DNA of 64,000 nt from Faecalibacterium sp. I4-1-79 (lineage in GTDB: Bacteria > Bacillota > Clostridia > Oscillospirales > Ruminococcaceae): NCBI RefSeq assembly GCF_023347235.1, contig NZ_CP094467.1:1054001-1118000 (forward strand), in the 5' to 3' direction. Numbering within the stretch: position 1 is the stretch's first letter; each line of letters begins with the position of its first letter. Positions 1 through 64,000 of the stretch are shown in pieces. The position numbers and the translations under genes were made by a program. Under the pieces are notes generated by a model. The model did no database searches. It had not been told where the DNA came from and saw only the letters and a list, made by a program, of their open reading frames with translations.

Positions 1-278
1 ATACAGTAGGGCCGATTTATTCCGGCACAGCAGAGGATGCCGCGCAGCTGGCGGACTGCTACCGCAATTCGCTGAACCTTGCCAAAGAGCATGATGCCCA
101 TAGCATTGCGTTCCCGGCAATTTCGATCGGCGTGTATGGCTACCCGCTGGAAGATGCCACGGAGATTGCAGTCAAAACAGTGGCACAGTGGCTGGAAGAT
201 CACGCGGATTACGCCATGCAGGTGATTTTCTGCTGCTTCGATGCCCGGACGGAGCGGGTGTATCAGGCAAGGCTGTAA
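1..278 (+). CDS. Macro domain protein, C-terminal part (O-acetyl-ADP-ribose deacetylase-like)
   Basis: The gene is cut by the left edge; the open frame runs from base 3 to a TAA at 276-278. The visible 91 residues carry macro-domain signatures: TVGPIYSG near the start (the usual HTVGP motif), and AFPAISIGVYGYP, the ADP-ribose-binding loop. It ends where macro domains normally end. Macro proteins of this kind hydrolyse O-acetyl-ADP-ribose or remove ADP-ribose from proteins in the cytoplasm. A fragment of an ADP-ribosylglycohydrolase lies 8 kb downstream, so ADP-ribose metabolism may once have been richer here (inference). Confidence 0.85.
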   Translation, partial: TVGPIYSGTAEDAAQLADCYRNSLNLAKEHDAHSIAFPAISIGVYGYPLEDATEIAVKTVAQWLEDHADYAMQVIFCCFDARTERVYQARL

Positions 279-296
279 CCGGAAGAGGTGTGAGAG

Positions 297-1379
297 ATGG
301 GCTTTTTCAAAAAGCTGTTTACAGGGATTGGTTTTGCGGCAGGATTTCTGTTCTTCGGATGCTTGTCAGTGATTGTGTATGCGTCCCGTGGACGGCATAA
401 ACCCTGCCATCGGCGCAGCAGCTTTTGGAACACATTGGAGCGCTACCTGATTTTTTCGTGGATCTGTGAAGGTGTGCGCAGCAGCCGGAAACGAGCGGAG
501 ACGTCCTATTATCAGCGCACCGGCAGCGATTTCTGGCAGACTCAGAAACAAGCCCGGCCGGAAAGCGTTAAAAATACTGCTCCTGCGGAGAAAAAGTCAA
601 AGCCGGAAGCGAAAAACACGAGCACAGGTGCAACGCGGTCGGTAAAACCAAAGAGAACGGAGCGTCCTTCTGCGGCACAGAAAGCATCGGCAGCACAAAG
701 CGGTGCCAAAAGCGTGTCGGTGCCGACTGTACTAGGGCAAAACGTTTCGGAGGCTGACGCAGAAAAGCACAGCGAATGGTCAAAGCCTAAGCCAGAGCCC
801 AAGCAGGAGCATGCTGCGCAACAGTCAGAAGCCAAAGAAGTACATCAAAAGTCCGCACAGCAATTGGAAGCAGAACGGCAGCAGAAACTGGAAACTCTGC
901 GCACTGCGATGCAGAAACAAATTTGCGCCATCCATGCAGATGTAGAACTCCCGGCCAACGGTCAGAATGACAGTAAAGCGGCGGAGCAGAAACTGCATAT
1001 CCTGCTGTATAAATCCACACTGCCTGAGAATGACCTGAATCAAGCGCTGGATGAGCTTCGGACGGAGCGCAGACGGCAAAAGGCAGAGTATCAGGGCGCA
1101 CCGTTCGCAGACGTGTTTTTGGTCAGTCTGATTTTGTCCGATGAGGATAGTGAGCGGGCCTGCATCGTGGATGTGGGGGATACGGGCATGAGCTATGTCA
1201 TTCCGTGGGGCAGCATCCCGAAAGACCTGCAGAAATCGCTGCACCGCTACGTATCGGAAGCGGAAGGAAAACTCTGCGGCTACTGCAAGGAAGAACTCTG
1301 CAACAGTGAAAGCGGCAGGATGGTCGTGGAACTGTATCTTGGTAAACAGGATGGGCATGGCTCCCGAATCCTGTACTGA
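297..1379 (+). CDS. Membrane-anchored hypothetical protein with Lys/Gln/Ala-rich linker
   Basis: I do not recognise this 360-residue protein. The ATG follows a GAAGAGGTG ribosome site, 18 bases after the macrodomain gene, so the two may be co-transcribed. Residues about 8-30 form one hydrophobic segment (GIGFAAGFLFFGCLSVIVYA). Residues about 80-200 are a charged, low-complexity Lys/Pro/Ala/Gln stretch that looks disordered or coiled. Residues about 200-360 look folded, with a Cys pair (GYCKEELC) near the end. The layout suggests a membrane-tethered cytoplasmic domain on a flexible linker. No function can be assigned. Confidence 0.6.
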   Translation: MGFFKKLFTGIGFAAGFLFFGCLSVIVYASRGRHKPCHRRSSFWNTLERYLIFSWICEGVRSSRKRAETSYYQRTGSDFWQTQKQARPESVKNTAPAEKKSKPEAKNTSTGATRSVKPKRTERPSAAQKASAAQSGAKSVSVPTVLGQNVSEADAEKHSEWSKPKPEPKQEHAAQQSEAKEVHQKSAQQLEAERQQKLETLRTAMQKQICAIHADVELPANGQNDSKAAEQKLHILLYKSTLPENDLNQALDELRTERRRQKAEYQGAPFADVFLVSLILSDEDSERACIVDVGDTGMSYVIPWGSIPKDLQKSLHRYVSEAEGKLCGYCKEELCNSESGRMVVELYLGKQDGHGSRILY

Positions 1380-1393
1380 AAATGGAGTAAAGA

Positions 1394-2059
1394 TTGAAAT
1401 ACAGAGAAATCGCAGACGGCATTTTTGTTGACCGTCCCAACCGCTTTATTGCCCATGTGGGAGTGAATGGAGCAGTGGAAACCGTTCATGTCAAGAACAC
1501 CGGGCGGTGCAGGGAACTGCTGCTGCCCGGTACGGCGGTTCGGCTGGAAGTGTCAGATAACCCGAAACGCAAAACAAAATACGACCTTGTGGCGGTACAT
1601 AAGCAGGGGCTTGGTTGGGTCAACATGGACAGTCAGGCACCCAATAAGGTGGTAGGGGAGTGGCTTGTAAAACAGGGCTACGACTATATCAAGCCGGAAT
1701 TCACCTATGGGAAGTCCCGCATCGACTTTTATATGGAAAAGGGCGAGCAAAAGTATCTGATGGAAGTCAAGGGCTGCACACTGGAAGTGGACGGTATCGG
1801 CTACTTCCCGGATGCACCTACCGAGCGCGGCGTGAAGCACCTGCACGAGCTGGCGCAGGCACAGCAGGCAGGGTATCGGTGCGCAGTGGCTTTCGTGATT
1901 CAGATGGAAGGCATCACCGAGGTGCGGCCAAATGTCAGCACACAGCCGGAGTTTGGTACGGCACTGGCCGAAGCCAAAGCCGCTGGTGTGCAGGTGCTGT
2001 TTTTGCTCTGCCATGTAGGGCGGGACAGTCTGGAAATCGTGGAGCAGAGGGAAGGGTGA
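1394..2059 (+). CDS. sfsA: SfsA family protein (sugar fermentation stimulation protein homologue)
   Basis: The 221 residues match SfsA over its whole usual length (about 220-235). Visible landmarks are the N-terminal OB-like part with NTGRCRELLLPG, the motif YGKSRIDFY with the nuclease-like Asp, the EVKGCTLE strand, and FPDAPTERGVKHLHEL. The fold is a PD-(D/E)XK nuclease-like domain that binds DNA; its role is poorly understood (family knowledge). The start is TTG at 1394, 15 bases after the previous stop; no better ATG exists upstream in frame. Confidence 0.9.
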   Translation: MKYREIADGIFVDRPNRFIAHVGVNGAVETVHVKNTGRCRELLLPGTAVRLEVSDNPKRKTKYDLVAVHKQGLGWVNMDSQAPNKVVGEWLVKQGYDYIKPEFTYGKSRIDFYMEKGEQKYLMEVKGCTLEVDGIGYFPDAPTERGVKHLHELAQAQQAGYRCAVAFVIQMEGITEVRPNVSTQPEFGTALAEAKAAGVQVLFLLCHVGRDSLEIVEQREG

Positions 2060-2081
2060 AGACGGCAGAAAAACGCTTTGC

Positions 2082-2135
2082 GTGATTCAGTCACAGAAAT
2101 CATAAATAGGAAATGTTATCATATAGATACAAGAA
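2082..2135 (+). promoter_or_regulatory. Upstream element shared with the second desulfoferrodoxin gene
   Basis: The dyad GTGA-N5-TCAC (2082-2085 and 2091-2094), followed by TAGGAAATGTTATCATATAG, recurs almost unchanged before the paralogue at 31067. The centre of the dyad differs (TTCAG versus CCCGG) while the arms and trailing CAGAAA are kept, which suggests a protein-binding site. The regulator is unknown; the arms resemble, but do not match, CRP/FNR spacing. Confidence 0.5.
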
Positions 2136-2169
2136 ACACACCGATAACATTCCGATGGAGGATTTCGAT

Positions 2170-2547
2170 ATGAAGGCAAAGTTTTACATCTGCAATCACT
2201 GCGGCAACCTCGTCACTACCATCCATAACGCAGGCGTTCCGCTGGTCTGCTGCGGGGAGAAAATGAAAGAGCTGGTTCCCAATACGGTGGAAGCCAGCGG
2301 CGAGAAGCATCTGCCGGTGGCAGAGCTTTCCGGCAGTCGTCTCACGGTCACAGTGGGCGCGGTGGAGCACCCCATGGCGGATGTTCACTATATTCAGTGG
2401 ATTTTTGTGGAGACTGAGAACGGCGGGCAGATCCGCTATCTGAATCCGGGGCAGGCTCCCAACGCGGTGTTTGAACTGGGAAGTGAAAAGCCGGTGGCCG
2501 TTTACGCATACTGCAATCTGCATGGGCTCTGGATGACGAAACTCTGA
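2170..2547 (+). CDS. dfx: Desulfoferrodoxin (2Fe superoxide reductase), copy 1
   Basis: This 125-residue protein reduces superoxide to peroxide without making oxygen, a typical anaerobe defence. The N-terminal desulforedoxin centre is FYICNHCGN plus VCCGEK (four Cys). The catalytic Fe site is provided by GEKHLP, the HPM...H segment and CNLHGLW (His ligands plus Cys). I chose ATG 2170 because a GGAGGA site sits 7 bases upstream; an open frame extends to 2113 but enters the conserved regulatory element. A near-identical paralogue lies at 31067. Confidence 0.93.
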   Translation: MKAKFYICNHCGNLVTTIHNAGVPLVCCGEKMKELVPNTVEASGEKHLPVAELSGSRLTVTVGAVEHPMADVHYIQWIFVETENGGQIRYLNPGQAPNAVFELGSEKPVAVYAYCNLHGLWMTKL

Positions 2548-2564
2548 TACAATCAATGCAAACG

Positions 2565-2596
2565 GGGAGTGATTTGATGTCACTCCCTGTTTTTTG
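2565..2596 (+). terminator. Terminator of desulfoferrodoxin gene 1
   Basis: An 8-bp stem GGGAGTGA/TCACTCCC with a 7-base loop is followed by a T-rich run (TGTTTTTTG). Confidence 0.85.
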
Positions 2597-2603
2597 ATGA
2601 GAA

Positions 2604-2632
2604 TTTACAGTAATGAAAGTACTTGCTATAAT
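2604..2632 (+). promoter_or_regulatory. Strong sigma-A type promoter
   Basis: TTTACA (2604-2609), 17-base spacer, and a perfect TATAAT (2627-2632). Transcription would begin near 2639-2641, at the foot of the first hairpin of the structured region below. Confidence 0.8.
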
Positions 2633-2639
2633 ATCGCCA

Positions 2640-2810
2640 TGGCGCAAGTTTCAGTTGCGCAAGAGGGAAAATTGCCTGAAATGCATTAAAGGCTGATAAT
2701 ACTCCGTGAGCTGCTCACAAGAGCAGCTCCATCGAGTCGCGGTCATTGTGCATTTTCAAGCTGAAAACAGGCCGGGACTCGGAAAAGGAGTCTCGGCCTG
2801 TTTGTGTTTT
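2640..2810 (+). ncRNA. Structured RNA or leader of unknown class
   Basis: Between a clean promoter and a clean terminator lie about 170 bases with no ORF but strong pairing. GCGCAA/TTGCGC (2642-2647/2655-2660) closes a loop GTTTCAG whose bases are complementary to CTGAAAAC at 2761-2768 (with one bulge), a possible pseudoknot. GCCT/AGGC pairs at 2674/2690. ACTC...GAGT encloses an 8-bp stem GAGCTGCT/AGCAGCTC (2708-2728). AAATGCA (2680) can pair with TGCATTT (2749). The last helix is a terminator. It could be a small RNA, or a leader of the XRE gene 25 bases further on. I cannot match it to a known family. Confidence 0.55.
2768..2810 (+). terminator. Rho-independent terminator ending the structured RNA
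   Basis: CAGGCCGGGACTC (2768-2780) pairs with GGAGTCTCGGCCTG (2787-2800, with one bulged T), then TTTGTGTTTT. It sits just before the XRE gene, so it could attenuate that gene or isolate the RNA. Confidence 0.85.
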
Positions 2811-2834
2811 CGGCGCAAAGGAAAGGATTGAACA

Positions 2835-3134
2835 ATGCGATTTGATGCAAAAGAATTCGGCGGACGTATCCGCGATTTGCGGAAAAAGAAGGGGATTACA
2901 CAGGAACAGTTGAGTATAATGCTGAACGTTAGTGCGAACCATCTTGCAAAAGTTGAAACGGGAAGCCGCTGCTGCTCGATTGAGTTGCTGCAGGATCTTT
3001 CGTCCTGCCTGAATGTCAGAACGGACTATCTGCTGAACGGAGATGCACCGCATAACAACCATCTGAGGGAAAGACTGACGTTTCTTGCACAGGAATTAGA
3101 AAAGATTACGGCGGACCTCCCGGTATGGGGATAG
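2835..3134 (+). CDS. XRE family helix-turn-helix regulator
   Basis: This 99-residue DNA-binding protein has the helix-turn-helix at about residues 11-65: IRDLRKKKGITQEQLSIML, then ANHLAKVETGSRCCS. A further 35 residues may serve dimerisation. An AAAGGAAAGG site precedes the ATG. It lies directly behind the terminator of the structured RNA, so its expression may depend on readthrough. Targets are unknown. Confidence 0.85.
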   Translation: MRFDAKEFGGRIRDLRKKKGITQEQLSIMLNVSANHLAKVETGSRCCSIELLQDLSSCLNVRTDYLLNGDAPHNNHLRERLTFLAQELEKITADLPVWG

Positions 3135-3150
3135 GAAAAGCAAAATCCTC

Positions 3151-3179
3151 TTTTTCAATGCCCAAAAGCGTGGTAGAAT
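3151..3179 (+). promoter_or_regulatory. Promoter of DUF523 gene (TTTTTC-17-TAGAAT, extended -10)
   Basis: TTTTTC (3151-3156), 17-base spacer ending GCGTGG, TAGAAT (3174-3179). The GTGG-TANAAT style recurs at 12015, 20411, 32383 and 54880. Confidence 0.6.
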
Positions 3180-3219
3180 AGGTAAAAGATTCAGTATCTG
3201 AAAAACGGAGCGCGCAACA

Positions 3220-3681
3220 ATGAAGATTCTGGTCAGCGCCTGCCTGCTGGGCGAAAACTGCAAATACAGCGGCGGAAACAATTACAATCAGGCGGTCTGT
3301 GATTTTGTGCGGGGACATCAGGTGGTTCCGGTCTGCCCGGAGGTTTTGGGCGGTCTGCCCACACCGCGGTGCCCGGCGGAAATCGTGCAGGGCGTTGTCA
3401 CGAACAAAGAGGGCATCGATGTGGACCGGGAGTTCCGAGCGGGCGCAGCCAAGGCCCTTGCCATCGTAAAAGAAAATGGGGTGGAGCTTGCCATCCTGCA
3501 ATCCCGCAGCCCCAGCTGCGGCGTGAAGGAAATTTACGATGGAACGTTTTCCGGTACAAAAATCTCCGGACAGGGCGTTTTTGCGAAAATGCTGATGGAC
3601 GAAGGTGTCCGTGTTCTGGATGCCGGGGAATTGCCTAAAATTATCTTGAAAAATGAGGACGGAAAATGTCAATCAGACTGA
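3220..3681 (+). CDS. DUF523 family protein (TudS-like thiouracil desulfidase family)
   Basis: The 153 residues match DUF523, whose characterised members (TudS) bind a [4Fe-4S] cluster and remove sulfur from thiolated uracil. Conserved Cys sites are visible: VSACLLGENCKYSGG at the N-terminus, PVCPEVLGG near residue 40, and SRSPSCGVKEIYDG near 105, followed by GQGVFAK. Length is normal for the family. The gene overlaps the following HAD reading frame by 16 bases, suggesting one operon. The substrate here is inferred only. Confidence 0.85.
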   Translation: MKILVSACLLGENCKYSGGNNYNQAVCDFVRGHQVVPVCPEVLGGLPTPRCPAEIVQGVVTNKEGIDVDREFRAGAAKALAIVKENGVELAILQSRSPSCGVKEIYDGTFSGTKISGQGVFAKMLMDEGVRVLDAGELPKIILKNEDGKCQSD

Positions 3682-4208
3682 TTTGCAGCGATATTGACGG
3701 TACGCTGCTGCAATACGGCAGGAAAGAGCTGGAAGGCGAGATCTTTGAACAGATACGGGAGCTGCATCGGCGCGGTATTTTGTTCTGCCTGGCATCCGGC
3801 CGGCAGTATACCAGCCTGCGCAAGCTTTTTGCACCGGTGGCAGACTGTTGTGTGTTTCTCTGCGAAAACGGCGGTGTGATTTATAAGGACGAGCAGTGCA
3901 TTGCCAAGAATCCGATGCCGCGCGCGCTGGCCGAAGAAATCGCCAACGACCTGTGGATCCGCAGCGACGGGCAGGGCGAAGTGATGCTCTCCGGTCAGAA
4001 TACCGCCTACCTGATGGAGCGGGGTCTGGGAATGCTCAAGCGTATTCAGTTCATCGGGAACAATTATCAAATCATCCATGACCCTTCCGAGGTGCCGGAG
4101 GAGATCACAAAGGTATCGGTGTATCTGCACGAAGGCGTAGAATCTTACACGGAACGGTTTGTCCCACGATGGAAAGAGGCGAACTGCGCTGACAGGAGAA
4201 TTTTATGA
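3666..4208 (+). pseudogene. Cof-type HAD phosphatase, C-terminally truncated
   Basis: The first 165 residues match Cof-like HAD hydrolases: motif I ICSDIDGTLL with the nucleophile Asp, LASGRQYTSLRKL (motif II region), and the cap domain ending in KVSVYL. Family members are about 265 residues. Here the reading frame stops after 180 and lacks motif III Lys and motif IV (GDxxND), so Mg-dependent catalysis is unlikely. The junction falls just before the pentapeptide gene, whose ATG overlaps the stop by four bases. A deletion joining the two is the simplest explanation. Confidence 0.75.
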
Positions 4209-4792
4209 CAGAGCGTTATTGTGAAGGTGAACGGTTTGCTGACCTGTCGTTCACCGAGGAGACTTTTGAGGACTGCGACTTTACCGATTGCGTATTTGCG
4301 GATTGCTCTTTTACCAAGTGCGAACTGGATCATACCACGCTGAACGAGTGCAAATTCGTGCGGTGTGAGATCACAGGTCTGCGCAGCACCCATTCTTCGG
4401 TTCAGTCGCTGGATTTTGAGGACTGCCGTTTGCAGGAAATCGAGTGGGCACCACTGATGTCCAATGGTGCCTTCCCGGACCCTATCCACACGCTGAAAGA
4501 GTGCAGTCTGAAATATAACACCTTCACCGAAATGAACTTTAACCGCTTCGACTTTTCGGACGGCAACGAAATTGTCGGCTCCATGTTTGCCAAATGCGAG
4601 ATGCAGCTGGCGAATTTCAAGGGCACAGAGCTGCACGAGACGGAGTTTTACCAGTGTGATCTGCGCAAGGCGGATTTCCGGGATGCTACAGGCTATAAGG
4701 TGGACATTCTGGGCAGCCGCCTGAAAGATGCAAAGTTTTCCCTGCCGGAAGCGGTGAATCTGCTGGCAGATTTGAAGATCAAACTGTCGTAA
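4205..4792 (+). CDS. Pentapeptide repeat protein (Qnr/McbG-like)
   Basis: Almost all 195 residues follow the A(D/N)LXX-type five-residue pattern: FEDCDFTDCVFADCSFTKCE, later ANFKGTELHETEFYQCDLRK and ADFRDAT. Such proteins form a right-handed quadrilateral beta helix; some mimic DNA and protect gyrase or topoisomerase IV from quinolones or microcins. A break near residues 55-100 may be the usual loop. Length fits the 180-220 residue Qnr/MfpA range. Gyrase protection is inference only. A decayed copy of its start lies at 35875. Confidence 0.85.
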   Translation: MTERYCEGERFADLSFTEETFEDCDFTDCVFADCSFTKCELDHTTLNECKFVRCEITGLRSTHSSVQSLDFEDCRLQEIEWAPLMSNGAFPDPIHTLKECSLKYNTFTEMNFNRFDFSDGNEIVGSMFAKCEMQLANFKGTELHETEFYQCDLRKADFRDATGYKVDILGSRLKDAKFSLPEAVNLLADLKIKLS

Positions 4793-4804
4793 GAAGGAGA
4801 AAAA

Positions 4805-5257
4805 ATGCGTCAACTCATCATTGCACGAAAAGATCTGCAGATGTCTCCCGGTAAGCTGGCGGCGCAGTGCTGCCACGCTTCGCTGGCATTCTTCACCGAC
4901 CCCATCGGCATGGGCCAGGGCGTGGAACCCATCGAGAAAGACGGAGAAATTACCGGCTATCGGGCAGAAATCATGTTGGAGAAAGCAACCTATGAAGAAT
5001 GGTTCGATGGCTCTTTTACCAAAACTATCTGCGGGGCAAAGAACCGAAATCAACTGCTGAAAGCAAAGACAATTGCCGAGGAATTGGGCCTTGTGGAAAA
5101 CAAAGACTTCTTCCTTATCCGGGATGCCTGCCACACCGAGCTGGAGCCGGAAGAATTTGATGAAAACGGAGAAGGCATGACCCTGACCTGCATCGGTTTC
5201 CGCCCGCTGCCGGATGAAATTGCACATCAGATCAGCCATAAATTTCATTTGTATTGA
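4805..5257 (+). CDS. Peptidyl-tRNA hydrolase 2 family protein
   Basis: The 150 residues begin MRQLIIARKDLQMSPGKLAAQCCHASL, the PTH2 signature with the conserved Lys and AAQCxHA helix. The central KTICGAKNRNQLLKAK and the DACHTELEP segment match the family (usually D.G.T...). PTH2 enzymes release peptides from tRNA; bacterial copies are uncommon and their role is uncertain. A GGAGAAAAA ribosome site lies 12 bases after the pentapeptide stop. It converges on the DUF5131 gene 15 bases away. Confidence 0.85.
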   Translation: MRQLIIARKDLQMSPGKLAAQCCHASLAFFTDPIGMGQGVEPIEKDGEITGYRAEIMLEKATYEEWFDGSFTKTICGAKNRNQLLKAKTIAEELGLVENKDFFLIRDACHTELEPEEFDENGEGMTLTCIGFRPLPDEIAHQISHKFHLY

Positions 5258-5272
5258 TAGAATTCCTTTATT

Positions 5273-6154
5273 TTATAAGCATTTTCCACAGTCACTGCAG
5301 CCGTTGCAGATCAACTTGCTGCCGCAGGTCTCGCAGTTTGCGCGGAAATGGGGCACATAGAGATCTTCCTGCGGGATGGGGTAGCCCCAGTCGTCCACGA
5401 GGTCAAAATGAATGGGCCTGCCCTGATAGTTCATGCCGGATTTACAGGCCATTCGGCTTTGCAGCTGCTTGCTGGGCAGGTGGTAGCGTTTACCGTCTTT
5501 GATGAACACAGTGCCGGTCTCGATAAAGCAGAATGTCACGTTGGCATCCACACATTCCTGCCGGAGCGATTTGACCCAATCAAAATTGCAGGGGCGGGCA
5601 CCATCGTAGTTTTCGCCGCCGCAGATGACCTGCTCGATTTGCCCGGCGGTAAGGTACTGCCGGATGCTTACTGGCCCGATGAAGGGCGCGCACATGATGC
5701 CCTTGTGCTTGAAGGGCAGGTCAAACAGAATGGGAATGCGCTCATCGGCGCGGCGCTGATTTTCACAGGTGACGTTGAAAAAGATGTTGTCCCAACCGCT
5801 GCCCCAGTCCGGCGGCAGGCACTCCCGTACCCGCTGCGGCCGTTTGGTGAGCAGAAAAAACACCACATCGCTGCGCTGGCGCATGATGTCCCACGCCTCA
5901 ACCCGCCACGGGTCGGCTTCTTCCAAGAAGAAATCCGAGGTCATGCAGACCCGGATCTGCTCACCACTCTGGATTTTGTAGTGTCCGGTGCGGTCTTTCT
6001 GGAGCGGATAGGAAAAGCCGCTTTTCGTTTTGTAGATCTCGGCTCCGTTCTGGTCCCGCATCCGGTCGAGAAAATACATGTAGCAGTTCTGGCAGCCCTC
6101 GCTGCACTTGACGCAGCCGTGCCATGGATTCCAGATGTCGTGCAGGAAGCTCAC
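5273..6154 (-). CDS. DUF5131 (phage Gp37/Gp68-like) radical-SAM-type protein
   Basis: The 293-residue protein begins WNPWHGCVKCSEGCQNCYM, the spaced Cys motif of the Gp37/Gp68 family, which resembles a radical SAM iron-sulfur motif. It continues with VCMTSDFF, LLTKRPQR and NVTCENQRRADERIPIL, all typical of the family. The C-terminus adds a Cys cluster (CETCGSKLICNGCSDCGKC), probably a second metal site. The function is unproven; the family is common in phages and mobile elements. Its own promoter is at 6170-6198. Confidence 0.85.
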   Translation of the reverse strand: MSFLHDIWNPWHGCVKCSEGCQNCYMYFLDRMRDQNGAEIYKTKSGFSYPLQKDRTGHYKIQSGEQIRVCMTSDFFLEEADPWRVEAWDIMRQRSDVVFFLLTKRPQRVRECLPPDWGSGWDNIFFNVTCENQRRADERIPILFDLPFKHKGIMCAPFIGPVSIRQYLTAGQIEQVICGGENYDGARPCNFDWVKSLRQECVDANVTFCFIETGTVFIKDGKRYHLPSKQLQSRMACKSGMNYQGRPIHFDLVDDWGYPIPQEDLYVPHFRANCETCGSKLICNGCSDCGKCL

Positions 6155-6169
6155 CTTCTTTCTGTACCT

Positions 6170-6198
6170 ATTATAATAGCTGCGCGGACAGGAAACAA
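6170..6198 (-). promoter_or_regulatory. Promoter of DUF5131 gene
   Basis: On the minus strand TTGTTT (6198-6193), 17-base spacer, perfect TATAAT (6175-6170), about 15 bases before the ATG. Confidence 0.7.
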
Positions 6199-6316
6199 GA
6201 GCACCCCTTGCACCGCCCCATCGGATGTGATAAGATTAAACAAAATTTAATAACGCTTTGTATGAAAACAACTTTAGATAGAATTCCAGGATGATACAAC
6301 AGAAAGGAATTTGACT

Positions 6317-8116
6317 ATGGCACGATATAGCGTGAACAATTATACGGTGGATGTGCTTTTGGCGGATATAAAATCCGGTAATATTGCGATTCCGGAAATG
6401 CAACGTCCATTTGTATGGGACGCAACGCAAGTGCGTGATTTGATGGATTCGCTCTATAAGGGCTTTCCGGTTGGATATATTATCGTATGGCAAAATCCAA
6501 GTGTAAAGTTGAAAGACGGAACAGTTGCAATAGGGAAAAAAGTTCTGATCGACGGGCAACAGCGTATTACTGCTATGGCGGCTGCAATTGTGGGACAGGA
6601 GGTTTTAGACAGCCACTATAAATGGAAACGGGTCTGTATTGCGTTTAACCCCATTGACGAAATATTTGAAGTGGCAAATTCCGCAAACCAAAAAAGCAGT
6701 AAATGGATTCCGGATATTGCAAAAGTGCTGGATGTGTCCTTTGGTTCTTTTTCTTTTGTGATGGAATATTGCCAGAAAAACGGAATTATGGACAAAGCAC
6801 AGGAAATCAATGACACAATCAATCGGTTGAGGGCAATACAAAATAATAGCATTGGTGTTATTACGCTGGCAGAAGATTTGGATATTGACAGTGTAACGGA
6901 AATTTTTATTCGAATCAATTCTAAGGGTGTGGTTCTGTCGCAAGCAGATTTTGCAATGTCTAAGATTTCTTCGAATGAAATATATAATGGAAATGTGACC
7001 CGAAAAACGATTGATTACTTCTGTCATTTGTTGGAGTCTCCGGAGGATTTGAAAGAAATCAAGAAAAATGATGCTGAATTTGCGGCGAGACCGGAATTCG
7101 AAGCTATAAAGTGGGCAGCTGCAAAGAATGCACCGATTTATCGCACATGTTATACGGATATTCTTCGTGTTGCATTTACATATAAATTCAAGCGAGGAAA
7201 GCTAGCAGATTTGGTTAGCTTGCTTTCAGGTCGAGATTTTGAAACGCGTGAATTTAAGATCGAAATAGAAGAAAGGTCGTTCAATCAATTACATGAGGCA
7301 GTTCTGCAAGCGGTGAATCAGACAAATTACGAACGGTATTTGATGATTGTGCGCTCAGCGGGAATTGTGAAAAAATCGCTGATTCGTTCACAAAATGTTT
7401 TGAACTTTGGCTATGCACTTTTTCTTGCACTTCGTGAACGAAAAGTGGATAGTAATCAAATTGAAAAGATTGTACGCAAGTGGCTGGCTTTGTCTATTTT
7501 GACGGGAAGATATTCTTCTGGCTCGCCAGAGTCTGCATTTGATTACGACATTAAGAGATTCTTTGCTTATGATGATCCGATGCAGTACCTGAATATCACA
7601 GAGTCGGGCGAATTATCTGAGGCGTACTGGAAGGTAAATCTTGTTCAACGGCTGAACACATCGGTTGCGAGCAGTCCATATTTTAATATGTTCCTTGTGG
7701 CACAGGTCAAGGCACACGATAAAGGCTTTTTGTCGATGGAAATTGATATTGAGTCCATGTTGGAAAACAGAGGCGATATTCACCATTTGTTCCCGAAAAA
7801 TTACTTGATAAAAAATGGAATTGTGCAAGCACAATACAATCAAATTGCGAATTATGCTTTTATTCAACAGGAAATCAACATTAAAATTAAAGATAGTTCG
7901 CCAGCCCACTATATGACTGAAGTGATAGGGCAATGCAATACGAAAAAGCCTGTTTATGGTGGAATCATAGAACAAGATAGGCTGGCTGAAAATCTTAAAC
8001 AGAATTGTATTCCAGACGGATTTGAAAGCATGGAGATTGGCGACTATCAGGATTTTCTACAAAGGCGTCGGGAACTGATGGCCGAGAAAATACATCAATA
8101 CTATGCTTCTCTCTGA
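6317..8116 (+). CDS. DUF262/DUF1524 protein, GmrSD-like
   Basis: 599 residues. The DUF262 part holds IPEMQRPFVWDATQVRDLMD and VLIDGQQRITAM, a DGQQR motif used for nucleotide binding/hydrolysis in GmrS-type subunits. A C-terminal HNH-like DUF1524 core appears as GDIHHLFPKNYLIKNG with ANYAFIQQE behind it. The two-part layout matches fused GmrSD type IV restriction enzymes, which cut modified phage DNA. It stands alone. The base composition is clearly more AT-rich than its neighbours, suggesting transfer. ATG 6317 has GAAAGGA eight bases upstream; a TTG at 6311 is less likely. Target specificity is unknown. Confidence 0.82.
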   Translation: MARYSVNNYTVDVLLADIKSGNIAIPEMQRPFVWDATQVRDLMDSLYKGFPVGYIIVWQNPSVKLKDGTVAIGKKVLIDGQQRITAMAAAIVGQEVLDSHYKWKRVCIAFNPIDEIFEVANSANQKSSKWIPDIAKVLDVSFGSFSFVMEYCQKNGIMDKAQEINDTINRLRAIQNNSIGVITLAEDLDIDSVTEIFIRINSKGVVLSQADFAMSKISSNEIYNGNVTRKTIDYFCHLLESPEDLKEIKKNDAEFAARPEFEAIKWAAAKNAPIYRTCYTDILRVAFTYKFKRGKLADLVSLLSGRDFETREFKIEIEERSFNQLHEAVLQAVNQTNYERYLMIVRSAGIVKKSLIRSQNVLNFGYALFLALRERKVDSNQIEKIVRKWLALSILTGRYSSGSPESAFDYDIKRFFAYDDPMQYLNITESGELSEAYWKVNLVQRLNTSVASSPYFNMFLVAQVKAHDKGFLSMEIDIESMLENRGDIHHLFPKNYLIKNGIVQAQYNQIANYAFIQQEINIKIKDSSPAHYMTEVIGQCNTKKPVYGGIIEQDRLAENLKQNCIPDGFESMEIGDYQDFLQRRRELMAEKIHQYYASL

Positions 8117-8140
8117 TTTCAAAGGCGAAACTTGATATAA

Positions 8141-8326
8141 AGGGATGCACTTCGCAATGCGGTCTCTCTGGGCGGTGACAGTGACACCCTTGCCTGCATC
8201 ACCGGCGGCATTGCCGAAGCTTTTTACGGGATGCCGCAGGAACTGCGGGACGAGACTTTGAAACGTCTGCCGGAGGATATCTGGGAAGGATATGGGCTGT
8301 TTCGGTGGAACATCGGCCAGAGATAA
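8141..8326 (+). pseudogene. ADP-ribosylglycohydrolase C-terminal remnant
   Basis: An open stretch without a start codon reads AVSLGGDSDTLACITGGIAE, the metal-binding C-terminal motif (GGDxDT) of DraG-type ADP-ribosylglycohydrolases, followed by AFYGMPQELR and a natural-looking end. Everything N-terminal is missing; an in-frame stop lies directly upstream, 22 bases after the GmrSD-like gene. The GmrSD-like gene may have been inserted over the missing part (inference). Confidence 0.8.
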
Positions 8327-8337
8327 GACATTCGGAG

Positions 8338-8394
8338 AACCAAGGAGCAGATACAACACACTCGTGATGTGAAGTATCTGCTCCTTGGTTTTTA
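8338..8394 (+). terminator. Strong terminator with 17-bp stem
   Basis: AACCAAGGAGCAGATAC pairs perfectly with its complement at 8374-8390, followed by TTT. It terminates the glycohydrolase remnant. Confidence 0.9.
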
Positions 8395-8416
8395 ATAAGA
8401 CTCGATGGAGGGCGTC

Positions 8417-8464
8417 TTGCATCGGCCTGAAAAATCCGATATACTGAACCCAGAGAGTATATCG
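8417..8464 (+). promoter_or_regulatory. Promoter and inverted-repeat operator of purine nucleoside phosphorylase
   Basis: TTGCAT (8417-8422), 17-base spacer, TATACT (8440-8445). A perfect 9-bp inverted repeat CGATATACT-N10-AGTATATCG (8437-8464) covers the -10 and start point. This looks like a repressor site or a 5' hairpin. Confidence 0.65.
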
Positions 8465-8491
8465 AATTTTTTGGGAAAAGGAGAGAACGGT

Positions 8492-9316
8492 ATGGAACAT
8501 CTTTATGAAAAGGCACTGGAAAGTGCGGAATATATCAAGACGCACACGAAAAAGCGCCCGAAGATCGCGGTGGTGCTGGGCTCCGGCCTTGGCAAGCTGA
8601 CCGCGGACTTTACGGACACGGAAGAACTGTCCTACAAGGATATCCCCAACTTCCCGGTATCCACGGTGGCAGGACACAAAGGCGCATTGTTGGCTGGCAA
8701 GCTGGGGGACACGGAAGTCTACGCCATGGAAGGCCGCTTCCACTTCTATGAGGGCTACTCCATGAAGGAAGTCTGCTACCCGTTCTATGTGTTCAAGCTG
8801 TTGGGCGTGGAAAAGGTGGTGTTGACCAACGCCTGCGGCGGCATCAACCGGGAGTTTGCGCCGGGCACCCTGATGCTCATTACCGACTTCATCAACATGA
8901 TGGGCACGAACCCCCTCATTGGCCCCAACGATGAGCGCTTCGGCCCCCGCTTCCCGGACATGACCGAACCTTACAGCCTGGAACTGCGGAACCTTGCCAA
9001 GCAGACCGCCGATGAACTGGGCATTGCCTACAAGGAGGGCGTTTACATGGGCTTTATGGGCCCTTGCTATGAAACGGCGGCTGAAATTCGCGCCTTTGCG
9101 GGGATGGGAGCCGATGCCGTGGGCATGAGCACCGTGCCGGAAACCATGGTATGCAACTACATGGGCATGAAGGTACTGGCCGTCAGCTGCATCACTAACA
9201 TGGCCACCGGCATCCAGACGGTCAAGCATAGCCACGCCCGCGTGCTGGAGATCGCAAATCAGGCAGGCGATACCCTGTGCCGATGGCTGGGTGCGGTGAT
9301 TCAGAGAATGGAGTAA
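8492..9316 (+). CDS. punA: Purine-nucleoside phosphorylase (trimeric type)
   Basis: 274 residues, the usual length of the trimeric inosine/guanosine phosphorylases. Visible motifs are IAVVLGSGLGKL (phosphate-binding), STVAGHKGALLAGKL, MEGRFHFYEGYSM, LTNACGGIN, MGFMGPCYETAAEIR and GADAVGMSTVPE (purine site). It splits purine nucleosides into base and ribose-1-phosphate in the cytoplasm for salvage. ATG 8492 follows AAAAGGAGA; the frame is open upstream to 8405 but that crosses the promoter. An adenine deaminase remnant at 12065 is also a purine-salvage gene. Confidence 0.93.
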   Translation: MEHLYEKALESAEYIKTHTKKRPKIAVVLGSGLGKLTADFTDTEELSYKDIPNFPVSTVAGHKGALLAGKLGDTEVYAMEGRFHFYEGYSMKEVCYPFYVFKLLGVEKVVLTNACGGINREFAPGTLMLITDFINMMGTNPLIGPNDERFGPRFPDMTEPYSLELRNLAKQTADELGIAYKEGVYMGFMGPCYETAAEIRAFAGMGADAVGMSTVPETMVCNYMGMKVLAVSCITNMATGIQTVKHSHARVLEIANQAGDTLCRWLGAVIQRME

Positions 9317-9397
9317 AAAAGATATACCGTGAATGATTGAAAGCCATCGATCAAAATTTCCGGGCATCGCTGCGGACGGCAGAGGAACGCTCCGTAG

Positions 9398-9529
9398 CTG
9401 GTACAGGCAGTCAAGGAAAAACGCGGTGCGACCATCTGCAAAGACCTGAAGGGCATCAAGGCCGATACGGTGCTGTGCCCCTGCCCGGAGTGCGTCCGCA
9501 ATGCAGTGCTGGCCTTGGGTGCTGGATGA
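9398..9529 (+). pseudogene. C_GCAxxG_C_C family protein, C-terminal remnant
   Basis: The frame reads KRGATICKDLKGI and LCPCPECVRNAVLALG, almost the same as the last 40 residues of the intact gene at 35022. The N-terminal two thirds, with the GCMESTCG centre, are absent and a TAG stops the frame upstream. It is a decayed paralogue, or a leftover of a segmental duplication. Confidence 0.75.
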
Positions 9530-9610
9530 GCAGTCGAAAATATGAAACAGGCGTGCAGAAAACAACCCTTCTGATCACTTTTTGCTGAAAAATTGCTGCG
9601 AAAAGCAATA

Positions 9611-9645
9611 TACCTATTGACATGGTATGTAAATGGGTATATGAT
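9611..9645 (+). promoter_or_regulatory. Promoter with dyad TACCTATT-N13-AATGGGTA
   Basis: TTGACA (9617-9622), 17-base spacer, TATGAT (9640-9645). The dyad arms 9611-9618 and 9632-9639 flank the spacer. The same cassette recurs at 35947 with the outer arm bases exchanged in a compensating way (T..A here, A..T there), which supports a true operator. Confidence 0.65.
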
Positions 9646-9689
9646 ACAGGCAATTCGTCGAACAAAAAAGTGAAAGGAAGGGTTTTGTT

Positions 9690-10199
9690 ATGCCCAGAAT
9701 CAGCGAAATCAACCCGGAAACTGCACCGGAAGCGATCCAGAAAATCATTGCAGACCATCTGGCGGACGGCCACGCTCTGACCGCAGAAAAGCGCACATTG
9801 CTCCACAATGCAGCGGCATTCAATGCTGTGGAGGCCGGTTCTTATGCGCTGGATGATGAACTGCAGCGGCTCATCGGCAAGCGTGCAGCCGATTTTTACG
9901 AATATGCTATTTCCCAGAAAAACGGCTGCCTTGTGTGCAGCATTTACTTCCAGAATCTGCTCAAGAAAAACGGCATCGACTTTGAGAATTTTGCATTCAC
10001 TCCCAAAGAGGAGATCCTGATCGAATACGGTCAGGCCATTGCAGAGGACCCCAAGCATGTGCCGGAAGAGCTGTTTGCAAAGCTGAAGGCAAACTTTACG
10101 GAGGAAGAGATCGTGGTCATCACGGCGATGGGCGTGATGATGATCGCCAACAACTACTTTAACGACATTCTGGATGTGACGCCGGACAAGCTGGTTTGA
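9690..10199 (+). CDS. Carboxymuconolactone decarboxylase / AhpD-like protein
   Basis: 169 residues, all-helical in appearance. The CxxC redox pair is in KNGCLVCSIYF near residues 77-87, where AhpD has its catalytic Cys; the usual His of ExxCxxCxxxH is replaced (Phe). FTEEEIVVITAMG and IANNYFND match the following helices. Relatives act as peroxidase adaptors or thiol-disulfide enzymes. A good GAAAGGAAGGG site precedes the ATG. The upstream dyad promoter suggests stress control (inference). Confidence 0.75.
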   Translation: MPRISEINPETAPEAIQKIIADHLADGHALTAEKRTLLHNAAAFNAVEAGSYALDDELQRLIGKRAADFYEYAISQKNGCLVCSIYFQNLLKKNGIDFENFAFTPKEEILIEYGQAIAEDPKHVPEELFAKLKANFTEEEIVVITAMGVMMIANNYFNDILDVTPDKLV

Positions 10200-10223
10200 G
10201 CCGAAGATCGGGAGGGAAGAGCA

Positions 10224-11219
10224 ATGGCAGGACTGGTGCATTCCATCGAGGAACTGGTGGGGCGCACCCCGCTGATGGAGCTGGACCGCTTTGAGCGGCA
10301 GCAGCAGTGCGGGGCGCACCTGCTGGCAAAGCTGGAGTTCTTCAACCCAACCGGCAGTGTGAAAGACCGGGCTGCGCTTTCCATGCTCAATGCTGCGGAA
10401 GAAGCCGGACTGCTGAAACCCGGCGGTACCATAGTGGAGCAGACCAGCGGCAACACCGGCATCGGTCTGGCCGCGTTTGCAGCAGAGCGTGGGTACAAAC
10501 TGGATATTTTTCTGGAGCGGGGTGCCTCGCTGGAGCGGCGGCTGATGCTGCTGGCCTACGGGGCACGGCTTCTGGATTACAAAGATGCCACCGGGGAGCG
10601 TCCGGAGACGAAGCGCACCCACCCCTGGCAGGAGCCAGAGCGGGAGGCGACGCTGGATGAGATCGCAGCCTACTGCCGCCGCACCGGAGCTTACTTTAAC
10701 AATCAGGCGGCAAACCCGGCGAACCCCGAGGCGCATTACCGCACCACTGGGCCGGAGATCTGGCAGGATACAGAAGGCCATGTGGATATTCTGGTCTGCA
10801 TGGCGGGCACCGGCGGCACGGGTTTTGGCACAGCAAGTTATCTGCGCAGCCGCAACCCGAATCTGCAAGTGGTTCTGGTGCAGCCCCATCCGGACTCCCG
10901 CCTGACCCCGGAGCACCCGGATGCGCAGATCATAGATGGCGTTTTGCCGGCGTATGATGTGCCGGAAAGCGCACTTTCCGACTATCTGCGGCCAGACTGG
11001 AGCGATGCGTGCATCAATGTCCGCACCGAGGAAGCCTACGAAACGGCCCATGAGGTGCTGCGGGCGGAAGGACTGTTTCTTGGCACATCGGCAGCAGCGG
11101 CTTTGCACGCAGCGGTGCAGGTGGGCCGCAGACCGGAGAATCAGGGAAAGAACATCGTGGTCATCGTCCCGGACAACGGCATGAAATATCTGTCTACGCC
11201 GATGTACCGGCAGAAATGA
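10224..11219 (+). CDS. Cysteine synthase family PLP enzyme
   Basis: 331 residues of fold-type II PLP enzyme. EELVGRTPLMEL opens the domain; the Schiff-base Lys is in FNPTGSVKDRAA; EQTSGNTGIGLA binds the substrate carboxylate; AGTGGTGFGTA binds the PLP phosphate; LGTSAAAALHAA closes the site. O-acetylserine sulfhydrylase is likely, though the loop FLERGASLERRLM (usually MPETMSxERR) and the long insertion after DYKDATGERP depart from typical CysK, so another beta-replacement reaction is possible. It lies 24 bases after the AhpD-like gene and shares its transcript by position. Confidence 0.83.
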   Translation: MAGLVHSIEELVGRTPLMELDRFERQQQCGAHLLAKLEFFNPTGSVKDRAALSMLNAAEEAGLLKPGGTIVEQTSGNTGIGLAAFAAERGYKLDIFLERGASLERRLMLLAYGARLLDYKDATGERPETKRTHPWQEPEREATLDEIAAYCRRTGAYFNNQAANPANPEAHYRTTGPEIWQDTEGHVDILVCMAGTGGTGFGTASYLRSRNPNLQVVLVQPHPDSRLTPEHPDAQIIDGVLPAYDVPESALSDYLRPDWSDACINVRTEEAYETAHEVLRAEGLFLGTSAAAALHAAVQVGRRPENQGKNIVVIVPDNGMKYLSTPMYRQK

Positions 11220-11294
11220 TAAAAACACGATGATGCGACTGAATTTTGAAAAGATTGCATAGGATTTTATAAAAGTATTATTCTTTCATGAATT

Positions 11295-11337
11295 TTAGCA
11301 CTCTTCTATTGACACTGCTAATGAACGGTGCTATAAC
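11295..11337 (+). promoter_or_regulatory. CIRCE-like HrcA operator over the hsp20 promoter
   Basis: TTAGCACTC-N9-CACTGCTAA (11295-11303, 11313-11321) differs from the CIRCE consensus TTAGCACTC-N9-GAGTGCTAA at two bases. It overlaps TTGACA (11309-11314), which is 17 bases from TATAAC (11332-11337). HrcA repression relieved by heat is the expected control. Confidence 0.75.
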
Positions 11338-11456
11338 AGTGGCGTGCTCAGGAGGAAGGGCAAAAGGAGAGCAGCGAGGCTCCCCGGAAAGCCCTTCTGA
11401 ATGGACGCTTCAGATTTTTTGCCCCGACCCGAACGCCGGGATTGGAGGAATGATTT

Positions 11457-11921
11457 ATGCTTATGCCGACTGTTTTCCATGAAAACCTGTTCGATGATTT
11501 CTTCGATCCGTTCTGGAATGACGCTGCACTGGAACGTATGATGAACCGTGAGGCTCGTGATACCTTTGGTAAGCGCGGTGCAAACATGATGAAGACCGAT
11601 GTCAAACAGACGGACAACGGCTACGAAGTAGCGGTTGATCTGCCGGGCTGCAAGAAGGAAGACGTTCAGATGGATCTGAACGACGGCTACCTGACCATTC
11701 AGGCAGTGCGCAGCCACAGCAACGACGAAAAGGATAAGAAGGGCCGCTATCTGCGGCGCGAATCCTTCTCCGGCACTTGCGCGCGCAGTTTCTACGTGGG
11801 CGATGTGAAGAAGGAAGACATCCACGCAAAGTTCGAGGATGGCATCCTGCACATCGAGCTGCCTGCTCCTCAGCAGACGAAGGCTTTGCCTGAGAACCCG
11901 AACCTGATCGAGATCGAGTAA
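11457..11921 (+). CDS. Hsp20/alpha-crystallin small heat-shock protein
   Basis: 154 residues. A short N-terminal arm (FDDFFDPFWND) precedes an alpha-crystallin domain from about residue 42 to 140: VKQTDNGYEVAVDLPGCKKEDVQMDL, then RRESFSGTCARSFYVGD, and KFEDGILHIELP. ATP-independent holdase that keeps unfolding proteins soluble. ATG 11457 has GGAGGA seven bases upstream; a second ATG follows at 11463. The 5' leader is about 115 bases. Heat control by HrcA is suggested by the operator upstream. Confidence 0.93.
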   Translation: MLMPTVFHENLFDDFFDPFWNDAALERMMNREARDTFGKRGANMMKTDVKQTDNGYEVAVDLPGCKKEDVQMDLNDGYLTIQAVRSHSNDEKDKKGRYLRRESFSGTCARSFYVGDVKKEDIHAKFEDGILHIELPAPQQTKALPENPNLIEIE

Positions 11922-11961
11922 AACGCCGGTCGTGTGCGCCAAGGCACAACGCACATAAGGT

Positions 11962-12002
11962 GGCCCCGGAGAGCTGTAACAAGCCCTCCGGGGCCATTTT
12001 TG
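11962..12002 (+). terminator. Terminator of hsp20
   Basis: GGCCCCGGAG/CTCCGGGGCC stem followed by ATTTTTG. The terminator plus the promoter right behind it closely resembles the block at 32331-32411. Confidence 0.9.
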
Positions 12003-12014
12003 TTTCCCGACATC

Positions 12015-12043
12015 TTTTCCGCAGCGGCAAGGCGTGGTAGAAT
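12015..12043 (+). promoter_or_regulatory. Promoter before the adenine deaminase remnant
   Basis: TTTTCC (12015-12020), 17-base spacer ending GCGTGG, TAGAAT (12038-12043); same style as 20411 and 32383. Confidence 0.55.
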
Positions 12044-12064
12044 AATGGCAGAACCAATCCACAG

Positions 12065-12466
12065 GTGAGAAAATCGAACTTCAGCCTGAAATGCGGAGCC
12101 GTTGCATCGAGCATCGCACATGATTCCCATAACCTGATTGTGGCAGGGGACAACGATACCGATATGATGCTGGCCGGCAACACTGTGCGGAAAAACAAAG
12201 GCGGACTTGCGTTTGTGGCAGATGGACAGGTCGTGGCAGAACTTGCGCTTCCGGTGGCCGGATTGATGAGCACCGAAAGCGCAGAGAGTGTTGCGGCGAA
12301 AATGCAGGCGCTGAACGATGCCCTCAAGGCACATGGTGTAGCGGAAGATATCGGCATCTTTATGACCCTCGCCTTCGTCAGCCTTCCGGTTATTCCAAAA
12401 CTCAGACTGAATACATACGGCATCATCGATGTAGCGCAGCAGAAAGTCGTTCCGGCTGTTTTTTAA
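12065..12466 (+). pseudogene. Adenine deaminase, C-terminal remnant
   Basis: The 133 residues correspond to the C-terminal domain of adenine deaminase (Ade): IAHDSHNLIVAGDNDTDMM, AELALPVAGLMS and a VSLPVIPKLRL ending. The full enzyme is about 570-600 residues, so the whole metal-dependent amidohydrolase barrel is gone. The frame can start at GTG 12065 only 20 bases behind a promoter, so the remnant may still be transcribed. It cannot be catalytic as it stands. Confidence 0.8.
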
Positions 12467-12484
12467 TAGGCGATAACAAAAATA

Positions 12485-12520
12485 CTGCCGGAGACCGACC
12501 CGAATGGTCCGTCTCCGGCA
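12485..12520. terminator. Hairpin after the adenine deaminase remnant
   Basis: A perfect 10-bp stem TGCCGGAGAC/GTCTCCGGCA with a 16-base loop. A T-run exists only on the minus-strand side (AGTATTTTTG), so it would be best as a minus-strand terminator. Confidence 0.5.
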
Positions 12521-12623
12521 ACAGAACAGTTCGTTTCTACTCTTAGAAACGAGCCGCATCAAGAGAAAAATTGACGGAAATTCTTATTTGATAAATTGGA
12601 ATTTGTAGAGGGGGTGTGATTAT

Positions 12624-12884
12624 ATGAAAAACAATAGCCCACAAAAGCGGGCTGCCATTTCTTGGATCATTTTGATGATAGGAATATTGCTCGCAGTAAT
12701 AGGAGCAATGACGGCAAAGGAGTACAGAGTAAACCTATGCCTGCTAATCGGTGCAATGGTTGTTGTTGGTGGTATTGTATATCATCTCACCATGATGAAA
12801 TGTCCTTATTGCGGTTGCTCGCTTGTTGGTTATAGGCCGATCCCTAAAGAATGTCCAAAGTGTCATAAAAAATTTGAAGAATAA
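12624..12884 (+). CDS. Small two-helix membrane protein with zinc ribbon
   Basis: 86 residues. Two hydrophobic segments (about 13-33 and 39-60) are followed by a cytosolic zinc-ribbon-like tail CPYCG...CPKCHKKFEE. GAGGGGGTG precedes the ATG. Its lower GC content differs from its neighbours. I recognise no specific family; such proteins are often unnamed membrane accessory proteins. Confidence 0.65.
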   Translation: MKNNSPQKRAAISWIILMIGILLAVIGAMTAKEYRVNLCLLIGAMVVVGGIVYHLTMMKCPYCGCSLVGYRPIPKECPKCHKKFEE

Positions 12885-12937
12885 GTTCGCGTTTATCAAG
12901 GTGAACATTTAAGTATTAAAAACGGGAGTGAAAACAA

Positions 12938-13429
12938 ATGATGACCATTGCACAGATCATGGAAAAGATGATCGCCTTTTCCGAAGGGAATATCCATGAC
13001 ATCACGCACCTGAGCTGCGTGTGGACCTATGCCAAAACCATTGGTGAGCTGGAGGGGCTGGACGCAGACACGCAGTTTATTCTGGAGGTGGCGGCCATCA
13101 CCCACGATATCGCCTGCCCGCTCTGTCGCAAAAAGTACGGCAACACCAATGGTAAATATCAGGAGCAGGAGGGTGCCCCGCTGGTGCGGGAGTTCTTGGC
13201 GGATACTGGCATGACAGCAGAACAGATCGACCGGGTGGCCTATCTGGTAGGGCACCACCATAGTCCGGCGCAGATCGACGGCATTGACTATCAGATTCTG
13301 ATTGAGGCAGATTATATCGTCAATGCGTCCGAAAGCGGGTACGACCAGCAGGCAATCCGAACCTTTATGGAACATACGATGAAGACGGCAGCAGGTATCC
13401 GGCTGACGAAAACAGTGTTTGGAGTGTAA
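12938..13429 (+). CDS. HD domain phosphohydrolase
   Basis: 163 residues. Residues about 16-120 form an HD domain: NIHDITHLSCVWTYA (first His), EVAAITHDIACP (the HD pair), and VGHHHSPAQIDGIDYQILIEADYIVN with the later His and Asp. It probably hydrolyses a nucleotide or another phosphate ester with a divalent metal. It is followed two bases later by a Nudix gene, so both are likely one operon devoted to nucleotide clean-up (inference). Start is ATG 12938 or 12941. Confidence 0.85.
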   Translation: MMTIAQIMEKMIAFSEGNIHDITHLSCVWTYAKTIGELEGLDADTQFILEVAAITHDIACPLCRKKYGNTNGKYQEQEGAPLVREFLADTGMTAEQIDRVAYLVGHHHSPAQIDGIDYQILIEADYIVNASESGYDQQAIRTFMEHTMKTAAGIRLTKTVFGV

Positions 13430-13431
13430 AA

Positions 13432-13944
13432 ATGATTCAGAAGCATTGCTTTGAATGCGGTACGGCATTGATTGAAAAAGAACTGGAAGAAGAGGGCATT
13501 GTGCCTTATTGCCCGAAATGCCAGCAATACCGGTTCCCGATGTACAATGTGGCAGTCAGCATGATTGTTGTGGATGAGGAAACCGGGAAAATTCTGCTCA
13601 TCCAGCAGTACGGCAAGCCCTCTTATATTCTGGTGGCCGGGTATGTGAACCGCGGTGAGGCAGAAGAACACGCTGTGGTGCGGGAAGTCCGGGAAGAAAC
13701 CGGGTTGGAAGTAAAGCACCTCCGGTTCAACCGTACCAAGTTTTTTGAGCCGTCTAACACGCTGATGTGCAACTTTACGGCTTTCGTCAGAACCGCAAAG
13801 GCGCTGCATATCAACCACGAAGTGGACCGCTGCAAGTGGTTCACCCCGCAGGAAGCCAGAGAAAACATCCGTCCCAACAGCCTTGCAGCGGAATTTTTGA
13901 ATGCGTATCTGGACGAAGTGGGGAATAAGCCGATGGAGATGTGA
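13432..13944 (+). CDS. Nudix hydrolase with N-terminal zinc ribbon
   Basis: 170 residues. An N-terminal zinc ribbon (CFECG...CPKCQQYRFP) is followed by a Nudix fold at about 38-165. The Nudix box begins GYVNRGEAEEHAVVREV and ends REETGL, matching GX5EX7REUXEEXGU. The layout resembles NudC-type NADH/ADP-ribose pyrophosphatases, but it is shorter and the substrate is not clear. It is translated right behind the HD gene. Confidence 0.88.
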   Translation: MIQKHCFECGTALIEKELEEEGIVPYCPKCQQYRFPMYNVAVSMIVVDEETGKILLIQQYGKPSYILVAGYVNRGEAEEHAVVREVREETGLEVKHLRFNRTKFFEPSNTLMCNFTAFVRTAKALHINHEVDRCKWFTPQEARENIRPNSLAAEFLNAYLDEVGNKPMEM

Positions 13945-14040
13945 TTCGTGGCTGTACCACGGGAATTTTGACGGAAAGTATGGAAAAAAGTTGGTTCGGC
14001 CTGTTTCGGTTGACCTTTTTATAAAGAATCGATATATTGA

Positions 14041-14052
14041 TACTATATAGTA
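14041..14052. promoter_or_regulatory. Palindrome before the Fic gene
   Basis: The perfect 12-base palindrome TACTATATAGTA lies 31 bases before the Fic ATG; a second half GTATC follows at 14059. It is probably a repressor site in the promoter. Confidence 0.45.
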
Positions 14053-14082
14053 TTAATAAGTATCAACTGCGAGGTGGACAGA

Positions 14083-15276
14083 ATGGATGGGGCACAGTTT
14101 GCCAAAATGCTTTCAGATAAGCATTTGTTTGAACTCAATCGGATGGAATACAAGTACTCGACTGTCAGTGTCAAAGAATTTGCCGAATTGCTGCGGCAAA
14201 ACTTTGCGCAGCCTCTGCCGTTGACTGATTTTTCTGGAAATAAGCTGTTTTACCTGCCGAACCTCGCGCAAATTTCAACAAATGGTATGAAGCAGTTGCT
14301 CTCTGTCCCTGTCAGTGGACAAAACTTCGGTTTGTCGGCGATGACCGAGGAAATTTATGCTACTTTTCAAATTGAAAGTATCCGCTCGACCCGCAGCAGT
14401 ATCCGTTATATCCTCGATGGTTATGCCCCTCGTGATGAACAAGAAGCTCGCATCTATGGTATGAAGCGCGGACTGGAGTTTATCGCGAATCGTCAGAATA
14501 CGATCACCGAGGAGAATCTGCATCACCTGTATCAGATCAGCACAGGGGATTATCTCCCGGATGAAGATCGATTACTGCCAAACCACTTTTATCGGCATGG
14601 CGAGGTTTTTATTGTGGGCGGTGAAGAACCCAGACCGGGACTTCCGGCAGAGCGGCTTCCCGGTGCCATGAAATGTCTTGTCGATTTTGCGAATGCCAAT
14701 GACGGCATCAATGAGCTGCATAAGGCTGCCATTCTGCACTTTGCCTTTGCGTACTACCACCCCTATTTTGACGGGAATGGACGCACTGCACGGCTATTCC
14801 ACCTCTGGTATCTTGTTCAGCAGGGCTATCCTGCGGCACTATTCACGCCGTTTTCCCGATACATCGCTGAAAACAAGGACGCATATTACAAAGCCTACAA
14901 ACGCGTGGAGAGAAATGCTCTGATTTCCGGCTATACGGATGTGACTCCCTTTCTGTTCTACTTCTGCAATGAGGTCTATAACCGCCTGCAGGTGGATGCA
15001 GTCCCGCCGAAAACTGATCTTGAGGTATATCAAACTGCTCTTGCGGAAGGAAAAATCACAGAAAAAGAACGGCTGCTCTGGGAGTATGTTCTGTCTGCTT
15101 ATGGTGCAGAGGAGTTTACCACAAAGCAGCTGGAAAAGGATTTCCGAAACGCTGCGTATGCAACCATTCGGACGTTTGTGATGAAATTCCATGAGATGGG
15201 GCTGCTTACTGCAAGAAAAGCAGGAAACAGGGTGTTCTATCATGTCGGTGGGACTTCTGACGGTCGGCCATTATAA
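14083..15276 (+). CDS. Fic domain protein (AMP-transferase family), class II
   Basis: 397 residues. The catalytic loop HPYFDGNGRTARLF lies at about residue 226-239, with all active residues present (His, Asp, Arg). An inhibitory-helix-like TFQIES sits about 90 N-terminal to it, close to the (S/T)xxxE(G/N) pattern, marking a self-inhibited class II Fic. The C-terminal 80 residues look like a winged helix (TKQLEKDFRNAAYATIRTF). Fic enzymes transfer AMP or other groups onto proteins. ATG 14083 fits GAGGTGG better than GTG 14074. It may be a toxin-like or stress regulator; the target is unknown. Confidence 0.88.
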   Translation: MDGAQFAKMLSDKHLFELNRMEYKYSTVSVKEFAELLRQNFAQPLPLTDFSGNKLFYLPNLAQISTNGMKQLLSVPVSGQNFGLSAMTEEIYATFQIESIRSTRSSIRYILDGYAPRDEQEARIYGMKRGLEFIANRQNTITEENLHHLYQISTGDYLPDEDRLLPNHFYRHGEVFIVGGEEPRPGLPAERLPGAMKCLVDFANANDGINELHKAAILHFAFAYYHPYFDGNGRTARLFHLWYLVQQGYPAALFTPFSRYIAENKDAYYKAYKRVERNALISGYTDVTPFLFYFCNEVYNRLQVDAVPPKTDLEVYQTALAEGKITEKERLLWEYVLSAYGAEEFTTKQLEKDFRNAAYATIRTFVMKFHEMGLLTARKAGNRVFYHVGGTSDGRPL

Positions 15277-15297
15277 TGAATCCAAAAGGAGAACGTT

Positions 15298-15753
15298 ATG
15301 AAAACGATTCGTGTTGTGGCCGCTGTGATCTGCGACTCCATGCAGGCAAAACGCAAAATCTACGCCACTGCCCGTGGTTATGGCGACTACAAAGGCCAGT
15401 GGGAGTTTCCGGGCGGCAAAATCGAGCCGGGCGAAACCCCGCAGCAGGCTCTGAAGCGGGAAATCGAAGAAGAACTGGACACGGAAATTGCTGTGGGGGA
15501 TTTAATTGGTACACTCGAGTACGATTATCCGACGTTTCATCTTTCCATGGACTGCTTCTGGTGTGAAGTGGTTTCCGGCGAGCTTGTGCTGAAAGAAGCG
15601 GAAGCTGCGCGGTGGCTGACGAAGGAGGAGTTTGATTCCGTTCCGTGGCTCCCGGCGGATCAGACCATTTTGGATGTTATCAGAAGCTCAATGCAGCCAG
15701 TGAAACCACTCCATACCAGCGAATATGACAAAGAACCTCTGCAGAGATGCTGA
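15298..15753 (+). CDS. MutT-type Nudix hydrolase (8-oxo-dGTP diphosphatase-like)
   Basis: 151 residues. WEFPGGKIEPGETPQQAL followed by KREIEEELD is a full MutT Nudix box, and the N-terminal VVAAVICD and GQWEFPGGK match MutT. It likely removes oxidised dGTP from the nucleotide pool. The last 20 residues go beyond typical MutT (about 130). A TCCAAAAGGAGAACG site places ATG at 15298. Confidence 0.9.
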   Translation: MKTIRVVAAVICDSMQAKRKIYATARGYGDYKGQWEFPGGKIEPGETPQQALKREIEEELDTEIAVGDLIGTLEYDYPTFHLSMDCFWCEVVSGELVLKEAEAARWLTKEEFDSVPWLPADQTILDVIRSSMQPVKPLHTSEYDKEPLQRC

Positions 15754-15834
15754 GTGTTTACGGCATGAAGGATGAACTGCGCCGTCCTATGATGCTGCTG
15801 GTGAAAGCCGCTATTCCGAAAAAATCTAAAACAG
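15754..15834 (+). other. Short coding-like stretch behind the Nudix gene
   Basis: A frame starting around 15747 reads LSVYGMKDELRRPMMLLVKA and looks protein-like, but ends in the following terminator hairpin. It may be the tail of a lost gene; I cannot name it. Confidence 0.25.
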
Positions 15835-15882
15835 AGGCCTCCGAATCTTTTCCTAATAAGAAAGAGATTCGGAGGCCTTTAT
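15835..15882 (+). terminator. Terminator
   Basis: AGGCCTCCGAATCTTT pairs with AAAGAGATTCGGAGGCCT (two extra bases) around a short loop, followed by TTTATT. Confidence 0.85.
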
Positions 15883-15915
15883 TGGTTGATTTAGCTAACA
15901 GTCGTGTCGAAAGAC

Positions 15916-15966
15916 ATCCCGTCTGAGGGCAAAGCGAAGGTTTTGCTTTTCAGGCGGGATTTTTTT
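15916..15966 (+). terminator. Second terminator in tandem
   Basis: ATCCCGTCTGA (15916-15926) pairs with TCAGGCGGGAT (15950-15960), with AAAGC/GCTTT inside the loop, followed by seven T. Confidence 0.85.
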
Positions 15967-16363
15967 GCTTTTTGGGACTGTTATATACAATATATGGACT
16001 AAGAGGGTGGGTGACTTGGACTACGAGTCCATAAACTTTTGCTCGAAAGTACGATACACTATTGTCACGGCAGCGGCCCAGCTCCGAAAGGGAGCGGGAG
16101 CCGCAGCCGGGCGGACCTTGAAAATTGAATATGCAGCTTCAGGTACTTCCAGATAATGATACTTCCGTAATTCGCGGCCCGGTCATAAAGAAGACGGGGT
16201 GGCCGAGAGGCCAATGGAGTGGTGCAAATCCAACGCCTGAATGTTTCCATTTCTCAGGGGTGCCGGGGGCAAATTAAGAGAAACCATACAAAACCTTTTC
16301 CAAACGCCGTTCGAGGGTAACCACGGACGGCGTTTTTATATATCAGCGAAAAGGAGTACGCAA
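15967..16363 (+). other. Non-coding, structured 400-base stretch before a mobile-element-like gene set
   Basis: No convincing gene is present. It holds several potential helices: GGACT/AGTCC near 16018-16030, GGTGGCC/GGCCAA near 16198-16213, and a terminator-like AAACGCCGTTCG...CGGACGGCGTTTTT at about 16300-16338. It also contains ACCTTGAAAATTGAATA (16116), a string like those seen near rRNA leaders and in conjugative elements. It could be a long leader RNA of the following genes. Confidence 0.4.
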
Positions 16364-16606
16364 ATGAACCGTAAGACCACAAAAAAGGTGGATGAATCCA
16401 CCCTGACAACTTTGTGCGCCGTCTGCCGAGGGGCATTTTTGGACGCAAAGGGCGTCCGTCTCCGCAGAGCCGACCCCAGGCAGCTCGTCAAGGATGTCTG
16501 CACGTATTGCCAGACACGATATGGGTTTGACTACTACGTTCAGCCCATTGTCCGTAAATCGAAAATGACCGGAAAGGAGAACCGACGTGAAACTGAGCCA
16601 GCTTAA
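16364..16606 (+). CDS. Small Cys-rich protein, probable zinc ribbon
   Basis: 80 residues with two Cys pairs (LCAVCRGAF and VCTYCQTRYGF) about 30 apart, consistent with a zinc ribbon. AAAAGGAG precedes ATG 16364. Its end overlaps the ParB-like gene by 20 bases, so the two are translated together. Such small genes accompany ParB-like genes on mobile elements; the function is unknown. Confidence 0.65.
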   Translation: MNRKTTKKVDESTLTTLCAVCRGAFLDAKGVRLRRADPRQLVKDVCTYCQTRYGFDYYVQPIVRKSKMTGKENRRETEPA

Positions 16607-17327
16607 AATTGACCCGGAGTTCCAAAACAAAATTCCGCCGCTGCAGTTTGAGGAAGAACAGCAGCTTGAGCAGAACATCATTGCCGAGGGTCGTCTTCTG
16701 AATCCCATCATCACATGGAATGGCTATATTTTTGATGGACAGAACACGGTGGAAGCCCGTCGAACCTGCAACGGTGGCAAGGATGTGACGATTCGCTGCA
16801 AAGTCTTCTACGGCCTTACCAAAGAAGACGAAGCAACGCTGTTTGCGATTCAGACGGGCAATGCTACCTGCCTGACGGCGGGCGAACGCCTTCGTGCAAA
16901 TCTGGTGGCCGAAAACCCGGATGCACTTTACTTTGTGGGGATCACGTCGAATGCCGGTGTGGAATTTGCCTATGACGGCATCCGGGCACCCTGGAAAATC
17001 TACTGCATCGAAACGGCATACGAGCTGTACAAGCAGTATGGCTGTGAGCGCTACGTCGAGATGCTTCACATCATCAACGAGGCGTGGAAGGGCAATGTGG
17101 ATTCCTACCTTGCCGGTGTAATCCGTGGTGTGGCCCGCTTCATCTCCGTATACGAGGGCGAGTACAGCCGGGAGCGCCTGGTGCAGCAGCTGGCAAGGAC
17201 ACATCCGAAAACCATCACGCAGCTGGCTCAGAAAGACACCGGCAGTTCTGCAAACCGCCACATGCGGCAGATTCTCCGCATCTATAACGGTGCCAGCCGT
17301 GAGATGAGTCTGCCGCTGAAAAACTGA
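16587..17327 (+). CDS. ParB/sulfiredoxin-fold domain protein
   Basis: 246 residues starting at GTG 16587 (GGAAAGGAG upstream). The N-terminal 110 residues have the ParB-like pattern: LEQNIIAEGRLLNPIITWNG, then YIFDGQNTVEARR (DGxN in place of DGxHR) and AIQTGNATCLTAGERL. The rest is helical and ends in a basic region. No helix-turn-helix resembling true ParB is obvious. This kind is found on conjugative or integrative elements; a role in DNA handling is inferred. Confidence 0.75.
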   Translation: MKLSQLKIDPEFQNKIPPLQFEEEQQLEQNIIAEGRLLNPIITWNGYIFDGQNTVEARRTCNGGKDVTIRCKVFYGLTKEDEATLFAIQTGNATCLTAGERLRANLVAENPDALYFVGITSNAGVEFAYDGIRAPWKIYCIETAYELYKQYGCERYVEMLHIINEAWKGNVDSYLAGVIRGVARFISVYEGEYSRERLVQQLARTHPKTITQLAQKDTGSSANRHMRQILRIYNGASREMSLPLKN

Positions 17328-17412
17328 CAGTTTCGTTTTACCTCCTGAACAACAGCCGTCGTGGTATCCGTCTGCGGCGGCTGTTTCTTACATAAAAAGG
17401 AGGTTGATTTTT

Positions 17413-17797
17413 ATGTTACCGAACAATTGGAGATATCTCAGGGGGGGACATCTACTATGCAGACATGGAGCCGCATATCGGCTCGGAACAGGGCGGGAAA
17501 CGCCCTGTGGTAGTTCTGCAGAACAACATTGGAAACCGTCATTCGCCTACATTGATCGTTGCAACTGTTACCACCCGGACGGAAAAGAAGAAAAACCAGC
17601 CCACCCATGTGCTGGTGGATTCCAACCCGGCCTTTGAAGAACCGTCCATGATTCTTCTGGAGCAGATCTTCACGATCGATAAATCCCGCATCGAACGCTT
17701 TATGGGCTATGCCAGCAAGGCTGAAATGCTCCGCATTGATATGGCTTTGCTGGTCAGTCTGGCTCTGAACGTTCTGAGCGGAAACCGCAGCGAATAG
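17413..17797 (+). CDS. MazF/PemK-type toxin, frame broken in a G7 run
   Basis: The expected protein starts at ATG 17413 (AAAAAGGAGG upstream) with MLPNNWRYL and continues RGDIYYADMEPHIGSE, then QGGKRPVVVLQNN, LIVATVTTR and EEPSMILLEQIFTIDK, all MazF hallmarks. The two halves lie in different frames. The switch is at GGGGGGG, 17441-17447; six G would restore one frame giving about 128 residues. As written, only the part from ATG 17465 (110 residues) is open, missing the first beta strand and the RGD(I/V) RNA-binding segment. Either a sequencing error or slipped-strand phase variation. No MazE-like antitoxin is directly next to it. Confidence 0.8.
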
Positions 17798-17857
17798 CGG
17801 ACAACCAGTAACCCGTAAAAATGAGGTGATAGCGATGTAATCGGAGGTGAGTGAGCC

Positions 17858-18094
17858 ATGCGAAAGAGTGCCCCCATTGAAGTGGTGGTACATTACCCCA
17901 AAACGAAAGAGGGATTGGACGAACTCGGAAAACGGGTCGCAACCGCCCACGCCAACTATGTGATCGAAAAAATCGACCGTCTGAACTGCCCCACATGGCA
18001 GAAGCTCGAATTGCTGCAGGCGGTGATCGATACTACCAAAGGAACTTACAAACCCAAGGAACACCAAAAGCCCGGCTGGCAGCCGAGCCGATAA
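17858..18094 (+). CDS. Small hypothetical protein downstream of MazF-like gene
   Basis: 78 residues, basic, mostly helical (LDELGKRVATAHANYVIEKI). GGAGGTGAGTGAGCC precedes the ATG. It ends just before a very long hairpin. It is not a recognisable MazE; it could be an accessory gene of the mobile element. No function can be given. Confidence 0.55.
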   Translation: MRKSAPIEVVVHYPKTKEGLDELGKRVATAHANYVIEKIDRLNCPTWQKLELLQAVIDTTKGTYKPKEHQKPGWQPSR

Positions 18095-18096
18095 AC

Positions 18097-18177
18097 AAAG
18101 CCCCACGCTCAACACTGCCTCTGAATCTGACCAGAGACGGTCAGATTCAGAGGCAGTGTTGAGCGTGGGGCTTTTTG
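18097..18177. terminator. Perfect 36-bp hairpin, bidirectional terminator or mobile-element end
   Basis: Bases 18097-18132 are exactly complementary to 18139-18174, with a 6-base loop AGAGAC. The left arm starts AAAGCCCCACGCTC and the right arm ends in CTTTTT. Both strands carry a U-run, so it could terminate both ways. Its length and perfection far exceed other terminators here. Confidence 0.8.
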
Positions 18178-18219
18178 TGCTACATAAGTTTTTGGAATTT
18201 TGTTGACAAAATAAAATCA

Positions 18220-18248
18220 TTGATTGTTGGCGGCCAATATGGTATTCT
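18220..18248 (+). promoter_or_regulatory. Promoter with palindromic spacer for the AbrB/HipA pair
   Basis: TTGATT (18220-18225), 17-base spacer, TATTCT (18243-18248) with upstream TGG. The spacer holds the palindrome TTGGCGGCCAA (18227-18237), a plausible site for the AbrB-type product. Confidence 0.55.
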
Positions 18249-18271
18249 TTTTGCAAGGGAAGGTGAAGTGC

Positions 18272-18805
18272 ATGAATCGTCGCAGCGTGAAAATTATGAG
18301 AAGAAAAGCAGGGGGAACAGCAGGAAAGAATGCAGAAAAGTATTCGGTCAATCTCCCGGCAGTGTGGCTTCGTGCGATGGGAATCCAGAAAGATAACCGG
18401 GTAGAACTTTCTTTTGACGGTGAAAAAATCACCGTCCGACCGCTTGCATCAACAGACTCGGAACTGTTCCGCAGAAATGCAGAACAGAAAGGACATCAGC
18501 TGAAAGAATATCGATATTATGACGGAGATACGTTGTGTACCGTGATTTTGGCAGATCTTACAGCGGAGCAGATCTGCATCGAAAACAAAGTTGACGAAAT
18601 ACTGGATACTGCGTTTGGTGTGAACGAAACGCCCTCATGGGAAGACTTCCTGGCCTTTCTGGCAGACCGATGCATTCCGAAAACACGAAAGGGCTTGGAT
18701 TACTATCTGGATGCTGTTGGCGTTCCGGAATATGACCCGGTTCTGCTTGTTGAAAAGACGCAGGGAAGAATGGCGGAGGATCACAAATGGCTGGAAATTA
18801 TTTGA
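18272..18805 (+). CDS. AbrB/MazE-type DNA-binding protein, likely antitoxin
   Basis: 177 residues. The N-terminal 50 form a SpoVT-AbrB swapped-hairpin domain: AEKYSVNLPAVWLRAMGI and NRVELSFDGEKITVRPL. The C-terminal 110 residues end YDPVLLVEKTQGRMAEDHKW, a module I have seen next to HipA-like kinases but cannot name. ATG 18272 follows AAGGGAAGGTG; an in-frame upstream ATG lies inside the promoter. Together with the next gene it forms a probable type II toxin-antitoxin pair, auto-repressed through the palindrome upstream. Confidence 0.7.
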   Translation: MNRRSVKIMRRKAGGTAGKNAEKYSVNLPAVWLRAMGIQKDNRVELSFDGEKITVRPLASTDSELFRRNAEQKGHQLKEYRYYDGDTLCTVILADLTAEQICIENKVDEILDTAFGVNETPSWEDFLAFLADRCIPKTRKGLDYYLDAVGVPEYDPVLLVEKTQGRMAEDHKWLEII

Positions 18806-18976
18806 CGCTGCATATTACCCAAAACAGTTTCGCTTTTTGCTGAAAGAGCGTATCGAAACCGTCCTGATGGGGCAGCAGAAAAAGCTTTTTGAAAAGTAAA
18901 AGCTCTTGCGTCCCGTGAAAAAAGAAGGTAATATAAATACAGAGCAAGACACAGAACGCAGGGAGGGATGAAAATC

Positions 18977-20053
18977 ATGTTTTACGAGATCATGCACCGG
19001 GAAAGCTGTGTGGCACAACTCAGCACGACAGGGGAATGCAAGATCTGCCTCGAGGATTTCATGCCCTATGATCTGGTTCTGGTGGAATCGGATGATTTTG
19101 ACGAGCGCATCAATAATGTAACGAACTTTTACTATTGGTGCGCCTCCCGGATGTTGACGTTGGATCGCACCTACGCCAAGGAAATCCTGAACAGTATCGG
19201 TGCATCTCAGAGTGTTACGGACAGGGAACGAGCACAGATTGCATTATCCTACCACTGTCTGTCTTTGCTGGATGTGTTCTGGGTGAAAGAAGAAAACGAG
19301 AAGATTCGATTCGAGGATATCAACCTTTTTGCACACTCCTTAAGCAATGCGCTTGTGGATATTGCGCTGCGGGGGCACCAAATGACGGTGACAAACGCCC
19401 ATCTTCTGGCAAATGACCTGTCTACGGGCGGCTTGTACCCCAAGGCGTGGGTGCGAAAAGAGGATGGCTTCTATCTTTACAAGGATGGTGGCAGGGAAGC
19501 GGTGGAACGTGAAGTGCTGGCAAGCAAAATTTGCCGGTGCTTTGACTGCCATCAGGTACTGTATGAGCAGGGGATGTTTGAAAATGAGCCGGTTTCTATC
19601 AGCAAAATCATGACATCTCAGCGATACAGTCTTGTGACCTATGCAGCCTATGACGTCTACTGCACGAACCATGATTGGAACACGCTGGATAAGATCTTAG
19701 AGTTGGATGCTCCCAGCTACTATATGATGAACATTCTGGATTATCTGGTGGGCAATACCGACCGTCATTGGGAAAATTGGGGTCTGCTGGTAGACAACGA
19801 AACCAATCAGCCCATCCGTCTGCATGACCTGATGGACTTCAACCGGGCGTTTCAGCAGTACGACACGCCAGAAGGCGCAAACTGTCTGACCGTGGGAAAA
19901 CGCCATCTGAGCCAAAAAGATGCTGCAGTGGAAGCGGTGCGGAACATCGGACTGAACCAAGTCCGTCAGGTGGAGCACACCGTATTCTCCGAGCATCTGG
20001 CATGGAAAGCAACGTTTGAAGAACGACTGCGTGTTTTACGGAACGCCATGTAA
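18977..20053 (+). CDS. HipA-like kinase domain protein (probable toxin)
   Basis: 358 residues. The C-terminal kinase core has LDYLVGNTDRHWENWGLLVD (the catalytic NxDRHxxNxG loop of HipA/CtkA kinases) and IRLHDLMDFNRAF (metal-binding DxDxx segment variant). The N-terminal half is unlike HipA and may bind the partner. A nucleotide-binding Lys lies around YPKAWVRKEDGFYLYK. HipA kinases phosphorylate glutamyl-tRNA synthetase or other targets; this target is unknown. GGGAGGG supports ATG 18977 rather than 18968. Confidence 0.75.
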   Translation: MFYEIMHRESCVAQLSTTGECKICLEDFMPYDLVLVESDDFDERINNVTNFYYWCASRMLTLDRTYAKEILNSIGASQSVTDRERAQIALSYHCLSLLDVFWVKEENEKIRFEDINLFAHSLSNALVDIALRGHQMTVTNAHLLANDLSTGGLYPKAWVRKEDGFYLYKDGGREAVEREVLASKICRCFDCHQVLYEQGMFENEPVSISKIMTSQRYSLVTYAAYDVYCTNHDWNTLDKILELDAPSYYMMNILDYLVGNTDRHWENWGLLVDNETNQPIRLHDLMDFNRAFQQYDTPEGANCLTVGKRHLSQKDAAVEAVRNIGLNQVRQVEHTVFSEHLAWKATFEERLRVLRNAM

Positions 20054-20100
20054 GTCAGAGCGAATATCAGAATAATTGAAACAGAATGATTCCATAACGA

Positions 20101-20148
20101 AAGCCCGTCTGCGCTGCCACATATCGTGGCTTGCAGACGAGCTTTTTC
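20101..20148. terminator. Bidirectional terminator
   Basis: AAGCCCGTCTGC...GCAGACGAGCTTTTT with an inner GCCAC/GTGGC stem. Separates the HipA-like gene (plus) from the XRE stub (minus). Confidence 0.8.
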
Positions 20149-20175
20149 GTTTGACCGGAGAAAAATTACCATACC

Positions 20176-20346
20176 TCACATGCGAAGCATAGATGGAAAA
20201 TCGGAACCAAGGTTTTCCACCAGATGGCAAAAGCACTTCTGACTGATGGTCTTTTGTCCGCTTTCCCAGCAGCGGATGCTTGTCCGGCTGACCTTCGCAT
20301 GGTCGGCAAGCTGCTGACGGTTCCATCCCTTTGCCTCCCGGTACAT
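20176..20346 (-). CDS. Short XRE-type helix-turn-helix protein
   Basis: On the minus strand, ATG at 20346 opens 56 residues: MYREAKGWNRQQLADHAKV, then SRTSIRCWESGQKTIS, a good XRE helix-turn-helix. A further few in-frame residues upstream (YNLTT) suggest the original start was lost or moved. It may be a minimal regulator or a remnant of one. Confidence 0.5.
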   Translation of the reverse strand: MYREAKGWNRQQLADHAKVSRTSIRCWESGQKTISQKCFCHLVENLGSDFPSMLRM

Positions 20347-20410
20347 AGTTGTTAGATTGTATGAGCCGGGGCGCGGATAGTTGCCGGAGAAGCCTTTTGT
20401 GCGCGGTATC

Positions 20411-20439
20411 TTTTCCGCAGGGAAAAAGCGTGGTATACT
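20411..20439 (+). promoter_or_regulatory. Promoter of the flavodoxin-like gene
   Basis: TTTTCC (20411-20416), 17-base spacer GCAGGG...GTGG, TATACT (20434-20439); nearly the same as 32383-32411. Confidence 0.65.
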
Positions 20440-20473
20440 GAGGGGGAACAATCGAAAGTTGGAGGATACACGC

Positions 20474-20998
20474 ATGAAAATTGTAATCATTAATGGAAGT
20501 GCCAGAAAAGGAAATACGCTGGCAGCAATCAATGCATTTATAAAAGGAGCGTCAGAAAAGAATAAAATTGAAATCATTGAACCCGACAAACTCAACATTG
20601 CACCATGCAAGGGATGTGGTGTCTGTCAATGCTCTAAGGGATGCGTCGATAAGGATGATACAAATTCTACAATTGATAAAATTGCTGCCGCAGATATGAT
20701 TCTTTTTGCTACACCAGTTTATTGGTGGGGAATGTCAGCACAATTGAAACTTATCATTGATAAGTGCTACTGCCGTGGATTGCAGTTAAAAAACAAAAAA
20801 GTTGGCACAATTGTTGTAGGTGGTTCTCCCGTAGGCAGTATCCAGTATGAGCTGATTGATAAGCAGTTTGACTGTATGGCAAAATATCTTTCATGGGATA
20901 TGCTTTTCAAAAAATCATATTACGCAACAGCCAGAGATGAACTTGAAAAAAATAAGGATTCCATGAACGAACTTGAGTGGATCGGGAAAAATTTATAA
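20474..20998 (+). CDS. NAD(P)H-dependent FMN oxidoreductase, flavodoxin fold, iron-sulfur type
   Basis: 174 residues. INGSARKGNT is the FMN-phosphate loop; PCKGCGVCQCSKGC is the Cys-rich motif of the iron-sulfur flavoprotein (Isf) subgroup; TPVYWWGMSAQLKLIID is the FMN loop. It transfers electrons from ferredoxin or NAD(P)H to an unknown acceptor. GGAGGA precedes ATG 20474. The gene is more AT-rich than its surroundings. Confidence 0.85.
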   Translation: MKIVIINGSARKGNTLAAINAFIKGASEKNKIEIIEPDKLNIAPCKGCGVCQCSKGCVDKDDTNSTIDKIAAADMILFATPVYWWGMSAQLKLIIDKCYCRGLQLKNKKVGTIVVGGSPVGSIQYELIDKQFDCMAKYLSWDMLFKKSYYATARDELEKNKDSMNELEWIGKNL

Positions 20999-21130
20999 AG
21001 CACACACCAAATTCCCGTTTACCGAGTGACGAAAACAATACATCCTTCTGCGGACAACCCAAAACAGTTGTCCGCTTTTTTGCAAAGGAAAAGAACACCA
21101 CCGAGAAAACCCGGACACGATAAACGAATA

Positions 21131-21180
21131 CCGCCGAGGAGCTTTCCTTTTTTGGAAAGGCACCCTCGGCGGATTTTTTC
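21131..21180. terminator. Terminator after the flavodoxin-like gene
   Basis: CCGCCGAGG...GCTTTCC/GGAAAGGC...CCTCGGCGG then ATTTTTTC. Can serve both the flavodoxin-like gene and the convergent ybaN-like gene. Confidence 0.85.
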
Positions 21181-21198
21181 GTTTTTGCAAAGCCTGAT

Positions 21199-21606
21199 TT
21201 ACTCGGCGTTCTCCGGTTCCTGCTCTGCGGGCTTTATGGTCTTGACCCGCAGGGCGAAGTACAGCAAATGACCAACCCACACCACTGCAATGCAGACCCT
21301 GCCGATGGGGGCATTTTTCATGCAAAGAAAGCCGATTGCCATAACAACGGTGACCATTGCGATGATTTTGCATTTTGTTCCGGCTGTCATGGCTTTTTTC
21401 TGAACAAAGCTGTCCAGATGCTTTTTGTATAAGTTCGTACCTACGAACCAAGCGTGCAGTTTTTGGGAGCTTTTTGCAAAGCAGAGCAGGGTAGCCATGT
21501 AGAAGGGGACCGTGGGCAGAATGGGAAGCACGATCCCCACAGTGCCCAGAACCATGCAAAGAAAGCCCAGTACGATCCAAAATGCTTTTAATAGTCTTTT
21601 CATCAT
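21199..21606 (-). CDS. YbaN/DUF454 family membrane protein
   Basis: 135 residues with the DUF454 pattern: [20 protein letters not shown], then [19 protein letters not shown] (the conserved LPTxPF motif), and two further helices near 80-115. Function is unknown; the family is often found near heme, iron or FMN reductase genes. A leader with a hairpin and an inverted repeat (21657-21746) suggests regulated expression. Confidence 0.88.
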
Positions 21607-21656
21607 CTTCTCCTGTTGATTTTTGGTGCTGCTGCAAGGCAGAAATTATTTAGAAT

Positions 21657-21746
21657 GTTAGCTGCAACTAACTCCTTGCTTTGTGAAAAGCCGCCCATTG
21701 GCGACTTTTCTGGAGAGATAATACGATATTCCGGAAACTTTGTCAA
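21657..21746 (-). promoter_or_regulatory. Promoter, 5' hairpin and inverted repeat of ybaN-like gene
   Basis: Minus strand: TTGACA (21746-21741), 17-base spacer, TATTAT (21723-21718). The transcript would begin with a GAAAAGTCGCC/GGCGGCTTTTC hairpin (about 21684-21710). A dyad GTTAG-N6-CTAAC (21657-21672) follows, about 50 bases before the ATG; it resembles sites of DtxR-family metal regulators (inference). Confidence 0.5.
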
Positions 21747-21827
21747 GATACATTTTGCGGAGCAATGCACCTGTTACCCGTATATTTTCCCCACGATCTT
21801 TCCGCGTGCTGCAGCAGGCTCAGGAAT

Positions 21828-21968
21828 TTATACTGTTGCCAGAGCGTAAGAGTAAGAAGAAACGGCGGCTTTGCTTGCAGAGTAGAAGGTCTGGAACGGA
21901 ATGTGCGCTACGGCAGCAACGGAGCTTCCTCCGGTAACAATGATCACCTTGTTGTTTTCTCCCACCAT
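21828..21968 (-). pseudogene. Short-chain dehydrogenase with internal deletion
   Basis: ATG 21968 (AGGAGG upstream) opens 46 residues: KVIIVTGGSS is the start of an SDR Rossmann motif, joined directly to VAAVAHIPFQTFYSASKAAV, which carries the catalytic YxxxK. About 130 residues that normally lie between are missing and the C-terminal half is also gone. The frame is kept over the join. A non-functional remnant. Confidence 0.8.
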
Positions 21969-22127
21969 GATTTTCCTCCTGAAAATGTTGATCTGGTTCG
22001 AGTATACCGCATCGCAGGGCGGCTGTCTATACGGATAGCCGGATCGTGGAAAAGTACAGGAATCAACTTGCGTAAATTTTCACGCAGATTGGCCTCTCTT
22101 TTTTACACAGCCAACGTCTGGCAGGAC

Positions 22128-22157
22128 TTGAAATGACAGTGTGGGGGGAGGTATAAT
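22128..22157 (+). promoter_or_regulatory. Promoter of soluble hybrid kinase
   Basis: TTGAAA (22128-22133), 18-base spacer, perfect TATAAT (22152-22157). Confidence 0.7.
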
Positions 22158-22244
22158 ATAAAATATTGCAGTGTGCCTTGTGAGATACAACGGAAGCGCT
22201 GGAATGGAAGGAAACAGCGGAATCAAAACCCTACGAGGATGAAA

Positions 22245-25200
22245 ATGAAATTCGATAGAAGACTTACAGATGAAATCTACACTTCCGATACGGTAAGGCT
22301 GGGAAAAAATGCATTTCAGGCCATGCAGGAGACGCTCTATCATAATGGCGGTGTCGGAACCATTACCGGGTACTATGATGCCGAATTGTCGATCCTGTCG
22401 GTCAGTAATCTGTTGCTGCATAATCTGAACCACAGCTATGCATCCCTGATGGAGCAGACAAAGGGTTCGCTGAAGAATCTTTTCTATAAGAGAGATGCCG
22501 CATTCCTCGACAATGCGCGCTTTCGTCAGATTCAGGGCGAAGGGGAAGGCCGGATCCTCACGGCAGATGGCTCTCCCGTCTATGTGCGTCTCTACAAAAA
22601 AGATGCAGTCGATACGGATGGAACACCGATCTGGATCATGTCAGTACAGATGAACTGGGCGTATGAGAACCTTGCGCTGGTCAATGAATCCATCCATTCT
22701 GCACTATGGTATTTTGAGTGTAATGAAAACGGTGAGATCGTTCATGTAAACTGGAGCCATGCGTTCCGGCAGATCCTTGGATATCATGACATTCTGGATT
22801 TTCCGAACAAACTGGATTCATGGTCGAATCTCCTGCACCCGGAGGACTATGACCGGGTAATGCAGCTGCTTTTGGAAACGATTGCGGACAAAACCAATAC
22901 TACAAAATATAATGTTGAGTACCGACTGAAAATGCAGGATGGCCAATACCACTGGTTCCGGGCATCGGCGGAGGTGATACGCCGTCTGGATGGCTCGGCC
23001 AATCGAATTGCCGGAATCATCAGCAACATTGACGCGGAAAAAAGAAGCCGGATGCAGGCGCAGCGGGCAGCGGCATTTCACCGTGCATTTACCAGCGCAA
23101 ACCTCTGTGAATACTATGTAAATCTGGAAAAGAATACCTTTGATACTTTCAAAGTGGAGCCTTCTTTGATGACGGCCTTTGAGCAGAACCACACATGGGA
23201 TGGATTGGTCAGATTCCTTGTGGATAACTATGTGGTGGAAGAGGACAAAAAGTCTGTAACGAATTTCTATAATCGCGCCTACATCACGGAAAAATTAAAG
23301 GGGCTTGAGACGGAGCTGCGTCAGGAGTGCCGCATCGTTCTGAATGGAGAGGAACGATGGGTCAGCAACGTGGTCATGCGCGGCGAGATCGAAGATTCCG
23401 AATATGCGATGATTTTTCTGCGGGACATCACAGAGTCCAAAGCAGAGACGGCACGGCGGATGCAGATGGCCTCAGATAACGCATCGATGGATCTTTTGAT
23501 CAAGAGTATGGTGCATCTGCTGGACCGCTTTGTCGTCTGCGATCTGGAGAATGACCGGTATCGGTTCTATAATCTGCAAGGTGAAATGATATACGCGCCG
23601 ACGGGAACCTACCATGATTTTGTGGAGCAGGTGGTTGCAAAGTATAAGACACTGGAACCGCTGGACGCATTGGCTGCTTTGATTTCACCGGAAAATATCC
23701 GCAAGAATTTGCAGGATGAGAACGACATCTACAAATTTGAATACTGCTCCATAGATGAGAACACCTATAAGATCGCTTCCTTCATTCCGCTGGAGTGGGA
23801 TGGCACAAAGCTGGTCAAAGCACTGTTGGCATCTATGGATGTGTCACAGGAGAAAAAGGCCGAGATTGAATCCCATAAGGCACTGAAGGATGCGTACCGG
23901 GCGGCGGAAAACGCAAGCCGCGCCAAGACGGAATTCCTCTCCAATATGTCCCATGATATCCGTACACCGATGAATGCAATCGTTGGCTTGACCGCCATTG
24001 CGGGTGCGAATATCGAGAGTCAGGACAGGGTGGTCGAGTGCCTTGGCAAGATCACAAAGTCGAGCCGTCATCTGTTGGGACTGATCAATGAAGTGCTGGA
24101 TATGGCCAGAATCGAGAGCGGGCGAATGAGCCTTGCCGAGGAGGATTTCAGCCTGCCGGAGCTGGTCGATAACCTGCTCACCCTCACAAAACCGGCAATC
24201 GACGAGCACCACCATCAGCTCGAAGTCCATATTGAGCACATTGAGCACGAAGCTGTCTGCGGCGACAGCCTGCGCATCCAGCAGATCTTTGTGAACCTGA
24301 TGAGCAACGCCGTCAAGTACACCCCGGATGGAGGAAACATCACCCTTACGATCAAGGAAAAACCGAACGGCTTCTCGGAGCTTGGCTGCTACGAGTTTTC
24401 CATCGAGGACAACGGCATCGGTATGACGCCGGAATTCCAGAAGATCATGTTCGAGCCGTTCAGCCGGGCAGACGACCACCGGACGACCAAGGTGCAGGGC
24501 ACCGGTCTTGGCATGGCCATTGCAAGAAACATCGTTAACCTGATGAATGGTGACATTCAGGTCGAAAGCGCTCCCAACAAGGGAACGAAGATCACGGTCA
24601 CGGTCTATCTGAAGCTTCAGGAGAACGAGAAGGAACAGGAAAAAGAACTGCTCGATCTGCCGGTACTGGTCGTGGACGATGACAAGACCTGCTGCGAAAG
24701 CACCGTTGCAACCCTTCAGGAGATCGGCATAGCGGGCGAATGGGTTCTGACCGGCAAGGAAGCCGTGGAACGTTGCGCGGCGCGGCACAAGACCGGCCGC
24801 GACTATTTTGCGGTGATCCTGGACTGGAAAATGCCGGCAATGGACGGCATCGCAACGGCCAGAAGGATTCGGGAATGCGTCGGGGAGGACGTCACGATCA
24901 TCATCCTGACTTCCTTTGATTTCAGCGAGATCGAAGAAGAAGCCAGAGCAGTGGGCGTGAATGCGTTTATGGCAAAACCGCTGTTCCGCTCCCGTCTGAC
25001 GGCAACTCTGCGGCAGTTTACATCCGGGAAGAAGGAGAAAAACGCCCGGAACTATCTGGAAGACTTTGCGAAGGAAAACTATGCGGGTAAGCGGATTCTT
25101 CTTGTGGAAGATAACGAGCTGAACCGTGAGATCGCAACCGAGATCATAGGCATGACGGGCGTGACCATTGACATTGCCGAAAACGGAAAAATTGCAGTCG

Positions 25201-25457
25201 AAAAGGTGATGGAAGCACCAGAAAAGTGGTACGATCTCATTTTTATGGACATCCAGATGCCCATCATGAATGGTTACGAAGCCACCGCTGCGATCCGTGC
25301 GCTTACCGGCAGCCGGGGCAAAGTGCCCATCATTGCCATGACGGCAAATGCCTTTGCCGAGGACGTACAGCTGGCAAAGAACACCGGCATGAACGAGCAT
25401 ATCGCCAAACCGCTTGATTTGAATAAGCTGAATGATGTGCTGAAACAGTGGCTGTGA
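22245..25457 (+). CDS. Soluble PAS-containing hybrid histidine kinase with two receiver domains
   Basis: 1070 residues, no membrane segment. A PAS-type sensor at about 140-265 (LGYHDILDFPNKL...WFRASAEVIRR) is followed by less clear PAS-like units to about 540. His[16 protein letters not shown] with His about 570. HATPase: NLMSNAVKYTPDGG, DNGIGM and [10 protein letters not shown]. Receiver 1 (LVVDDD, LDWKMPAMDG) and receiver 2 (LLVEDN, MDIQMPIMNG) follow; there is no HPt. It must sense a cytoplasmic cue and pass phosphate through a relay. ATG 22245 follows ACGAGG; longer starts (22173) run into the leader. No response regulator lies next to it. Confidence 0.9.
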   Translation: MKFDRRLTDEIYTSDTVRLGKNAFQAMQETLYHNGGVGTITGYYDAELSILSVSNLLLHNLNHSYASLMEQTKGSLKNLFYKRDAAFLDNARFRQIQGEGEGRILTADGSPVYVRLYKKDAVDTDGTPIWIMSVQMNWAYENLALVNESIHSALWYFECNENGEIVHVNWSHAFRQILGYHDILDFPNKLDSWSNLLHPEDYDRVMQLLLETIADKTNTTKYNVEYRLKMQDGQYHWFRASAEVIRRLDGSANRIAGIISNIDAEKRSRMQAQRAAAFHRAFTSANLCEYYVNLEKNTFDTFKVEPSLMTAFEQNHTWDGLVRFLVDNYVVEEDKKSVTNFYNRAYITEKLKGLETELRQECRIVLNGEERWVSNVVMRGEIEDSEYAMIFLRDITESKAETARRMQMASDNASMDLLIKSMVHLLDRFVVCDLENDRYRFYNLQGEMIYAPTGTYHDFVEQVVAKYKTLEPLDALAALISPENIRKNLQDENDIYKFEYCSIDENTYKIASFIPLEWDGTKLVKALLASMDVSQEKKAEIESHKALKDAYRAAENASRAKTEFLSNMSHDIRTPMNAIVGLTAIAGANIESQDRVVECLGKITKSSRHLLGLINEVLDMARIESGRMSLAEEDFSLPELVDNLLTLTKPAIDEHHHQLEVHIEHIEHEAVCGDSLRIQQIFVNLMSNAVKYTPDGGNITLTIKEKPNGFSELGCYEFSIEDNGIGMTPEFQKIMFEPFSRADDHRTTKVQGTGLGMAIARNIVNLMNGDIQVESAPNKGTKITVTVYLKLQENEKEQEKELLDLPVLVVDDDKTCCESTVATLQEIGIAGEWVLTGKEAVERCAARHKTGRDYFAVILDWKMPAMDGIATARRIRECVGEDVTIIILTSFDFSEIEEEARAVGVNAFMAKPLFRSRLTATLRQFTSGKKEKNARNYLEDFAKENYAGKRILLVEDNELNREIATEIIGMTGVTIDIAENGKIAVEKVMEAPEKWYDLIFMDIQMPIMNGYEATAAIRALTGSRGKVPIIAMTANAFAEDVQLAKNTGMNEHIAKPLDLNKLNDVLKQWL

Positions 25458-25600
25458 TCTGTGTATTGCAGTAAGGCGCGTGATAAGGCTGAAGCCCCAA
25501 TTGCTCCAGCCAATGTCAGAGTTTTTTAATTGTTCATCAAAAATACGTTGGTACGTTTTACACTGTGACGATTCAAAAAACAAAGGAGAGGTGTTTTGCT

Positions 25601-27655
25601 ATGATCTACAAAAAGCAATACGGTCAACCGTTTGATACCGAAAGTGTAGTGGGTTCTTTTTTGCCCATGATGGAAACGATACCCTATCTGACCAAGGAGC
25701 CGGATGGTTTCTCCTATGCCATGGAGCCGCAGGATGTTCTGTATGGTCTTGGCGAAAACGTCCGTGGTATCAACAAGCGCGGGTGGGTGTACGAAAGCAA
25801 ATGCTCCGATGACAGCAACCATACCGAGGGCAAATCCTCGCTGTACGGTGCTTATAATTTTATGATCGTGTCCGGCAAGAATACATTTGGCTTTTTTATC
25901 GACTACCCGGGCAAGGTCACCTTTGACTGCGGCTACACCGACCCGGATACCTTACGCATCACGGTGACCGAGGAAAATTACGATTTCTACATCATTGAGG
26001 GCGAGAGCCTGACCGATATTGTGCACCAGTTCCGCCAGTTGGTGGGGCGCAGTTATATTCCGCCCAAATGGGCTTTTGGCAACGCCCAGAGCCGCTGGAG
26101 CTACATGAACGAGGACGAGGTCCGCGAGGTGGTGGCAAATTACCGTGCCAATAATATGCCGCTGGACGCTGTGGTTCTGGATATTGATTACATGGAGCGT
26201 TACAAGGACTTTACGGTGGATGCGCAGCGTTTCCCGCATTTTGCAGACTTTGCCGCCGAGATGAAAGCGCAGGGCATCCGTCTTGTCCCCATCATCGATG
26301 CAGGAGTCAAGGTCGAAGAGGGATATGATGTGTACGAGGAGGGCGTGAAAAAAGGCTATTTCTGTACGAATCAGGATGGCACCCCCTTTGTAGCCGGTGT
26401 GTGGCCGGGGCTGGTACACTTCCCCGATATGCTCAACCCGGAAGCCCGTGCTTGGTTTGGCAGTCAATATAAAGTTCTGCTGGATCAGGGAATCGAGGGC
26501 TTCTGGAATGATATGAACGAGCCTGCGATCTTTTACTCCGAGGAAAGGCTGAAAAAGACCTTTGCCAAAATTGAGGAATACAGCAAGCAGAGCCTGGATA
26601 TTTCCAGCTTTTTTGCCTTTACCGGCATGGTGAGAGAGCTTTCCAACAACGAAGACGATTATAAGCTGTTCTACCACAACACCAAACAGGGGCGTATGCG
26701 GCACGACAAGGTACATAATCTTTTTGGTTATAACATGACCCGTGCGGCAGGCGAGGCTTTTGAGCGGCTGAAGCCGGACAAGCGCATTTTGATGTACTCC
26801 CGTTCTGCCTGCATCGGGATGCACCGGTATGGCGGCATCTGGACCGGCGACAACCATTCTTGGTGGAGCCACATTCTGCTTGCGCTGCACATGATGCCCT
26901 CCCTGAATATGTGCGGCTTCCTGTACGAAGGCCCCGACATTGGCGGCTTTGGCAGCAATACCACAGAGGATCTGGTGCTGCGCTGGTACGGCTTGGGCAT
27001 CTTCTCTCCGCTGCTGCGGAACCACTCTGCCAACGGCACCCGCCGGCAGGAACCCTACCGCTTTAAGAACAAGGCCGCCTTTGCTGGTATTTTACAACTG
27101 CGCTACCTGCTGCTGCCCTACATTTACAGCGAGTACATGAAAGCTGCCCTGCACGACGGCATGTATTGTATGCCGTTGGCGTTCGCCTTCCCGGAGGACG
27201 ACTTTGCCCGCCGGGTGGAGGATGAGGTGATGATCGGTGAAAGCCTGTTGATCGCCCCGGTATACGAGCAAAATGCCCGAGGCCGGTATGTTTATCTGCC
27301 GGAGGAGATGCTGCAGGTGCGGGTAAAGTACAGTGAAAGCAACCGCATCGAAACCAGCGTGCTGCCTGCAGGCCATCATTACATTCCGGTGGAGCTGGAT
27401 GAAGTGGTGTTCTTTTTGCGCAAGGGACACCTTCTGCCCCTTGCCAAGGACGGCAAAAAGATCCAGAGCGTTGCCGATGTGGACTTTGCAGATCTGCGCC
27501 TGCTTGCCTATGCTCCCGATGGTGCATCCTATGAATACTATACCGATGACGGCGAGACAAAGGATTATGATAAGCCGGAACATTTTGTGCACATCACGCT
27601 GGATGCGGATGGAAACGCAAAGTGCGATCGTGCTACGGTCAAAGTAGAAGGATAA
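25601..27655 (+). CDS. Glycoside hydrolase family 31 alpha-glucosidase/xylosidase
   Basis: 684 residues, no signal peptide, so cytoplasmic. The N-terminal GH31 beta-sandwich shows LYGLGENVRGINKRG and YGAYNF; the barrel shows PPKWAFGNAQSRWSY, AVVLDIDYMERYKDFT, and the nucleophile site GFWNDMNEPAIF. The acid/base Asp lies in RYGGIWTGDNHSWW. The exact substrate (alpha-glucoside versus xyloside) cannot be decided. AAAGGAGAGG precedes ATG 25601. A palindromic ACGTTGGTACGT upstream may be an operator. Confidence 0.92.
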   Translation: MIYKKQYGQPFDTESVVGSFLPMMETIPYLTKEPDGFSYAMEPQDVLYGLGENVRGINKRGWVYESKCSDDSNHTEGKSSLYGAYNFMIVSGKNTFGFFIDYPGKVTFDCGYTDPDTLRITVTEENYDFYIIEGESLTDIVHQFRQLVGRSYIPPKWAFGNAQSRWSYMNEDEVREVVANYRANNMPLDAVVLDIDYMERYKDFTVDAQRFPHFADFAAEMKAQGIRLVPIIDAGVKVEEGYDVYEEGVKKGYFCTNQDGTPFVAGVWPGLVHFPDMLNPEARAWFGSQYKVLLDQGIEGFWNDMNEPAIFYSEERLKKTFAKIEEYSKQSLDISSFFAFTGMVRELSNNEDDYKLFYHNTKQGRMRHDKVHNLFGYNMTRAAGEAFERLKPDKRILMYSRSACIGMHRYGGIWTGDNHSWWSHILLALHMMPSLNMCGFLYEGPDIGGFGSNTTEDLVLRWYGLGIFSPLLRNHSANGTRRQEPYRFKNKAAFAGILQLRYLLLPYIYSEYMKAALHDGMYCMPLAFAFPEDDFARRVEDEVMIGESLLIAPVYEQNARGRYVYLPEEMLQVRVKYSESNRIETSVLPAGHHYIPVELDEVVFFLRKGHLLPLAKDGKKIQSVADVDFADLRLLAYAPDGASYEYYTDDGETKDYDKPEHFVHITLDADGNAKCDRATVKVEG

Positions 27656-27680
27656 TCGTCAGTCATTACGCAGTTCCTAC

Positions 27681-27723
27681 AGAGTGACAGCGTTTCAGCT
27701 TGAAATGCTGCCACTCTTTTTTG
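27681..27723 (+). terminator. Terminator of GH31 gene
   Basis: AGAGTGACAGC pairs with GCTGCCACTCT (one mismatch) around a 15-base loop, followed by TTTTTT. Confidence 0.8.
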
Positions 27724-27756
27724 TTGTCTATATCACAGATAAAATAGCGTTTCATC

Positions 27757-27785
27757 TTGAAAACAGCGTAAAGATTTATTATAAT
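27757..27785 (+). promoter_or_regulatory. Promoter of Y-family polymerase operon
   Basis: TTGAAA (27757-27762), 17-base spacer, perfect TATAAT (27780-27785). I see no good LexA box here. Confidence 0.75.
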
Positions 27786-27825
27786 AAAATAAATAGTTGT
27801 TACTCTTGCAAAGGAGGGCTGAAGT

Positions 27826-29331
27826 ATGGCAGCACAGCGCACCTATCTGGCAATCGACCTGAAAAGTTTCTATGCCTCGGTGGAGTGCGTAGACCGCCAT
27901 CTGGACCCCCTGACCACCAATCTGGTGGTGGCAGATGCTTCCCGCACCGAAAAGACCATCTGCCTTGCGGTGTCGCCCTCCCTGAAAGCCTACAAGATAC
28001 CCGGCAGAGCACGGCTGTTTGAAGCCGTTCAGCGGGTGAAAGAGGTCAACGCCCAGCGGCTGCAAACTGCCATCCGGCAGAAAAAGGCGGTGTGTGGGGA
28101 AGATGACAAATACCACTTTGCCGGCACCTCTTTCGATGCCAACGCCCTGAACGCAGACCCGGCGCTGGGGCTGAGCTACATCGTTGCGCCGCCCCGGATG
28201 CAGCGATATCTGGACGTTTCCACCCAAATCTACAAGACCTACCTCAAATATGTGTCCCCGGCGGATATTTACCCCTACTCCATCGACGAGGTTTTCATTG
28301 ATGTGACGGGCTATCTGCCCTATTACCACATGAGTGCCCGTAAGCTTGCCATGACCATGGTGCGGGATGTGCTGACCAACACTGGCATCACCGCAACGGC
28401 GGGTATCGGCACCAACCTCTACCTTGCAAAGCTGGCCATGGACATTGTGGCAAAACACATCCCGGCAGACAAGGATGGTGTCCGCATTGCGGAGCTGGAC
28501 GAGCAGTCCTACCGGTATCTGCTGTGGAATCACCGCCCTCTGACGGATTTCTGGATGACTGGCCCCGGCACTGTCAAGCGGCTGGAAGCCCACGGCATTT
28601 ATACGATGGGGGATTTGGCACGGTTTGCCATCCACGGAGAAGATCGTCTGTATGAGATTTTCGGCGTGGATGCGGAAATTCTCATTGACCACGCATGGGG
28701 CTATGAGCCCTGCGGTATGGCTGAGATCAAAAGCTACAAGCCCAGCACCAACAGCATCAGCGAGGGGCAGGTGCTGACCTGCCCTTACCCCAACGACAAA
28801 GCCAAGCTCATCGTCCGGGAGATGGCGGAGATTCTGATGTTCCGGCTCACCGAAAAGAAGCTGGTGACGGAATCCATCACCTTGGAGATCGGCTACGACC
28901 GGGAGAACGTGGACAAGGGCGGCTACCGTGGTCTGACCCAGACCGACCGCTACGGCAGAACCATCCCCAAGGCAGCCCACGGCACTATCCGGTTCGATGC
29001 CCCTACCAATCTGGGCAGCACGATTATCAACGAAAGCGCAAAGCTGTTTGAGCGCATCACCGACCCGGCGCTGACGGTGCGGCGCATCACCATCAACGCC
29101 AACAAGGTCACGCCGGACGAGGGTATCTATCAGGTGGACTTTTTCACGGACACCAAGAAACTGGAAAAGGAGAAAAAACTCCAGCAAGCCATGTTGGGCA
29201 TCAAGAACAAGTACGGCAAAAACGCCGTGCTGAAAGCCAGCAGCTACGAAGAGGGTGCCACCATGCGCCAGCGCAACGCACAAATCGGCGGTCACAGCGC
29301 AGGAGGTTCGGATGGAAAACTACAAAAATAG
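27826..29331 (+). CDS. Y-family DNA polymerase (UmuC/UvrX-like)
   Basis: 501 residues. The palm motif LAIDLKSFYASVECVDR holds the first metal Asp; YSIDEVFIDVTGY the second Asp and Glu; AGIGTNLYLAKLAMDI and the helix-hairpin region MTGPGTVKRLEAHGI follow; the little-finger domain spans about 270-400. It copies damaged DNA with low fidelity. Like Bacillus UvrX/YqjW, it is followed by a YolD-like gene with which it overlaps by 20 bases. Length is greater than DinB (about 350-400) and fits the UvrX group, which is common on prophages and plasmids. Confidence 0.92.
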   Translation: MAAQRTYLAIDLKSFYASVECVDRHLDPLTTNLVVADASRTEKTICLAVSPSLKAYKIPGRARLFEAVQRVKEVNAQRLQTAIRQKKAVCGEDDKYHFAGTSFDANALNADPALGLSYIVAPPRMQRYLDVSTQIYKTYLKYVSPADIYPYSIDEVFIDVTGYLPYYHMSARKLAMTMVRDVLTNTGITATAGIGTNLYLAKLAMDIVAKHIPADKDGVRIAELDEQSYRYLLWNHRPLTDFWMTGPGTVKRLEAHGIYTMGDLARFAIHGEDRLYEIFGVDAEILIDHAWGYEPCGMAEIKSYKPSTNSISEGQVLTCPYPNDKAKLIVREMAEILMFRLTEKKLVTESITLEIGYDRENVDKGGYRGLTQTDRYGRTIPKAAHGTIRFDAPTNLGSTIINESAKLFERITDPALTVRRITINANKVTPDEGIYQVDFFTDTKKLEKEKKLQQAMLGIKNKYGKNAVLKASSYEEGATMRQRNAQIGGHSAGGSDGKLQK

Positions 29332-29809
29332 CAAGATCGGGCGGGAGACCGCCCAAAAGTACGGGGACATCCTAGAGATGGAACGCCCCCAGACCGAAGA
29401 ATCCCTCCACAAGCACCCCCGCATGACCCTTCAGAATCGTGCCAAGATCTTCTCGCCCTTCTCTCCGCTGCGGGGCTACGACGAGCAGCTTGCCGCAGAA
29501 AAGCAGCGCACTGAGCGGGTGACCAAGCGCATTTTGACCGAGGAAGAAATGTCGGCTCTGTCCGATCGGCTGATGCAGGTCACCAAGGGCATGACCATCA
29601 TGGTGCGGTATTTCAAGGAGGACACTACCCACCCGGAGGTTCCGGCGGTGGGCAACTACATCACCCTGACCGGAAAAGCAGACCGCATCGACCCGGTGTT
29701 CCGCACCTTGCAGGTGGGCGACACTGTGGTGCCCTTTGAAGATCTGGTGGAGGTCAGCGGGAAGGGGATCATGGACATTGATGTGTATCTGGGCATCGGG
29801 GAAGAATGA
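29312..29809 (+). CDS. YolD-like protein, partner of Y-family polymerase
   Basis: 165 residues. The segment ERPQTEESLHKHPRMTLQNR, then AKIFSPFSPLRGYDE, is the YolD-type motif. The partner has been suggested to play a UmuD-like role with the polymerase (family knowledge). An AGGAGG site lies inside the polymerase gene, so translation is coupled. A C-terminal beta-rich half (ITLTGKADRIDPVFRTL) carries an OB-like pattern. Confidence 0.85.
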   Translation: MENYKNSKIGRETAQKYGDILEMERPQTEESLHKHPRMTLQNRAKIFSPFSPLRGYDEQLAAEKQRTERVTKRILTEEEMSALSDRLMQVTKGMTIMVRYFKEDTTHPEVPAVGNYITLTGKADRIDPVFRTLQVGDTVVPFEDLVEVSGKGIMDIDVYLGIGEE

Positions 29810-29823
29810 GATGACAAAAAATG

Positions 29824-29856
29824 CTGAAAGAGATGTTTATAGGACAGCTCTTTCAG
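29824..29856 (+). terminator. Hairpin after the yolD-like gene
   Basis: CTGAAAGAG/CTCTTTCAG perfect 9-bp stem with 15-base loop, without a clear T-run. A weak terminator or processing stem. Confidence 0.5.
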
Positions 29857-29906
29857 TAAAATGACCTCAGAAGAAGCAAAACGCACTTCAGACGGAGGAA
29901 AATACA

Positions 29907-30122
29907 ATGGCAAACGGTGATTACGGCTATTTCGGCAAAGGGGACACAGGCTATGCCCAGTACATGACGGCCTTCAACCGCAACTTCGGCGGCTCGTCCG
30001 GCGGCGGTGGCGGCGGCAGCCACAACAATGGCGGCGGCGGTGGCGGAGACGGAAGCGGCTGCGGCTGCCTTATCGCCATTGCGGTGGTGGTCGTGCTGGT
30101 GCTCCTCGGCATGGGAAGCTGA
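29907..30122 (+). CDS. Glycine-rich small tail-anchored protein
   Basis: 71 residues. An aromatic head (GDYGYFGKGDTGYAQYMTAF) is followed by a run of Gly with Ser/His/Asn, then CGCLIAIAVVVVLVLLGM, a single C-terminal hydrophobic segment. ACGGAGGAAAA precedes the ATG. It probably sits in the membrane with the Gly-rich part in the cytoplasm. No known family; it could act as a scaffold or be a bacteriocin-like peptide (both speculative). Confidence 0.65.
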   Translation: MANGDYGYFGKGDTGYAQYMTAFNRNFGGSSGGGGGGSHNNGGGGGGDGSGCGCLIAIAVVVVLVLLGMGS

Positions 30123-30181
30123 GGGCAGCCCCACGGTGCAGAGCCGCTTGTGGTAAACGGCGGAAAAAACTAAAAAAGCAC

Positions 30182-30212
30182 TTGACCCTGACGTTGCGTC
30201 ATAGCGTATACT
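30182..30212 (+). promoter_or_regulatory. MerR-type promoter with 19-bp spacer
   Basis: TTGACC (30182-30187), 19-base spacer, TATACT (30207-30212). The spacer carries the dyad TGACG-N3-CGTCA. This overlong spacing with a central dyad is the hallmark of MerR-regulated promoters and points to self-control. Confidence 0.85.
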
Positions 30213-30239
30213 GAGCTTGTCGCAAGGGAGGAAAACGAA

Positions 30240-30965
30240 ATGATGACTGTCAAGGAAGTGAGCAATCTGACCGGGGTGAGCATTCGGACGCTGCAATATT
30301 ACGATAAAATCGGTCTGCTGCATCCGGCGCATCGAACGCAGGCAGGCTATCGCCTGTATGATGATGCTGCACTGGAACGATTGCAACAGATTTTGCTGTT
30401 CCGAGAACTGGAATTTTCACTGGAGGATATCCGAAAAATTCTGAAAAACCCGGAGTTTGACCGGGAAAAGACACTGGAACAGCAGATCACATTGCTGACC
30501 CTGAAAAAACAGCATCTGGAAAAGTTGATCGCTCTTGCGGAAAAGATTCGGACAACAGGAGGAAACGTTATGGACTTCGACGCATTTGACACACAGAAGA
30601 TCAAGGAATACGCAGAACGTGCAAAGAAAGAGTGGGGCGAAACCACAGAGTATCAGGAATTTGAGGCAAAAAACGCCCGGCGGACGCAGAAGGAATCTGG
30701 CAGCATCAACGAGCAGTTGATGGGGCTCGTAGCGGCATTCGGAACGCTGCAAACCAGAGAACCGGCAGACCCCGCAGTACAGGCACAGGTGAAAAAGCTG
30801 CAGGACTTTATCACCGAGAATTACTATACCTGCACGAAGCCCATTCTGTATCAACTTGGACAGATGTATGGTGCCGGCGGCGAGTTTACGGAGAACATCA
30901 ACGCTGCCGGGGGAGAAGGTGCGGCAGAATTCGCACAGAAAGCCATTGAAATTTATTGCCAATAA
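30240..30965 (+). CDS. TipA-type MerR family transcriptional regulator
   Basis: 241 residues. The winged helix at about 1-70 reads VKEVSNLTGVSIRTLQYYDK and GYRLYDDAALERLQQI, a MerR domain; a coiled dimerisation helix follows (LEQQITLLTLKKQHLEKL); the C-terminal 130 residues match the TipAS-type ligand-binding domain (EFEAKNARRTQ, FITENYYTCT). TipAS domains bind antimicrobial compounds (thiopeptides) in TipA. The ATG follows AAGGGAGGAAAA. Ligand here is unknown. Promoter spacing supports self-regulation. Confidence 0.88.
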   Translation: MMTVKEVSNLTGVSIRTLQYYDKIGLLHPAHRTQAGYRLYDDAALERLQQILLFRELEFSLEDIRKILKNPEFDREKTLEQQITLLTLKKQHLEKLIALAEKIRTTGGNVMDFDAFDTQKIKEYAERAKKEWGETTEYQEFEAKNARRTQKESGSINEQLMGLVAAFGTLQTREPADPAVQAQVKKLQDFITENYYTCTKPILYQLGQMYGAGGEFTENINAAGGEGAAEFAQKAIEIYCQ

Positions 30966-30980
30966 GCAAAATTGCCTTAC

Positions 30981-31040
30981 GTGACCCGGTCACAGAAAAT
31001 CTAACTAGGAAATGTTATCATATAGCCACAGGAAACACCA
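30981..31040 (+). promoter_or_regulatory. Upstream element of desulfoferrodoxin gene 2
   Basis: GTGA-N5-TCAC (30981-30993), then CTAGGAAATGTTATCATATAG (about 31005-31024), nearly as in copy 1 at 2082. The element is the part most strongly kept between the two copies outside the coding region. Confidence 0.5.
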
Positions 31041-31066
31041 ACAATATTCCGATGGAGGAATTGAAT

Positions 31067-31444
31067 ATGAAGGCAAAATTTTATATCTGTGAGCACTGTG
31101 GCAACCTGGTCACCACCATCCACAACGCAGGGGTTCCGCTGGTCTGCTGCGGCGAAAAGATGAAGGAGCTGCTCCCCAACACGGTGGAAGCCAGCGGCGA
31201 AAAGCACCTGCCGGTGGCAGAGCTTTCCGGCAGCTCCCTCACCGTCACGGTGGGTGCGGTGGAGCATCCCATGGTGGATGTGCACCACATCCAGTGGCTC
31301 TTTGTGGAGACCGAAAACGGCGGACAGCTCCGCTACCTCGCCCCCGGGAAGGCACCCAAGGCGGTGTTTGAGCTGGGCAGCGAAAAGCCGGTGGCGGTCT
31401 ACGCCTACTGCAATCTGCATGGTCTGTGGATGACGAAGCTGTAA
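31067..31444 (+). CDS. dfx: Desulfoferrodoxin (2Fe superoxide reductase), copy 2
   Basis: 125 residues, about 90% like copy 1 at 2170. All metal ligands are kept: CEHCGN, VCCGEK, GEKHLP, EHPM...H and CNLHGLW. GGAGGA lies 7 bases before ATG 31067. The upstream open frame (to 30956) is just the shared element and not protein. Having two copies suggests a dosage or condition advantage (inference). Confidence 0.93.
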   Translation: MKAKFYICEHCGNLVTTIHNAGVPLVCCGEKMKELLPNTVEASGEKHLPVAELSGSSLTVTVGAVEHPMVDVHHIQWLFVETENGGQLRYLAPGKAPKAVFELGSEKPVAVYAYCNLHGLWMTKL

Positions 31445-31455
31445 GAAAATAAACA

Positions 31456-31495
31456 GGCTCCTGCCAGTGGTTGACGCTTGCAGGAGCCCGTTTTG
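31456..31495 (+). terminator. Terminator of desulfoferrodoxin gene 2
   Basis: GGCTCCTGC/GCAGGAGCC 9-bp stem, then CGTTTTG. Confidence 0.8.
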
Positions 31496-31539
31496 CGTGC
31501 AGACGCTTTTCTGTGGAAAGGAAGCATGACACCGTTATT

Positions 31540-31590
31540 ATGAAGAAAAATCTCACAGAGCTTGTTTTTATCCTTGACCGCAGCGGCAAG
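31540..31590 (+). pseudogene. VWA-domain protein, N-terminal stub
   Basis: ATG 31540 opens MKKNLTELVFILDRSGK, which is the start of a von Willebrand A domain (LxFxLDxSGS) cut before the MIDAS Ser. A GAAAGGAAG site upstream is retained. The rest is replaced by the end of nnrE on the other strand. Confidence 0.65.
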
Positions 31591-31596
31591 TCCTCG

Positions 31597-32250
31597 TCAA
31601 AACTCCGGGTGCCATTCATCCCGGATGCCAATGTCGGCACAGACGATCTTTCCGCACAGCGGCGCAGAAGCTTCTGCGATATGCAGCGGTTTATAGCTGT
31701 CGAAGGTTACGGTCAAATCTGCATGGGCAGCACCCTCGGCAACCTCCCCGGTATCCGTGTTGATGCCGCTGGGCAGGTCCACGGCCAGCACAAAGGCACC
31801 GCCCTTGTGCAGACGGCGTATCAGCCCGCAGGCAGCAAGGCCGGAAGGCCGCAGTTCACCATGGAACCCGGTGCCGTAGAGGGCATCCACAACGGCATCA
31901 AAGTCCTGCGTTTCCAGTACAGAACCATCGGCGCAGATGTGCACCGGCAGGGAGTGCAGACGCTCAAAATTGCGGATGGCGTCAACGGTTTTCGGCTCGC
32001 CCTCGGCCAGAAGAACGGTTACGTTCCAGCCATCTTTTGCCGCAGCGCGGGCAATCACAAACCCATCGCCGCCGTTGTTGCCCTTTCCGCAGACCACCAG
32101 CAGCCTGCCGGGATGCGGGAGCTGCTTTTGCAGTTCAGCGTAAGCCGCCATTCCGGCATTTTCCATCATTTGCAGGTAAGGCAGACCGTGGGCATCCCCG
32201 GCCCGTTCGATTTCCTTCATCTGCGCAGCCGTCACAATGCGATGTTTCAT
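31597..32250 (-). CDS. nnrE: NAD(P)H-hydrate epimerase
   Basis: 217 residues, the YjeF N-terminal domain alone. TAAQMKEIERAGDAHGLP, MENAGMAAY, VVCGKGNNGGDGFVIAR and DALYGTGFHG, LAVDLPSGINTDTGE are all family motifs. It turns R-NAD(P)HX to S, for repair by a dehydratase that is usually fused; the dehydratase domain is not present here. Minus-strand TATAAT (about 32271-32276) suggests its own promoter. Confidence 0.9.
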   Translation of the reverse strand: MKHRIVTAAQMKEIERAGDAHGLPYLQMMENAGMAAYAELQKQLPHPGRLLVVCGKGNNGGDGFVIARAAAKDGWNVTVLLAEGEPKTVDAIRNFERLHSLPVHICADGSVLETQDFDAVVDALYGTGFHGELRPSGLAACGLIRRLHKGGAFVLAVDLPSGINTDTGEVAEGAAHADLTVTFDSYKPLHIAEASAPLCGKIVCADIGIRDEWHPEF

Positions 32251-32330
32251 GTTGGCACCTTCTTTCTATCTCTATTATAATGGATGAGAATGTTTGGAAC
32301 AAGATGAAAGATACCGGTGCATAGAATCTG

Positions 32331-32370
32331 TCCCCGGAGAGTTGGAACAAGCCCTCTGGGGGCATTTTTG
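32331..32370 (+). terminator. Terminator
   Basis: CCCCGGAGAG...CTCTGGGGG followed by CATTTTTGC. Near-copy of the block at 11962. Confidence 0.75.
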
Positions 32371-32382
32371 CTTTTCACTATC

Positions 32383-32411
32383 TTTTCCGCAGGGGAAAAC
32401 CATGGTATACT
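32383..32411 (+). promoter_or_regulatory. Promoter of Gfo/Idh/MocA gene
   Basis: TTTTCC (32383-32388), 17-base spacer ending CATGG, TATACT (32406-32411). Confidence 0.65.
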
Positions 32412-32452
32412 GAACGCAACGAATCCAAAGTAATAAACCGGGAGGTACAATT

Positions 32453-33436
32453 ATGAAGTGGGGAATTTTAGCGACCGGCACCATTGCCAAAAAGTTTGCA
32501 TCTACGGTGGAACAGATGGGCGCAGAGGGAGAGCAGCTTGTTGCCGTGGGGTCACGGCGTCTGGAAAGCGCACAGGCGTTTGCGCAGCAGTACGGCATCC
32601 CCCGCTGCTATGACTCCTACGAAGCCCTTGCTGCCGACCCGGAGGTGGAGGCCATCTATATCGCCACCCCCAACACCCTGCATTACGAAAACTGCAAGCT
32701 CTGCTTGGAGCAGGGCAAGCACGTTTTGTGCGAAAAGCCCTTTACCATCCGCCCGGAACAGGCGCAGGAGCTGTACTGTCTGGCAGAGGAAAAGCACCTC
32801 TTTCTCATGGAGGCGTTCTGGATCTGGCTGCTGCCGCTGTACGACCGCCTGCGCGAGATCCTTGCGGCTGGCACCATCGGGGAGCTGAAGCAGATCACCT
32901 GTCAGTACGGCTTTGTGGCCTCCGGTGCCCGGAAGGACCGCAAGTTTGATTCCGGTCTGGGCGGCGGTGCGCTGCTGGATATCGGCATCTACAATCTGGG
33001 CTTTCTGCGCATCCTCACCGGGCAGGACCCGGAGAAGGTGGAAACCAAAGAGGTGCACATCAACGAGTACGGCACCGACGATTACAGCCGCCTTGCGCTG
33101 ACCTACCCCGGCGGCTGCAAGGCAGAGTCTGTCCAGACCATCGGGCAGGAGCTGGAGCGCAATGCCCGCATCCTTGGCACCGAGGGCAGTATTTTCCTGC
33201 CGGATTTCCAGCACGCCGAGACCATGACGCTGGAAGTGGAGGGCAAAGAGCCGGAGGTCATCCGCTGCCCGGTGGACATCAACGGCTTTGAGTACGAGAT
33301 CCGGGAAGCAAGCCGCTGCGTCAAGCTGGGGCGTACCGGCAGCGACCGCTACACCCCGCAGGACAGCCTTGCCCTGACCCGCCTGATGTACGACACCCGC
33401 ATGAGCTGGGGCATGAAGTTTGCGGGCGAGGTGTAA
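32453..33436 (+). CDS. Gfo/Idh/MocA family oxidoreductase
   Basis: 327 residues. The N-terminal Rossmann domain starts WGILATGTIAKKFA with NAD(P)-binding glycines; YIATPNTLHYENC and VLCEKPFTI (the EKP catalytic Lys) follow; LLDIGIYNLGFLRI has the usual DxGxYxL...H-like position. It oxidises a sugar or derivative with NAD(P). The substrate is unknown. GGGAGG precedes the ATG. It forms a single transcription unit behind the promoter at 32383. Confidence 0.9.
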   Translation: MKWGILATGTIAKKFASTVEQMGAEGEQLVAVGSRRLESAQAFAQQYGIPRCYDSYEALAADPEVEAIYIATPNTLHYENCKLCLEQGKHVLCEKPFTIRPEQAQELYCLAEEKHLFLMEAFWIWLLPLYDRLREILAAGTIGELKQITCQYGFVASGARKDRKFDSGLGGGALLDIGIYNLGFLRILTGQDPEKVETKEVHINEYGTDDYSRLALTYPGGCKAESVQTIGQELERNARILGTEGSIFLPDFQHAETMTLEVEGKEPEVIRCPVDINGFEYEIREASRCVKLGRTGSDRYTPQDSLALTRLMYDTRMSWGMKFAGEV

Positions 33437-33528
33437 GCGCACACCTTGCCGCAAAGGGCTTTTTTGCGTGCGGAAACCATGGGACACTAAGAACGACAGC
33501 TTGGAATTTGGCGAAGGAGTGTGAATGG

Positions 33529-33912
33529 ATGAAAAAGAAAATAATTCTATCAATAGCGTTTCTGATCAGTTTATTACCAATGTTATTTAACCAATATGGC
33601 GGATTAAAAGGTGTACAGGAAATTACCGGCTTGATAAATCTACTCAATCCTATTGGAATAGTGTCTGTCATTTTGTTTGTTTTAGGAGTATGGTTTCCCG
33701 TCAAGAAACGAGTTGTTAGTAAAAGTTTAGGCGCATTAGGCGTGATTGGGATTGTAGTCTCCGAAATATATAAATTCCTCACCTGGCATACATTGACTGT
33801 CACCGGTGAAGTCAGTTTACAGAATAGCATTCGATTAGCATTCCCCGAGTTTTATATAGGATTGACCATTTCTTTGGTAATGGTGATTGCTTATTTTGTG
33901 ATTGACAAGTAA
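33529..33912 (+). CDS. Hypothetical membrane protein
   Basis: 127 residues with four hydrophobic segments (about 5-22, 40-60, 68-85, 105-125). I do not recognise it. ATG 33529 is preceded by GAAGGAGTG. The DNA is notably AT-rich for this region, suggesting transfer from another genome. Confidence 0.6.
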   Translation: MKKKIILSIAFLISLLPMLFNQYGGLKGVQEITGLINLLNPIGIVSVILFVLGVWFPVKKRVVSKSLGALGVIGIVVSEIYKFLTWHTLTVTGEVSLQNSIRLAFPEFYIGLTISLVMVIAYFVIDK

Positions 33913-33988
33913 ACTTGGCATAAGGACAACTTCCAGTCTGCCGGGCAGACAGGCAACTGAAAACCACACAAAAAACGAAGGAGCAGCC

Positions 33989-34756
33989 ATGGTACTTTAT
34001 TTTACGGGAACCGGCAACAGCCGGTATCTGGCGCGGCGCATTGCCGAAGGGTTGGAGATGCCGCTTTACGACCTGAACGCCTGCATCAAGGCAGGGGATA
34101 CCGCCCCGGTGCAGACCGGGCGGGACGTGGTGCTGGTGACGCCTACCTACGCATGGCGCATCCCCCGGATAGTGTCGGAGTGGCTGGGCAAGACCGCGCT
34201 GACCGGGGCAGAGCGCATCTGGTTTGTGATGGACTGCGGCAGCGAGATCGGCAATGCGGCAAAATACAACCGGCAGCTTGCGGCGCAAAAGCAGCTGCAG
34301 TATATGGGCACAGCCCAGATCATCATGCCGGAAAACTACATTGCCATGTTCAATGCGCCCCAAAAAGAGCAGGCACGGAGCATCGTGGAACAGGCAGAGC
34401 CTGCACTTCAGAAGGTGCTGACCCAGCTCAGTGCCGGGCAGGAACTTCCCCCGCCAAGAGACAACCTCTATGACCGCTTTATGAGCGGCCCGGTGAATCC
34501 GGTGTTCTATCGATTCTTTGTAAAAGCCGATGCCTTTCGGGCAACGGACGCCTGCATCGGCTGCGGCAGGTGTGCAGAACTGTGCCCCCTGAACAATATC
34601 CATCTGGAAAACAGCAAACCGGTCTGGGGCAAGAACTGCACCCACTGTATGGCGTGCATCTGCTACTGCCCCAAAGAAGCCATCGAGTACGGCAAAAAGA
34701 GCAAAGGCAAGCCCCGGTATCACTTTGAAGCACTGGAAAAGCAGCGGGACGTATGA
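33989..34756 (+). CDS. EFR1 family ferrodoxin (flavodoxin plus 2[4Fe-4S])
   Basis: 255 residues. The N-terminal flavodoxin-like domain begins LYFTGTGNSRYLARRI; the C-terminal part carries CIGCGRCAELCP and CTHCMACICYCP, two 4Fe-4S clusters. These proteins are believed to shuttle low-potential electrons in anaerobes. GAAGGAG precedes ATG 33989. It overlaps the following hydrolase stub by four bases. Confidence 0.9.
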   Translation: MVLYFTGTGNSRYLARRIAEGLEMPLYDLNACIKAGDTAPVQTGRDVVLVTPTYAWRIPRIVSEWLGKTALTGAERIWFVMDCGSEIGNAAKYNRQLAAQKQLQYMGTAQIIMPENYIAMFNAPQKEQARSIVEQAEPALQKVLTQLSAGQELPPPRDNLYDRFMSGPVNPVFYRFFVKADAFRATDACIGCGRCAELCPLNNIHLENSKPVWGKNCTHCMACICYCPKEAIEYGKKSKGKPRYHFEALEKQRDV

Positions 34757-34989
34757 AGGAAAAAAGGAAAAACGACGATGGTGAAAAACAGATGAAGTAT
34801 TTATACTTACATGGATTAGGACAAAAACCAGACAGTTGGGACAGAGTAATAAAAGAAACGAAGGTCTCGGACAGCAGCGTCTGCTTGAGTCTGGCAGAGA
34901 TGCTGGAAGGAAAAGCGGCCACCTATGGGGAGCTGTATACTGCATTCTCAGGAGAGTGTGATCAGGAATTTTATGATAATGTCGAATAA
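34753..34989 (+). pseudogene. Alpha/beta hydrolase, N-terminal stub
   Basis: From the ATG, residues 14-75 read YLYLHGLGQKPDSWDRVI, a typical HGxGQ oxyanion-loop start, then LAEMLEGKAATYGELYTAF and an end at 78. Functional enzymes are over 200 residues with a Ser nucleophile elbow, which is absent. Probably a truncated gene attached to the EFR1 operon. Confidence 0.7.
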
Positions 34990-35021
34990 ACTATGATTCA
35001 TCAAAGAAAGAGGACTTTAAA

Positions 35022-35411
35022 ATGAACATCGAAGAACGGGCGGCACAGGCTGCCGCATGGAAAGCTACTGGACAGTGCAACTGTGCACAGGCGGTGCTGA
35101 AGACATTTGAGGACAAGCTGCCGGTGGATGCCGACACCCTGATGAAGCTGGGCGCAGGCTATGCCGCCGGCATGGGCTGCATGGAGAGCACCTGCGGCGC
35201 ACTGATCGGCGCTGTGATGGTGGCGGGCATCGTCACCGACGGTAAGGGCACACCCCGCATTTCCAAGGAACTGCTGCAAAATTTTCAGGAAAAGTGCGGT
35301 GCTACCATCTGCAAAGATCTGAAGGGGATAGAGAACGGCGCACCGCTGTGCCCGTGCCCGGAGTGCGTCCGCAACGCTGTTCTGGCACTGGGCGAGGTGC
35401 TGGGAGAGTAA
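35022..35411 (+). CDS. C_GCAxxG_C_C family redox protein
   Basis: 129 residues with Cys in the family pattern: GQCNCAQAVL, GMGCMESTCGALIGAVMVAG, then KCGATICKDL and CPCPECVRNAV. The motif suggests metal or disulfide redox work; the function is unknown. It lies one base before the phosphatase gene, so they are co-translated. A remnant of a second copy is at 9398. Confidence 0.88.
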   Translation: MNIEERAAQAAAWKATGQCNCAQAVLKTFEDKLPVDADTLMKLGAGYAAGMGCMESTCGALIGAVMVAGIVTDGKGTPRISKELLQNFQEKCGATICKDLKGIENGAPLCPCPECVRNAVLALGEVLGE

Positions 35412-35412
35412 G

Positions 35413-35862
35413 ATGAAGAAGATCTTGTTTGTTTGCCACGGCAATATCTGCCGCAGCCCTATGGCGGAATTTGTGATGAAGGACTTAGTGGAAAAGGCCG
35501 GGCTTTCCGGGCAGTTTGAAATCGCCTCGGCGGCCACAAGCACCGAGGAAATCGGCAACCCGGTCTATCCGCCTGCCCGGCGCAAGCTGGCTGAGCATGG
35601 CATCTGCTGTGCAGGCAAGACCGCCCGGCAGATGACCCGGCGGGACTATGAGACCTACGATTATCTCATCGCCATGGACCGCAACAACCTGCGGAATATG
35701 GTGCGGTTTGTGGGCAGTGACCCGGAGCATAAGGTCTCATTGCTGATGGATCACACCAGTCGCCCCGGCGATGTGGCAGACCCGTGGTACACCGGGGATT
35801 TTGAAGCCACATGGCAGGATGTGCTGGAGGGCTGCACCGCCCTGCTGGAAGAGCTGCGATAA
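35413..35862 (+). CDS. Low-molecular-weight protein tyrosine phosphatase
   Basis: 149 residues. VCHGNICRSPMAE is the P-loop (CX5R) at the N-terminus with catalytic Cys; DPWYTGDFEATW has the acid Asp of the DPW/Y loop. Length and motifs fit bacterial LMW-PTPs acting on phosphotyrosine or arsenate. It shares an operon with the redox gene upstream. Confidence 0.92.
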   Translation: MKKILFVCHGNICRSPMAEFVMKDLVEKAGLSGQFEIASAATSTEEIGNPVYPPARRKLAEHGICCAGKTARQMTRRDYETYDYLIAMDRNNLRNMVRFVGSDPEHKVSLLMDHTSRPGDVADPWYTGDFEATWQDVLEGCTALLEELR

Positions 35863-35874
35863 AAGGGAAAGGGG

Positions 35875-35964
35875 ATGACGAAACGTTATTGCAAGGGCGA
35901 ACGGTTTGCTGACCTGTCGTTTGCCGGGGAAGTCTTTGAAAGTATAAACCTATTGACATTGTAA
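35875..35964 (+). pseudogene. Pentapeptide repeat protein, N-terminal stub
   Basis: Twenty-two of 29 residues copy the start of the gene at 4205: RYCxGERFADLSF. GGGGATG is the retained start. The frame then runs into the promoter of the next unit (ESINLLTL, stop). A deletion removed the rest. Confidence 0.85.
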
Positions 35965-35981
35965 GAAAATGGGTTTATACT
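35947..35981 (+). promoter_or_regulatory. Promoter with dyad AACCTATT-N13-AATGGGTT
   Basis: TTGACA (35953-35958), 17-base spacer, TATACT (35976-35981). Dyad arms 35947-35954 and 35968-35975. Second example of the cassette at 9611. Confidence 0.65.
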
Positions 35982-36167
35982 ATTCCCAACACAAGGAAGG
36001 GAGCACAGGCAGATGAAACATACAGCAGATGCCCGGCACAGACTGTCCGGGCGAATGCGCTACTCCCAGACAAATTCCCGGCAGACAGACTGAGAAAAAA
36101 CAGGAAGATGCCGTTGTCTGGGAGAAGTGCCCGAACATACATCGTCACAATAAAAGGAGAACCGACA

Positions 36168-36926
36168 ATGGCTGATTATAAACTGTGGAACGCACTGAAG
36201 GATGCTAAAAAATATCGCTGGGTGGAACTTTCTCACTCGCTGAACAACGAAAGCCCCTACTGGTCCGGCATCCCGGAAGGCTCTGTGGAGCTGGCAAAGA
36301 CCGTGTGGGACTGGGGCAAGCCGGAACTGGAATGCCTGATTCAGACCTTCAAATTCCCCGGACAGTTTGGTACCCATATCGACTTCCCGGGGCACTTCAT
36401 CAAGGGCAAAGCATTGTCCGAAAAGTACGATGTGAACGACCTGATCTTCCCGCTGGTGGTCATCGATATTTCCCAGCAGGCCAAGAAAGACCCTCGCTAC
36501 GCTGTGACGGTGGAGGACATCAAGGCCTATGAAGCAAAGTACGGTCCTATCCCGGATGGCGCGCTGGTGGCTCTGCGCAGCGACTGGTACAAGAAGTGGC
36601 CGGATATGGATGCACTATCCGGCATCGACGCAGAGGGCAAAGAAAATGCCCCCGGCTGGTCGCTGGAAGCATTGGAGTATATCTACAAGGTGCGCAACGC
36701 CGCCGCCAACGGCCACGAAACGCTGGATACCGATTCCTCTGCGGTGGCGGAGGAAAAGGGCGACCTTGCCTGCGAGCGCTATGTTCTGGACAACGACAAG
36801 CTGCAGGTGGAGGTGCTTGCAAATCTGGATAAAGTTCAGCCTGCCGGTGCGGTGGTCATCGTTTCTTATCCCCGCATTGAAGGTGCAACTGGTCTGCCCG
36901 CACGGGTCTGGGCCATTACTGAATAA
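36168..36926 (+). CDS. Cyclase family protein (kynurenine formamidase-like)
   Basis: 252 residues. QFGTHIDFPGHF is the metal-binding HxGTHxDxPxH-like motif (with the first His replaced by Gln-Phe), and ELSHSLNNESPYW near residue 20 gives the N-terminal family motif. Members hydrolyse N-formylkynurenine or other amides/lactones. AAAGGAGA precedes the ATG. It is followed by the YbaK gene. Confidence 0.85.
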   Translation: MADYKLWNALKDAKKYRWVELSHSLNNESPYWSGIPEGSVELAKTVWDWGKPELECLIQTFKFPGQFGTHIDFPGHFIKGKALSEKYDVNDLIFPLVVIDISQQAKKDPRYAVTVEDIKAYEAKYGPIPDGALVALRSDWYKKWPDMDALSGIDAEGKENAPGWSLEALEYIYKVRNAAANGHETLDTDSSAVAEEKGDLACERYVLDNDKLQVEVLANLDKVQPAGAVVIVSYPRIEGATGLPARVWAITE

Positions 36927-36944
36927 GAGCGGAGAAGTGGGAAA

Positions 36945-37421
36945 ATGTCCTTTGAAAAAGCAAAAGCAGACCTGGAAGAAAAAGGTCTGGGAGACCATGT
37001 CATTGTGCTGAACGAGTCCTCGGCAACCGTGGCAGAGGCAGCCCACGCATTGGGCGTAGAGCCTGCCAGCATCGCCAAAACGCTGTCGGTTCTGCAGGGC
37101 GAAAAGCCGGTGCTCATCGTCACCGAGGGCACGGCAAAGCTGGACAACCACAAGTACAAGAGCCTGTTCCACATCAAGGCCAAGATGATCCCCTACGATG
37201 AGGTGGAGGCCTATGTGGGTCATGCACCCGGCGGTGTGTGCCCCTTTGGGGTGAACGAGGGCGTGGCGGTCTATCTGGACGAGAGCCTGCGCAAGTTCGA
37301 CACCGTCTACCCGGCAGCGGGCAACGGCCACACCGCCGTCAAGCTGACCTTGCAGGAGCTGGAAGCAGCCGCCGGAGCCGAGGGCTGGGTGGATGTCTGC
37401 AAGGAGCCGGAAGGCGAGTAA
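36945..37421 (+). CDS. YbaK/EbsC family aminoacyl-tRNA deacylase
   Basis: 158 residues. The pattern SATVAEAAHALGVEPASIAKTL, a conserved Lys in the KTL region, and GVCPFGVNEGVAVYLDESL are typical of YbaK/ProX-type editing domains. It hydrolyses mischarged tRNA (Cys-tRNAPro in YbaK). 19 bases behind the cyclase gene, thus in the same operon. Confidence 0.88.
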   Translation: MSFEKAKADLEEKGLGDHVIVLNESSATVAEAAHALGVEPASIAKTLSVLQGEKPVLIVTEGTAKLDNHKYKSLFHIKAKMIPYDEVEAYVGHAPGGVCPFGVNEGVAVYLDESLRKFDTVYPAAGNGHTAVKLTLQELEAAAGAEGWVDVCKEPEGE

Positions 37422-37442
37422 GGTATCATAAGATAAACGCAA

Positions 37443-37491
37443 AGGGAGCTCTGCCCGGACCTTCGTCCGTGACGGAACTCCCCTTTTTTAG
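37443..37491 (+). terminator. Terminator of cyclase/YbaK operon
   Basis: GGGAG...CTCCC with inner GGAC/GTCC stem and TTTTTT tail; may also serve the convergent transporter. Confidence 0.65.
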
Positions 37492-37524
37492 CTTTATAGA
37501 AAAACCATAAGTCATCTGCCACGG

Positions 37525-38655
37525 TCAACGGAGCAAAAACCACACACCCAGCAGGATCGCAAGGAAGATCAGGTTGGACAGGGTGAACAGCCCAAAATAC
37601 TGCTTCTTCCCCTGTGGCAGCTCCCGTGCGATCTGTCGGTAGGAAATAAGACTGGCCATGGATGCGATCAAAGTGCCAAGACCTCCCAGATTGGTGCCGA
37701 TGATGAGGGCTTGTGTCTCTGCCGTGAACCCGGACAGCAGCAGGGCGGCGGGAACATTACTGGTGACCTGCGAAGCAAGAACTGCCACCAGAACTTCCCG
37801 GCCGGTCAGAAACTCCTGCAGCCAGCCGGAAAAGGCCGGAATGCGCCCCAGATTGCCAATGAAGATGAAAAAAGCCACAAAGGTCAAAAGCAGGGAATAG
37901 TCCACTGCCCGTAAGGTGTGCGGGTCTGCAAAAAGAACGCAGACGAGCACAGCGGCAAAGGCAATGCCATAGGGCAGCACCCGGATCACGGACAGCAGGC
38001 AGACGGCAAACAGAACCAGATACAGCAGGATGATCTTCTGATCCCCCTGAGATACAGAAGAAGAAACAAGCTCGTCCACGGAAAGGGCGGCAGAGGCTTT
38101 CCGGCAGACCAGCGCTGCCCAAGCCAGCAGCAGGAGCAGAGAGACCAGTGTGTAGGGCAGCATAAGAAGCACAAATCCCTCGATGCTCATGCCACTTTTT
38201 CCGTAAAGATAGAGGTTCTGTGGGTTGCCGATGGGGGTCAGCATACTGCCAAGGTTTGCCGCAATGGTCTGCATACAGACCACCGGGATCAGAAGGGAGC
38301 GGCGGACATCCGCTCCCAGACGGCTCAGAACCACGAACGTAAAGGGAACGAAGGTCAGCAGGGAAACATCGTTGGTGATGAGCATGCTTCCGAAAAAGCA
38401 CAGCCCGACCAGTACCAGCGTCAGCTGAAAGGTGCTGTGGGTGCGGGACAGCAATGCCCGTCCCAGTCCATCAAAAAAGCCCTGCCGCCGCAGCCCAGCC
38501 ATGACCGTCATCAGGGAAAACAGGATCGCCAGCGTGCGCAGGTCGATGTAGCCGAGATACTGCGCATCCGGCGGAACAAAGAAGGCAGAGACAACGGCCA
38601 GCACAGCGGCTGCGGTGAGGACCGTTTCCTGTTGAATGAATTGCTTGAGTTTCAT
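37525..38655 (-). CDS. SLC13/ArsB-type anion permease
   Basis: 376 residues, about eleven to twelve hydrophobic helices. ITNDVSLLTFVPFTFV and GSMLTPIGNPQNLYLYGKSG carry the IT-superfamily NDV and GNPQN hairpin motifs; QVTSNVPAALLLSGF and GTNLGGLGTLIASMASL repeat them in the second half. It probably moves a dicarboxylate or oxyanion; the substrate is unknown. The gene reads opposite to the cyclase operon. Confidence 0.85.
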   Translation of the reverse strand: MKLKQFIQQETVLTAAAVLAVVSAFFVPPDAQYLGYIDLRTLAILFSLMTVMAGLRRQGFFDGLGRALLSRTHSTFQLTLVLVGLCFFGSMLITNDVSLLTFVPFTFVVLSRLGADVRRSLLIPVVCMQTIAANLGSMLTPIGNPQNLYLYGKSGMSIEGFVLLMLPYTLVSLLLLLAWAALVCRKASAALSVDELVSSSVSQGDQKIILLYLVLFAVCLLSVIRVLPYGIAFAAVLVCVLFADPHTLRAVDYSLLLTFVAFFIFIGNLGRIPAFSGWLQEFLTGREVLVAVLASQVTSNVPAALLLSGFTAETQALIIGTNLGGLGTLIASMASLISYRQIARELPQGKKQYFGLFTLSNLIFLAILLGVWFLLR

Positions 38656-38720
38656 AGAGACACATCCTTGTAGTTGTAAAGGCTGCCCTGCTGCGATGCC
38701 GGGCGGCCTTTTTCCGTATT

Positions 38721-39653
38721 TCAGAGCAACAGCTCAAACAACCCGATCATCAGCGGCATGGTCAGGATGGAAAGCAGCGTGCTCAGGACATAGATCGCGC
38801 TGGAATGAGAAGCATCCCGGTCATAGAGCTGTGCCATGGAGGTGACTGTTGCACAGGCGGGGGTAATGGCAGAAAGGTAGACCGTCATCAGGATGGACTT
38901 GCCGTCCGGTATCCAAAGGGATGCGTGAACTGCCCAAAGCAGCAGAACGATGACCAGCGGAACACCCAGCAGACGCAGAAATACCGGCAGATAGTTGCGC
39001 GAGGTGCAGAAAACCTTTTTCAGGGGCACTTCCGCAATGGCCATGCCTGCCAGCAGCATTCCCATGGGGCCGATCATATTGCCGACACTGCTCAGTGTGC
39101 TGGTGATCGGGGCAGGCAGCGAGATGTGCAGCAGGTACAGCAGAGCACCGGCTGCAATGGCAATCAGGTTGACATTGGTAAGGAGCTTGCGCCATTCCAG
39201 CCGGGCAGACCCCTGCAGGCAGGCGCTTGCATGGGTCCAGAGCAGTACCAGCTGTACAATGACAAAGGCGCAGGAGTAGACAACATATTCCTCCCCCAGC
39301 AGGGCCTGCACAATGGGAATGACCAGCGCGGCGGCATTACTGTAAATGATATTGACCTGCTCCACAGCGTCCAGCTTGAGAAATTTGCGGAACAGTGCAT
39401 TCAGAAGCAGAAATACAACGTGCATTCCAACGGCGATGCCCATGGAATAAAGCAGCCCGGTGCGGATCTCCGGAGTATCCTTGATCTGAAAGGCGTTCAG
39501 AACGACACAGGGCATGACCAGATAGACAAAGACCACAGACAGCACCTTACTGTCCGATGCCTTCAACAAGCCGGTTTTTACAACGGCATATCCCATCAGC
39601 AGAATCAGAAATAGCTGCGCGATCTGCTGCATCAATAAAAGGCTGATTTGCAT
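38721..39653 (-). CDS. AEC family transporter (auxin efflux carrier-like)
   Basis: 310 residues, ten hydrophobic helices in two five-helix halves. VYLVMPCVVLNAF near residue 50 and ATVTSMAQLYDRDA near 280 match the conserved breaks. Members export malate, malonate or other organic acids. AAGAGGAG precedes the ATG. It lies 65 bases upstream of, and on the same strand as, the SLC13-type permease gene; both may move carboxylates. Confidence 0.9.
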   Translation of the reverse strand: MQISLLLMQQIAQLFLILLMGYAVVKTGLLKASDSKVLSVVFVYLVMPCVVLNAFQIKDTPEIRTGLLYSMGIAVGMHVVFLLLNALFRKFLKLDAVEQVNIIYSNAAALVIPIVQALLGEEYVVYSCAFVIVQLVLLWTHASACLQGSARLEWRKLLTNVNLIAIAAGALLYLLHISLPAPITSTLSSVGNMIGPMGMLLAGMAIAEVPLKKVFCTSRNYLPVFLRLLGVPLVIVLLLWAVHASLWIPDGKSILMTVYLSAITPACATVTSMAQLYDRDASHSSAIYVLSTLLSILTMPLMIGLFELLL

Positions 39654-40310
39654 TTAGAACTCCTCTTTTGCAATTCGTTTTTGCAGCACAATCCTACTCC
39701 ATTAGCGGGGCATCGTCAAGAGAAAACAGAAAAAATGCAATCTGAATAAGAAAAAACGGATGGCTTCGCAGAACCATCCGCTAAAATCTGAGATCCACCC
39801 AGCAGCAAAAGGATGCACCGCAGATAAAATAAGGACAAAGAGCGGAGAACGGGATAAAAGCAGCTCTCCGCTTTGCTGAATGGAGACGTGCAGTTGGAGC
39901 AGGATGGTGGTTCCTTTAAACGAATGCTGCCGAGGAATCTTCCTGTTTTGGAGGGCTTCCCCGGCGACTTTTTTGACAAGCACTAATGATTGCTTTTTTG
40001 CCTGCCTTTTGCAAAAAGACGCATTCACTGCCGCAAAGAAATCGGACGCGCGTGTTTTTTTGTGAATAAATATGTGAAAATTGATTGAAAATTCTTCCTG
40101 ATAATGGTAAAATATTTTTATGTCTCTCTTGTGCTGTGCCTTTTCGCGGGAAAGGGGCAGTGCAAAACAGGAAGCACGCAAAAATTGCGGCATCATTTCC
40201 GTGGACGGGTTTTACAGCGCACACTCTTGCGGGCGGTGATGTATAAGCAGCAGGCCATAGCAGCTTTGCCGCAAAGCGGCAGCTGCCCGAGAGTTGTGAG
40301 GAAAACGATT
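39654..40310. other. Intergenic stretch with hairpins and the promoter of the lipoprotein/kinase operon
   Basis: No gene is visible. It holds hairpins GGATGG/CCATCC (39768-39783) and AGCGGAGA/TCTCCGCT (about 39841-39873). A clear promoter TTGAAA-17-TAAAAT (40085-40113) gives a leader of about 190 bases before the TTG start. The leader contains further GC-rich pairing. Confidence 0.6.
40085..40113 (+). promoter_or_regulatory. Promoter of solute-binding lipoprotein / hybrid kinase operon
   Basis: TTGAAA (40085-40090), 17-base spacer ending AATGG, TAAAAT (40108-40113). Confidence 0.65.
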
Positions 40311-42179
40311 TTGACGAACAAAAGAACACTGCACCGCCTTGTTTCCATGCTTGCGGCACTGGTGATGGCGGTCTGTCTGCTGACCGGCTGCGGCACAAAA
40401 AGCCCAGAAGAGGTGGAAAAGCAGGAGGACGCCCAGACCATTCAGGTGTATCTGTGGAGCAATAGCCTGTACGAGACCTATGCACCTTATGTCCAGTCCC
40501 AGCTGCCGGATGTGAACATTGAGTTCATCGTGGGCAACAACGATTTGGATTTTTACAAGTTTTTGCAGCAGAACGGCGGTCTGCCGGATATCATCACCTG
40601 CTGCCGGTTCTCGCTGCACGACGCTGCACCCCTGAAGGACAGCCTGATGAACCTTGCCATGACCAACGAGGCGGGCGCTGTGTACAACACCTACCTCAAC
40701 AGCTTTAAAAACGAGGACGGCAGCGTGAACTGGCTGCCGGTCTGCGCCGATGCCCACGGCTTTGTGGTCAACCGCAGCCTTTTTGAGCAGTACGATATCC
40801 CGCTGCCCACCGATTATGCAAGCTTTGTTTCCGCCTGTCAGGCGTTTGAAGCGCTGGGCATCCGCGGCTTTACCGCCGACTATACCTATGATTACACCTG
40901 CATGGAGACCCTGCAGGGGCTTTCCGCTGCCGAGCTTACCACGACGGAAGGGCGCAAGTGGCGCACCGCTTACAGCGACCCCGCCAGCACCGCGCGGGTG
41001 GGTCTGGACGATGCCGTGTGGCCGGGCGCCTTTGAGCGGATGGCGCAGTTCATTCAGGATACCCACCTTACGGCGGACGACCTTGCGTTGAATTACGACG
41101 GTGTGACCGGGATGTTCCGCAACGGGAAAGTTGCCATGTATTTTGGCAGCTCTGCCGGCGTGAAGATGTTTCAGGATGTGGGCATCGACACCATTTTTAT
41201 GCCCTTCTTCAGCCAGAACGGCGAAAAGTGGATCATGACCACCCCGTATTTCCAAGTTGCCCTGAACCGAGATCTCGAGCAGGACACCGCGCGCCGCGAA
41301 AAAGCCATGAAGGTGCTGAACGTCATGCTCTCGGAGGATGCGCAGAACCGCATCGTTGCCGACGGGCAGGACGTGCTGAGCTACAGCCAGAACGTCCCCC
41401 TGCGCCTGACCGAGTACATGAAGGATGTGCGCGATGTGGTGGAAGAAAACCACATGTATATCCGTATTGCCTCCAACGATTTCTTTGCTGTCTCTAAGGA
41501 TGTTGTCTCCAAAATGATCGCGGGCGAGTACACGGCAAAACAGGCGTATCAGGCGTTCAATGCAAAGCTTCTTGCCGAAGAAGAACCTGCTGCGGACGAG
41601 ACCGTGTTGACCAGCGGGCAGAGCTATTCCAACGTGTTCCACGCAAACGGCGGTAACGCTGCCTTCTCGGTTATGGCAAACACGCTGCGCGGCGTTTACG
41701 GCACGGATGTGCTGCTTGCCACCGCAAACAGCTTTACCGGCAGTGTGCTGAAGGCAGACTATACCCCAAAAATGGCGGATTCCATGATCATGCCCAACGG
41801 CCTGATGTCCCGCCAGCGCACCATGACCGGCGCAGAGCTGAAGGAAACTGTCCGCGCCTTTGTGGAAGGCTGCGAGGGCGGCTTTGTGCCCTTCAATCGT
41901 GGTTCTCTGCCGATCGTCAGCGGCATTGCCGTGGAGGTAAAGGAGGCAAGCGGCAGCTATACCCTGACCGGTATCACCCGCAACGGGCAGCCGCTGCGGG
42001 ACGACGACACCGTTACCGTGACCTGCCTTGCAGCGGAAAAGCAGATGGAAGCCATGCTTGCCAGCGGAAGCGGCGTATCTGCGGGCGAAGATACATGGGT
42101 GAAAAACACATGGCGCGATCATGTTTCCGGCGGCGGCGCAGCGCTTGCAGAGCCTGAAAACTACATGACACTGAGGTGA
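40311..42179 (+). CDS. Solute-binding lipoprotein fused to 5'-nucleotidase C-terminal-like domain
   Basis: 622 residues from TTG 40311 (GTGAGG upstream). The signal [15 protein letters not shown] is a lipobox with Cys about residue 27. Residues about 40-420 look like an ABC-type solute-binding protein ([40 protein letters not shown]). Residues about 450-610 resemble the 5'-nucleotidase C-terminal domain: [34 protein letters not shown] and [14 protein letters not shown]. The enzyme core metallophosphatase is absent, so it probably only binds a ligand such as a nucleotide. It overlaps translationally with the kinase downstream; no permease or ATPase is present. Confidence 0.75.
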
Positions 42180-42184
42180 GCGGA

Positions 42185-45133
42185 ATGGCAGACGAAAAGC
42201 GTAAACCAAAACGGAGCTGCCATCCCCGGCAAAAGTGGCTCCCTGCTGCTGCCGCTATCCTTCTGCTGGTCTTACTGGCAGTCGGGCTCAGCGTGCGGTA
42301 CATCTCGTTTGTGTCGCAGACCATCTATCAGGAAAGCACCTCGCATCTGGAAGAAGTGCTGCATAAATCCAACAATATGCTAAAAGAGATGGTGCGCAAA
42401 AATGTGACCTATCTGCATCTGTACAACGGCTTTTTGGAAAACACCTCGAATGAGGACGAAATTCAGGCGTATATCAAGCAAGCACAGAAGAATACCGGAT
42501 TTGCCGACTTTTACTTTCTTACCTATGACGGCAACTACATCACCGTGACCGGGGAGACCGGCTATCTTGGTCTGCAGACCAATCTGGACGAAAAGCTCGC
42601 CCATGATGAGGATGTCGTTGTGAACACGGCACTGCCCGGCAGACCCCAGATGCTTGCGTTCATCTGTCCCGAAACGCAGGGCAGCTACCGGGGCTTTGCC
42701 TACGATGCCATTGCCATCTCTTATTATAATGATGCGGTGCTGAGATTGCTGGACAACTCTGCCTTTAAGGGCAATGCCAGCAACTATGTCATCTACCCGG
42801 ACGGGCGGGTGGTCATCGACAACTCCGTAAACCGCAAGGAGACCATTTACAACTTTATTGCAATGCTGCGCAGCTATTCCGATCTTTCCGAGGAACAGAT
42901 CACGGAGCTGTCCAATGCCTTTGCGCAGGGCAGCAGCGGAAACCTGAGGGTCAAACTGGGCGACACCAGCTATTATCTGGTCTACGAGGGCGCAGCTGTC
43001 CAGAACTGGACGATGGTGGGGCTTGTGCCGGTCAGCATTGTCAATGCTAATCTGGACGAACTATGGTTCCATACGGCGCAGATCGTGGCGGGCATCGTTG
43101 CAGGTCTTGCGCTGCTGGTCATTCTGCTCATCGTGCGCAGAAGCCATACAACCCTGCGCCGGAAGAATACCGAGATCTCGTACCGGGACGAGCTGTTCCA
43201 GAAGCTTTCGCTGAACGTGGACGATGTTTTCCTGATGCTGGATGCAGAGACTTCCAAGGTGGATTACGTCAGCCCGAATATTGAGCGGCTGCTGGGAATC
43301 CCGTGGAGAGAAGTCCGGCAGGATGCCCGTGTTCTGGCAGCGCTGCACCCGAAGGATGACCCGGACCGCGACAAGAACTTTCTGGAGGGACTTCTCAGCG
43401 GGGAACAGCGCGAGTGGGATACGGAGTATGAGCATCGGGAGACCAAGGAGCGCCGCTGGTTCCATAACATCGCTATGGGCAGCGAGGTGGAGGGCAGAGC
43501 CAAGTATATCCTTGTTATGTCCGACCGCACCGCCGACAAGCAGGTAAATCAGGCGCTTTCCGACGCCGTTGCAGCCGCCGAGACCGCCAACCGCGCCAAG
43601 AGCACCTTCCTTTCCAATATGTCCCACGATATCCGCACCCCCATGAACGCCATCATCGGCTTTACCACGCTGGCGATTAGCAATATCAACGATACCGAGC
43701 GGGTAAAGGATTATCTTGGCAAGACCCTTGCATCCAGCAACCATCTGCTTTCCCTCATCAACGATGTGCTGGATATGAGCCGCATTGAAAGTGGAAAGAT
43801 CCATCTGGAAGAGGTGGAGGTCAACCTTTCGGATGTGCTGCACGATTTGAAAACCATTGTCAGCGGGCAAATTTACGCAAAGCAGCTGGAGCTTTACATG
43901 GACGTTATGGACGTGACCGACGAGGACGTCTACTGCGACAAGACCCGGCTGAACCAGATTTTGCTGAACCTGCTGTCCAACGCCATCAAGTTTACCCCGG
44001 CGGGCGGCACAGTCTCGGTGCGGGTGCGGCAGCTTGCCGGTAAGGTGCATGGCTGCGGGCAGTACGAGTTCCGCATCAAGGATAACGGCATCGGCATGAG
44101 TCCGGAGTTTGCCAAAAAGATCTTTGAGCCCTTCGAGCGGGAGCGCACCTCCACGGTAAGCCGCATCCAAGGCACCGGCCTTGGCATGGCCATTACCAAA
44201 AACATCGTGGATATGATGGGCGGCACCATCGAGGTGCAGACAGCGCAGGGCAAGGGCACCGAGTTTACCGTCTGCGTGCCCATGCGCGCACAGACCGAGC
44301 AGCGCCCGGTGGAAAAAATCACCGAGCTGGAGGGCCTGAAAGCACTGGTGGTGGATGACGACTTCAACACCTGCGACAGCGTGACAAAGATGCTGGTCAA
44401 GGTGGGTATGCGCGCCGAGTGGACCCTTTCCGGCAAGGAAGCGGTGCTGCGTGCGCGGCAGTCTATCGAGATGAGCGATGCCTACCACGCCTATATCATC
44501 GACTGGCGCCTGCCGGATATGAACGGCATCGAGGTCACCCGCCGCATCCGCAGCCTGAACGACGATACGCCCATTATCATCCTGACCGCCTACGACTGGT
44601 CGGATATCGAGGTGGAGGCAAAGGCAGCCGGCGTGACCGCCTTCTGCGCCAAGCCTATGTTCATGTCCGACCTGCGCGAGACCCTGATGAGCGCACTCGG
44701 CCAGAAACAGACGGATGCGGCGCAGGGGCTTCTGCCGGATAAGAACGCCGACTTCAAGGGCAAGCACATTCTGCTGGTGGAGGACAATGAGCTGAACCGT
44801 GAGATCGCGCAGGAGATTCTGCGGGAGTACGGCTTCCTTGTTGATTCGGCAGAAAACGGCGCAGTAGCGGTGGAAAAGGTAAGCACCGCCGCGCCGGGCA
44901 GCTACGATCTGGTGCTGATGGACGTGCAGATGCCGATCATGGATGGCTATACCGCCACCCGTCAGATCCGCGCGCTGGACGACCCTGCGCGGGCAAAGCT
45001 GCCAATCCTTGCCATGACCGCTAACGCCTTTGACGAGGACCGCCGCAACGCGCTGGAAAGCGGCATGAACGGCTTTTTGTCCAAGCCCATCGTGATCGGC
45101 GACCTTGTGCAGGAGCTGCACAAAATTTTGTGA
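42185..45133 (+). CDS. Membrane hybrid histidine kinase with two receiver domains
   Basis: 982 residues. TM1 about 20-40 ([17 protein letters not shown]), an extracellular Cache-like sensor about 45-290 ([12 protein letters not shown]), TM2 about 300-320, PAS about 340-430 (LLGIPWREV), HisKA with [15 protein letters not shown] (His about 481), HATPase with [11 protein letters not shown] and GTGLGMAIT, receiver 1 ([16 protein letters not shown]), receiver 2 ([16 protein letters not shown]). It starts 5 bases after the lipoprotein stop. It probably reads ligand binding by the lipoprotein outside and passes phosphate to an HPt or regulator elsewhere. ATG 42185 preferred to GTG 42176. Confidence 0.92.
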
Positions 45134-45190
45134 ACCGGATGAATGAAGCGAACCCTGAAAGCTAGATAAAAATAAGAATTTAGCAAACTG

Positions 45191-45236
45191 AACGGTCTGA
45201 ATCCTGTATTGTACAGGGCTCAGACCGTTTAGTTTT
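45191..45236 (+). terminator. Terminator of lipoprotein/kinase operon
   Basis: AACGGTCTGA/TCAGACCGTT with inner CCTGTA/TACAGG stem, then TTAGTTTT. Confidence 0.85.
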
Positions 45237-45315
45237 CATTTGATTCGGCGGTTGTAGTAGTCGATATACGCAACAACGGCCTTTTCGAGCTGCGTCCGGC
45301 TGTCCCGGTAGGCGT
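45236..45315 (-). mobile_element. IS3-type transposase C-terminal remnant
   Basis: Minus strand, in frame to a stop: AYRDSRTQLEKAVVAYIDYY, then NRRIK. This is the usual ending of IS3 OrfB transposases (element of YIxYYNxxRI). The rest of the element is not recognisable. The remnant sits between the operon terminator and the tRNA cluster. Confidence 0.5.
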
Positions 45316-45564
45316 AGACAGGGGAGAGGGGGGCGTCTTTCAGCAGCACATAGTCCACCGCCGTGGCGCTCAGCACCGGCCAGGCGTTGCTGCTGACACC
45401 ATTACTGGGCGCATCTGGACGGCGCAGGGGTGACCGCCATGGAGCCGCTGCTGCCACCGGGCAAAGCCCCTGCAATACCGCAAAAGTGCGCTGAGGAGTG
45501 CTTCTCAAGAATAAGGCTTGATAAAAACAAAAAATCCCGGAAGCCGAAGCTTCCGGGAATCTTT

Positions 45565-45639
45565 TGGAGGTGACGACCAGATTTGAACTGGTGGATGAGG
45601 GTTTTGCAGACCCTTGCCTTACCACTTGGCCACGTCACC
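45565..45639 (-). tRNA. tRNA-Cys (anticodon GCA)
   Basis: Minus strand; 75 bases with CCA encoded. Acceptor GGTGACG/CGTCACC, anticodon in GGGTCTGCAAAACCC, T-arm CCAGTTCAAATCTGG. It is the last of five tRNA genes in the cluster. Confidence 0.95.
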
Positions 45640-45668
45640 ATATAAGGGAGTGATGAATACCACTCCAA

Positions 45669-45744
45669 TGGAGCGGCCGACGAGGCTCGAACTCGCTACC
45701 TCCACCTTGGCAAGGTGGCGCTCTACCAGATGAGCTACGGCCGC
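45669..45744 (-). tRNA. tRNA-Gly (anticodon GCC), copy 2
   Basis: Minus strand; 76 bases, CCA encoded. Acceptor GCGGCCG/CGGCCGC, anticodon loop CTTGCCAAG, T-loop AGTTCGAGCC. Identical to the copy at 46009. Confidence 0.95.
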
Positions 45745-45905
45745 ATATTCGGTGCATTTGTCCCTGCACCCTCCCGTTCTTTTTAACGGGGCCCCCGCGA
45801 AAGCTTGCGAAGCAAGATTTTGTGGGGAAGAGGAGGAATTTCAGAGTTTGTTACGGCGATCTTACTTGTAAGACTGCCAGACAAACGACTGACATTCCGA
45901 CGAAG

Positions 45906-45979
45906 CGACCCGGATCGGGCTCGAACCGACGACCCCCAGCGTGACAGGCTGGTGCTCTAACCAACTGAGCTACCGGGCC
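45906..45979 (-). tRNA. tRNA-Asp (anticodon GTC)
   Basis: Minus strand; 74 bases, CCA not encoded. Acceptor GGCCCGG/CCGGGTC (one G-U pair), anticodon in CCTGTCACG, T-loop GGTTCGAGCCC. Confidence 0.95.
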
Positions 45980-46008
45980 ATACCGGAGCAACTATTGCTG
46001 CTCCTTAA

Positions 46009-46084
46009 TGGAGCGGCCGACGAGGCTCGAACTCGCTACCTCCACCTTGGCAAGGTGGCGCTCTACCAGATGAGCTACGGCCGC
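46009..46084 (-). tRNA. tRNA-Gly (anticodon GCC), copy 1
   Basis: Minus strand; 76 bases, CCA encoded, same sequence as the gene at 45669, including the base either side. Confidence 0.95.
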
Positions 46085-46115
46085 ATATTGGGAAACCCTG
46101 ACGGGTTTCCTTTGC

Positions 46116-46191
46116 TGGTGCCTCCGATCGGAATCGAACCAATGACACGGGGATTTTCAGTCCCCTGCTCTACCGACTGAGCTACAGAGGC
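46116..46191 (-). tRNA. tRNA-Phe (anticodon GAA)
   Basis: Minus strand; 76 bases, CCA encoded. Acceptor GCCTCTG/CGGAGGC (with a G-U pair), anticodon ACTGAAAAT, T-loop GGTTCGATTCC. First in the cluster, transcribed away from the topoisomerase genes. Confidence 0.95.
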
Positions 46192-46366
46192 GCACCGGAC
46201 GATGATTATTATACCTGAAATTTCGATTTTGTAAAGGGGTAAATGCAAACTTTTTTGAAAAAATTGAAAAGTTTTTGCTTTTTGACGGCTCTGCGCGCAA
46301 AATAAGAACGACTTTTTTCGCGGTTTTCGTGTCGGAGGGCTGCGCCGGAAAAGAGAGAAAGAACAT

Positions 46367-46395
46367 TTGACAAGTTTTACAACCTATGGTTTAAT
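46367..46395 (+). promoter_or_regulatory. Promoter of topoisomerase genes
   Basis: TTGACA (46367-46372), 17-base spacer, TTTAAT (46390-46395). The leader is about 130 bases with no clear structure. Confidence 0.7.
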
Positions 46396-46527
46396 AAAAG
46401 AAAAGAACACAGGCGCCGAGGCCCGCAGAGATGCTGTTATATATCTTATATAATAGAAAGGGCAGGCGCTTGCTTTGATTACAGGACGTCCTGCACAGCA
46501 CAGCTGCGGCGGGACGGGAGGAGCAGC

Positions 46528-48519
46528 ATGGCAAAAAAACAGGAATATGGCAACGAGAGCATTACCTCGTTAAAGGGCGCCGACCGTGTGCGTAAGCGCC
46601 CGGCAGTCATCTTTGGCTCAGACGGTGTGGAGGGCTGTGCCCACTCGATCTTTGAGATCGTGTCCAACTCCATCGACGAAGCCCGTGACGGCCACGGCGA
46701 TACCATCAACGTGACCCGCTGCAAGGACGGCAGCGTCATCGTAGAGGATTTTGGCCGCGGTATGCCCGTGGACTGGAACAACGGCGAGGGGCGCTTCAAC
46801 TGGGAGCTGCTGTTCTGCGAGATGTACGCGGGCGGCAAGTACGGCGAGGGCGAGGATAACTACGAGTTCAGCCTTGGCCTGAACGGTCTGGGTCTGTGCG
46901 CCACCCAGTACGCCTCGGCGTGGATGACCGCCGATATCTACCGTGACGGCTATCACTACCATCTGGACTTTAAAAAGGGCGAGAACGTGGGCGGCTTGCA
47001 AAAGGAGCCCTACAAGGGACGCCGTACCGGCAGTATCATCCACTGGAAGCCGGACGATGAGGTGTTTACCGATATCGATGTGCCCGGCAGCTACTATAAG
47101 GATGTGCTGCGCCGTCAGGCGGTGGTCAACGCGGGGCTTACCCTCAACTTTACCGATGAAAAGGAAAAAGACCCTGCCACCGGCAAGCCATGGCATGAAA
47201 GCTGGTGCTACCAGAACGGCATCGCGGATTATGTGGCAGAAGTAGCAGGGGAGGACACCCTGACCCCGGTGTTCAGTTGCGAGAGCGAGGCCGTGGGTCG
47301 CGACCGCGAGGATCAGCCGGACTACAAGGTGCGCATGGGTGCGGCTTTTTGTTTCTCTAATAAGGTGCAGCTGCTGGAATACTACCACAACTCTTCCTGG
47401 CTGGAGCACGGCGGCAGCCCGGAGCACGCGGTGCGCACCGCCTTTGTCTACCAGATCAACAAGTACCTGAAGGAAAAGAACCTGTACAAAAAGGGCGAGA
47501 GTGCCATTAGCTTTCAGGATGTGCAGGACTGTCTGGTGTATGTGTCCTCCAGCTTTTCCACCCGCACCAGCTACGAGAACCAGACCAAAAAGGCCATCAC
47601 CAATAAATTTGTCTCGCAGGCTATGACCGACTTCCTCAAGCATTATCTGGAAGTGTATTTTCTGGAAAAGCCGGAGGAAGCCCAGAAGATCTGTCAGCAG
47701 GTGCTGGTGAACAAGCAGAGCCGCGAACACGCGGAAAAAACGCGCCAGAGCATCAAAAAGACGCTCTCCACGCAAATTGACTTAGCCAACCGTGTGCAGA
47801 AGTTTGTGGACTGCCGCACCCGGGATTCCGCCCGCCGTGAGCTGTATATCGTGGAGGGCGACTCGGCTATGGGCGCGGTCAAGTCCAGCCGGGACAGTGA
47901 ATATCAGGCCATCATGCCCATCCGCGGCAAGATTTTGAACTGCCTGAAGGCGGATTATGCCCGCATCTTCAAGTCGGACGTCATTGTGGATCTTATCAAG
48001 GTGATGGGCTGCGGCGTGGAACTGGGCGGCAAGCACAACAAGGAACTGGCTACTTTTAACCTCGACAATCTGCGGTTCAATAAGATCGTCATCTGTACCG
48101 ATGCCGACGTGGACGGCTACCAGATCCGCACCCTTGTGCTGACCATGCTCTACCGGCTTACCCCCACCCTGATCAACAAGGGCTATGTGTATATCGCAGA
48201 GTCGCCTTTGTACGAGATCTCCACGAAGGATCGCACCTATTTTGCCTATACCGAGCCGGAAAAGGCCGCTTTTCTGGAAAAGATCGGGGACAAAAAATAC
48301 ACCATCCAGCGCTCCAAAGGCTTGGGCGAGAACGACCCCGAGATGATGTGGCTGACCACCATGAACCCGGAGAGCCGCCGCCTTATTAAAGTGATGCCCA
48401 CCGATGTGGTGCAGACCGCGCAGGTGTTCGATATCCTGCTGGGCGACAATCTGGCAGGCCGCAAGGAGCATATCGCCCAGCACGGCGCAGAGTATCTGGA
48501 TGATCTGGACGTGTCCTGA
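46528..48519 (+). CDS. Type IIA DNA topoisomerase subunit B (GyrB/ParE-like, atypical)
   Basis: 663 residues. GHKL ATPase: NSIDEARDGHGDTINV, EDFGRGMPVDW and SLGLNGLGLCATQ. TOPRIM: IVEGDSAMGAVKSSRDSEYQ and CTDADVDGYQIRTL, with acidic metal ligands kept; ERSKGLGEN-like RSKGLGENDPEMMW near the end. The TOPRIM motif EGDSAMGAV departs from EGDSAGGSA of standard GyrB/ParE, marking a divergent subgroup. It pairs with the A-subunit gene 138 bases downstream. Whether it relaxes, decatenates or supercoils is not clear. Confidence 0.88.
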   Translation: MAKKQEYGNESITSLKGADRVRKRPAVIFGSDGVEGCAHSIFEIVSNSIDEARDGHGDTINVTRCKDGSVIVEDFGRGMPVDWNNGEGRFNWELLFCEMYAGGKYGEGEDNYEFSLGLNGLGLCATQYASAWMTADIYRDGYHYHLDFKKGENVGGLQKEPYKGRRTGSIIHWKPDDEVFTDIDVPGSYYKDVLRRQAVVNAGLTLNFTDEKEKDPATGKPWHESWCYQNGIADYVAEVAGEDTLTPVFSCESEAVGRDREDQPDYKVRMGAAFCFSNKVQLLEYYHNSSWLEHGGSPEHAVRTAFVYQINKYLKEKNLYKKGESAISFQDVQDCLVYVSSSFSTRTSYENQTKKAITNKFVSQAMTDFLKHYLEVYFLEKPEEAQKICQQVLVNKQSREHAEKTRQSIKKTLSTQIDLANRVQKFVDCRTRDSARRELYIVEGDSAMGAVKSSRDSEYQAIMPIRGKILNCLKADYARIFKSDVIVDLIKVMGCGVELGGKHNKELATFNLDNLRFNKIVICTDADVDGYQIRTLVLTMLYRLTPTLINKGYVYIAESPLYEISTKDRTYFAYTEPEKAAFLEKIGDKKYTIQRSKGLGENDPEMMWLTTMNPESRRLIKVMPTDVVQTAQVFDILLGDNLAGRKEHIAQHGAEYLDDLDVS

Positions 48520-48539
48520 TAAACAGAACGATACCGTGC

Positions 48540-48600
48540 CAAAGCCTTCCCCCGGCCGGGGGAAGGTGGCGAGTTTACGAGCCGGATGAGGGCGCGGGCG
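48540..48600. repeat. Palindromic intergenic repeat (CTTCCCCC-type)
   Basis: CTTCCCCCGGCCGGGGGAAG (48544-48563) is a perfect 20-base palindrome followed by GTGGCGAGTTTACGAGCCGG and ATGAGGGCG. I recall this kind of element as widely dispersed in related Clostridia; only one copy is seen here. Confidence 0.5.
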
Positions 48601-48657
48601 GCAGCAATGCTCCCCAAAAGCCCACAACACGGCCTCTGGACAGTATGAGGAAACACA

Positions 48658-50907
48658 ATGGCAAAAAAATCGACCAAGAAAACCTTAAAGCCGGTGCGCC
48701 CGCAGCTGGGCGACGGCGTTGAAATTTTAAACGCAGGCAGCGTGCTGGAGGATCCCATTACCCGCACGCTGGAAACCAACTATATGCCCTACGCCATGAG
48801 CGTCATCGTCAGCCGCGCTTTGCCGGAGATCGACGGCTTCAAGCCGGCGCACCGCAAGCTGCTGTACACCATGTATGAGATGGGTCTGCTCAAGGGCGCA
48901 CGCACCAAATCTGCCAACATCGTGGGCAGCACCATGCACCTGAACCCCCATGGTGACGCCGCCATCTACGACACTATGGTGCGCATGGGCCGCGGCAACG
49001 AGAGCCTGCTGGTGCCCTTTGTGGACAGCAAGGGTAACTTTGGCAAGGCGTACAGCCGGGATATGTCCTGCGCCGCTGCCCGTTACACCGAGGCAAAGCT
49101 GGAAGGCGTGTGTGAGGAGCTGTTCCGGGATATCGACAAAGAAACCGTGGACTTTGTGCCCAACTACGACAGCACCACCACCGAGCCCACTCTGCTGCCG
49201 GTTACCTTCCCCACCATTCTGGCCAACAATACGCTGGGCATTGCGGTGGGCATGGCCTGCAACATCTGCTCCTTCAATCTGGCAGAGCTGTGCGCCACCA
49301 CCGTGGCGCTGATGAAGGATGAGCACCACGATATCGGCACCACCATGCCCGCCCCGGACTTTGTGGGCGGCGGCCAGATTTTGTATGATGAAGCGCAGAT
49401 GCGTGAAATTTACGAGAACGGCCGCGGCAGCGTAAAGGTGCGCGCCCGCTACAATGCGGTGCCCGGCGAAAATATGATCGAGGTCACCCAGATCCCGCCC
49501 ACCACCACGGTGGAGGCCATCATGGACAAGATCGCGGAGCTGGTCAAGACCGGCAAGGTCAAGGAGATCAGCGATATGCGCGATGAGACCGACCTGAACG
49601 GCCTGAAGCTGACGCTGGACCTCAAGCGCGGCGTGGATGCCGACAAGCTGATGGCGAAGCTGTTCAAGGCTACCCCGCTGGAGGACAGCTTCAGCTGCAA
49701 CTTCAACATTCTGGTGTCCGGCCAGCCCCGGGTCATGGGTGTGCGGGAGATTTTAAAGGAGTGGACGGCCTTCCGCGTTGAGTGCGTGCGCCGCCGCACC
49801 TACTACGACCTGCACGGCAAGGAAAAGCGGCTGCACCTGTTGCAGGGTCTTGCCGCCATCCTGCTGGATATCGACAAGGCCATCCGCATCATCCGCACTA
49901 CTGAGGAGGAGACCGAGGTGGTGCCCAACCTGATGATCGGCTTTGGCATCGACGAGGTGCAGGCGGACTATGTGGCAGAGATCAAGCTGCGCCATCTGAA
50001 CCGGGAATACATCCTCAAGCGCACCGGCGAGATCGAGCAGCTGGAAAAGGATATTGCCGACCTGAACGATGTGCTGGCAAAGCCTGCCCGCATCCGCCGC
50101 ATCATCATCAACGAACTGAACGATGTAGCGAAAAAATACGGCAAGCCCCGCTGCAGTGAGATCTTGTACGACCTGCCCGAGGAGGACGCCGCCGCCGAGG
50201 AAGAAGCTGTGCCGGATTACCCGGTGACTGTGTTCTTTACTAGGGAGGGCTACTTTAAAAAAATCCCGCCCCAGAGCCTGCGCACCGCCGGTGCGCACAA
50301 GCTGAAGGAGGGCGACGAGATCATCCAGCAGCTGGAGACCCGCAACAATGTGGAGGCGCTGTTCTTTACCGACAAGCAGCAGGTGTACAAGGTGCGTCTG
50401 GCAGAGCTGGAGGACGGCAAGGTAGCCCAGATGGGCATCTTCATCCCGGGGCGGCTGGGCATGGACGAGGGCGAAAACGTACTGAGCATGGTCATTACCG
50501 GCGATTACAGCGGCTTTATGCTGTTCTTCTTTGCCAGCGGCAAGTGCGCAAAGATCCCCCTCAGCTCCTACGCCACTAAGCAGAACCGCCGCAAGCTGCT
50601 GAAGGCGTACAGCGATAAAGAACCGCTTGCCATGATGCTTTACCTGCCGGAGGAGACCGAACTTGCCATCCGCACCAGCGCCAGCCGGATGCTGCTGGTG
50701 GGCACGGCACAGATCGCCGCCAAGACCACCCGCGATAGTCAGGGTGTGGCGGTGGTCACCCTGAAAAAGAACCAGACCATCGCCTCGGTGGTACCGGCCG
50801 ACACCTTAGAGCTGGCCAACCCCCACCGCTATCGCGTGCGCAGCCTGCCGGCCACCGGTGCGCTGATCCGCGCCGAGGACGAGGGCGAACAGATGAGCCT
50901 GCTTTGA
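48658..50907 (+). CDS. Type IIA DNA topoisomerase subunit A (GyrA/ParC-like)
   Basis: 749 residues. YAMSVIVSRALPEIDGFKPA and HRKLLYTMYEMG give the breakage-reunion domain; active Tyr about residue 143 in AAARYTEAKL; the quinolone region reads NPHGDAAIYDTMVRMGRGN, with Ala at the position of E. coli GyrA Ser83 and Asp at 87. A coiled coil lies around 430-480. The C-terminal beta-pinwheel repeats (FTREGYFKKIP, TDKQQVYKV) lack a GyrA-box (QRRGGRG), favouring ParC/topoisomerase IV function. Operon with the B subunit gene. Confidence 0.88.
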   Translation: MAKKSTKKTLKPVRPQLGDGVEILNAGSVLEDPITRTLETNYMPYAMSVIVSRALPEIDGFKPAHRKLLYTMYEMGLLKGARTKSANIVGSTMHLNPHGDAAIYDTMVRMGRGNESLLVPFVDSKGNFGKAYSRDMSCAAARYTEAKLEGVCEELFRDIDKETVDFVPNYDSTTTEPTLLPVTFPTILANNTLGIAVGMACNICSFNLAELCATTVALMKDEHHDIGTTMPAPDFVGGGQILYDEAQMREIYENGRGSVKVRARYNAVPGENMIEVTQIPPTTTVEAIMDKIAELVKTGKVKEISDMRDETDLNGLKLTLDLKRGVDADKLMAKLFKATPLEDSFSCNFNILVSGQPRVMGVREILKEWTAFRVECVRRRTYYDLHGKEKRLHLLQGLAAILLDIDKAIRIIRTTEEETEVVPNLMIGFGIDEVQADYVAEIKLRHLNREYILKRTGEIEQLEKDIADLNDVLAKPARIRRIIINELNDVAKKYGKPRCSEILYDLPEEDAAAEEEAVPDYPVTVFFTREGYFKKIPPQSLRTAGAHKLKEGDEIIQQLETRNNVEALFFTDKQQVYKVRLAELEDGKVAQMGIFIPGRLGMDEGENVLSMVITGDYSGFMLFFFASGKCAKIPLSSYATKQNRRKLLKAYSDKEPLAMMLYLPEETELAIRTSASRMLLVGTAQIAAKTTRDSQGVAVVTLKKNQTIASVVPADTLELANPHRYRVRSLPATGALIRAEDEGEQMSLL

Positions 50908-51174
50908 TTGGCGGGCAGCGGGGAGCTTTCCTTCGCAAATGAGCCCGGAACCCCCTGTTCCGCCCCAGTGCTGCGCACCGGGGCCCCACTTCGCCGGAAT
51001 TTGCTCAGGAAACTCCCCGCTGTCTTTCCGAAAAGTCCCCTCTTGTGAAAATAGGGAAACGGAGCACCCGCAGGTGTGCCGTTTCCCCGAAAACAAAAAT
51101 ATTCTGTCCACTGTTAATGTCAGAGCGAAGCGGAGACAATTTTAAATTGTTTATCCTGAAAAGAGGAAGCTGTT
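50908..51174 (+). other. Intergenic hairpins between topoisomerase and rlmH genes
   Basis: GGGAG... (50919) can pair with CTCCCC (51013) across a large branched stretch, and GGGAAACGG/CCGTTTCCC (51053-51061, 51080-51088) forms a stable stem. No ORF is convincing. Acts perhaps as a terminator without U-run. RlmH's ribosome site AAGAGGAAG follows. Confidence 0.4.
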
Positions 51175-51660
51175 ATGCAAAATATCGACCTGATCTGTGT
51201 GGGCAAGCTGAACGCCAAATATTTTGCCGAGGGCGTGGCAGAGTACCAGAAGCGTCTGGCGGCCTTTGCCGCCTTCCGCATCATTGAACTGCCGGAGGAA
51301 AAGATCGAGGAGAAAAACGCCTCGGACGCCGTGGTGAAAAAGGCACTGGATAAAGAGGGAAAAGCCATCCTTTCCAGTGTGCGCAAGGGTGCTGCTATTG
51401 TAGCCATGTGCATCGAGGGCAAGCAGATCTCCTCCGACGAGCTGGCGCAGTTTCTGGCACAGCGCGCCGGCAGCGGGGCAGGGGATGTGGCCTTTGTCAT
51501 CGGCTCGTCCCACGGCCTGTCCGACGAGGTGAAAAAGGCCGCTGCCCTCAAGTTCAGCATGGGGCGCATCACCATGCCCCACCAGCTGGCACGGCTGGTA
51601 CTCACCGAGCAGATCTACCGCGCCTGCACCATCAATGCGGGTATGAAATACCACAAGTAA
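51175..51660 (+). CDS. rlmH: 23S rRNA pseudouridine-1915 N3-methyltransferase
   Basis: 161 residues, whole-length RlmH. NIDLICVGKLNAKYF opens it; LPEEKIEEKN, MCIEGKQISSDELAQFL, FVIGSSHGLSDEVKK and MGRITMPHQLARLVLTEQIYRA are the SPOUT-knot motifs. SAM-dependent methylation of the ribosomal decoding-centre helix H69. Confidence 0.97.
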   Translation: MQNIDLICVGKLNAKYFAEGVAEYQKRLAAFAAFRIIELPEEKIEEKNASDAVVKKALDKEGKAILSSVRKGAAIVAMCIEGKQISSDELAQFLAQRAGSGAGDVAFVIGSSHGLSDEVKKAAALKFSMGRITMPHQLARLVLTEQIYRACTINAGMKYHK

Positions 51661-51674
51661 AATGTGTTTTTTGG

Positions 51675-51713
51675 CTCCCGGAGCGTTCGCAGGCGCTCCG
51701 GGAGTTCTTTTTA
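51675..51713 (+). terminator. Terminator of rlmH
   Basis: CTCCCGGAGCG/CGCTCCGGGAG, 11-bp perfect stem, then TTCTTTTT. Confidence 0.92.
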
Positions 51714-51752
51714 CAGAAACATGTAAAATCTGCCGGAAAAACAATTTTTTGC

Positions 51753-51781
51753 TTTTCTTTTGGAACAGTTTTTATTATACT
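51753..51781 (+). promoter_or_regulatory. Promoter of second lipoprotein / kinase operon
   Basis: TTTTCT (51753-51758), 17-base spacer, TATACT (51776-51781). Confidence 0.6.
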
Positions 51782-51837
51782 GATAGCGTGGAGCATTCTA
51801 TTACAAAAAGCAGAAAAAAACACAGGACGGAAGAACC

Positions 51838-52668
51838 ATGAAAAAATACAGAAGAGGACTGCGGCGGGCAGCCTGTCTGCTGGCACTGGCAATGTGCGCG
51901 GCGCTGCTTTGCGGCTGCACCGGAAAAGCCGACAGCTATACGGCTGCAATGCCGGTCATCGTGGTGGGCAGCGATAACTACCCGCCCTTCAACTATATGA
52001 GTACGGACGGTACGCCCACCGGCATTGACGTAGAACTGGCCACCGAGGCGTTCAGGCGGCTGGGCTGCCGGGCAAAATTTGTGACCATCGACTGGGAAAA
52101 GAAGAAGGAACTGGTGGAAAACGACACCATCGACTGCATCTGGGGCAGTTTTACCATGGACGGCCGCGAGGAAGAATACCAATGGGCAGGGCCTTATCTG
52201 TACAGCCGTCAGGTGGTGGCAGTGCGCTCCGACAGCGACATCTATACCCTGCAGGATCTGGCCGGCAAGGTAGTGGCGGTGCAGTCCACCACAAAGCCGG
52301 AGGAGCTGTTTTTGAACGCAGAGCAGAACGGACTGCCCCGGCTGCGCAGACTATATTCGTTGCAGAACCGGGACCTGATCTACACCACCCTGATCAAGGG
52401 CTATGCGGATGCCCTGGCCACCCACGAAAGCGCCATCCGGCAGTTCATGAAGGATTACAGCGTAGAATATCGCATTCTGGACGAGCCGCTGATGACGGCG
52501 CGGCTGGGCGTGGCTTTTTCCAAAAATCGCAGCGATGACCTGCCGCAGCAGCTGACGGAGGTGTTTCAGGAGATGCTGGCGGACGGCACCGTCCGGCAGA
52601 TCGTGAGCCGCTATCTGGACGACCCCGAGCACTATCTGGATGGACTGGAGGACAGCACCCATGCATGA
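51838..52668 (+). CDS. SBP_bac_3 type (amino acid family) solute-binding lipoprotein
   Basis: 276 residues. Signal with lipobox LALAMCAALLCGCTG (Cys about residue 27). IVVGSDNYPPFNYMSTDG and GIDVELATEAFRRLGC are family 3 motifs; GSFTMDGREEEY, LAGKVVAVQSTTK and GYADALATHESAI follow. Such proteins bind amino acids. No permease or ATPase gene is near; its stop overlaps the start of a kinase gene by eight bases, so it is probably the ligand sensor of that kinase. Confidence 0.9.
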   Translation: MKKYRRGLRRAACLLALAMCAALLCGCTGKADSYTAAMPVIVVGSDNYPPFNYMSTDGTPTGIDVELATEAFRRLGCRAKFVTIDWEKKKELVENDTIDCIWGSFTMDGREEEYQWAGPYLYSRQVVAVRSDSDIYTLQDLAGKVVAVQSTTKPEELFLNAEQNGLPRLRRLYSLQNRDLIYTTLIKGYADALATHESAIRQFMKDYSVEYRILDEPLMTARLGVAFSKNRSDDLPQQLTEVFQEMLADGTVRQIVSRYLDDPEHYLDGLEDSTHA

Positions 52669-54865
52669 CGGAATGGAAAAAGGAACACCGGTCATCAGCC
52701 GGAAGCAGTACATTCTGGTGTGTGCACTTGCGGGACTGTTGCTGCTGGGCGGCGTGCTGGGGCTTTCGGCACACAGTGATCTGCAAAATGCTGAAAAGCA
52801 GTTTGAGGATACCATCAGCTATGTTAAGGAGCAGTGCACCGACTACGATAACCTGAACCTTGCCACGGAGACCAAAAGCCTGATGCGGATGATGGAAAAC
52901 GCCCAGCATCTGTGCAGTGAGATCGCTCGGGACCAGCAGGAAAACCACGGGCGGGTGCTGGACGATGCCGCCATGGAAGAATATTTGCAGGACTATACCC
53001 TCAGCGGCATCCTTGTGCTTTCGGCAGAGGGCAAAATATTGTGCGGTGCCTCACAGGATGGCCGGGTGGCTGACCCGCAGGTCCGGGAACAGATGGAAAA
53101 GGAGCTGGCCGGTTCTATCGTGCTGAAGGTGGCCGACCACCCGGAGCAGGTCTACGCCGGGCGGACGGAAAAGGAGGATAGCTCCTATGTAGATACCGCA
53201 GCCTGCGCCCGGAAGGACGGGGACGGGGTGCTTGTGGTGTACTACCGCACCACGGCAGAATATGTGCGCAATTACAGTCTTTCCTACCAAAACTGCGTGC
53301 AGGGCTATAACCCCGCTGTGGACGGAACCATCGTGGTGACCCGTGGTGACCGCATCGTGGCCAGCAACGATACCGCCCTGCTGGATACCACCGTGGACGA
53401 AAACCCCACCCTTTCTGCCCTAAAGGCGCGCAGCACCGATGGCGGTGTGATCCATGTGCACAGCACCACCGGGCAGCAGTACGCCTACGGCATCGTAGGG
53501 CAGGGACGCAGTTTTTATATCTATGTTTACCGCCCGGAGCAGGAGGTATATGTCTCTACCATGCGCAATGTGAGCATGGCTGCCTTTGCTTACATGGTCG
53601 TTCTGTTCCTGCTGCAGTTGCTGCGCGGCAAGACCGACCAGCGCTACCGGGAACAGCAGCTGCGCCGGGAGCAGGAGTACCAAAAGACCCTCAAGGCAGC
53701 CGCACTGAAAGCGGAGAGCGCAAACCTTGCCAAGACCGAGTTTTTGCAGCGCATGAGCCACGATATCCGCACTCCCATCAACGGCATCCGGGGCATGGTG
53801 GAGATCGGCGACCGCTGCCCGGAGGATATGGCACGGCAGGCCGACTGCCGCAAAAAGATCTGGGAGGCCTCCACCCTGCTGCTGGAGCTGGTGAACGAGG
53901 TGCTGGACATGGGCAAGCTGGAGTCCGGCGAGGTGGTGCTGGAAAACGTGCCCTTTGATCTGCCCGAGCTGATGAACGAGATCACGGACGTGCTGGAAAA
54001 ACAGGCGGCAGAACGCGGAATCGTTCTGCACCGGGAATACGGCAGGCTGCCGCATCCACGGCTGGTGGGCAGCCCGCTGCACGTCAAGCGGCTGCTGATG
54101 AATGTGCTCAGCAATGCCATCAAGTATAACCGGGAAAAGGGGCGTGTGATGCTGGACTGCTTTGAATTGAGCAGCAACGGGGACAAGGCGCAGATCTGTT
54201 TTGTCTGCGCGGACACTGGCATCGGCATGAGCGAGGAGTTCCAGAAGCGGATGTTCGAACCCTTTGCACAGGAGAATGCCGGGGCACGCTCGGTATACGG
54301 CGGCACCGGCCTTGGCACGTCCATTGCCAAAAGTCTTGTGGATAAGATGGGCGGTACCATCGGGGTGGAAAGCAAGCAGGGCGTGGGCACAACCTACACC
54401 ATCACCCTGCCTTTTGCCATCGACAATACTGCAACGGAAGAGCCGGAGTGGCAGCAGACAGACCTTACCGTGCTGCAGGGACGGCGGATGCTGCTGGCCG
54501 AGGACAATGCCCTGAACATGGAGATCATGGAATTTTTGCTGAACGATGTGGGTGTAAAAGTGACCAAAGCCGCCGACGGACAGCAGGCAGTGGAAGCCTT
54601 TGCGGCCTCGCCGGTGGGCGGCTTTGACGCCATTCTGATGGACGTGATGATGCCGGTGCGGGACGGCCACGAGGCTACCCGCGCCATCCGCGCCATGGAC
54701 CGCCCGGACGCAAAGACCATCCCCATCTTTGCCATGACGGCAAACGCCTTTACAGAGGACCGCCGTAAAGCGCTGGAATCCGGCATGAATGAGCACCTGC
54801 CTAAGCCAATTGATCCGGATGCCCTGTACCGCCTGCTGGTAAAATACCTGACAGAGCGCAACTGA
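52661..54865 (+). CDS. Membrane hybrid histidine kinase with one receiver domain
   Basis: 734 residues. TM1 about 17-38 ([19 protein letters not shown]), extracellular sensor about 40-300 (VSIx-like Cache fold: [20 protein letters not shown]), TM2 about 305-322 ([15 protein letters not shown]), coiled linker, His[16 protein letters not shown] (His about 367), HATPase with [11 protein letters not shown] and GTGLGTSIA, receiver [11 protein letters not shown] with DVMMPVRDG Asp about 660. ATG 52661 follows CTGGAGGA. Sister in design to the kinase at 42185, but with one receiver and a different lipoprotein. Confidence 0.92.
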
Positions 54866-54879
54866 ACTGTTTGCCGGGC

Positions 54880-54908
54880 TTTACAAGCGGGGCAAAACAT
54901 GGTACAGT
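54880..54908 (+). promoter_or_regulatory. Promoter of glycyl-tRNA synthetase
   Basis: TTTACA (54880-54885), 17-base spacer ending CATGG, TACAGT (54903-54908). The leader of about 110 bases shows a GGCGG/CCGCC stem but no T-box signature that I can recognise. Confidence 0.6.
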
Positions 54909-55019
54909 AAATATACTGTGCTTGCGCAAGCCACAAGCACGCCCGGCGGTGGGAAAGCCGCCGGCACACAACACGATACGACACGGCAAACCAGCCGCGG
55001 ACGGAAAGGATGTACTACA

Positions 55020-56441
55020 ATGGAACAGAGCGAAAAGACCCTTGACATGATCGTCAATCTTTGCAAGAACCGTGGTTATGTGTTCCCCGGTTCCGAGATC
55101 TACGGCGGTCTGGCCAACAGCTGGGACTACGGCCCCCTTGGCGTGGAGTTCAAGAACAACGTCAAAAAGGCATGGCTGAAAAAGTTTGTGCAGGAAAGCC
55201 CCTATAACGTGGGTTTGGATGCTGCCATCATCATGAACCCGCAGACATGGGTGACCACCGGCCATGTGTCCAGCTTCTCGGACCCCCTGCTGGACTGCCG
55301 CGCCTGCAAGGCACGCCACCGCGCCGACAAGCTGATCGGTGAGGAGCACCCCGAGGTGAACGTGGACGCCATGAGCTTTGACGAGATGGACGCTTTCATC
55401 GCAGAGCACGAGGATATCGTCTGCCCTGTGTGCGGCAAGCACGATTTTACCCCCATCCGCAAGTTCAACCTGATGTTCAAGACTGCCATCGGCGTGACCG
55501 AGGATAGCTCCTCCACCTGCTATCTGCGTCCCGAGACCGCACAGGGCATCTTTGTCAACTTTGCCAACATCCAGCGCACCACCCGCCGCAAGCTGCCCTT
55601 CGGTGTGTGTCAGGTGGGCAAGGCCTTCCGCAACGAGATCACCCCGGGCAACTTCACCTTCCGCACCCGCGAGTTCGAGCAGATGGAGTGTGAGTTCTTC
55701 TGCAAGCCCGGCACCGATCTGGACTGGTTCGCTTACTGGAAGGACTACTGCGAGAACTGGCTGCTGAGCCTTGGCATCAAGAAGGAGCACCTGCGCCTGC
55801 GTGACCACGAGCCCGCAGAGCTGGCCTTCTACAGCCGCGCTACCACCGATATCGAGTATGCCTTCCCGTTCACCGACTGGGGCGAGCTGTGGGGCATTGC
55901 AGACCGTACCAACTACGACCTGACCCGCCATCAGGAGGCTTCCGGCAAGAGTCTGGAGTACTTCGACAGCGAGACCAACGAGCACTACATCCCCTACGTC
56001 ATCGAGCCCTCTCTGGGCTGCGACCGTGTGGCGCTGGCTTTCCTGTGCGAAGCCTACGATGAGGAGCACCTGACCGACAGCAAGGGCAAGGAGGATGTCC
56101 GCACCGTGCTGCATCTGCATCCGGCTCTGGCTCCCTACAAGTGCGCCGTGCTGCCCCTGAGCAAGAAGCTGGGCGAGAAGGCCATGGAGATCCGCAACGA
56201 GCTGAGCAAGTACTTCATGGTTGACTACGACGATACCGGTTCCATCGGCAAGCGTTACCGCCGTGAGGACGAGATCGGCACCCCGTTCTGCATCACCGTG
56301 GACTTTGACACCGTGGGCGACGAGGCCAAGGGCATTGCTGCCGACAACTGCGTCACCGTCCGTGACCGCGACACCATGGAGCAGGTGCGTATGCCCATCA
56401 GCGAGCTGAAGAGCTACATCGAGAGCAAGATCGAGTTCTAA
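55020..56441 (+). CDS. glyQS: Glycyl-tRNA synthetase (alpha2 type)
   Basis: 473 residues. The class II motifs show as [36 protein letters not shown] and a C-terminal [12 protein letters not shown] ; the tRNA-binding anticodon domain is at about 360-465. The zinc-like Cys pairs CRACKA and CPVCGKHDF (about 97-143) form the metal-binding insertion seen in family members. Charges tRNA-Gly; two tRNA-Gly genes lie 9 kb upstream. GGAAAGGA precedes ATG 55020. Confidence 0.96.
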
Positions 56442-56462
56442 AAATACACTATCATGCACAAA

Positions 56463-56498
56463 AGCAGCCCCGCCGGAGCACCGGCGGGGCTGCTTTTT
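56463..56498 (+). terminator. Terminator of glycyl-tRNA synthetase
   Basis: AGCAGCCCCGCCGG/CCGGCGGGGCTGCT 14-bp stem followed by TTTTT. Confidence 0.95.
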
Positions 56499-56513
56499 AG
56501 TATTATGATGGTT

Positions 56514-56556
56514 GAAAAAAGTGGCTCAGAAACGTCCGCAGACGTTTCTGAGCCAC
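56514..56556 (-). terminator. Terminator of histidyl-tRNA synthetase
   Basis: Perfect 16-bp stem GTGGCTCAGAAACGTC / GACGTTTCTGAGCCAC with loop CGCA; on the minus strand it is followed by TTTTTTC. Confidence 0.9.
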
Positions 56557-56583
56557 AAAATCTAAAATCGTCAGGCGGGCGGT

Positions 56584-57825
56584 TTACTGCTGGGCGAAGA
56601 TCTTGACCTCGTCCTTGTCCATAAAGGCAGCGCCCGCAAAGCCTGCTGCTTCCAGCTGACCCAGCTGCTTGCCCAGCTTTTTGCCCTGCGGCAGCACGGT
56701 GACGTTGTACTGCTCACGCAGCGCAGCAGCTTTGCTCAGCACGGCGGGGAAGTCGGTGCCTTTGCCGTACAGCAGGGCGATCTTCTGCTTTGCGCCGGGA
56801 ATCTGGTATCCCTGCTCCAGCAGGATGCCGCACACCCGCTCGAAGCCGATGGAGAAGCCCACGGCGGGCACCTGCACGCCAAGGAACTTGCCCACCATGT
56901 TGTCGTAGCGTCCACCGCCGGCCACAGCACCGCTGAACTGCGGGCAGGTCACCTCGAACACCATGCCGGTGTAGTAGCCCTGACCGCGCACCAGACTGGG
57001 GCAGTAGGCCACCTGATAGCGTCCGGCAGCCAGCGTGTTGGCGGTGGCCAGCACATACTTCAGGTCGTCGGCGATGGCAGGGTCGGCGCAGCGGGCAGCT
57101 ACGGCGTCCAGCGTCACGTCCCCGGCGGCAATAAAGTCTGCCAGTGCTTGGATGGCGCTTTCCGGCAGCTGTTTCTCGGTCAACTCAGCCTTCACGCCCT
57201 CGGCACCGATCTTGTCCATCTTGTCAAAGGTGATGCAGACGGAATCCAACGTGTCGGCGGCAAAGCCCATGCTTTCCAGCATCCCGCGCAGGATGCGGCG
57301 GTCGTTGATGTTGACGGTAAAGCCGGTAAAGCCGATGTTCAGCAGCGCGCGGGTAGTCACGTCGATCAGCTCCACCTCGGCGTTGGGGGAGGCATCGCCC
57401 AGAATATCGATATCACACTGTACAAACTCGCGCAGACGGCCCTTCTGCGGACGCTCGGCGCGGAACACCCGGTCGGTCTGGATGACCTTGAAAGGGTTGG
57501 GCAGCTTATCCTTGTTGGCTGCGTAGTAGCGGCTCAGCGGCAGGGTAAGGTCGTAGCGCAGACCCATATCGGACAGCTGCTTGGGGTCGCCGGTGTTCAG
57601 GGCAGCGGTCAGCTTATCGCCGCGCTTGAGCACCTTGAAGATCAGGTTCAGGTTGTCGCCGCCCTCGGATTTATCAAGATTTTCCATATCCTCCAGCATG
57701 GGGGTAGAGATGCGCTCAAAACCGGCAGAGCGGTAGGTCTCCAGAATCTTGCCCTGAATGTAGTCGCGCAGGGTCTGTTCGGCGGGCAGCAGGTCCCGCA
57801 TACCCTTCAAAGCCTGTGTTTTCAT
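56584..57825 (-). CDS. hisS: Histidyl-tRNA synthetase
   Basis: 413 residues. LKGMRDLLPAEQ, TPMLEDMENL, RPQKGRLREFVQCDIDILGD, YDLTLPLSRYYA and LVRGQGYYTGMVFEV (HisA motif) are class II HisRS landmarks; a C-terminal anticodon domain is about 325-410. Reads towards glyQS on the other strand. ATG lies at 57825 behind a GAGAGGAAT site. Confidence 0.95.
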   Translation of the reverse strand: MKTQALKGMRDLLPAEQTLRDYIQGKILETYRSAGFERISTPMLEDMENLDKSEGGDNLNLIFKVLKRGDKLTAALNTGDPKQLSDMGLRYDLTLPLSRYYAANKDKLPNPFKVIQTDRVFRAERPQKGRLREFVQCDIDILGDASPNAEVELIDVTTRALLNIGFTGFTVNINDRRILRGMLESMGFAADTLDSVCITFDKMDKIGAEGVKAELTEKQLPESAIQALADFIAAGDVTLDAVAARCADPAIADDLKYVLATANTLAAGRYQVAYCPSLVRGQGYYTGMVFEVTCPQFSGAVAGGGRYDNMVGKFLGVQVPAVGFSIGFERVCGILLEQGYQIPGAKQKIALLYGKGTDFPAVLSKAAALREQYNVTVLPQGKKLGKQLGQLEAAGFAGAAFMDKDEVKIFAQQ

Positions 57826-57987
57826 AACAGTAATTCCTCTCTATCTGTAAATTGTACCCGCCCTCGATGCCTGAAAAGGGGCGGGAGCGTTTTTAACTCA
57901 GTACTTTACCATTATAAAGGATAATGCCGGATTGTCAATCCAAATGGGCACACTATCGCAAATTGCACAAATCTTTGAGGTGAAAGT

Positions 57988-59181
57988 ATGAAGCAGCAGT
58001 TTGCAGCAAAACACCCGTGGACGATTCTGGCTGCGGGGGCAGCCATTCAGGTGCTTACCGGCTTACCGGCGGCTTGGGGCGTCTTTCAGCAGCCGGTCAT
58101 GGAGGAATACGGCCTTTCGGAGCAGGGGGCGGGCTACGCCTTTGCCCTGCTCATTGCCGCCTTTGGGGTGGGGTGTGTGCTGGGCGGTTTTTTGCAGGAT
58201 AAAAAGGGCCCGCGCTGCGCGGCGTTGTGGGGCACAGCCCTGCTCTGCGGCGGCTTTTTTGCAGCAGCCTTTCTGCCGGGCTGGGCAGGGTGGGGATTCT
58301 TTCTGGCCTTCAGCATCCCGGCGGGGCTGGGCACGGCCTTTTTGTATCCCTCTATCCAGTCCTGCGCCCAAAAGTGGTACGCGGGGCGCAAGGGACTGGC
58401 GACCGGGGTCATCGGCGGAGCGGTGGGACTTTCCGGCGCGTTCCTTACCCTGTTCGTCCGGGCGGCGCTGCGGGGCTTTGGCCCGGTGCAGGGCATCCGG
58501 GGCGCGTTCTGGGCGCTTGGCGCGCTCACTCTGCCGGTGTGCCTTGCGGGCAGTGCGGTACTCAGCGACCCACCGCAGAAAAAGCAGCAGCCAAGCGGAA
58601 AAAACACCCTCGACCTCTCCCCGGGGCAGATGCTGCGTACAAAGCAGTACTGGCTGTGCGCGGGCGCGGTGTGCTTTTCAACACCGGCGGTGCTGCTGTT
58701 CAGCCCCATCATCCTAAAGTTGGGCATGGAGCGCGGGTTGGACGAGACTGCTGCGCTGTGGAGCATCGTACTGGGCAGCGTGGGCAGCGCTGCGGGACGG
58801 ATGCTGATGCCCATGCTCAGCGACCACATTGGCCGCCGCGCCACCGACCTTGGGCTGTTTGCAGCTTCGCTTGGGCTGTCGGCGGCGTTCTGGGCAGCGC
58901 AGGGCTGGTGGGTGGTGGTGTGCTACGCCGGGCTTACCTTCTGCTACTCGGCACTGGCGGCGGTGCTGCCCGCCCTTTCCACCGACCTGTTCGGCCTGCC
59001 CCATGCCGGGGTGAACTACGGCTTTCTGGCACTGGGGCAGAGCGTGGGCAGCCTTGCGTTCCCTTTTGCGGCTGATCTGCTGGCGTTGGAAAACGGACGG
59101 CACCTGCTTGCCATGGCCGGTGCGGCAGCGGGTTTTGCAGCCATTTGGGCGCTGCATCCGGTGCGGAAAGACCCGCGCTGA
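57988..59181 (+). CDS. MFS transporter, OFA (oxalate/formate antiporter-like) family
   Basis: 397 residues with twelve hydrophobic segments. Between TM2 and TM3 GGFLQDKKGPRCAALWG is the MFS motif; SIPAGLGTAFLYPSIQSCA and GVIGGAVGLSGAFLTLF follow OFA lines; SDHIGRRATDLGLF is the repeat in the second half. Exchanges a small carboxylate or similar (inference). GTGAAAG lies upstream of ATG. Confidence 0.88.
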   Translation: MKQQFAAKHPWTILAAGAAIQVLTGLPAAWGVFQQPVMEEYGLSEQGAGYAFALLIAAFGVGCVLGGFLQDKKGPRCAALWGTALLCGGFFAAAFLPGWAGWGFFLAFSIPAGLGTAFLYPSIQSCAQKWYAGRKGLATGVIGGAVGLSGAFLTLFVRAALRGFGPVQGIRGAFWALGALTLPVCLAGSAVLSDPPQKKQQPSGKNTLDLSPGQMLRTKQYWLCAGAVCFSTPAVLLFSPIILKLGMERGLDETAALWSIVLGSVGSAAGRMLMPMLSDHIGRRATDLGLFAASLGLSAAFWAAQGWWVVVCYAGLTFCYSALAAVLPALSTDLFGLPHAGVNYGFLALGQSVGSLAFPFAADLLALENGRHLLAMAGAAAGFAAIWALHPVRKDPR

Positions 59182-59330
59182 AACGCGCAAAAAGAAAAGA
59201 CTATAAAAAGTTTGCTGATGCTTACGGCAGAATTGACAAAAACTTGACGACTGTTTTGTATAAAGCGGTGGAAATGACAGTTAGTGCCGGATGACCGTAA
59301 AACCCGGCTGTACTTTTTGCAGGAAATGAC

Positions 59331-59359
59331 TTGCAAAATTCGTCCGTTTTCTCTATAAT
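59331..59359 (+). promoter_or_regulatory. Promoter and 150-base leader of NifU-like/GGGtGRT operon
   Basis: TTGCAA (59331-59336), 17-base spacer, perfect TATAAT (59354-59359). The leader up to 59510 can fold as ACCGG...CCGGT enclosing CGCTG/CAGCG. Confidence 0.75.
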
Positions 59360-59510
59360 AAAATCATGCGTGGTAGTACCGGTGCAGGCGCTGAAAGAGA
59401 GCAGCGCACCCGGTTCGGATGCAAGCAGTATGGAGCAGCAGCTGTGCCGGCAGGGCGCGGCGGCGGTTTTATGCTGCCAAAGCGACATTTGTCAAAAGGA
59501 GAGTATGATT

Positions 59511-60212
59511 ATGACCTATTCGCAGCAAGTACAGAATATGTGCCCGATCACCAAAGGTCCTAAGCATGGTCCGGCTCCCATCCCCGAAGAGGGCGCATGG
59601 GTCAAGGCCTATGAGATCAAGGACATCAGCGGCTACACCCATGGTGTGGGCTGGTGTGCACCCCAGCAGGGCACCTGCAAGCTGTCTCTGAACATCAAGA
59701 ACGGCGTCATCGAAGAGGCTCTGGTGGAGACCATCGGCTGCTCCGGCATGACCCACTCTGCTGCTATGGCAGGCGAGATCCTGCCCGGCAAGACCATTCT
59801 GGAAGCTCTGAACACCGACCTGGTGTGCGACGCCATCAACGTGGCTATGCGCGAGCTGTTCCTGCAGATCGTCTACGGCCGCAGCCAGACCGCTTTCTCT
59901 GAGGACGGTCTGCCCATCGGCGCAGGTCTGGACGACCTGGGCAAGGGTCTGCGCTCCATGACCGGCACCATCTTCTCCACCAAGGAGAAGGGTGTGCGTT
60001 ACCTGGAGCTGACCGAGGGCTACATCAACAAGCTGGCAGTGGACGCTAACGATGAGGTCATCGGCTATCAGTTCGTTAAGTTGGGCAAGATGATGGAGGA
60101 TATCCGTCACGGCAAGACCCCCAACGAGGCTTACGAGAAGAACGTGGGTACTTACGGCCGCTTCAGCAAGGAGCAGGGCGCTGTGAAGTACATCGACCCG
60201 CGTGAGGAATAA
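59511..60212 (+). CDS. NifU-like iron-sulfur scaffold protein of the GGGtGRT pair
   Basis: 233 residues. THGVGWCAPQQGTCKLSL, VETIGCSGMTHSAAMAGE and CDAINVAMRELF give the conserved Cys around a possible metal site; similar in sense to NifU-type scaffolds. AAAGGAGA and spacing favour ATG 59511 over 59505. The pair is widely kept in anaerobes; the biochemical role is unknown to me. Confidence 0.88.
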   Translation: MTYSQQVQNMCPITKGPKHGPAPIPEEGAWVKAYEIKDISGYTHGVGWCAPQQGTCKLSLNIKNGVIEEALVETIGCSGMTHSAAMAGEILPGKTILEALNTDLVCDAINVAMRELFLQIVYGRSQTAFSEDGLPIGAGLDDLGKGLRSMTGTIFSTKEKGVRYLELTEGYINKLAVDANDEVIGYQFVKLGKMMEDIRHGKTPNEAYEKNVGTYGRFSKEQGAVKYIDPREE

Positions 60213-60230
60213 GAGAGGAGGAACAACTCA

Positions 60231-61229
60231 ATGGCAACTTTTGAATCTATGGATCGCCGTATGCCTAAAATCGAGGCATGCCTGAAGGCTAACGGTCTGG
60301 AGTCTCTGGACGCTTGCAACGAGATGCTCCTCGCTAAGGGCATCGACTGCGACAAGATCGTCCGCGGCGTGCAGCCCATCTGCTTTGATAACGCTGTCTG
60401 GGCTTACACTCTGGGCACCGCTATCGCTGTGAAGCGCGGCCTGACCGACGCTGCCGAGTGCGCAGCTGCTATCGGTGAGGGTCTGGAAGCTTTCACCATC
60501 CCCGGCTCTGTTGCTGAGCAGCGTCAGGTCGGTCTGGGTCACGGCAACCTGGGCGCTCGTCTGCTGAGCGAGGACACCACCTGCTTCGCTTTCCTGGCAG
60601 GCCACGAGTCCTTTGCTGCTGCTGAGGGTGCTATCGGCATCGCCCGCACCGCAAACAAGGTCCGCAAGACCCCCCTGCGCGTCATCCTGAACGGTCTGGG
60701 CAAGGACGCAGCTTACATCATTTCCCGTATCAACGGCTTCACCTATGTGCAGACCGAGTACGATATCCCCACCCAGACCCTGACTGTGGTCAAGGAAATC
60801 CCCTTCTCCGAGGGTGAGCGAGCAGCCGTTAAGTGCTACGGCGCTAACGACGTTATGGAAGGCGTTGCCATCATGAAGAAGGAGGACGTGCAGTGCTCCA
60901 TCACCGGCAACTCCACCAACCCCGTCCGCTTCCAGCATCTGGTTGCCGGTACCTACAAGAAGTGGGCTATCGAGAACGGCAAAAAGTACTTCTCCGTTGC
61001 TTCCGGCGGCGGCACCGGCCGTACCCTGCACCCCGATAACGTGGCTGCAGGCCCCGCAAGCTACGGCCTGACCGACTCTCTGGGCCGCGTGCACGGCGAT
61101 GCTCAGTTCGCAGGCTCCTCTTCTGTGCCCGCACACGTTGAGATGATGGGTCTGATCGGCATGGGCAACAACCCCATGGTCGGCGCTACCGTTGCCTGCG
61201 CTGTTGCTGCAGCTCAGGCTAACGCCTAA
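60231..61229 (+). CDS. GGGtGRT protein
   Basis: 332 residues named after its motif; visible here as SVASGGGTGRTLHPD near residue 262-276. Further marks are FLAGHESFAAAEGAIGIART and GMGNNPMVGATVACAVAAAQ. It starts 18 bases after the NifU-like gene, and GAGAGGAGGAAC gives a strong ribosome site. Codon choice (CTG, GCT, GGC bias) suggests high expression. Its role is inferred to be anaerobic redox or Fe-S related. Confidence 0.93.
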   Translation: MATFESMDRRMPKIEACLKANGLESLDACNEMLLAKGIDCDKIVRGVQPICFDNAVWAYTLGTAIAVKRGLTDAAECAAAIGEGLEAFTIPGSVAEQRQVGLGHGNLGARLLSEDTTCFAFLAGHESFAAAEGAIGIARTANKVRKTPLRVILNGLGKDAAYIISRINGFTYVQTEYDIPTQTLTVVKEIPFSEGERAAVKCYGANDVMEGVAIMKKEDVQCSITGNSTNPVRFQHLVAGTYKKWAIENGKKYFSVASGGGTGRTLHPDNVAAGPASYGLTDSLGRVHGDAQFAGSSSVPAHVEMMGLIGMGNNPMVGATVACAVAAAQANA

Positions 61230-61250
61230 GTCTTTCCTAAGTTTCAGCGA

Positions 61251-61289
61251 GGGGGAGCTGCTTTCCGAATGAGCAGCTCCCCCTTTTTT
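61251..61289 (+). terminator. Terminator of NifU-like/GGGtGRT operon
   Basis: GGGGGAGCTGCT/AGCAGCTCCCCC, 12-bp stem, then TTTTTT. Confidence 0.95.
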
Positions 61290-61338
61290 GCTGATAGATA
61301 TCCGAACACAAGCAACCCAAAATAAGAAGGATGAAACA

Positions 61339-63255
61339 ATGAAAAAGAATCAGATCCGCAAGAGCGTGGCTGCGCTGGCCATGGCGGCTGTTGTAAGCGT
61401 CAGCCTGTTGGGCTACGGCTGCGGCAGCAAGTCTGCCTCCTCCACCGCAGGCGTGTCCGGCGAGTTCACCGGTACAGCCAAGGGTATGGGCGGCGATGTT
61501 ACCGTCACTCTGACTTTGACCGACGGCAAGATCACCGGCTGTACCGCCGAGGGCAAGGACGAGACCCCCGGCATCGGCACTATGGCTTTGGAACAGCTGC
61601 CCGGCGCGATTGCCGAGAGCGGCAGCATTGCCGTGGACGGCGTGGCTACTGCAACCATCACCTCCGACGCCATCAAGGAGGCTGCTGCTGCCGCTCTGGT
61701 CGCAGCCGGCCTGAACGCTGATGACTACAAGACCGAGGTCAAGGCCGACACGACCAAGGCCGAGGACTCCACCATTGATGCAGACATTGCCATCGTGGGT
61801 GCAGGCGGTGCAGGTATGACTGCTGCCATCACGGCTGCTGCCGAGGGCAAGAGCGTGGTCATTCTGGAGAGCCAGCCCATGGTGGGCGGCAACTCCGTGC
61901 GCGCTACCGGCGGCATGAACGCCGGTGACACCGTGTATCAGGACGAAAACGAGTTCGGCGAGTCCGCAGGCGTGGAAAAGACCCTCAAGACCGCTGCTGA
62001 AAAGTATGCCGACAACGCCACCATCACCGCTCTGGCTAAGACCGTTTCTGAGCAGTGGGCAGCTTATCAGGCAGACCCCAAGGGCTACTTCGACTCTGTG
62101 GAGCTGATGGAACTGGACACCATGATCGGCGGCAAGGGCATCAACGACCCCGCTCTGGTGGAGACTCTGTGCTCTAACAGCGCTGACGCCATCGACTGGC
62201 TGGACGAGCACGGCATCACCCTGCACAGCGTTTCCAGCTTCGGCGGCGCATCCGTCAAGCGTATCCATCGTCCCGTGGATGCCGAGGGCAAGACCCTTTC
62301 TGTGGGCTCCTACATGATCCCCCTGCTGCAGGAGAACTGCGACAAGGCCGGCGTGCAGACCCTGCTGAACACCACCGCTACCGAGCTGCTGACCGATGCA
62401 AACGGTGCCGTTGTGGGCGTGAAGGCTACCGGCTCCACCGGCGAGACCATCACCGTGAATGCCAAGGCTGTGGTGCTGACCACCGGCGGCTTCGGCGCAA
62501 ATCTGGAGATGGTCACCGAGTACAAGCCCGAGCTGAAGGGCTTTATGACCACCAACGCCGCAGGCGCACAGGGTCAGGGTATTGAGATGGCTACCGCTGT
62601 GGGCGCTGACACTGTGGACATGGATCAGATCCAGATCCACCCCACCGTGGAGGCTAACACCGCTGCCCTGATCACCGAGGGTCTGCGCGGCGATGGCGCT
62701 GTGCTGATCAACGCCGAGGGCAAGCGCTTCATCGACGAAGTTGGCACCCGTGACGTGGTTTCCGCTGCCGAGATCGCTCAGACCGGCAGCTACAGCTGGC
62801 TGGTGGTGGATCAGGCTATGGTCGATGCTTCCAGCGTCATTCAGGGCTACATCAAGAAGGGCTACACCGTGACCGGCCAGACCTACGAGGAACTGGCAAA
62901 GGCTATGGGCGTGGACGAGGCTACTTTTGCCGAGACCATGAAGACCTGGAACGGCTACGTTGAGGCCAAGAACGACCCCGACTTTGGCCGCACCAGCTTT
63001 GCAAAGGCTCTGGATAACGCGCCCTACTATGCTATCAAGGTCACCGCAGGTGTGCACCACACCATGGGCGGCCTGAAGATCAACACCAACACCGAGGTGC
63101 TGAAGGCTGACGGTTCCGTGATCCCCGGCCTGTTCGCAGCAGGTGAGGTGACCGGCGGCGTGCACGGTGCAAACCGTCTGGGCGGCAACGCTGTGGCCGA
63201 CTTTACCGTCTTTGGCCGCATTGCCGGTGCTGCTGCCAGCAAGTATGCTGCATGA
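61339..63255 (+). CDS. Exported FMN-binding/FAD-dependent reductase (fumarate/urocanate reductase family)
   Basis: 638 residues. The signal peptide includes AALAMAAVVSVSLLGYGCG, probably a lipoprotein. FMN_bind domain about 35-125, with VDGVATATITS as a likely flavinylation site (ApbE target). FAD domain from residue 150: DIAIVGAGGAGMTAAITAAA, MVGGNSVRATGGMN, GFGANLEMVTEY, HHTMGGLKINTN and NRLGGNAVADFTVFG. Reduces an acceptor such as fumarate or urocanate outside the cell membrane. The following NusG-II gene overlaps by four bases. ApbE itself is not in the window. Confidence 0.9.
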   Translation: MKKNQIRKSVAALAMAAVVSVSLLGYGCGSKSASSTAGVSGEFTGTAKGMGGDVTVTLTLTDGKITGCTAEGKDETPGIGTMALEQLPGAIAESGSIAVDGVATATITSDAIKEAAAAALVAAGLNADDYKTEVKADTTKAEDSTIDADIAIVGAGGAGMTAAITAAAEGKSVVILESQPMVGGNSVRATGGMNAGDTVYQDENEFGESAGVEKTLKTAAEKYADNATITALAKTVSEQWAAYQADPKGYFDSVELMELDTMIGGKGINDPALVETLCSNSADAIDWLDEHGITLHSVSSFGGASVKRIHRPVDAEGKTLSVGSYMIPLLQENCDKAGVQTLLNTTATELLTDANGAVVGVKATGSTGETITVNAKAVVLTTGGFGANLEMVTEYKPELKGFMTTNAAGAQGQGIEMATAVGADTVDMDQIQIHPTVEANTAALITEGLRGDGAVLINAEGKRFIDEVGTRDVVSAAEIAQTGSYSWLVVDQAMVDASSVIQGYIKKGYTVTGQTYEELAKAMGVDEATFAETMKTWNGYVEAKNDPDFGRTSFAKALDNAPYYAIKVTAGVHHTMGGLKINTNTEVLKADGSVIPGLFAAGEVTGGVHGANRLGGNAVADFTVFGRIAGAAASKYAA

Positions 63256-63653
63256 GCATAAAACAAAAAATCTCTGACACCGCCGCCCCCAAGGGCAGCG
63301 TGTGGAAGAAAAATGTGATCTTTGCACTGGTGGTACTGGCGCTGGCCGCAGGTATTTTTCTTGCGGCGCGGGCGCAGCACCCCGCAAAGGGCAGCGGCTT
63401 ACAGGCCGTTGTGGATTTCGGTGACGGCGTTACCGAGACCTTGCCCCTTGCGCAGGATCACGATTACCTGTACGAGGTAGGGGACTACATCGTGCACCTG
63501 CAGGTAAAGGATGGCGCCATCGCGTTTTTGGACAGTCAGTGCCCGGATCATGTCTGTGAGCAATTCGGCTGGCTGGACAAGGACGGCGCATGGGCCGCCT
63601 GTGTGCCCGCAGGGGTGTATGTGGTGGTAGAGCCCACCGCAGACGCAGGGTAA
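63252..63653 (+). CDS. NusG domain II membrane protein
   Basis: 133 residues. One TM about 22-42 (FALVVLALAAGIFLAA) and an outside beta domain with CPDHVCEQFGW and AACVPAGVYVV (the NusG_II Cys motif). Members accompany FMN_bind and extracytosolic electron-transfer genes. Starts within the ATGA overlap with the reductase stop, so translated together. Confidence 0.9.
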   Translation: MSIKQKISDTAAPKGSVWKKNVIFALVVLALAAGIFLAARAQHPAKGSGLQAVVDFGDGVTETLPLAQDHDYLYEVGDYIVHLQVKDGAIAFLDSQCPDHVCEQFGWLDKDGAWAACVPAGVYVVVEPTADAG

Positions 63654-63667
63654 AAACAAAGGAAACG

Positions 63668-63702
63668 GCACCCGGAGGGAAACCTCCGGGTGCTGTTTTT
63701 TG
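63668..63702 (+). terminator. Terminator of reductase/NusG-II operon
   Basis: GCACCCGGAGG/CCTCCGGGTGC stem with GAAA loop, then TGTTTTTT. Confidence 0.95.
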
Positions 63703-63775
63703 CTTGAATAAAAGCCATTCTTTGTAAAAAAAGTCTGAAACTTTGTGGAAATGCCGTGAAACGAAAATTGGACGC

Positions 63776-63804
63776 TTGTTTATCGGGGCAAAATGCGATA
63801 CACT
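63776..63804 (+). promoter_or_regulatory. Promoter of the last partial gene
   Basis: TTGTTT (63776-63781), 17-base spacer, TACACT (63799-63804). Confidence 0.5.
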
Positions 63805-63880
63805 ACAAATATGAGTTTCTGATGGATGCTTTTTACAAAAAAGCATCTTGTCATAAAAGAACCTAGGAGGAACGGCAAGA

Positions 63881-64000
63881 ATGATCTGGAAAAAGTCTAA
63901 ACAGCCCGCCGACTCGCAGCAGGACGCAGCGGCTGCACCGAAAAAAGGCGGCGCGGCGGCATTTGCCAAAAAGAACTGGAAGTGGCTGGTGCCGGTAGCC
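63881..64000 (+). CDS. N-terminal part of an exported or membrane protein, cut by window end
   Basis: Forty residues are visible: KKSKQPADSQQDAAAAPKK then KNWKWLVPVA, entering a likely transmembrane segment. AGGAGGAACGG precedes ATG 63881. Such a start fits membrane-fusion (HlyD/RND adaptor) proteins or similar, but too little is visible to be sure. Confidence 0.5.
   Translation, partial: MIWKKSKQPADSQQDAAAAPKKGGAAAFAKKNWKWLVPVA

Follow-up and report, generated by a model that had tools for sequence, protein, structure and literature searches.

A solute-binding lipoprotein with a 5'-nucleotidase-type C-terminal domain and its hybrid kinase neighbor: a probable transport-free sensor of Clostridia

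Two adjacent genes in the window, by which we mean the whole 64,000-nucleotide stretch of Faecalibacterium sp. I4-1-79 DNA analyzed here, probably encode a transport-free sensor that depends on a solute-binding protein (SBP). Its lipoprotein would be an oligosaccharide-binding co-receptor of the adjacent hybrid kinase, descended from an SBP of the oligosaccharide type and bearing a re-tooled domain of the 5'-nucleotidase C-terminal type (5NT_C) ( Table 1 ). The domains, the fold, the gene pairing, the absence of a permease, the loss of the nucleotide pocket and the single group that such fusions form on a tree are all computed results.

Table 1. Features of the lipoprotein and kinase genes, in window coordinates.
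Feature	Position	Strand	Remarks
SBP-5NT_C lipoprotein gene	40311..42179	+	622 aa, TTG start, stop included; full length kept in relatives
Lipoprotein signal peptide and lipobox (LTGC, Cys27)	40311..40391	+	by eye, from sequence
Solute-binding (family 1/8) domain, ~residues 44-421	40440..41573	+	Pfam SBP_bac_8/SBP_bac_1; AF2 model
5NT_C-fold domain, residues 436-622	41616..42176	+	hhalign, Foldseek, Pfam in relatives, residue table
Hybrid histidine kinase, 982 aa, HisKA-HATPase-REC-REC	42185..45133	+	ATG start at 42185
Kinase outer domain, dCache_1-like (residues 46-279)	42320..43021	+	flanked by two membrane helices, called by eye
HisKA and HATPase_c	43595..44287	+	Pfam
First receiver domain	~44337-44693	+	by eye
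Second receiver domain	44768..45118	+	Pfam

The original prediction of a lipoprotein with a family 1-like binding domain is borne out by the lipobox, whose G26 and C27 are invariant in all 14 aligned homologues, and by Pfam matches to SBP_bac_8 (2.4e-10) and SBP_bac_1 (3.6e-9). The best PDB match of the AlphaFold2 model is 3quf (Foldseek, E 3.8e-21). As the matches listed by Foldseek for the full-length model were SBPs, chiefly fusions with maltose-binding protein, the 5NT_C domain was folded in isolation.

The C-terminal domain of this lipoprotein has the 5NT_C fold, at the level of the superfamily. The single-protein Pfam scan gave no match to PF02872 (5NT_C) at E<=10, hence none over the curated cut-off, and the domain was likewise undetected in the single-protein NCBIfam scan; the assignment is made from profile-profile comparison, from the fold and from the Pfam matches of relatives. 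PF02872 is matched by 4/14 aligned homologues (best 1.1e-11); its curated cut-off is exceeded by relatives L006, L007, L014, L021, L051, L058 and L202, and L002, L008, L012 and L052 fall under it. The profile of the subfamily aligns with that of six nucleotidases at E 3.6e-13 and probability 97.9 (hhalign), and seven control comparisons all fail (probability <=0.9, E>=0.06). For the isolated domain, modeled with a pLDDT of 86.9, the best 50 of the 266 PDB matches are all 5'-nucleotidase, NadN, CD73, SoxB or YunD entries; SoxB and YunD we take to be members of the same superfamily. A sequence-profile search of the PDB gave weak matches only, the best nucleotidase having an E of 0.31. Two uncharacterized 160-residue chains, 5t11 (0.14) and 5t10 (0.18), ranked above it. 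The resemblance to nucleotidases had originally been drawn by eye, with a missing nucleotidase-like fold named as what would speak against it; profile comparison and structure, together with the relatives' PF02872 matches, find the fold present. The accompanying claim that the catalytic metallophosphatase is absent also holds, no such family (PF00149) appearing in the Pfam listings of the lipoprotein and its relatives.

The kinase gene begins 5 bases beyond the lipoprotein stop codon, exactly the spacing predicted. Pfam recognizes two Response_reg stretches in its product. The outer domain matches dCache_1 (PF02743) under the Pfam cut-off (E 0.0013, 18.7 of 45 bits), and 13/15 kinase N-terminal stretches match this family at E<=0.1 (best 9.8e-10); in NCBIfam the kinase comes closest to TorS, though far under that model's cut-off (339 of 676 bits). 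One HPt protein (PF01627) is encoded in the genome. Promoter-like sites occur at chance frequency (3 found, 2.4 expected) and terminator-like sites above it (11 versus 5.9 expected, sd 2.6). One of the latter spans the end of the kinase gene (45105-45123).

The gene neighborhoods, obtained by scanning all reading frames, support a conserved, permease-free sensor unit made of the lipoprotein and kinase genes. A hybrid kinase lies beside 41/45 SBP-5NT_C fusion frames, the pairing of an SBP gene with a sensor kinase gene that characterizes three-component systems, against only 7/40 SBP-only frames (Fisher, 3e-12), whereas an ABC permease, scored with the same profile in both sets as a match within 2.5 kb on the strand, adjoins none of the 45 fusions and 25/40 SBP-only frames (2e-11). 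Near-copies are counted in all tallies, and the neighborhood count omits L082, L083 and L085, copies of L035, L038 and L039. These Fisher values refer to counts in which L040 and L084 each figure twice, the C-terminal piece among the fusions and the N-terminal piece among the SBP-only frames; by arithmetic, removal of these pieces leaves 43 fusions (40 with a kinase, none with a permease) and 38 SBP-only frames (6 and 25). These 38 SBP-only frames comprise 37 from 36/40 fetched regions, plus L184; of the other fetched regions, three (L202-L204) are fusions and one (L200) has nothing that matches at the threshold. No kinase was found near four fusion frames: L073, L084 (a broken gene) and two on L179 (contig ends). 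Because the kinase profile was built from the HisKA type and leaves PF06580-type kinases uncounted, the contrast holds for hybrid kinases; a PF06580-type kinase is present at three of the four transport-linked sister loci (L184, L186, L205). The idea that kinase neighbors are unique to fusions was rejected, as six intact SBP-only proteins have a hybrid kinase, five with the kinase upstream. The 5NT_C domain is therefore dispensable for such pairing.

The fusions constitute a family found mainly in Clostridia. Full-length matches (>=590 of 614 positions) occur in at least 11/391 Clostridia genomes, and in a phylum sample of 299 genomes only the window's own genome has one among the candidates scored; both counts are lower bounds, scoring having been limited to 3 or 4 candidates in each genome (E<=1e-20). 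A fusion specific to Faecalibacterium is rejected by the matches in other Clostridia, and within the genus its occurrence is patchy (2/5 sampled genomes). In a tree built from the SBP part, with four frames omitted (both pieces of L040 and both of L084), the fusions cluster as one group (SH-aLRT 97). Of the five non-fusion proteins nearest to this group, four have permeases; at three of these four transport-linked sister loci there are glycoside hydrolase genes (GH65, GH16, GH31). These genes, like the SBP half itself, suggest that the first domain binds a carbohydrate.

An SBP domain of the transport type, and 30 PF00528 permease matches in the genome, would be compatible with an importer encoded elsewhere that this SBP serves, the kinase being an incidental neighbor. 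We consider this very improbable. The nearest PF00528 match is ~147 kb away and none lies within the window, in agreement with the predicted lack of transporter genes; a linked permease elsewhere, named beforehand as contrary evidence, is found at no fusion frame, in contrast to the SBP-only proteins, and the pairing with the kinase persists in relatives of 92% down to ~15% identity. As the relatives mostly adjoin a sensor kinase and none adjoin an importer, the lipoprotein reads as a dedicated receptor. Another reading is that the pair, by means of its 5NT_C domain, senses nucleotides or nucleosides outside the cell; the domain is a homologue of the substrate-binding half of nucleotidases. 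To score the pocket we have used the UshA positions R379, R410, F429, N431, F498 and D504, of which R379, R410, N431 and D504 are presumably nucleotide-site positions like the two phenylalanines. A role of Phe429 and Phe498 in the nucleotide site is described in PMC7922932. All six positions (with any aromatic at 429 and 498) are kept in 10/45 fusions, which form one group on the SBP-part tree (support 100), and the pocket is incomplete in 35/45; of the control nucleotidases, too, just 3/6 keep all six. The window lipoprotein keeps none: it has A445, T476, N496, L498 and A575, with no counterpart of D504, and T476, N496 and L498 replace R410, F429 and N431 in all 15 sequences comprising it and 14 close relatives. 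Nucleotide sensing is thus improbable here, although plausible, judging from the residues, for the pocket-intact cousins. Of the sensor originally proposed, the permease-free pairing with a kinase stands, and the nucleotide or nucleoside ligand finds no support in the case of this protein.

It is possible, if rather unlikely, that the 5NT_C domain is just a docking or stiffening module, which seats the SBP on the Cache domain or keeps it from docking to permeases, with no small-molecule ligand in the window protein. The tight tie between its presence and the absence of permeases, and the many incomplete pockets, favor this, as does its being the least conserved of the four parts compared, with a median identity over 271 close pairs of 0.28 (SBP 0.39, kinase outer domain 0.35, kinase core 0.50). 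Against it, positions 476, 496 and 498 are fixed in 15/15 sequences when only 40/191 columns are, which hints at a new site in the domain; these conservation rows were picked after the residue table was known, and the pocket-neighborhood test gives p 0.08. Co-divergence was assessed on 36 lipoprotein-kinase loci, the pairs not being independent. Among the 271 close pairs, SBP distances correlate with those of the kinase outer domain (Spearman 0.75) more strongly than outer-domain distances do with those of the kinase core (0.54), which favors the sensor preferred below; when every pair from the 36 loci is taken, this signal is gone (SBP-outer 0.50, outer-core 0.48, SBP-core 0.58), which counts against it. 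In the close pairs, 5NT_C distances correlate no less with the core (0.68) than with the outer domain (0.65), also to its disfavor. Once the other part is controlled for, again in close pairs, the outer domain is tracked by the SBP at 0.56 versus 0.30 for 5NT_C, contrary to what docking by the latter would suggest.

For the SBP-dependent sensor that we prefer, the contact between lipoprotein and kinase, the type of ligand and the phosphorelay are what we infer. The lipoprotein would be anchored outside the membrane, its SBP half binding a solute, probably an oligosaccharide; it would then engage the Cache-like outer domain and alter kinase activity, with phosphate relayed by way of the receiver domains to an HPt protein outside the kinase. 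In Clostridia, an ABC-type SBP would have acquired the 5NT_C domain, probably once, its gain accompanying a switch from import to signaling. It would be nucleotide-binding by origin, so that the pocket-intact group could be a two-input receptor. In the branch to which the window protein belongs, the pocket would have been remodeled, so that the domain may there bind another ligand or be a docking piece. A fuller version, decidedly tentative, is that the domain was recruited once, that intact members take sugar and extracellular nucleotide as two inputs, and that the window's branch was re-tooled for some other gut molecule.

The 5NT_C domain could tell receptors from importers among the annotated 'extracellular solute-binding proteins' of gut Clostridia, and the pocket-intact group is a testable candidate for extracellular nucleotide or NAD sensing by these bacteria. 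Kinases driven by SBPs are already known; of a class of receptors set apart by a domain taken over from nucleotidases we found no description in the open-licence PMC papers searched. In LuxP-LuxQ, TorT-TorS and XylFII-LytS a binding protein is the co-receptor of a sensor kinase, the SBP families being other than that of our lipoprotein, and to our knowledge the 5NT_C domain is absent from all three. With the nucleotidases UshA, CpdB and CD73 (PF00149 plus PF02872) the lipoprotein has the C-terminal fold in common, but an SBP takes the place of their metallophosphatase and their pocket, lost here, survives in only some of the fusions. A close likeness is to the cellobiose sensor CuaD-CuaS-CuaR of Ruminiclostridium cellulolyticum, in which, according to the excerpted account, a family 1-type lipoprotein SBP shares one operon with a sensor kinase (PMC10384115). 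CuaD directly contacts the outer part of CuaS, tuning the kinase to the sugar, an analogue of what we propose for the window pair. As far as that account extends, there are differences as well: an importer operon, cuaABC-cbpA, and an HTH regulator, CuaR, accompany the Cua genes, where the window locus has neither a nearby permease nor an adjoining regulator gene; mature CuaD is given a length of 410 aa, and no second domain is mentioned for it, where our lipoprotein has the 5NT_C domain; and CuaS is of the classical type, containing HAMP and an outer part made of helices, where the window kinase is hybrid and Cache-like (PMC10384115).

The C-terminal part of the window lipoprotein had been named by eye, in the original prediction, as a 5'-nucleotidase C-terminal domain (5NT_C), and this naming is borne out by the PF02872 matches of its relatives, by profile-profile comparison and by a Foldseek search with an AlphaFold2 model. 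In the window protein Pfam recognises the solute-binding domain (SBP_bac_8, 2.4e-10; SBP_bac_1, 3.6e-9) and matched nothing in the ~190 residues beyond it. PF02872 is matched by four of the 14 proteins of alignment A1, whose homologues are 32-92% identical to the window protein; scanned singly, L006, L007 and L008 gave 1.1e-11, 5.8e-5 and 4.6e-4, and the more distant SBP fusions L014, L058 and L202 gave 3.6e-33, 1.1e-29 and 7.5e-38. The window subfamily profile (A2) matched a profile of six nucleotidases from the same genome and order (A3; members picked by a PF02872 or A2 match, metallophosphatase half judged by eye) with probability 97.9 and E 3.6e-13 over 117 columns, and one of four pocket-intact fusions (A4) with probability 95.3 and E 2.1e-8. 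Seven control comparisons expected to fail (pairing the domain with each SBP half and with the kinase outer part, the SBP halves with A3, and the outer part with A3 and A4) gave probabilities of 0.0-0.9 and E of 0.06-0.84. AlphaFold2, run on 14-row alignments with no templates, reached pLDDT 84.9 for the whole protein and 86.9 for the isolated domain; against the PDB, the best 50 of 266 Foldseek matches to the latter all belong to the 5'-nucleotidase superfamily. Those listed (E 1.6e-10 to 2.5e-5, TM-score over query 0.47-0.70) include NadN, UshA, the Thermus 5'-nucleotidase, CD73, a YunD complex and SoxB, the last two of which we take to be superfamily members. The sole point against the assignment is that searching the PDB by sequence yielded weak hits, the best nucleotidase having E 0.31.

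The kinase starts 5 bases after the lipoprotein stop; it has a weak PAS, HisKA, HATPase_c and two receiver domains (Pfam), and a Cache-like outer part flanked by two membrane helices (by eye). Upstream of the pair lie genes for a cyclase, a tRNA-editing domain protein, a CitMHS transporter and a Mem_trans carrier. No PF00528 permease was found in the window; the genome (3.23 Mb, one contig) has 30 matches, the closest ~147 kb distant. Among named organisms, Faecalibacterium gave the closest relatives.

Locations and properties of the genes discussed
Feature	Location	Strand	Properties
SBP-5NT_C lipoprotein	window 40311-42179	+	start TTG at 40311; 622 residues; lipobox LTGC, Cys27
Hybrid kinase of the pair	window 42185-45133	+	982 residues
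Further hybrid kinases	window 22137-25454; 52607-54862		SBP like that of the pair not detected beside either
Second, distant copy, same genome	L066 4907-9209 (G000:C1:2234000-2252000)		own hybrid kinase follows; 655-aa frame; TAT-like signal; degenerate 5NT_C, PF02872 match just 0.025
Free HPt protein, same genome	G000:C1:2712050-2712247 (L227 6012-6359)		115 aa
Lipoprotein gene, Faecalibacterium longum CLA-AA-H243	L040 7911-9867		in two frames (pieces 92% and 91% identical); kinase frame open
Extra hybrid kinase, other Faecalibacterium	L033, L034, L039, L040 ~12930-15610	-	890 aa; convergent to the pair; not found adjoining it in the window or L032
Fusion gene array	L074 6635-17771		two SBP-5NT_C genes

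Across the loci examined, a hybrid kinase lies within 2.5 kb on the same strand of 41/45 fusion frames versus 7/40 SBP-only frames (Fisher p 3e-12), and a permease near 0/45 versus 25/40 (p 2e-11); the SBP-only frames came from the same searches, and the tallies are of related sequences that include near-copies. When the fragments of two broken genes are set aside, the fusions score 40/43 for a kinase and 0/43 for a permease, the SBP-only proteins 6/38 and 25/38. The kinase profile was built on the window's HisKA core and misses PF06580-type kinases, which three (L184, L186, L205) of the four sister loci linked to transport carry, and therefore the kinase contrast is one of hybrid kinases; the permease contrast is unaffected. 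Directly downstream of the fusion, with a gap below 700 bases, stand 37 of the 41 kinases; the kinase of L176 comes ahead of two fusion genes, that of L204 is upstream, and that of L081 is separated from the fusion by a second fusion gene. No hybrid kinase was found near four frames (L073, the broken L084 and two on L179, where the contig stops), and the one permease seen farther out around a fusion gene is ~6 kb away, in L081. Arrays of two fusion genes also occur in L175, L176, L081 and L179, and several hybrid kinases accompany those of L074 and L175. Six SBP-only proteins (L188, L196, L198, L201, L214, L206) have an adjoining HisKA hybrid kinase without a nearby permease; such 5NT_C-free pairs are a second kind of SBP-kinase pair.

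The nucleotide pocket of UshA includes two arginines, an Asn and an Asp. Phe429 and Phe498 of UshA sandwich the base by stacking (PMC7922932). PMC10454023 describes a large rotation of the domains that follows substrate binding to 5NT_C, and states that the name implies no activity. In A4, R16, R47, Y66, N68 and Y147 fall on UshA R379, R410, F429, N431 and F498 (by counting along the alignment). When the 45 fusion frames are aligned together with six nucleotidases, with aromatics scored as kept and D504 placed less surely (by its GDGF motif; the UshA-A4 alignment pairs it differently), all six positions are present in ten fusions (L067-L070, L180-L183, L185, L202) and three nucleotidases (L041, L055, L062); L057 keeps five, L044 four and L043 two. 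Some of the other 34 fusions retain one or two. Nucleotide sensing, as originally predicted, fits the pocket-intact cousins but is unsupported for the window protein, which keeps none of the six in this alignment. The R410, F429 and N431 positions are T, N and L in all 15 of the window protein and 14 close relatives, the latter picked after the pocket table was seen. The pocket may have been rebuilt into another site, a hint only, because the neighbourhood test on these proteins (40/191 columns invariant) gave p 0.076.

A quick-search maximum-likelihood tree built on the SBP portions of 81 proteins, 5NT_C excluded, separates all 43 fusions from the rest by a single branch (SH-aLRT 97), the ten pocket-intact ones (100) and the other 33 (86) each forming one group; the tree has long branches, 21/78 of the inner ones stay open, and similarity guided the choice of outsiders. 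Closest to the fusions lie five SBP-only proteins (L184, L186, L189, L205, L206), four with permeases, three of these adjoined by GH65, GH16 or GH31 genes, and L206 with a kinase. The simplest course would be a single fusion event in an oligosaccharide-type SBP, a switch of partner from permease to kinase, and later pocket loss in one branch. The broad profile A5 found full-length matches in at least 11 of 391 Clostridia genomes and, across 299 genomes of the phylum, in the window's own genome only; both counts are lower bounds, few candidates being scored per genome. A 75% identical pair lies on contig CANRSF010000005.1 (L036), from a metagenome bin labelled as uncultured Collinsella; since Collinsella is an actinobacterium, this is either a mislabelled contig or a between-phyla transfer.

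The lipoprotein is most likely the kinase's ligand-binding co-receptor, a role that CuaD has for CuaS (PMC10384115). Co-divergence is mixed evidence for this partnership, its pairs being non-independent and no p-value claimed. For 271 close pairs, SBP distances correlate with those of the kinase outer domain at Spearman 0.75, versus 0.54 between outer domain and its own core; with the core held constant, the correlation with the outer domain is 0.63 for the SBP and 0.46 for the 5NT_C part, which itself gives 0.68 with the core and 0.65 with the outer domain. Over all pairs of 36 loci the advantage is gone (SBP-outer domain 0.50 versus outer domain-core 0.48; SBP-core 0.58). As to output, we infer that it probably passes through the separate HPt protein, the sole PF01627 match of this genome, which encodes four or more hybrid kinases; no regulator gene was seen by eye next to it.

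In the open-licence PMC papers, as far as their text was available, we found no description of the SBP-5NT_C architecture or of a hybrid kinase combined with an SBP and a Cache domain. SBP-dependent sensor kinases are a known class, and we rate the lipoprotein and kinase as a variant of it.
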